Shown piece after piece: positions 1 to 8,156 of a stretch of DNA of 8,156 nt; position 1 is the stretch's first letter; each line of letters opens with the position of its first letter. The stretch comes from Metabacillus rhizolycopersici. GTDB taxonomy: Bacteria; Bacillota; Bacilli; Bacillales; Bacillaceae. Under the pieces are notes generated by a model that searched no databases, had not been told where the DNA came from, and worked only from the letters and a program-made list of their open reading frames with translations. The DNA is taken from positions 1 through 8,156 of the forward strand of contig NZ_JAIQUM010000133.1 of assembly GCF_020075705.1 (NCBI RefSeq), read 5' to 3'. The position numbers were made by a program, and so were the translations under genes.

Positions 1-87
1 AATAAGTTGGAAAATGCTCTTTCTCAACTCGGAATTTTCAAATGGTTTCACATTTTTGCGTAATTCAAGCGTCTTTTCTCTGCTCAT
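1..87 (-). CDS. Fatty acid desaturase, N-terminal 29 codons only
   Basis: Reading leftward from an ATG at 87, the frame stays open for 29 codons and leaves the window. The peptide begins MSREKTLELRKNVKPFENSE and continues into a KSIFQLI stretch. This resembles the cytosolic N-terminus of Bacillus acyl-lipid desaturases such as B. subtilis Des (a KQVxxF...K.S..QLxNT pattern just before the first membrane helix). Such enzymes introduce a cis double bond into membrane phospholipid acyl chains during cold adaptation. AGGAGG at 93-98 lies 5 bases upstream of the ATG, so the start is well supported. The His-box motifs that would prove the function lie outside the window, so identity rests on the short N-terminus plus the DesR-like operator at 161-184. 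Family call fairly likely; exact paralogue (B. cereus carries more than one desaturase) unknown. Confidence 0.6.
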   Translation of the reverse strand, partial: MSREKTLELRKNVKPFENSELRKSIFQLI

Positions 88-117
88 CTTATCCTCCTAA
101 AACGAATTATTACCCTA

Positions 118-146
118 ATTATAAAGGTATATTGCTATTAGGAGTA
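118..146 (-). promoter_or_regulatory. Probable sigma-A promoter of the desaturase gene
   Basis: On the minus strand a perfect TATAAT lies at 123-118, about 30 bases before the start codon. Seventeen bases upstream the -35 position (146-141) reads TACTCC, far from TTGACA. A good -10 with a poor -35 and an operator just upstream is the layout expected of an activator-dependent promoter, which fits DesR control of des in B. subtilis. The promoter is read from sequence only. Confidence 0.45.
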
Positions 147-160
147 GGCATAAACGTCAA

Positions 161-184
161 GTCATAAGTATGACAAGTGTCATA
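161..184. promoter_or_regulatory. DesR-like operator (three overlapping half-sites)
   Basis: GTCATA-AG-TATGAC (161-174) and TATGACA-AG-TGTCATA (169-184) are two perfect palindromes sharing their middle half-site, giving three evenly spaced TGTCATA-type half-sites. The response regulator DesR, partner of the membrane thermosensor DesK, is known to bind TCATGACA-type inverted repeats upstream of des. The site sits roughly 40-65 bases upstream of the minus-strand TATAAT at 118-123, a normal position for an activator. No desK or desR gene is visible here. The assignment combines exact symmetry, position and the adjacent desaturase start. Confidence 0.55.
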
Positions 185-220
185 TAGGTAGAAATGTGGA
201 AGTGCTTGTCTCTGCTCCCA

Positions 221-295
221 TTGCCGATAAGCAACTTTATGTTAACTAGAAATGAATACGATATACATCATTTAAACTGAATACTTATCTCAACT
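221..295 (+). repeat. Interspersed intergenic repeat, copy R1 (long-tail type)
   Basis: The core TTATGTTAACTAG (238-250) is preceded by TTGCCGATAAGC and followed by AATGAATACGATATACATC and a tail ending TTATCTCAACT. It aligns over its whole length with copy R7 (7601-7677), including the shared tail pieces ATATACAT, AACTGAAT, ACTTAT and TCAACT. It lies in the divergent gap between the desaturase and the gene at 426. It lacks the upstream hairpin seen in R2-R4. Confidence 0.75.
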
Positions 296-360
296 TAAAT
301 GTGCAAAATGGTTATGTTCAATCAAGATAATAAACCCTTGACTTTACAGGTGTTTATCCT

Positions 361-390
361 AACCAATAAACAGAATGGGGCATAGAAATA
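361..390 (+). promoter_or_regulatory. Possible sigma-K promoter of the gene at 426
   Basis: AACC at 361-364 matches the mACm -35 element of sigma-K promoters. After a 17-base spacer, CATAGAAATA (381-390) approximates the -10 CATANNNTA, with the final TA one base late. The start codon is 36 bases further on. Late mother-cell expression would suit a cysteine-rich spore-surface protein. The -10 is imperfect, so this is a suggestion. Confidence 0.33.
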
Positions 391-425
391 TAAGAAGGTA
401 AAAGTTGAAAGGATGAATACAGCAC

Positions 426-1121
426 ATGGAGTTCAAACATATTAATGGGAAACAGGAAACACTTTGTATCAAAGTTCCAAAAGTCTATGACTGGGTTGTT
501 GGACAAATTCAAGTTCCTGTTCAAAGCTTTAGAGGAACTTCTGGACTAGAAAGACTCAATTTTACTTGTGATGAAATAAATGAGCAAGTTCAAGGTGGCC
601 AACTAACTGCAGAATGTATCTTAACAGATGAAAATGGTCATCCAGTTGATCCATTAGCACCGGGATCGATCTCATGTACAGAAATAGATGGACGTAATGA
701 TGTGAATGTTATTCTTCCGACAGGGGAAACAGTCACACTACAAAAAGTAATCGTGTTAAAAAAGGGTTATTTTGTTGTTCAAATTTCAAATGTGAGAGGT
801 GAATCTTGTATATCATCCCCACAACCGTTCTCAGTTTGTGAACAATTTTTGCTTTGTGCTCCAGAAGGCACATTTTTAAAATGTACAATAACGGAATTTG
901 AGTGTAATGCTTGTTTTATGTGTAACCTGGATAACGTAGGAAATCCATCATTCCAACAAATCGATGTTTCGATTAACATGTGTCAAAATGTCCAAATGGA
1001 AAGCATCGTCACGTTAGAGATAGATGCAAATATTTGTCAACCACGTTCTGAAATAGTCGTAAATTGTCCACCAAAAAACTTACCTCCTCAATGCCCAGCC
1101 GTATTTTCAGGAACAGAATAA
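426..1121 (+). CDS. Cysteine-rich protein, probable spore coat or exosporium component
   Basis: The product has 231 residues with no signal peptide and no membrane helix. It contains 15 cysteines (about 6.5%), concentrated in the C-terminal half: single Cys near residues 14, 48 and 64, then a dense cluster including CEQFLLC and CNACFMC, and final C..PR, NCPP and QCP motifs. The N-terminal LCIKVPKVYDWVVGQIQVP and the late VTLEIDANICQPR resemble segments I associate with uncharacterised Bacillus spore-surface proteins; I cannot name the family. Cysteine-rich proteins without an export signal in Bacillus are often deposited on the forespore by the mother cell and crosslinked by disulfides, which is the inferred role. 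An in-frame TGA at 414-416 makes ATG 426 the first possible start; GAAAGGA (407-413) lies about 12 bases upstream, a rather long spacing. A sigma-K-like promoter precedes the gene and a 21-bp hairpin follows it. Confidence 0.75.
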   Translation: MEFKHINGKQETLCIKVPKVYDWVVGQIQVPVQSFRGTSGLERLNFTCDEINEQVQGGQLTAECILTDENGHPVDPLAPGSISCTEIDGRNDVNVILPTGETVTLQKVIVLKKGYFVVQISNVRGESCISSPQPFSVCEQFLLCAPEGTFLKCTITEFECNACFMCNLDNVGNPSFQQIDVSINMCQNVQMESIVTLEIDANICQPRSEIVVNCPPKNLPPQCPAVFSGTE

Positions 1122-1199
1122 GAACGATAAGAACATTGTGTTAAATGAAAAGTACTTTATGATAGGATTCTATCCTCCTTGTATAGCAGTTGGAAAAAG

Positions 1200-1242
1200 A
1201 TAATCAATAAGGGTACTCATTATGAGTACCCTTATTGATTAT
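1200..1242. terminator. Bidirectional hairpin between convergent genes
   Basis: Positions 1200-1220 and 1222-1242 are perfect 21-base inverted repeats with TCATTATGA at the apex, so the real loop opens by a few bases. The arms contain GGGTACTC/GAGTACCC in the upper stem. Leftward, the hairpin is followed on the minus strand by TCTTTTTCC, a usable T-run. Rightward the T-run is delayed (ATTTTTTG at 1251-1258). It sits 78 bases after the plus-strand stop and 20 bases after the minus-strand stop, as expected for a shared terminator. Confidence 0.8.
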
Positions 1243-1262
1243 GAATATAAATTTTTTGACCT

Positions 1263-3662
1263 TTAAGACAGGATACTACAAGGATCAGCAATAACCCTTA
1301 CTCTAAAGGAACATTGAGCAGTATTCCCAGCAGCATCTGTGGCTGTACATGTGACACGTGTTTCCCCTATAGGAAAGAAGGATCCGGAAGCTGGTGTACA
1401 AGAGAACGTAACACCTGGACCATTGCCGGTTACCGTAGGATCAGGATAGTTTACAATGGCACCATTTCTTCGGGGATCACTTCGAACAGTTATGTTATTA
1501 GAACAAGTAATGGTCAGTGGTTCGCTATCAACTACTGTCACAGTAAACGAGCAATTGCTAGTATTGCCAGCAGCATCGGTCGCGGTACAAGTCACCGTAG
1601 TCATTCCTACAGGAAAGAATGTTCCTGAAGCTGGCAAGCACGCTGCTGTCGCTCCCGGACAGTTATCACTTACCATAGGAGCCGGATAGGTGACGATCGC
1701 CCCACTTTGCCCAGGATCTTTGGATACCGTGATGTCAGCTGGACAAGTGATTACTGGCGGCTCAGTATCGTTCACTGTTACGGTAAACGAACAAGGAGCG
1801 CTTGTATTGCCAGCAGCATCCGTAGCTGTACATGTCACCATAGTCGTTCCAACGGGAAAGAGCGATCCAGAAGGTGGGGAACAAACAGATGTTGCTCCCG
1901 GACAGTTATCATTTACAGTTGGAGGTGGATAGTTCACTATCGCCCCACAAACACCAGGGTCATTATCCTGAGTGATGTTACCTGAACAGATAATGGTCGG
2001 TGGTTCCACATCGTTTACTGTGACCATAAAGGAGCATTCCGCCGATCCTCCACAAATGTCGGTAGCCGTACAAGTGACGATGGTTTCACCCACTGGAAAT
2101 AGGGATCCAGAAGCAGGGCTGCAGCTAAAAGTCACTCCAGGACAGCTGGTGCTTACAGTTGGAGGTGGATAGTTGACAATGGCTCCACATACCCCCGGGT
2201 CATTATCCTGTGTAATGTTACCAGGACAGCTGATAGTTGGGATCCGTTCTAGATCACTGATGTTGCCAAAGATATCTTGACTGTTGTTGCTCCGAGTGTC
2301 AGTCCATACGGAGATTAACTTTTCCGGTTCCGGCAAAGCTGGAGGAATAAAGGCCGAGTAGATATAATCACCAATAAATGTGCTCGGATTACCAAAGCTA
2401 GTATCAGAATTAGGGTTGAAAGAAACGTCTGTTATCCGTGAATTTGTAAATGTGGCTCCACCATTAGTCGAAACTGCTAAATAAACATCTAGAAGAGTAG
2501 AAGATTCCCGGTTTGTGTAGTAAATCACAGTTACGGTGCCACTGCATGGGGAAACTGCTACAAACGGGAAAAAATTTTGGGTATCCTCAGGACTATTATC
2601 AACACGTATTGGGGCTGACCATGTGGCTCCGCCATCATCGGAGAAAGACAAAAGGATATGAGCATTTGTTGTGCCGTAAGCCTGCCATACGGCATACACT
2701 CTTGCGAAGTTTGCAGAACCAAAACATTCTGATGTATCTACCGCAAGAAAAGCAAAGGTAGGGACACGGAATGCCCATGAAGGGACCTCTGCAGCTAGAG
2801 TCAATGGAACTCGAACAATAGCACTGACATTAACAGTTGGACCGAATGTTACCCCACCATCATCTGACCTACGAATTCGAAACGTGGCGTTAGTGAAATC
2901 TCCCTCAATCCAAGCAACATATACTTCTCCATTCGGACCTACTTGAACATTTGATCCTTGTACAAAGGGAGCTCCTCCAATTGCAGGTGTGATGGCAATT
3001 GGCGCCATCCATGTTAATCCACCATCTACAGACCTTTGAAGTAAAATTTGAGAGGTGGCTGCAGCATCATTAGTAAACCTTGTATAGCTAATATAGGCAT
3101 TCCCCTCAAATGTGCTGGCCGGAGACTTATCAAAGGCAAGATATTCTTTATCATCAAAGAAATTGTTGTTTATACCAGAAACATTAATCGCAGCAGAAAA
3201 GGTTTGCCCATCATCAACGGATCGATAAACAATGATGGATGCCCTATCTACTGTTGCTGAAACAGGTTGAACAGCGATACCAGCTAATAACCACCTATTG
3301 TTTAGATCGGCGTCTATGATTGGGTCGCCAGTATTTCTAAATCCTGCTGGAACTGGGAGAAACGAAGTCGTGAATGTGGCACCTCCATTAATAGATCTAT
3401 ATACCCCAAATTGAGGAAACCCACTTGCAAGCGTATAAGCGTGAGAAGCAGCAATAATTGATGATGGATTATTCCGATTGACCGCCACAGTAGGCTCATT
3501 TTCAGGCCGTCCATTTAATGTTGAGATTCGAAAATCTGTTGAATCTACTTGCAGTATTGATATGGATGTATTATCTTCATTTTCCTCATGTTCTTCATTT
3601 AGTTCTATAATTTGTTGCATTGGTGGTGCACTCGTTATCTTTTTTATACTTTCTTCTGACAT
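1263..3662 (-). CDS. Sialidase-type beta-propeller protein with four HYR domains
   Basis: The product has 799 residues. Residues 1-45 are polar and acidic with no signal peptide. Residues about 50-470 hold at least six BNR/Asp-box motifs of the S-x-D-G-G-x-T-F/W type: YRSINGGATF (88), YRSVDDGQTF (146), RSVDGGLTW (210), RRSDDGGVTF (264), SFSDDGGATW (339) and VSTNGGATF (397). The propeller ends WTDTRSNNSQDIFG (453). Four HYR domains of about 80 residues follow (471-551, 552-632, 633-711, 712-792), each with CPG, FPVG and VTCTATD landmarks. HYR domains are immunoglobulin-like adhesion modules. I see no sialidase arginine triad or FRIP motif, so a binding or structural role is safer than an enzyme call. 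The start ATG is preceded by AAGGGCGG, a weak Shine-Dalgarno. GC is near 50% in the sampled HYR region against about 37% in the permease gene, suggesting transfer. No sortase motif is present; surface location, perhaps on the spore, is inferred. Confidence 0.85.
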   Translation of the reverse strand: MSEESIKKITSAPPMQQIIELNEEHEENEDNTSISILQVDSTDFRISTLNGRPENEPTVAVNRNNPSSIIAASHAYTLASGFPQFGVYRSINGGATFTTSFLPVPAGFRNTGDPIIDADLNNRWLLAGIAVQPVSATVDRASIIVYRSVDDGQTFSAAINVSGINNNFFDDKEYLAFDKSPASTFEGNAYISYTRFTNDAAATSQILLQRSVDGGLTWMAPIAITPAIGGAPFVQGSNVQVGPNGEVYVAWIEGDFTNATFRIRRSDDGGVTFGPTVNVSAIVRVPLTLAAEVPSWAFRVPTFAFLAVDTSECFGSANFARVYAVWQAYGTTNAHILLSFSDDGGATWSAPIRVDNSPEDTQNFFPFVAVSPCSGTVTVIYYTNRESSTLLDVYLAVSTNGGATFTNSRITDVSFNPNSDTSFGNPSTFIGDYIYSAFIPPALPEPEKLISVWTDTRSNNSQDIFGNISDLERIPTISCPGNITQDNDPGVCGAIVNYPPPTVSTSCPGVTFSCSPASGSLFPVGETIVTCTATDICGGSAECSFMVTVNDVEPPTIICSGNITQDNDPGVCGAIVNYPPPTVNDNCPGATSVCSPPSGSLFPVGTTMVTCTATDAAGNTSAPCSFTVTVNDTEPPVITCPADITVSKDPGQSGAIVTYPAPMVSDNCPGATAACLPASGTFFPVGMTTVTCTATDAAGNTSNCSFTVTVVDSEPLTITCSNNITVRSDPRRNGAIVNYPDPTVTGNGPGVTFSCTPASGSFFPIGETRVTCTATDAAGNTAQCSFRVRVIADPCSILS
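1287..2252 (-). repeat. Four tandem HYR-encoding units of about 240 bp
   Basis: The 3' part of the propeller gene consists of four in-frame units at about 2252-2010, 2009-1767, 1766-1530 and 1529-1287. The phrase GCCAGCAGCATC with a following GTACA recurs at the DNA level. Units 1 and 2 encode an identical 23-residue stretch (GNITQDNDPG onward) but differ at several synonymous positions, so they are not recent exact copies. Confidence 0.8.
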
Positions 3663-3732
3663 GGTGTATTACCGCCCTTCTGATTATTCATAAACCAAAG
3701 TAGTTCAGGATTTTGCCTTAGTTTGATATATA

Positions 3733-3741
3733 TACCATATG
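3733..3741 (-). promoter_or_regulatory. Possible sigma-K -10 box for the HYR gene
   Basis: On the minus strand CATATGGTA (3741-3733) exactly fits the sigma-K -10 consensus CATANNNTA, about 70 bases before the start codon. No AC dinucleotide lies at the expected 16-17 base distance upstream, so the -35 is missing or poor. A short AT-rich match like this can arise by chance. Confidence 0.25.
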
Positions 3742-3832
3742 GACTCTTGTCCTTTTTCTAAAGGCTACTTTAGTATATGAACTTCCCTTGACGCGGTTCG
3801 GGCAGCTTCCTATTGCCTTTCCCATGAGAACT

Positions 3833-3859
3833 AAGGATCTTCGTTTGAAGATCCTTTTT
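3833..3859 (+). terminator. Hairpin with T-run at the front of repeat R2
   Basis: AAGGATCTTC (3833-3842), a GTTT loop and GAAGATCCTT (3847-3856) form a perfect 10-bp stem followed by TTTTTA. It looks like a rightward Rho-independent terminator. No plus-strand gene lies upstream of it, since the HYR gene reads away, so it is best seen as part of the repeat module rather than a gene terminator. Confidence 0.6.
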
Positions 3860-3910
3860 ATTACCGATAACGCCTCATTATGTTAACTAGGTTTGTATAG
3901 AGTATTCATT
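3833..3910 (+). repeat. Interspersed intergenic repeat, copy R2 (hairpin type)
   Basis: The hairpin at 3833-3856 is followed by TTATTACCGATAACGCC, then the core TTATGTTAACTAG (3878-3890), then GTTTGTATAGAGTATTCATT. The order hairpin, ATTACC.ATAA, core, TTGTATAGA.TAT.CATT is repeated in R3 about 265 bases downstream. The stretch 3780-3832 just upstream is more GC-rich and shows no gene that I can support. Confidence 0.8.
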
Positions 3911-3921
3911 TGATACTGTTT

Positions 3922-3960
3922 GTTGAAAAATAAAAAATAAAACCACCGTTTTGGTGGTTT
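3922..3960 (-). terminator. Leftward Rho-independent terminator
   Basis: Read on the minus strand, AAACCACC (3960-3953), an AAAAC loop and GGTGGTTT (3947-3940) form an 8-bp stem followed by TATTTTTTATTTTTC. This is a typical intrinsic terminator for leftward transcription. The only candidate it could serve is the 28-codon frame ending at 3986, since the next gene to the right reads rightward. Confidence 0.65.
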
Positions 3961-3985
3961 GAAATTGGGTTACATTTTTTCAATT

Positions 3986-4072
3986 TTATTTTATTCTTTT
4001 GGTTTTAGGTAAGTGCATATAAAAAGGATTTTTACCTATAATTACCAAAAACCAGATTAGAGGTATTAGCAT
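3986..4072 (-). CDS. Possible small hydrophobic peptide (28 aa)
   Basis: A minus-strand ATG at 4072 opens a 28-codon frame, MLIPLIWFLVIIGKNPFYMH then LPKTKRIK. The first 12 residues are strongly hydrophobic and the tail is basic, as in small membrane-inserted peptides. GGAGGT at 4084-4089 precedes it; the 12-base spacing is longer than ideal. The stop at 3986 is followed 25 bases later by a convincing leftward terminator with no other visible client. An in-frame TAG just upstream of the ATG excludes a longer gene. I recognise no family. The alternatives are chance or a small RNA ending at the same terminator. Confidence 0.33.
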   Translation of the reverse strand: MLIPLIWFLVIIGKNPFYMHLPKTKRIK

Positions 4073-4097
4073 AGAATACTATTACCTCCAAATTATT

Positions 4098-4176
4098 AAG
4101 ATCTTCCGGTCGAAGATCTTTTTTTATTACCTATAATTGACCTTATGTTAACTAGATTTGTATAGAATATGCATTA
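4098..4176 (+). repeat. Interspersed intergenic repeat, copy R3 (hairpin type)
   Basis: AAGATCTTC (4098-4106), loop CGGTC and GAAGATCTT (4112-4120) form a 9-bp stem followed by a run of seven T (4119-4125). Then come ATTACCTATAATTGACC, the core TTATGTTAACTAG (4143-4155) and ATTTGTATAGAATATGCATT. It matches R2 almost position by position and lies about 110 bases upstream of the permease start. Confidence 0.8.
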
Positions 4177-4284
4177 CATCCCCCTTACAAGTATTCAAAA
4201 TTGGAAAGTAGGGGAAAATGAATAACTAGATAAGATGTACAAGCTTGCGGATTAAATCACTGGGAAAAGGGGGGATTTCAGACA

Positions 4285-5406
4285 ATGGAGAGAGCCAAAA
4301 TTAGTGTCATTCAACTATTTGCCATGATGTTTTTATTTGAACTTGGGAGCGCGATAGTTGTAAGTTATGGAATAGGTGCCAAAAAAGATGCTTGGCTTGC
4401 CATTCTTTTAGCAATGTGCGGGGGAATCATCTTATTTTTTATTTATTATTTTTTATTTCGCCAATATCCAAACCTGCCATTGACCGGATATGCTAGGAAA
4501 ATATTCGGTAAATACGTTGGGTGGATAATAGGTCTATTATACGTCATATTTTTTTTGTACGAGGCTGCCCGGGGTTTACGTGACTTTGGGGATTTGCTGC
4601 TTGCGTCGACTATGCCTAATACGCCGTTATTCGTACTCAATATCTTATTCGTTCTTGCGATGTGTTATGTACTTTATCTAGGGATTGAAGTATTGGGGAG
4701 AACGACAGAAGTATTTATTGTTACCTTGCTTTTTTTTGGAGTCACAGGAAATCTTTTCGTCTATTTTTCAGGTAATGTTGAACTCCATAATTTGCAACCC
4801 TTTTTGGAAAATGGATGGAAACCCATCTTAACGACAGCCTTTCCGTTGCTTACTTTTTTCCCTTTCGGAGAAATGATCGTTTTTACCATGTTGCTTCCAT
4901 ATCTAAATCGACCAGATTTAGCTAAAAAGGTTTGGCTGTCTGCCGTCATTTCAAGTGGGCTTATCTTAAGTTATACAACAAGTTTAGATATCGCTGTTCT
5001 TGGCATCGAAGCAGTGGAGAGATCTACGTTTCCTTTGTTTTCAACGATTGGAAAAGTTAACCTTTTCGATTTTATACAAAGGCTTGATGCTGTAGTTGTC
5101 TATACCTTTCTGATTACGATGCTTTTCAAGATATCCATTTGGTTTTATTGTGCCGTAATCGGAATAGTCGATTTGTTTAAGTTGAAAAATCATCAACAAA
5201 TTGTGTTGCCAATGGGGGTTATTCTCCTTTTTTTATCTATGGAGATTGCCTCAAACTTTACGGAACATATTGAAGAAGGTTTAGACATTATAATGTATCC
5301 CCTTCACCTGCCTTTCATGGTAATCATTCCGTTGTTAATGTTGCTTATTGCTCTGATTCGTAATGGTTTCAAGAAGAATGGTAGATCGAAATCAAATGAA
5401 ACATAA
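4285..5406 (+). CDS. GerAB-family spore germination permease (B subunit), orphan
   Basis: At 373 residues this has the usual length for the GerAB/endospore permease family (APC superfamily), the inner-membrane B subunits that sense germinants with A and C partners. About ten hydrophobic helices are visible, near 8-30, 36-58, 78-97, 113-135, 143-161, 182-205, 215-236, 265-297, 305-322 and 337-359. Family-like landmarks are FPFGEM (192-197), YLNRPDL (206-212), FIQRLDAVVV (263-272), the near-C-terminal YPLHLPF and a basic tail. The start is supported by AAAAGGGGGGA (4265-4275), about 9 bases before ATG. Germinant-receptor genes normally sit in A-B-C operons, but no gerA or gerC gene adjoins: upstream is a repeat-filled gap and downstream a strong terminator. 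I found no clear sigma-G promoter. Whether it works with another locus's A and C subunits is unknown. Confidence 0.88.
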   Translation: MERAKISVIQLFAMMFLFELGSAIVVSYGIGAKKDAWLAILLAMCGGIILFFIYYFLFRQYPNLPLTGYARKIFGKYVGWIIGLLYVIFFLYEAARGLRDFGDLLLASTMPNTPLFVLNILFVLAMCYVLYLGIEVLGRTTEVFIVTLLFFGVTGNLFVYFSGNVELHNLQPFLENGWKPILTTAFPLLTFFPFGEMIVFTMLLPYLNRPDLAKKVWLSAVISSGLILSYTTSLDIAVLGIEAVERSTFPLFSTIGKVNLFDFIQRLDAVVVYTFLITMLFKISIWFYCAVIGIVDLFKLKNHQQIVLPMGVILLFLSMEIASNFTEHIEEGLDIIMYPLHLPFMVIIPLLMLLIALIRNGFKKNGRSKSNET

Positions 5407-5426
5407 TAATAATTATTCTATATTCC

Positions 5427-5463
5427 AAAGCCAACGGGTTTAAATAAATCCGTTGGCTTTTTT
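5427..5463 (+). terminator. Terminator of the permease gene
   Basis: AAAGCCAACGGGTTT (5427-5441) pairs with AAATCCGTTGGCTTT (5446-5460) through one G-T wobble, giving a 15-bp stem with a 4-base loop and a six-T run (5458-5463). It begins 20 bases after the permease stop and can also stop the converging gene that ends at 5492. Confidence 0.9.
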
Positions 5464-5491
5464 GAAGTATAAAATTTTTGGTCTATCACAG

Positions 5492-5704
5492 TTACTTTAA
5501 TAATTTTATCTCTTTATTAGTCTCCTTATCCCTTGCTCTATGTATTGCACCTAATACAATTATAAATATGAGTAAATTAAGCGTATTTATCGTATATCCG
5601 TTTAGCTGTATATATATTTCTTTTGTGTAGATAAAGCGAATAGCAAAAAATATTCCACATAATACTGATATATTGTTGTTCAAGTCTAAGATTTTTTTTA
5701 ACAT
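5492..5704 (-). CDS. Small two-helix membrane protein, unknown function
   Basis: The 70-residue product starts MLKKILDLNN. Hydrophobic segments at about 11-27 (ISVLCGIFFAIRFIY) and 38-55 (TLNLLIFIIVLGAI) are probable membrane helices, followed by a highly charged tail (RARDKETNKEIKLLK). An ATG two codons earlier (5710) is only one base from the AAGGGG Shine-Dalgarno (5712-5717), whereas the ATG at 5704 is 7 bases away, so 5704 is the preferred start. The gene is very AT-rich. It converges on the permease gene and shares its terminator. I recognise no family; small membrane proteins of this kind are common as hypotheticals in Bacillus. No promoter is clear in 5711-5813. Confidence 0.6.
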   Translation of the reverse strand: MLKKILDLNNNISVLCGIFFAIRFIYTKEIYIQLNGYTINTLNLLIFIIVLGAIHRARDKETNKEIKLLK

Positions 5705-5813
5705 GTACATACCCCTTAATTACTAATTAAAAATTATCCTTTGATTTATTTGGGGAATATATACACTTGAATTATTCTTCATCTAAGGAATTAAAGAAAT
5801 AGTATAGTATAAA

Positions 5814-5898
5814 AAAGATCTTCAAATTGAAGAACCTTTTTCAATGCCTATAAGCGTGATTATGTTAACCAAAAATGAATAACAACCTATACATTATT
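5814..5898 (+). repeat. Interspersed intergenic repeat, copy R4 (decayed hairpin, long-tail type)
   Basis: A decayed form of the hairpin (AAAGATCTTC / GAAGAACCTT, 5814-5823 and 5829-5838, two mismatches) is followed by CTTTTT, TGCCTATAAGCGTG, the core TTATGTTAACCA (5860-5871) and AAAATGAATA...CTATACATTATTT. The tail is the R1/R7 type. The right end runs across the stop codon of the minus-strand gene at 5887. Confidence 0.75.
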
Positions 5899-6126
5899 TT
5901 TTAATTCATCCATCAATTGTCGAGAACGTTTAGCATTACCCTCAGCAAAATTTCGCAATCTGTTTTGTAGTTCTTCATTGTCATGTATGCGTTCAGCCGT
6001 GATTAAGTATGTTTTCATCATTTCATTTTCTCTTTCTAACGACATTTGTAAGATTTGTTTTAGTGAATTCTTAAATAATTCATCTTCGCTGTCATAGTCA
6101 CGATCATAATCTAGTTCATGATTCAT
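5887..6126 (-). CDS. CotF-like small helical protein, putative spore-associated
   Basis: The product has 79 residues. After an acidic, tyrosine-rich N-terminus (MNHELDYDRDYDSEDE) come two amphipathic helices, about 16-47 and 51-76. They show the spacing E..NEMMKTYLITAERI...ELQNRLRNFAEGNAKRSRQL, which resembles the ferritin-like helical pair of CotF-family coat proteins. At 79 residues it would cover only one helical pair and lacks the usual C-terminal extension. GGGAGG (6133-6138) lies 6 bases before the ATG, so the start is firm. The last codons (NNV and TAG) lie inside repeat R4, so the present C-terminus appears to come from the repeat. No promoter is clear in the 496-base gap upstream. 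The CotF-like call is by pattern only; coding status is secure. Confidence 0.7.
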   Translation of the reverse strand: MNHELDYDRDYDSEDELFKNSLKQILQMSLERENEMMKTYLITAERIHDNEELQNRLRNFAEGNAKRSRQLMDELKNNV

Positions 6127-6221
6127 TCTAATCCTCCCATGATTTTATTCTTTTATGTTTTGTACATAAAAATCATCATTTATACTAAAAGACTGTTTTC
6201 GATTCTTATATCAATTTTCAG

Positions 6222-6264
6222 TACCGAGAATAAATGATTATGTTAAGTAAGGATGTATATAAAA
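6222..6264 (+). repeat. Interspersed intergenic repeat, copy R5 (degenerate)
   Basis: TACCGAGAATAAATGA, the core TTATGTTAAGTAAG (6238-6251) and GATGTATATAAAAT correspond to the ACC.ATAA, core and TGTATA.A parts of the family. The upstream hairpin is absent and the tail soon diverges. It lies immediately before the structured element at 6277-6417, in the leader of the CotF-like gene. Confidence 0.55.
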
Positions 6265-6276
6265 TCTTGATAAAAA

Positions 6277-6417
6277 CAAGGCTTTCATGCAGAAGCTAGC
6301 ATATGTAAAAGCAAAATGAAAATAAGTTGCTTTTACGCATACTAGTACGCCTAATACCAGCGAAGCTGCTATGAACCGCAATAAGAAATCGGAATCATAT
6401 TAAACCCTTGATTTTAT
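6277..6417. repeat. Hairpin-forming intergenic element, possible mobile repeat
   Basis: An imperfect 19-base inverted repeat (6296-6314 with 6327-6345; 16 of 19 positions pair; TAAAAGCAA/TTGCTTTTA at the apex; 12-base loop) is enclosed by an outer pair, TTCATGCAG (6284-6292) and CTGCTATGAA (6365-6374), with one bulged base. The nested symmetry over about 90 bases is not explained by any gene. The right end contains TAAACCCTTGATTTTA (6401-6416), which recurs with one change at 331-346. About 150-bp structured intergenic elements such as bcr1 are known in the B. cereus group; identity with one of them is a guess. Nothing else is supportable in the gap 6127-6622 apart from R5 and the open frame at 6404. 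Confidence 0.45.
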
Positions 6418-6631
6418 TATAGTTACGACTATACCCCTGTATAAAATTGGCTACCAAATCCCTAAAAGACTGTGTAACAAAATACTGTCACATAAATCCC
6501 TTGTAACAATATTCACTTCAAACGTTTTTGAGACAAATCATCTTAGGGAATATCTTCTTATTGCGGGTGGTGACATCTTGGCAGGTACTACCCCAACACA
6601 AAAAAAGCAAGGTGTATTCACCCTACTTTGA
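6404..6631 (+). other. Open frame of 75 codons without a good start
   Basis: From ACC at 6404 to the TGA at 6629-6631 the plus strand is open for 75 codons after an in-frame TAA at 6401. The translation looks protein-like near its end (HLREYLLIAGGDILAGTT), but there is no ATG or GTG and no ribosome binding site at a useful place. It could be a decayed gene fragment, the coding remnant of a mobile element or chance. The 3' end overlaps the antisense terminator and stop codon of the gene at 6623. Confidence 0.15.
6600..6629 (-). terminator. Terminator overlapping the stop codon of the 6623-6970 gene
   Basis: On the minus strand AAAGTAGGGTG (6629-6619), loop AATA and CACCTTGCTTT (6614-6604) form an 11-bp stem with two weak pairs, followed by a T-run of seven (6606-6600). 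The gene's TAG stop at 6625-6623 lies within the first arm. Confidence 0.7.
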
Positions 6632-6970
6632 AAATGGAAACCAAAAATTTATGAACATAAAAGAGGATAAAGACTGTTGCTGTTCTTTTTCTAAATAGTC
6701 AATGGCTTCTGAAATGGTCATATTGCCCTCATAAATTTCACAACAGAAATTCCAAATAGTGTCATGATAAGCTTCACTGAGTCTTGTTATTTTCAGAATG
6801 ATTTCTACTGCATCAGGTTCAACTTTGTTAAGTATATCCCTTTCAAATACATCTTCTTCATGTATAAATTTCATGATTGATACACGCTGTTTGAATAAAT
6901 CCTCTACAACCGATCTAGTTAAAGCGTCCACAGCCATCACCTCACCGTATAACTTCGACAAAGTAATCAA
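6623..6970 (-). CDS. Acidic helical protein of unknown function
   Basis: The longest reading gives 115 residues from a TTG at 6970, with GAGGGG 11 bases upstream. The ATG at 6937 has a Shine-Dalgarno too close, and the GTG at 6931 has an excellent AGGTGAT at good spacing, giving 102 residues. The true start is therefore uncertain. The protein is largely helical and acidic (VEDLFKQRVSIMKFIHEEDVFERD; EPDAVEIILKITRLSEAYHD; FCCEIYEGNMTISEAIDYLE), with an aromatic C-terminus (FMFINFWFPFSK). There is no signal peptide or clear membrane helix, and I recognise no family. It stands alone: repeat R6 lies upstream and its own terminator overlaps the stop codon. Confidence 0.6.
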   Translation of the reverse strand: MITLSKLYGEVMAVDALTRSVVEDLFKQRVSIMKFIHEEDVFERDILNKVEPDAVEIILKITRLSEAYHDTIWNFCCEIYEGNMTISEAIDYLEKEQQQSLSSFMFINFWFPFSK

Positions 6971-7079
6971 GTTCCCTGCATCCCCTCAGAACGCACAGAA
7001 AGCCCATACAACGTTTTTAGTCTATTACCCTTAAAGTTTATAACAATCCTTAGAGACGAATCTGAGGAGGTCTTATTTG

Positions 7080-7127
7080 ATTACCTATAAGCGTGATTAT
7101 GTGAACTAGTTTTTTATAGAGTATACA
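7080..7127 (+). repeat. Interspersed intergenic repeat, copy R6
   Basis: ATTACCTATAAGCGTGA is identical to R4 over CCTATAAGCGTGATTATG. It is followed by the core TTATGTGAACTAG (7098-7110) and TTTTTTATAGAGTATACA, the R2/R3 tail type. The position of the upstream hairpin is occupied by an unrelated GAGGAGGTCTTATTTG stretch. It lies in the divergent gap between the genes at 6970 and 7268. Confidence 0.75.
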
Positions 7128-7267
7128 CGCAAAGTTTGTTTGGATTTGTAAAAAAATGTCGTAAGTTTGAATTTTCAAAAAGGGAAGTTCAAAACGATTT
7201 ACATGTTACACTTTTTTTAAGAGTTCATACACGTTTTGAAAAACACAAATGAAATGAGTGGATTACT

Positions 7268-7504
7268 ATGTTAGTAGAAGACTTAATACATCGTTTTGTA
7301 CTAGTAAAAAAGCGAAACCCATTACATGCCAATGAATTACTAGATTATATTCAAAAAAGTTATATTTATGGGGAATTGTCTATTGTTGAATACAAAAAAC
7401 TTTTTTTTGAACTGGACAAACAGGAAGCGAAAAAACCAAGCTCATTTTTTGTGAAAATAGGATCTTTTGATTTTGAAAAGTATAAATTAAGTTCTACAAT
7501 CTAA
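7268..7504 (+). CDS. YppF-like small protein
   Basis: The 78-residue product matches the YppF-like family pattern: a basic N-terminal helix (LIHRFVLVKKRNP), then HANELLDYIQKSYIYGELSIVEYKKLFFELDKQ (about residues 20-52), corresponding to the family's ANELLDFA..xYI.GEISI..YR.L..EL signature. B. subtilis YppF is about 60 residues; this one has an extra tail of about 20 residues (SFFVKIGSFDFEKYKLSSTI). The function of the family is unknown and no enzyme is implied. The Shine-Dalgarno is weak (GAGTGG, 7256-7261, 6 bases from ATG). It is monocistronic, with R6 upstream and R7 downstream. No convincing promoter is seen in 7110-7267. Confidence 0.75.
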   Translation: MLVEDLIHRFVLVKKRNPLHANELLDYIQKSYIYGELSIVEYKKLFFELDKQEAKKPSSFFVKIGSFDFEKYKLSSTI

Positions 7505-7600
7505 CAAATCACACTTTTAATTAACTCTATATATATTCATGTTTAGTTAACAATTATCGGCAAAAAAGAGTTGTTTACTTTTTAGATACCTAATCCTTTT

Positions 7601-7677
7601 TTGCTAATAATATCTGATTATGTAAACTAAGAATGAAGATTATATACATTATTTGAACTGAATGACTTATATCAACT
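7601..7677 (+). repeat. Interspersed intergenic repeat, copy R7 (long-tail type)
   Basis: The core TTATGTAAACTAAG (7618-7631) is followed by AATGAAGATTATATACATT, ATTTGAACTGAATGACTTAT and ATCAACT. It matches R1 along the whole tail with a few substitutions and short gaps. No upstream hairpin is present. The rest of the gap 7505-7757 holds AT-rich sequence and an 8-bp inverted repeat (7730-7737 with 7751-7758) at the IS boundary. Confidence 0.75.
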
Positions 7678-7785
7678 AACATTTATCGTTCATATTATAT
7701 AATGTTGAACCTCCTTTCCAATTTTCTTGCTCATAAAAAACACACCGGAATTTATGAGGTCACTGAAAAAGTCCATTATTAAATT

Positions 7786-7830
7786 AGGCAATTGAAAGTT
7801 CGATTATATCGAACTTTCAATTGCCTTTTT
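7786..7830 (+). terminator. Insulating hairpin inside the IS left end
   Basis: Perfect 19-base arms (7786-7804 and 7808-7826, containing GCAATTGAAAG/CTTTCAATTGC) with a 3-base loop are followed by TTTTT (7826-7830). Placed between the IS tip and the transposase start, it would stop transcription entering from outside. This is a common device for keeping transposase expression low, although the role here is inferred. Confidence 0.85.
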
Positions 7831-7834
7831 ACTC

Positions 7835-7840
7835 TATAAT
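7835..7840 (+). promoter_or_regulatory. Possible -10 box for the transposase
   Basis: A perfect TATAAT lies just after the hairpin and 33 bases before the transposase ATG. The corresponding -35 position falls in the right hairpin arm (AACTTT, 7812-7817) and is poor, consistent with weak transposase expression. Confidence 0.35.
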
Positions 7841-7872
7841 GGTTTTATTAACTGTATGTAGGTGATATCCAA

Positions 7873-8156
7873 ATGATTTCAAATCAAGAGTCTCTTAATC
7901 TTAGCCTATATGCAGCGATATACAATATCGTTGTGCCCAAAAATAATATGCTTCGTCAAATTAACGAATTGGTCGACTTTTCCTTCATTCTCGAAGAATT
8001 AAAAACAAAATATTGTCTGGATAATGGTTGTAATGCTATACCACCAATTCGAATGTTCAAATATTTATTGCTTAAATCTATCTATGATTTATCAGATGTA
8101 GATATAGTTGAACGTTCTCAATATGATATGTCATTTAAATATTTTCTCGATATGGC
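7873..8156 (+). CDS. IS1182-family transposase, N-terminal 94 codons (partial)
   Basis: The frame opens at ATG 7873, with AGGTGAT at 7860-7866 giving ideal spacing, and runs off the window end with no stop. It begins MISNQESLNLSLYAAIYNIV and contains NNMLRQINELVDFSFILEEL, IPPIRMFKYLLLKSIYDLSD and VERSQYDMSFKYFLDM. This PPxRMFKYLLL...LSDxDxVERxxYDMSFKYFL pattern is the hallmark N-terminal domain of IS1182-type DDE transposases. The DDE catalytic residues would lie beyond the window. No frameshift is seen in the visible part. Confidence 0.85.
   Translation, partial: MISNQESLNLSLYAAIYNIVVPKNNMLRQINELVDFSFILEELKTKYCLDNGCNAIPPIRMFKYLLLKSIYDLSDVDIVERSQYDMSFKYFLDM

What the first reader, a model, noticed from the sequence alone, without database searches (positions are those of the whole stretch)
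221..7677. Seven same-orientation copies of an intergenic repeat within 7.5 kb
Copies at 221, 3833, 4098, 5814, 6222, 7080 and 7601 share ACC.ATAAgc followed by TTATGTTAACTAG and an AT-rich tail with TATA.A.TAT.CAT. All lie on the plus strand regardless of neighbouring gene direction. All sit in gaps containing a gene's 5' end; the two convergent gaps (1122-1262, 5407-5491) have none. This density and polarity suggest a dispersed element or a functional intergenic signal. It may be one of the bcr families known in the B. cereus group.
Basis: partly seen in the sequence, partly recalled or inferred. Interest (0 to 1): 0.75.

Follow-up and report, generated by a model that had tools for sequence, protein, structure and literature searches.

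The report
Integron-like array of Xer cassettes
The seven repeats look like recombination sites of the kind cells use to separate doubled chromosomes; in relatives of Bacillus they stand in long one-way rows and mark off small gene cassettes that appear to be lost, gained and swapped, much like integrons but probably run by ordinary housekeeping enzymes.

Summary
The seven repeats are real, all on the plus strand, and are dif-like Xer sites: 11-bp XerC arm (like ATTACC[T/G]ATAA), 6-7 bp spacer, 11-bp XerD arm (like TTATGTTAACT), in 6 of 7 followed by a recognisable 15-bp dyad (TGTATAnnnTATACA). A matrix trained on Priestia plasmids without the window finds exactly these seven. In Priestia and Peribacillus-like replicons such sites form long, mostly one-way arrays (337 of 379 neighbour pairs co-oriented), rarely inside ORFs (6 of 404), cutting DNA into cassettes of median 1.1 kb. 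Homology between arrays switches at the core. Best single case: in 31 kb compared, two P. megaterium plasmids differ only by one 601-bp cassette; flanks of 15,365 and 15,596 bp match without mismatch, and the remaining site is a hybrid joined within 9 bp at the spacer/XerD-arm border. Five of ten array plasmids show no tyrosine recombinase, so host XerCD probably acts in trans (inferred). Acinetobacter dif modules are the nearest kind, but alternate in orientation; these do not. Listings of ten literature searches showed no such system in Bacillota. The bcr idea is not supported.

The parts
220..247 (+). Xer site 1: XerC arm ATTGCCGATAA, spacer GCAACT, XerD arm TTATGTTAACT
   Evidence: core score 33.3, dyad score 15.2
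253..267 (.). dyad of site 1 (TGAATACGATATACA)
3833..3856 (+). terminator-like hairpin upstream of site 2, followed by a T-run on the + side
   Evidence: -13.5 kcal/mol; 0 of 200 shuffles as stable
3860..3888 (+). Xer site 2 (7-bp spacer CGCCTCA)
   Evidence: 34.1; dyad 15.7
3894..3908 (.). dyad of site 2 (TGTATAGAGTATTCA)
4098..4120 (+). terminator-like hairpin upstream of site 3, followed by a T-run on the + side
   Evidence: -9.7 kcal/mol; 6 of 200 shuffles as stable
4126..4153 (+). Xer site 3 (spacer TTGACC)
   Evidence: 32.1; dyad 14.9
4159..4173 (.). dyad of site 3 (TGTATAGAATATGCA)
5812..5841 (.). weaker hairpin upstream of site 4
   Evidence: -6.9 kcal/mol; 5 of 200 shuffles as stable
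5843..5870 (+). Xer site 4 (spacer GCGTGA); dyad not recognisable by score
   Evidence: 26.8; dyad -3.1
6220..6248 (+). Xer site 5 (7-bp spacer TAAATGA)
   Evidence: 26.3; dyad 8.0
7080..7107 (+). Xer site 6 (spacer GCGTGA, same as site 4)
   Evidence: 31.9; dyad 13.1
7113..7127 (.). dyad of site 6 (TTTATAGAGTATACA)
7600..7628 (+). Xer site 7 (7-bp spacer TATCTGA; XerD arm TTATGTAAACT)
   Evidence: 20.3; dyad 10.4
7634..7648 (.). dyad of site 7 (TGAAGATTATATACA)
237..3870 (.). cassette 1, XerD arm of site 1 to XerC arm of site 2: BMQ_0737-family spore coat protein (426-1121 +) and a 799-aa HYR/BNR repeat protein (1263-3662 -)
3878..4136 (.). cassette 2: no ORF of 60 aa or more
4143..5853 (.). 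cassette 3: spore germination permease (4285-5406 +) and a 72-aa ORF (5492-5710 -)
   Evidence: PF03845, E 3.7e-72
5860..6230 (.). cassette 4: 79-aa ORF (5887-6126 -)
6238..7090 (.). cassette 5: 115-aa ORF (6623-6970 -)
7097..7610 (.). cassette 6: YppF-like 78-aa protein (7268-7504 +)
   Evidence: PF14178, E 1e-15

Best explanation
The repeats are dif-type XerC/XerD recombination sites standing head to tail, and the DNA between neighbouring sites is a set of gene cassettes. Each cassette starts with an XerD arm, usually plus a dyad, and ends, often after a hairpin, with an XerC arm. The host recombinases (XerC = CodV, XerD = RipX) pair two directly repeated sites, exchange strands within the core and excise the cassette; the reverse reaction, or a cointegrate followed by resolution, puts cassettes into other sites on plasmids or chromosome. 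Variable spacers probably limit which sites pair. Hairpins at cassette ends probably insulate transcription, so genes can face either way. The dyad probably binds an accessory protein. Shown from sequence: core architecture, array polarity, non-coding position, homology switch at the core, movement of whole cassettes, one exact cassette gain or loss with a hybrid site. Inferred: catalysis by host XerCD, circular intermediates, the roles of spacer, dyad and hairpins.
For: Chromosomal dif regions from 20 genomes have the same arms with spacer TATATA (19) or TGTATA (1) (the regions were chosen by a pattern that fixes the inner arm bases, so only the outer bases are an independent match). A dif query with up to 3 mismatches gives one place in each of 4 genomes, in P. 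megaterium KF18 at 2,562,206 of 5,155,594. Polarity: 337 co-oriented and 42 opposed neighbour pairs in pieces with 5 or more sites; shuffles mean 258.7, max 287 of 1000. Position: 0 of 76 sites in annotated CDS of eight stretches (the gene tables are incomplete); 6 of 404 in ORFs of 90+ codons at coding fraction 0.63. Dyad: 257 of 402 sites against 163 of 19,926 non-coding background points (part of the sites trained the matrix). Alignment ends: 121 of 1,916 within 20 bp of a core, against 29.4 +- 6.1 (max 46 of 200) for random non-coding points. 35 of 49 cassette-end families with 2 or more sites are joined to two or more start families, 28 of 44 start families to two or more end families (single-linkage families, some may rest on shared hairpins). 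21 cassette pairs are similar over at least 75% of both with both neighbours different (7 more share one neighbour, 12 both). Exact gain or loss: NZ_CP085417 against NZ_CP085428, 601 bp, flanks 15,365 and 15,596 bp with 0 mismatches, junction within 9 bp; NZ_CP073297 has the arrangement of NZ_CP085428. No PF00589 match in 5 of 10 array plasmids, including a 5-kb one with 1 site and a 109-kb one with 25; KF18 has chromosomal XerD and XerC over NCBIfam cut-offs.
Against: No experiment. Spacers do not travel cleanly with either side: the pair-level rise at positions 1-3 (0.83, 0.77, 0.71) falls to 0.53, 0.37, 0.34 when families count once (background 0.26, 0.31, 0.28), and the bootstrap interval of positions 1-3 minus 4-5 includes zero on both sides. 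In the closely related pair NZ_CP092388 / NZ_CP058265 only 3 of 56 listed alignment ends lay within 60 bp of a site. In a second near-identical pair (NZ_CP085418 / NZ_CP085429) the length difference looked at lies in repetitive sequence between two sites, not at a site. The single exact event could be slippage across 9 identical bases. Five of ten plasmids do carry a tyrosine recombinase, and serine recombinases were not searched for. The window's species, and whether it is plasmid or chromosome, are unknown.
Confidence: 0.85

Rival explanations
1. The sites are Xer multimer-resolution sites of plasmids; arrays are scars of repeated plasmid fusion, and single cassettes do not move as units.
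For: Small plasmids carry sites too: 1 on 5 kb, 3 on 7.4 kb, 7 on 10.2 kb. Resolving dimers is the known task of Xer sites (passages of PMC5357621).
Against: Cassettes have a median of 1.1 kb, short for replicons; 21 whole-cassette pairs with both neighbours different; exact loss or gain of a 601-bp cassette that has no annotated CDS and no ORF over 54 aa.
Confidence: 0.12
2. A plasmid-encoded tyrosine recombinase, not host XerCD, recombines the sites.
For: Phage_integrase-family proteins lie on five of ten plasmids: 314-334 aa frames on W02, W06, W07, W08 and a 392-aa frame on W10; one lies beside rep on CP109763.
Against: None on the other five; the core is dif-like; the one such plasmid enzyme of this group that was tested (CP109763) is far below the XerC, XerD and integron integrase cut-offs. 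A recombinase on another replicon of the same cell could still act in trans.
Confidence: 0.12
3. Homologous recombination or replication slippage between short direct repeats moves the DNA; the repeats are conserved for another reason, such as regulation.
For: The two sites flanking the 601-bp cassette give alignments that overlap by 43 bp; dyad and hairpins look regulatory.
Against: Arms match chromosomal dif; homology switches at the core more than at random non-coding points; genes lie on either strand, 52 opposite and 48 same, which a promoter-type signal does not predict.
Confidence: 0.07
4. A self-spreading repeat (MITE, REP or bcr type).
For: Many copies, intergenic position.
Against: Flanks on one side move with the site as cassettes; core matches dif; arrays share a polarity.
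Confidence: 0.02

Closest known systems
Acinetobacter pdif / dif modules
   Same: Plasmid sites made of XerC and XerD binding sites with a 6-bp spacer; modules shuffled with the crossover within the site; excision there also needs directly oriented sites with like spacers (passages of PMC13141974).
   Different: [quoted passage not shown] here sites are mostly head to tail, with long arrays, a dyad on the XerD side and hairpins, in Bacillota.
Integron cassette arrays
   Same: Long head-to-tail rows of small cassettes, recombination sites in one polarity.
   Different: dif-type core; no tyrosine recombinase match on half of the array plasmids; genes on either strand. Features of integrons are recalled, not taken from a call.
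Chromosomal dif of Bacillaceae
   Same: Nearly the same arms.
   Different: dif here has a near-constant TATATA spacer and no dyad beside it by eye in 20 of 20 (two scored, -7.5 and -4.4); array sites have 190 different spacers among 375.
Plasmid resolution sites cer and psi (recalled)
   Same: Xer core beside a binding site for an accessory protein.
   Different: Accessory sequences there lie on the XerC side (recalled); here the dyad is on the XerD side and its binder is unknown.

Membership tests
dif-type XerCD site | 11-bp XerC arm, about 6-bp spacer, 11-bp XerD arm matching host dif | tested here: met
   window spacers 6 bp (4 sites) or 7 bp (3 sites); the window's own host dif could not be seen
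dif-type XerCD site | host encodes XerC and XerD | tested here: met
   in P. megaterium KF18; not testable for the window's unknown host
dif-type XerCD site | cleavage and strand exchange by XerC/XerD | not testable with these tools
   only a sequence footprint
Acinetobacter dif modules | pdif sites in alternating inverse orientation (C and D modules) | tested here: not met
   337 co-oriented against 42 opposed neighbour pairs; window 7 of 7 the same
Acinetobacter dif modules | modules exchanged with crossover inside the site | tested here: met
   one exact event and 21 moved cassette pairs
Acinetobacter dif modules | Rep_3/OrfX plasmid backbone | not tested
   replicons typed rep_cluster_237 or 385 by PLSDB where typed; not compared with Rep_3
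Integron | integron integrase linked to the array | tested here: not met
   no PF00589 match on 5 of 10 plasmids; four recombinases tested (two chromosomal, one from CP109763, one from a KF18 plasmid) are below the TIGR02249 integron integrase cut-off; those of W06, W07, W08 and W10 were not tested
Integron | attC sites recombined as folded single strands | not tested
   cores were not folded
bcr repeats | match to bcr consensus, B. cereus group | not tested

The most novel reading that the evidence does not exclude
Bacillaceae have a third cassette-capture system beside integrons and Acinetobacter dif modules: head-to-tail Xer cassettes with insulating hairpins and a dyad-bound accessory factor, run by housekeeping XerCD, that shuffle small genes, spore genes among them, between the many plasmids and the chromosome of one cell.
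Probability: 0.6. Interest if true: 0.9.

Novelty: new variant of a known kind. Interest (0 to 1): 0.8.

Why it matters
It would show that the chromosome dimer-resolution machinery supports integron-like gene cassette arrays in Gram-positive bacteria, with up to 38 sites on one replicon of P. megaterium, a common production host. It would help explain how its large set of plasmids shuffles small and sporulation-related genes, and it makes direct tests possible: which spacers pair, what binds the dyad, and how directly repeated Xer sites are kept from collapsing.

Tried and rejected
bcr or other self-spreading repeat: set aside because the core matches dif and flanking cassettes switch partners. 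Promoter or operator: gap types and gene strands show no clear bias. Replication polarity like Chi or KOPS: rejected as a whole-replicon rule because NZ_CP085446 carries blocks in both directions; local polarity only. Spacer as a block travelling with one arm: suggested by pair counts, not upheld per family. Avoidance of identical spacers between neighbours: none seen, 8 of 314 adjacent against 51 of 2,303 non-adjacent pairs. Dyad binder: of the exact chromosomal dyads of KF18 listed, all but three lie at 1.70-1.89 Mb, in or near the array island; two overlapping ones outside it lie between a GntR-type regulator and an amino-acid permease, both named by eye, a lead only. Deletion triples: 11 found, but several rest on shared hairpins, so they are not counted as evidence. 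A first rotation control of alignment ends (40 of 786 against 7.3) was replaced by the non-coding control.
Full report
Observation. The window (8,156 bp, 36% GC) holds seven copies of a composite repeat, all on the + strand. Read as a Xer site each is an 11-bp arm like ATTACC[T/G]ATAA, a spacer of 6 bp (sites 1, 3, 4, 6) or 7 bp (sites 2, 5, 7) and an 11-bp arm like TTATGTTAACT.

Relatives. A search of the plasmid collection with one repeat and its flanks found 245 records at E up to 10, 160 of them Priestia and 1 labelled Bacillus; 65 Escherichia records were not followed up and may be chance. From 116 sites of ten plasmids and the window, 110 of them with 6-bp spacers, the consensus is TnCCKATAA, six spacer bases ending mostly in A, TTATGTTAACT, a few bases, TGTATAnnnTATACA, then A-rich DNA. 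A matrix trained without the window recovers exactly the seven window sites.

What the core is. Twenty chromosomal regions, fetched because they match the inner arm bases, read ACTTCCTATAA or variants of it, TATATA (19) or TGTATA (1), TTATGT[T/A]AACT, and show by eye no dyad after them. A dif query with up to three mismatches hits once in each of four genomes. A review states that the B. subtilis dif is 28 bp with two 11-bp half-sites and a 6-bp centre, served by CodV and RipX (passages of PMC5357621). So the array sites carry dif-like arms, but with 190 different spacers among 375 sites.

Arrays. In 25 replicons or pieces (ten plasmids and the window; seven more KF18 plasmids or parts; seven chromosome or contig pieces of KF18, strain FJAT-29882 and P. 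loiseleuriae) 412 sites score 13 or more, two of them chromosomal dif; in pieces with at least five sites neighbours share orientation 337 times and differ 42 times. Examples: 15 of 15 one way on CP109763, 7 of 7 on a 10-kb plasmid, 28 of 32 on NZ_CP092388; NZ_CP085446 carries both directions, 10 and 15. G355 is taken to be strain KF18 because one contig repeats the site positions of NZ_CP085446 (KF18) and others have the lengths of neighbouring accessions. Sites avoid genes; genes lie on either strand, 52 opposite and 48 same. Cassettes, taken between co-oriented neighbours less than 8 kb apart, have a median of 1,112 bp (309 cassettes). In Peribacillus-type arrays a hairpin with A and T tracts precedes many cores (by eye); in the window hairpins precede 3 of 7 cores, two of them followed by a T-run on the + side; in Priestia hairpins are seen by eye before the core and after the dyad in examples. 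In FJAT-29882 ten array sites lie about 40-68 kb from the chromosomal dif, on its strand.

Recombination footprint. Among 375 sites, 180 pairs are alike upstream only, 110 downstream only and 31 on both sides (the one-sided classes were chosen for unlike outer flanks, so the information lies in where the change falls). With each family counted once, pairs alike downstream only have XerC arms and upstream flanks at random level (0.65 and 0.36 against 0.63 and 0.33) but XerD-side flanks at 0.78 against 0.48; pairs alike upstream only have XerC arms at 0.85 against 0.63 and fall to 0.57, 0.46 and 0.36 beyond the XerD arm, still a little above random (0.48, 0.38, 0.30). Within the spacer, family-averaged identity is mostly near background; the clearest rises are position 1 with the upstream side (0.53 against 0.26) and position 6 with the downstream side (0.92 against 0.58). 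Alignment ends cluster at cores about four-fold over random non-coding points. Twenty-one cassette pairs are alike as wholes with both neighbours different, for example 732 bp at 97.8% within one FJAT-29882 contig and 1,439 bp at 95.6% between two KF18 plasmids.

One exact event. NZ_CP085428 (strain F16) and NZ_CP073297 (HT517) hold sites A and B 601 bp apart; NZ_CP085417 (CK7) has one site there. Its XerC arm and spacer are those of A and its XerD arm and tail those of B; 15,365 bp on the left and 15,596 bp on the right match without a mismatch; the switch lies in 9 shared bases spanning the spacer/XerD-arm border. About 31 kb of each 152-kb plasmid was compared; the whole lengths differ by 322 bp, so other differences exist elsewhere. 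Gain or loss cannot be told. This was one of two near-identical pairs examined; the other's difference was not at a site. A less close pair, NZ_CP092388 and NZ_CP058265, had only 3 of 56 listed alignment ends near sites.

Enzyme. Five of ten array plasmids have no Phage_integrase match; five have one. KF18 has chromosomal XerD (411 bits, cut-off 329.6; it also passes the XerC cut-off with 345) and XerC (353, cut-off 335). Host XerCD in trans is the simplest reading; it is inferred.

Distribution. An exact-pattern census found a match in 53 of 397 genomes drawn from one order; about twenty matches have the spacer TATATA and are taken as dif, and 9 genomes have three or more matches. Metabacillus fastidiosus has 56 matches at up to one mismatch (control 6), many with an AAAA-type XerC arm.

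The window. Six whole cassettes can be read: a BMQ_0737-family spore coat protein with an HYR/BNR repeat protein; a unit of 266 bp without an ORF of 60 aa; a spore germination permease with a small ORF; two units with one small ORF each; a YppF-like protein. Its hairpin-plus-site units are most like Peribacillus-type loci (87% over 77 bp to L088, 84% over 75 bp to L094). Host and replicon are unknown.

Literature. Their listings, some capped at 15-20 of more than 100 papers, showed no Xer or dif cassette system in Bacillota; 'megaterium' with 'XerCD' gave 0 papers. Passages only were seen of PMC13141974, PMC6449649 and PMC5357621; PMC94974 is not held. Absence from this library is not absence from print.

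Verdict. A real, polar array of dif-type sites bounding mobile cassettes; a new variant of the Xer-module kind.

Noticed in passing
L165; FJAT-29882 chromosome 1.70-1.77 Mb: Array sites lie within about 70 kb of chromosomal dif, on the same strand. The strain is titled Paenibacillus, but its sites and dif flank look like those of Peribacillus loiseleuriae; it may be mislabelled.
   Followed up: partly
G355 chromosome about 1.76-1.89 Mb: P. megaterium KF18 carries a chromosomal array island some 0.7 Mb from dif at 2.56 Mb.
   Followed up: partly
window 1336-2240: Four repeats spaced 240-243 bp in the gene of the 799-aa protein, which has HYR domains.
   Followed up: no
window 7786-7826 and 7873-8156: Perfect 19-bp hairpin ahead of a DUF772-type transposase start, just after site 7.
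   Followed up: no
G355:C1:2148189-2148210 and G296:C4:214965-214986: Double TGTATA/TATACA operator-like sequence between a GntR-type regulator and an amino-acid permease (both named by eye), conserved in two genomes.
   Followed up: partly
L110 and genome G008: Metabacillus fastidiosus: 56 sites at up to one mismatch, many with an AAAA-type XerC arm; possibly a separate lineage of the system.
   Followed up: no
L005 5894-6310: A 10-kb P. megaterium plasmid with seven sites also carries an arr gene.
   Followed up: no
65 Escherichia plasmid records matched the repeat query weakly; cause unknown.
   Followed up: no
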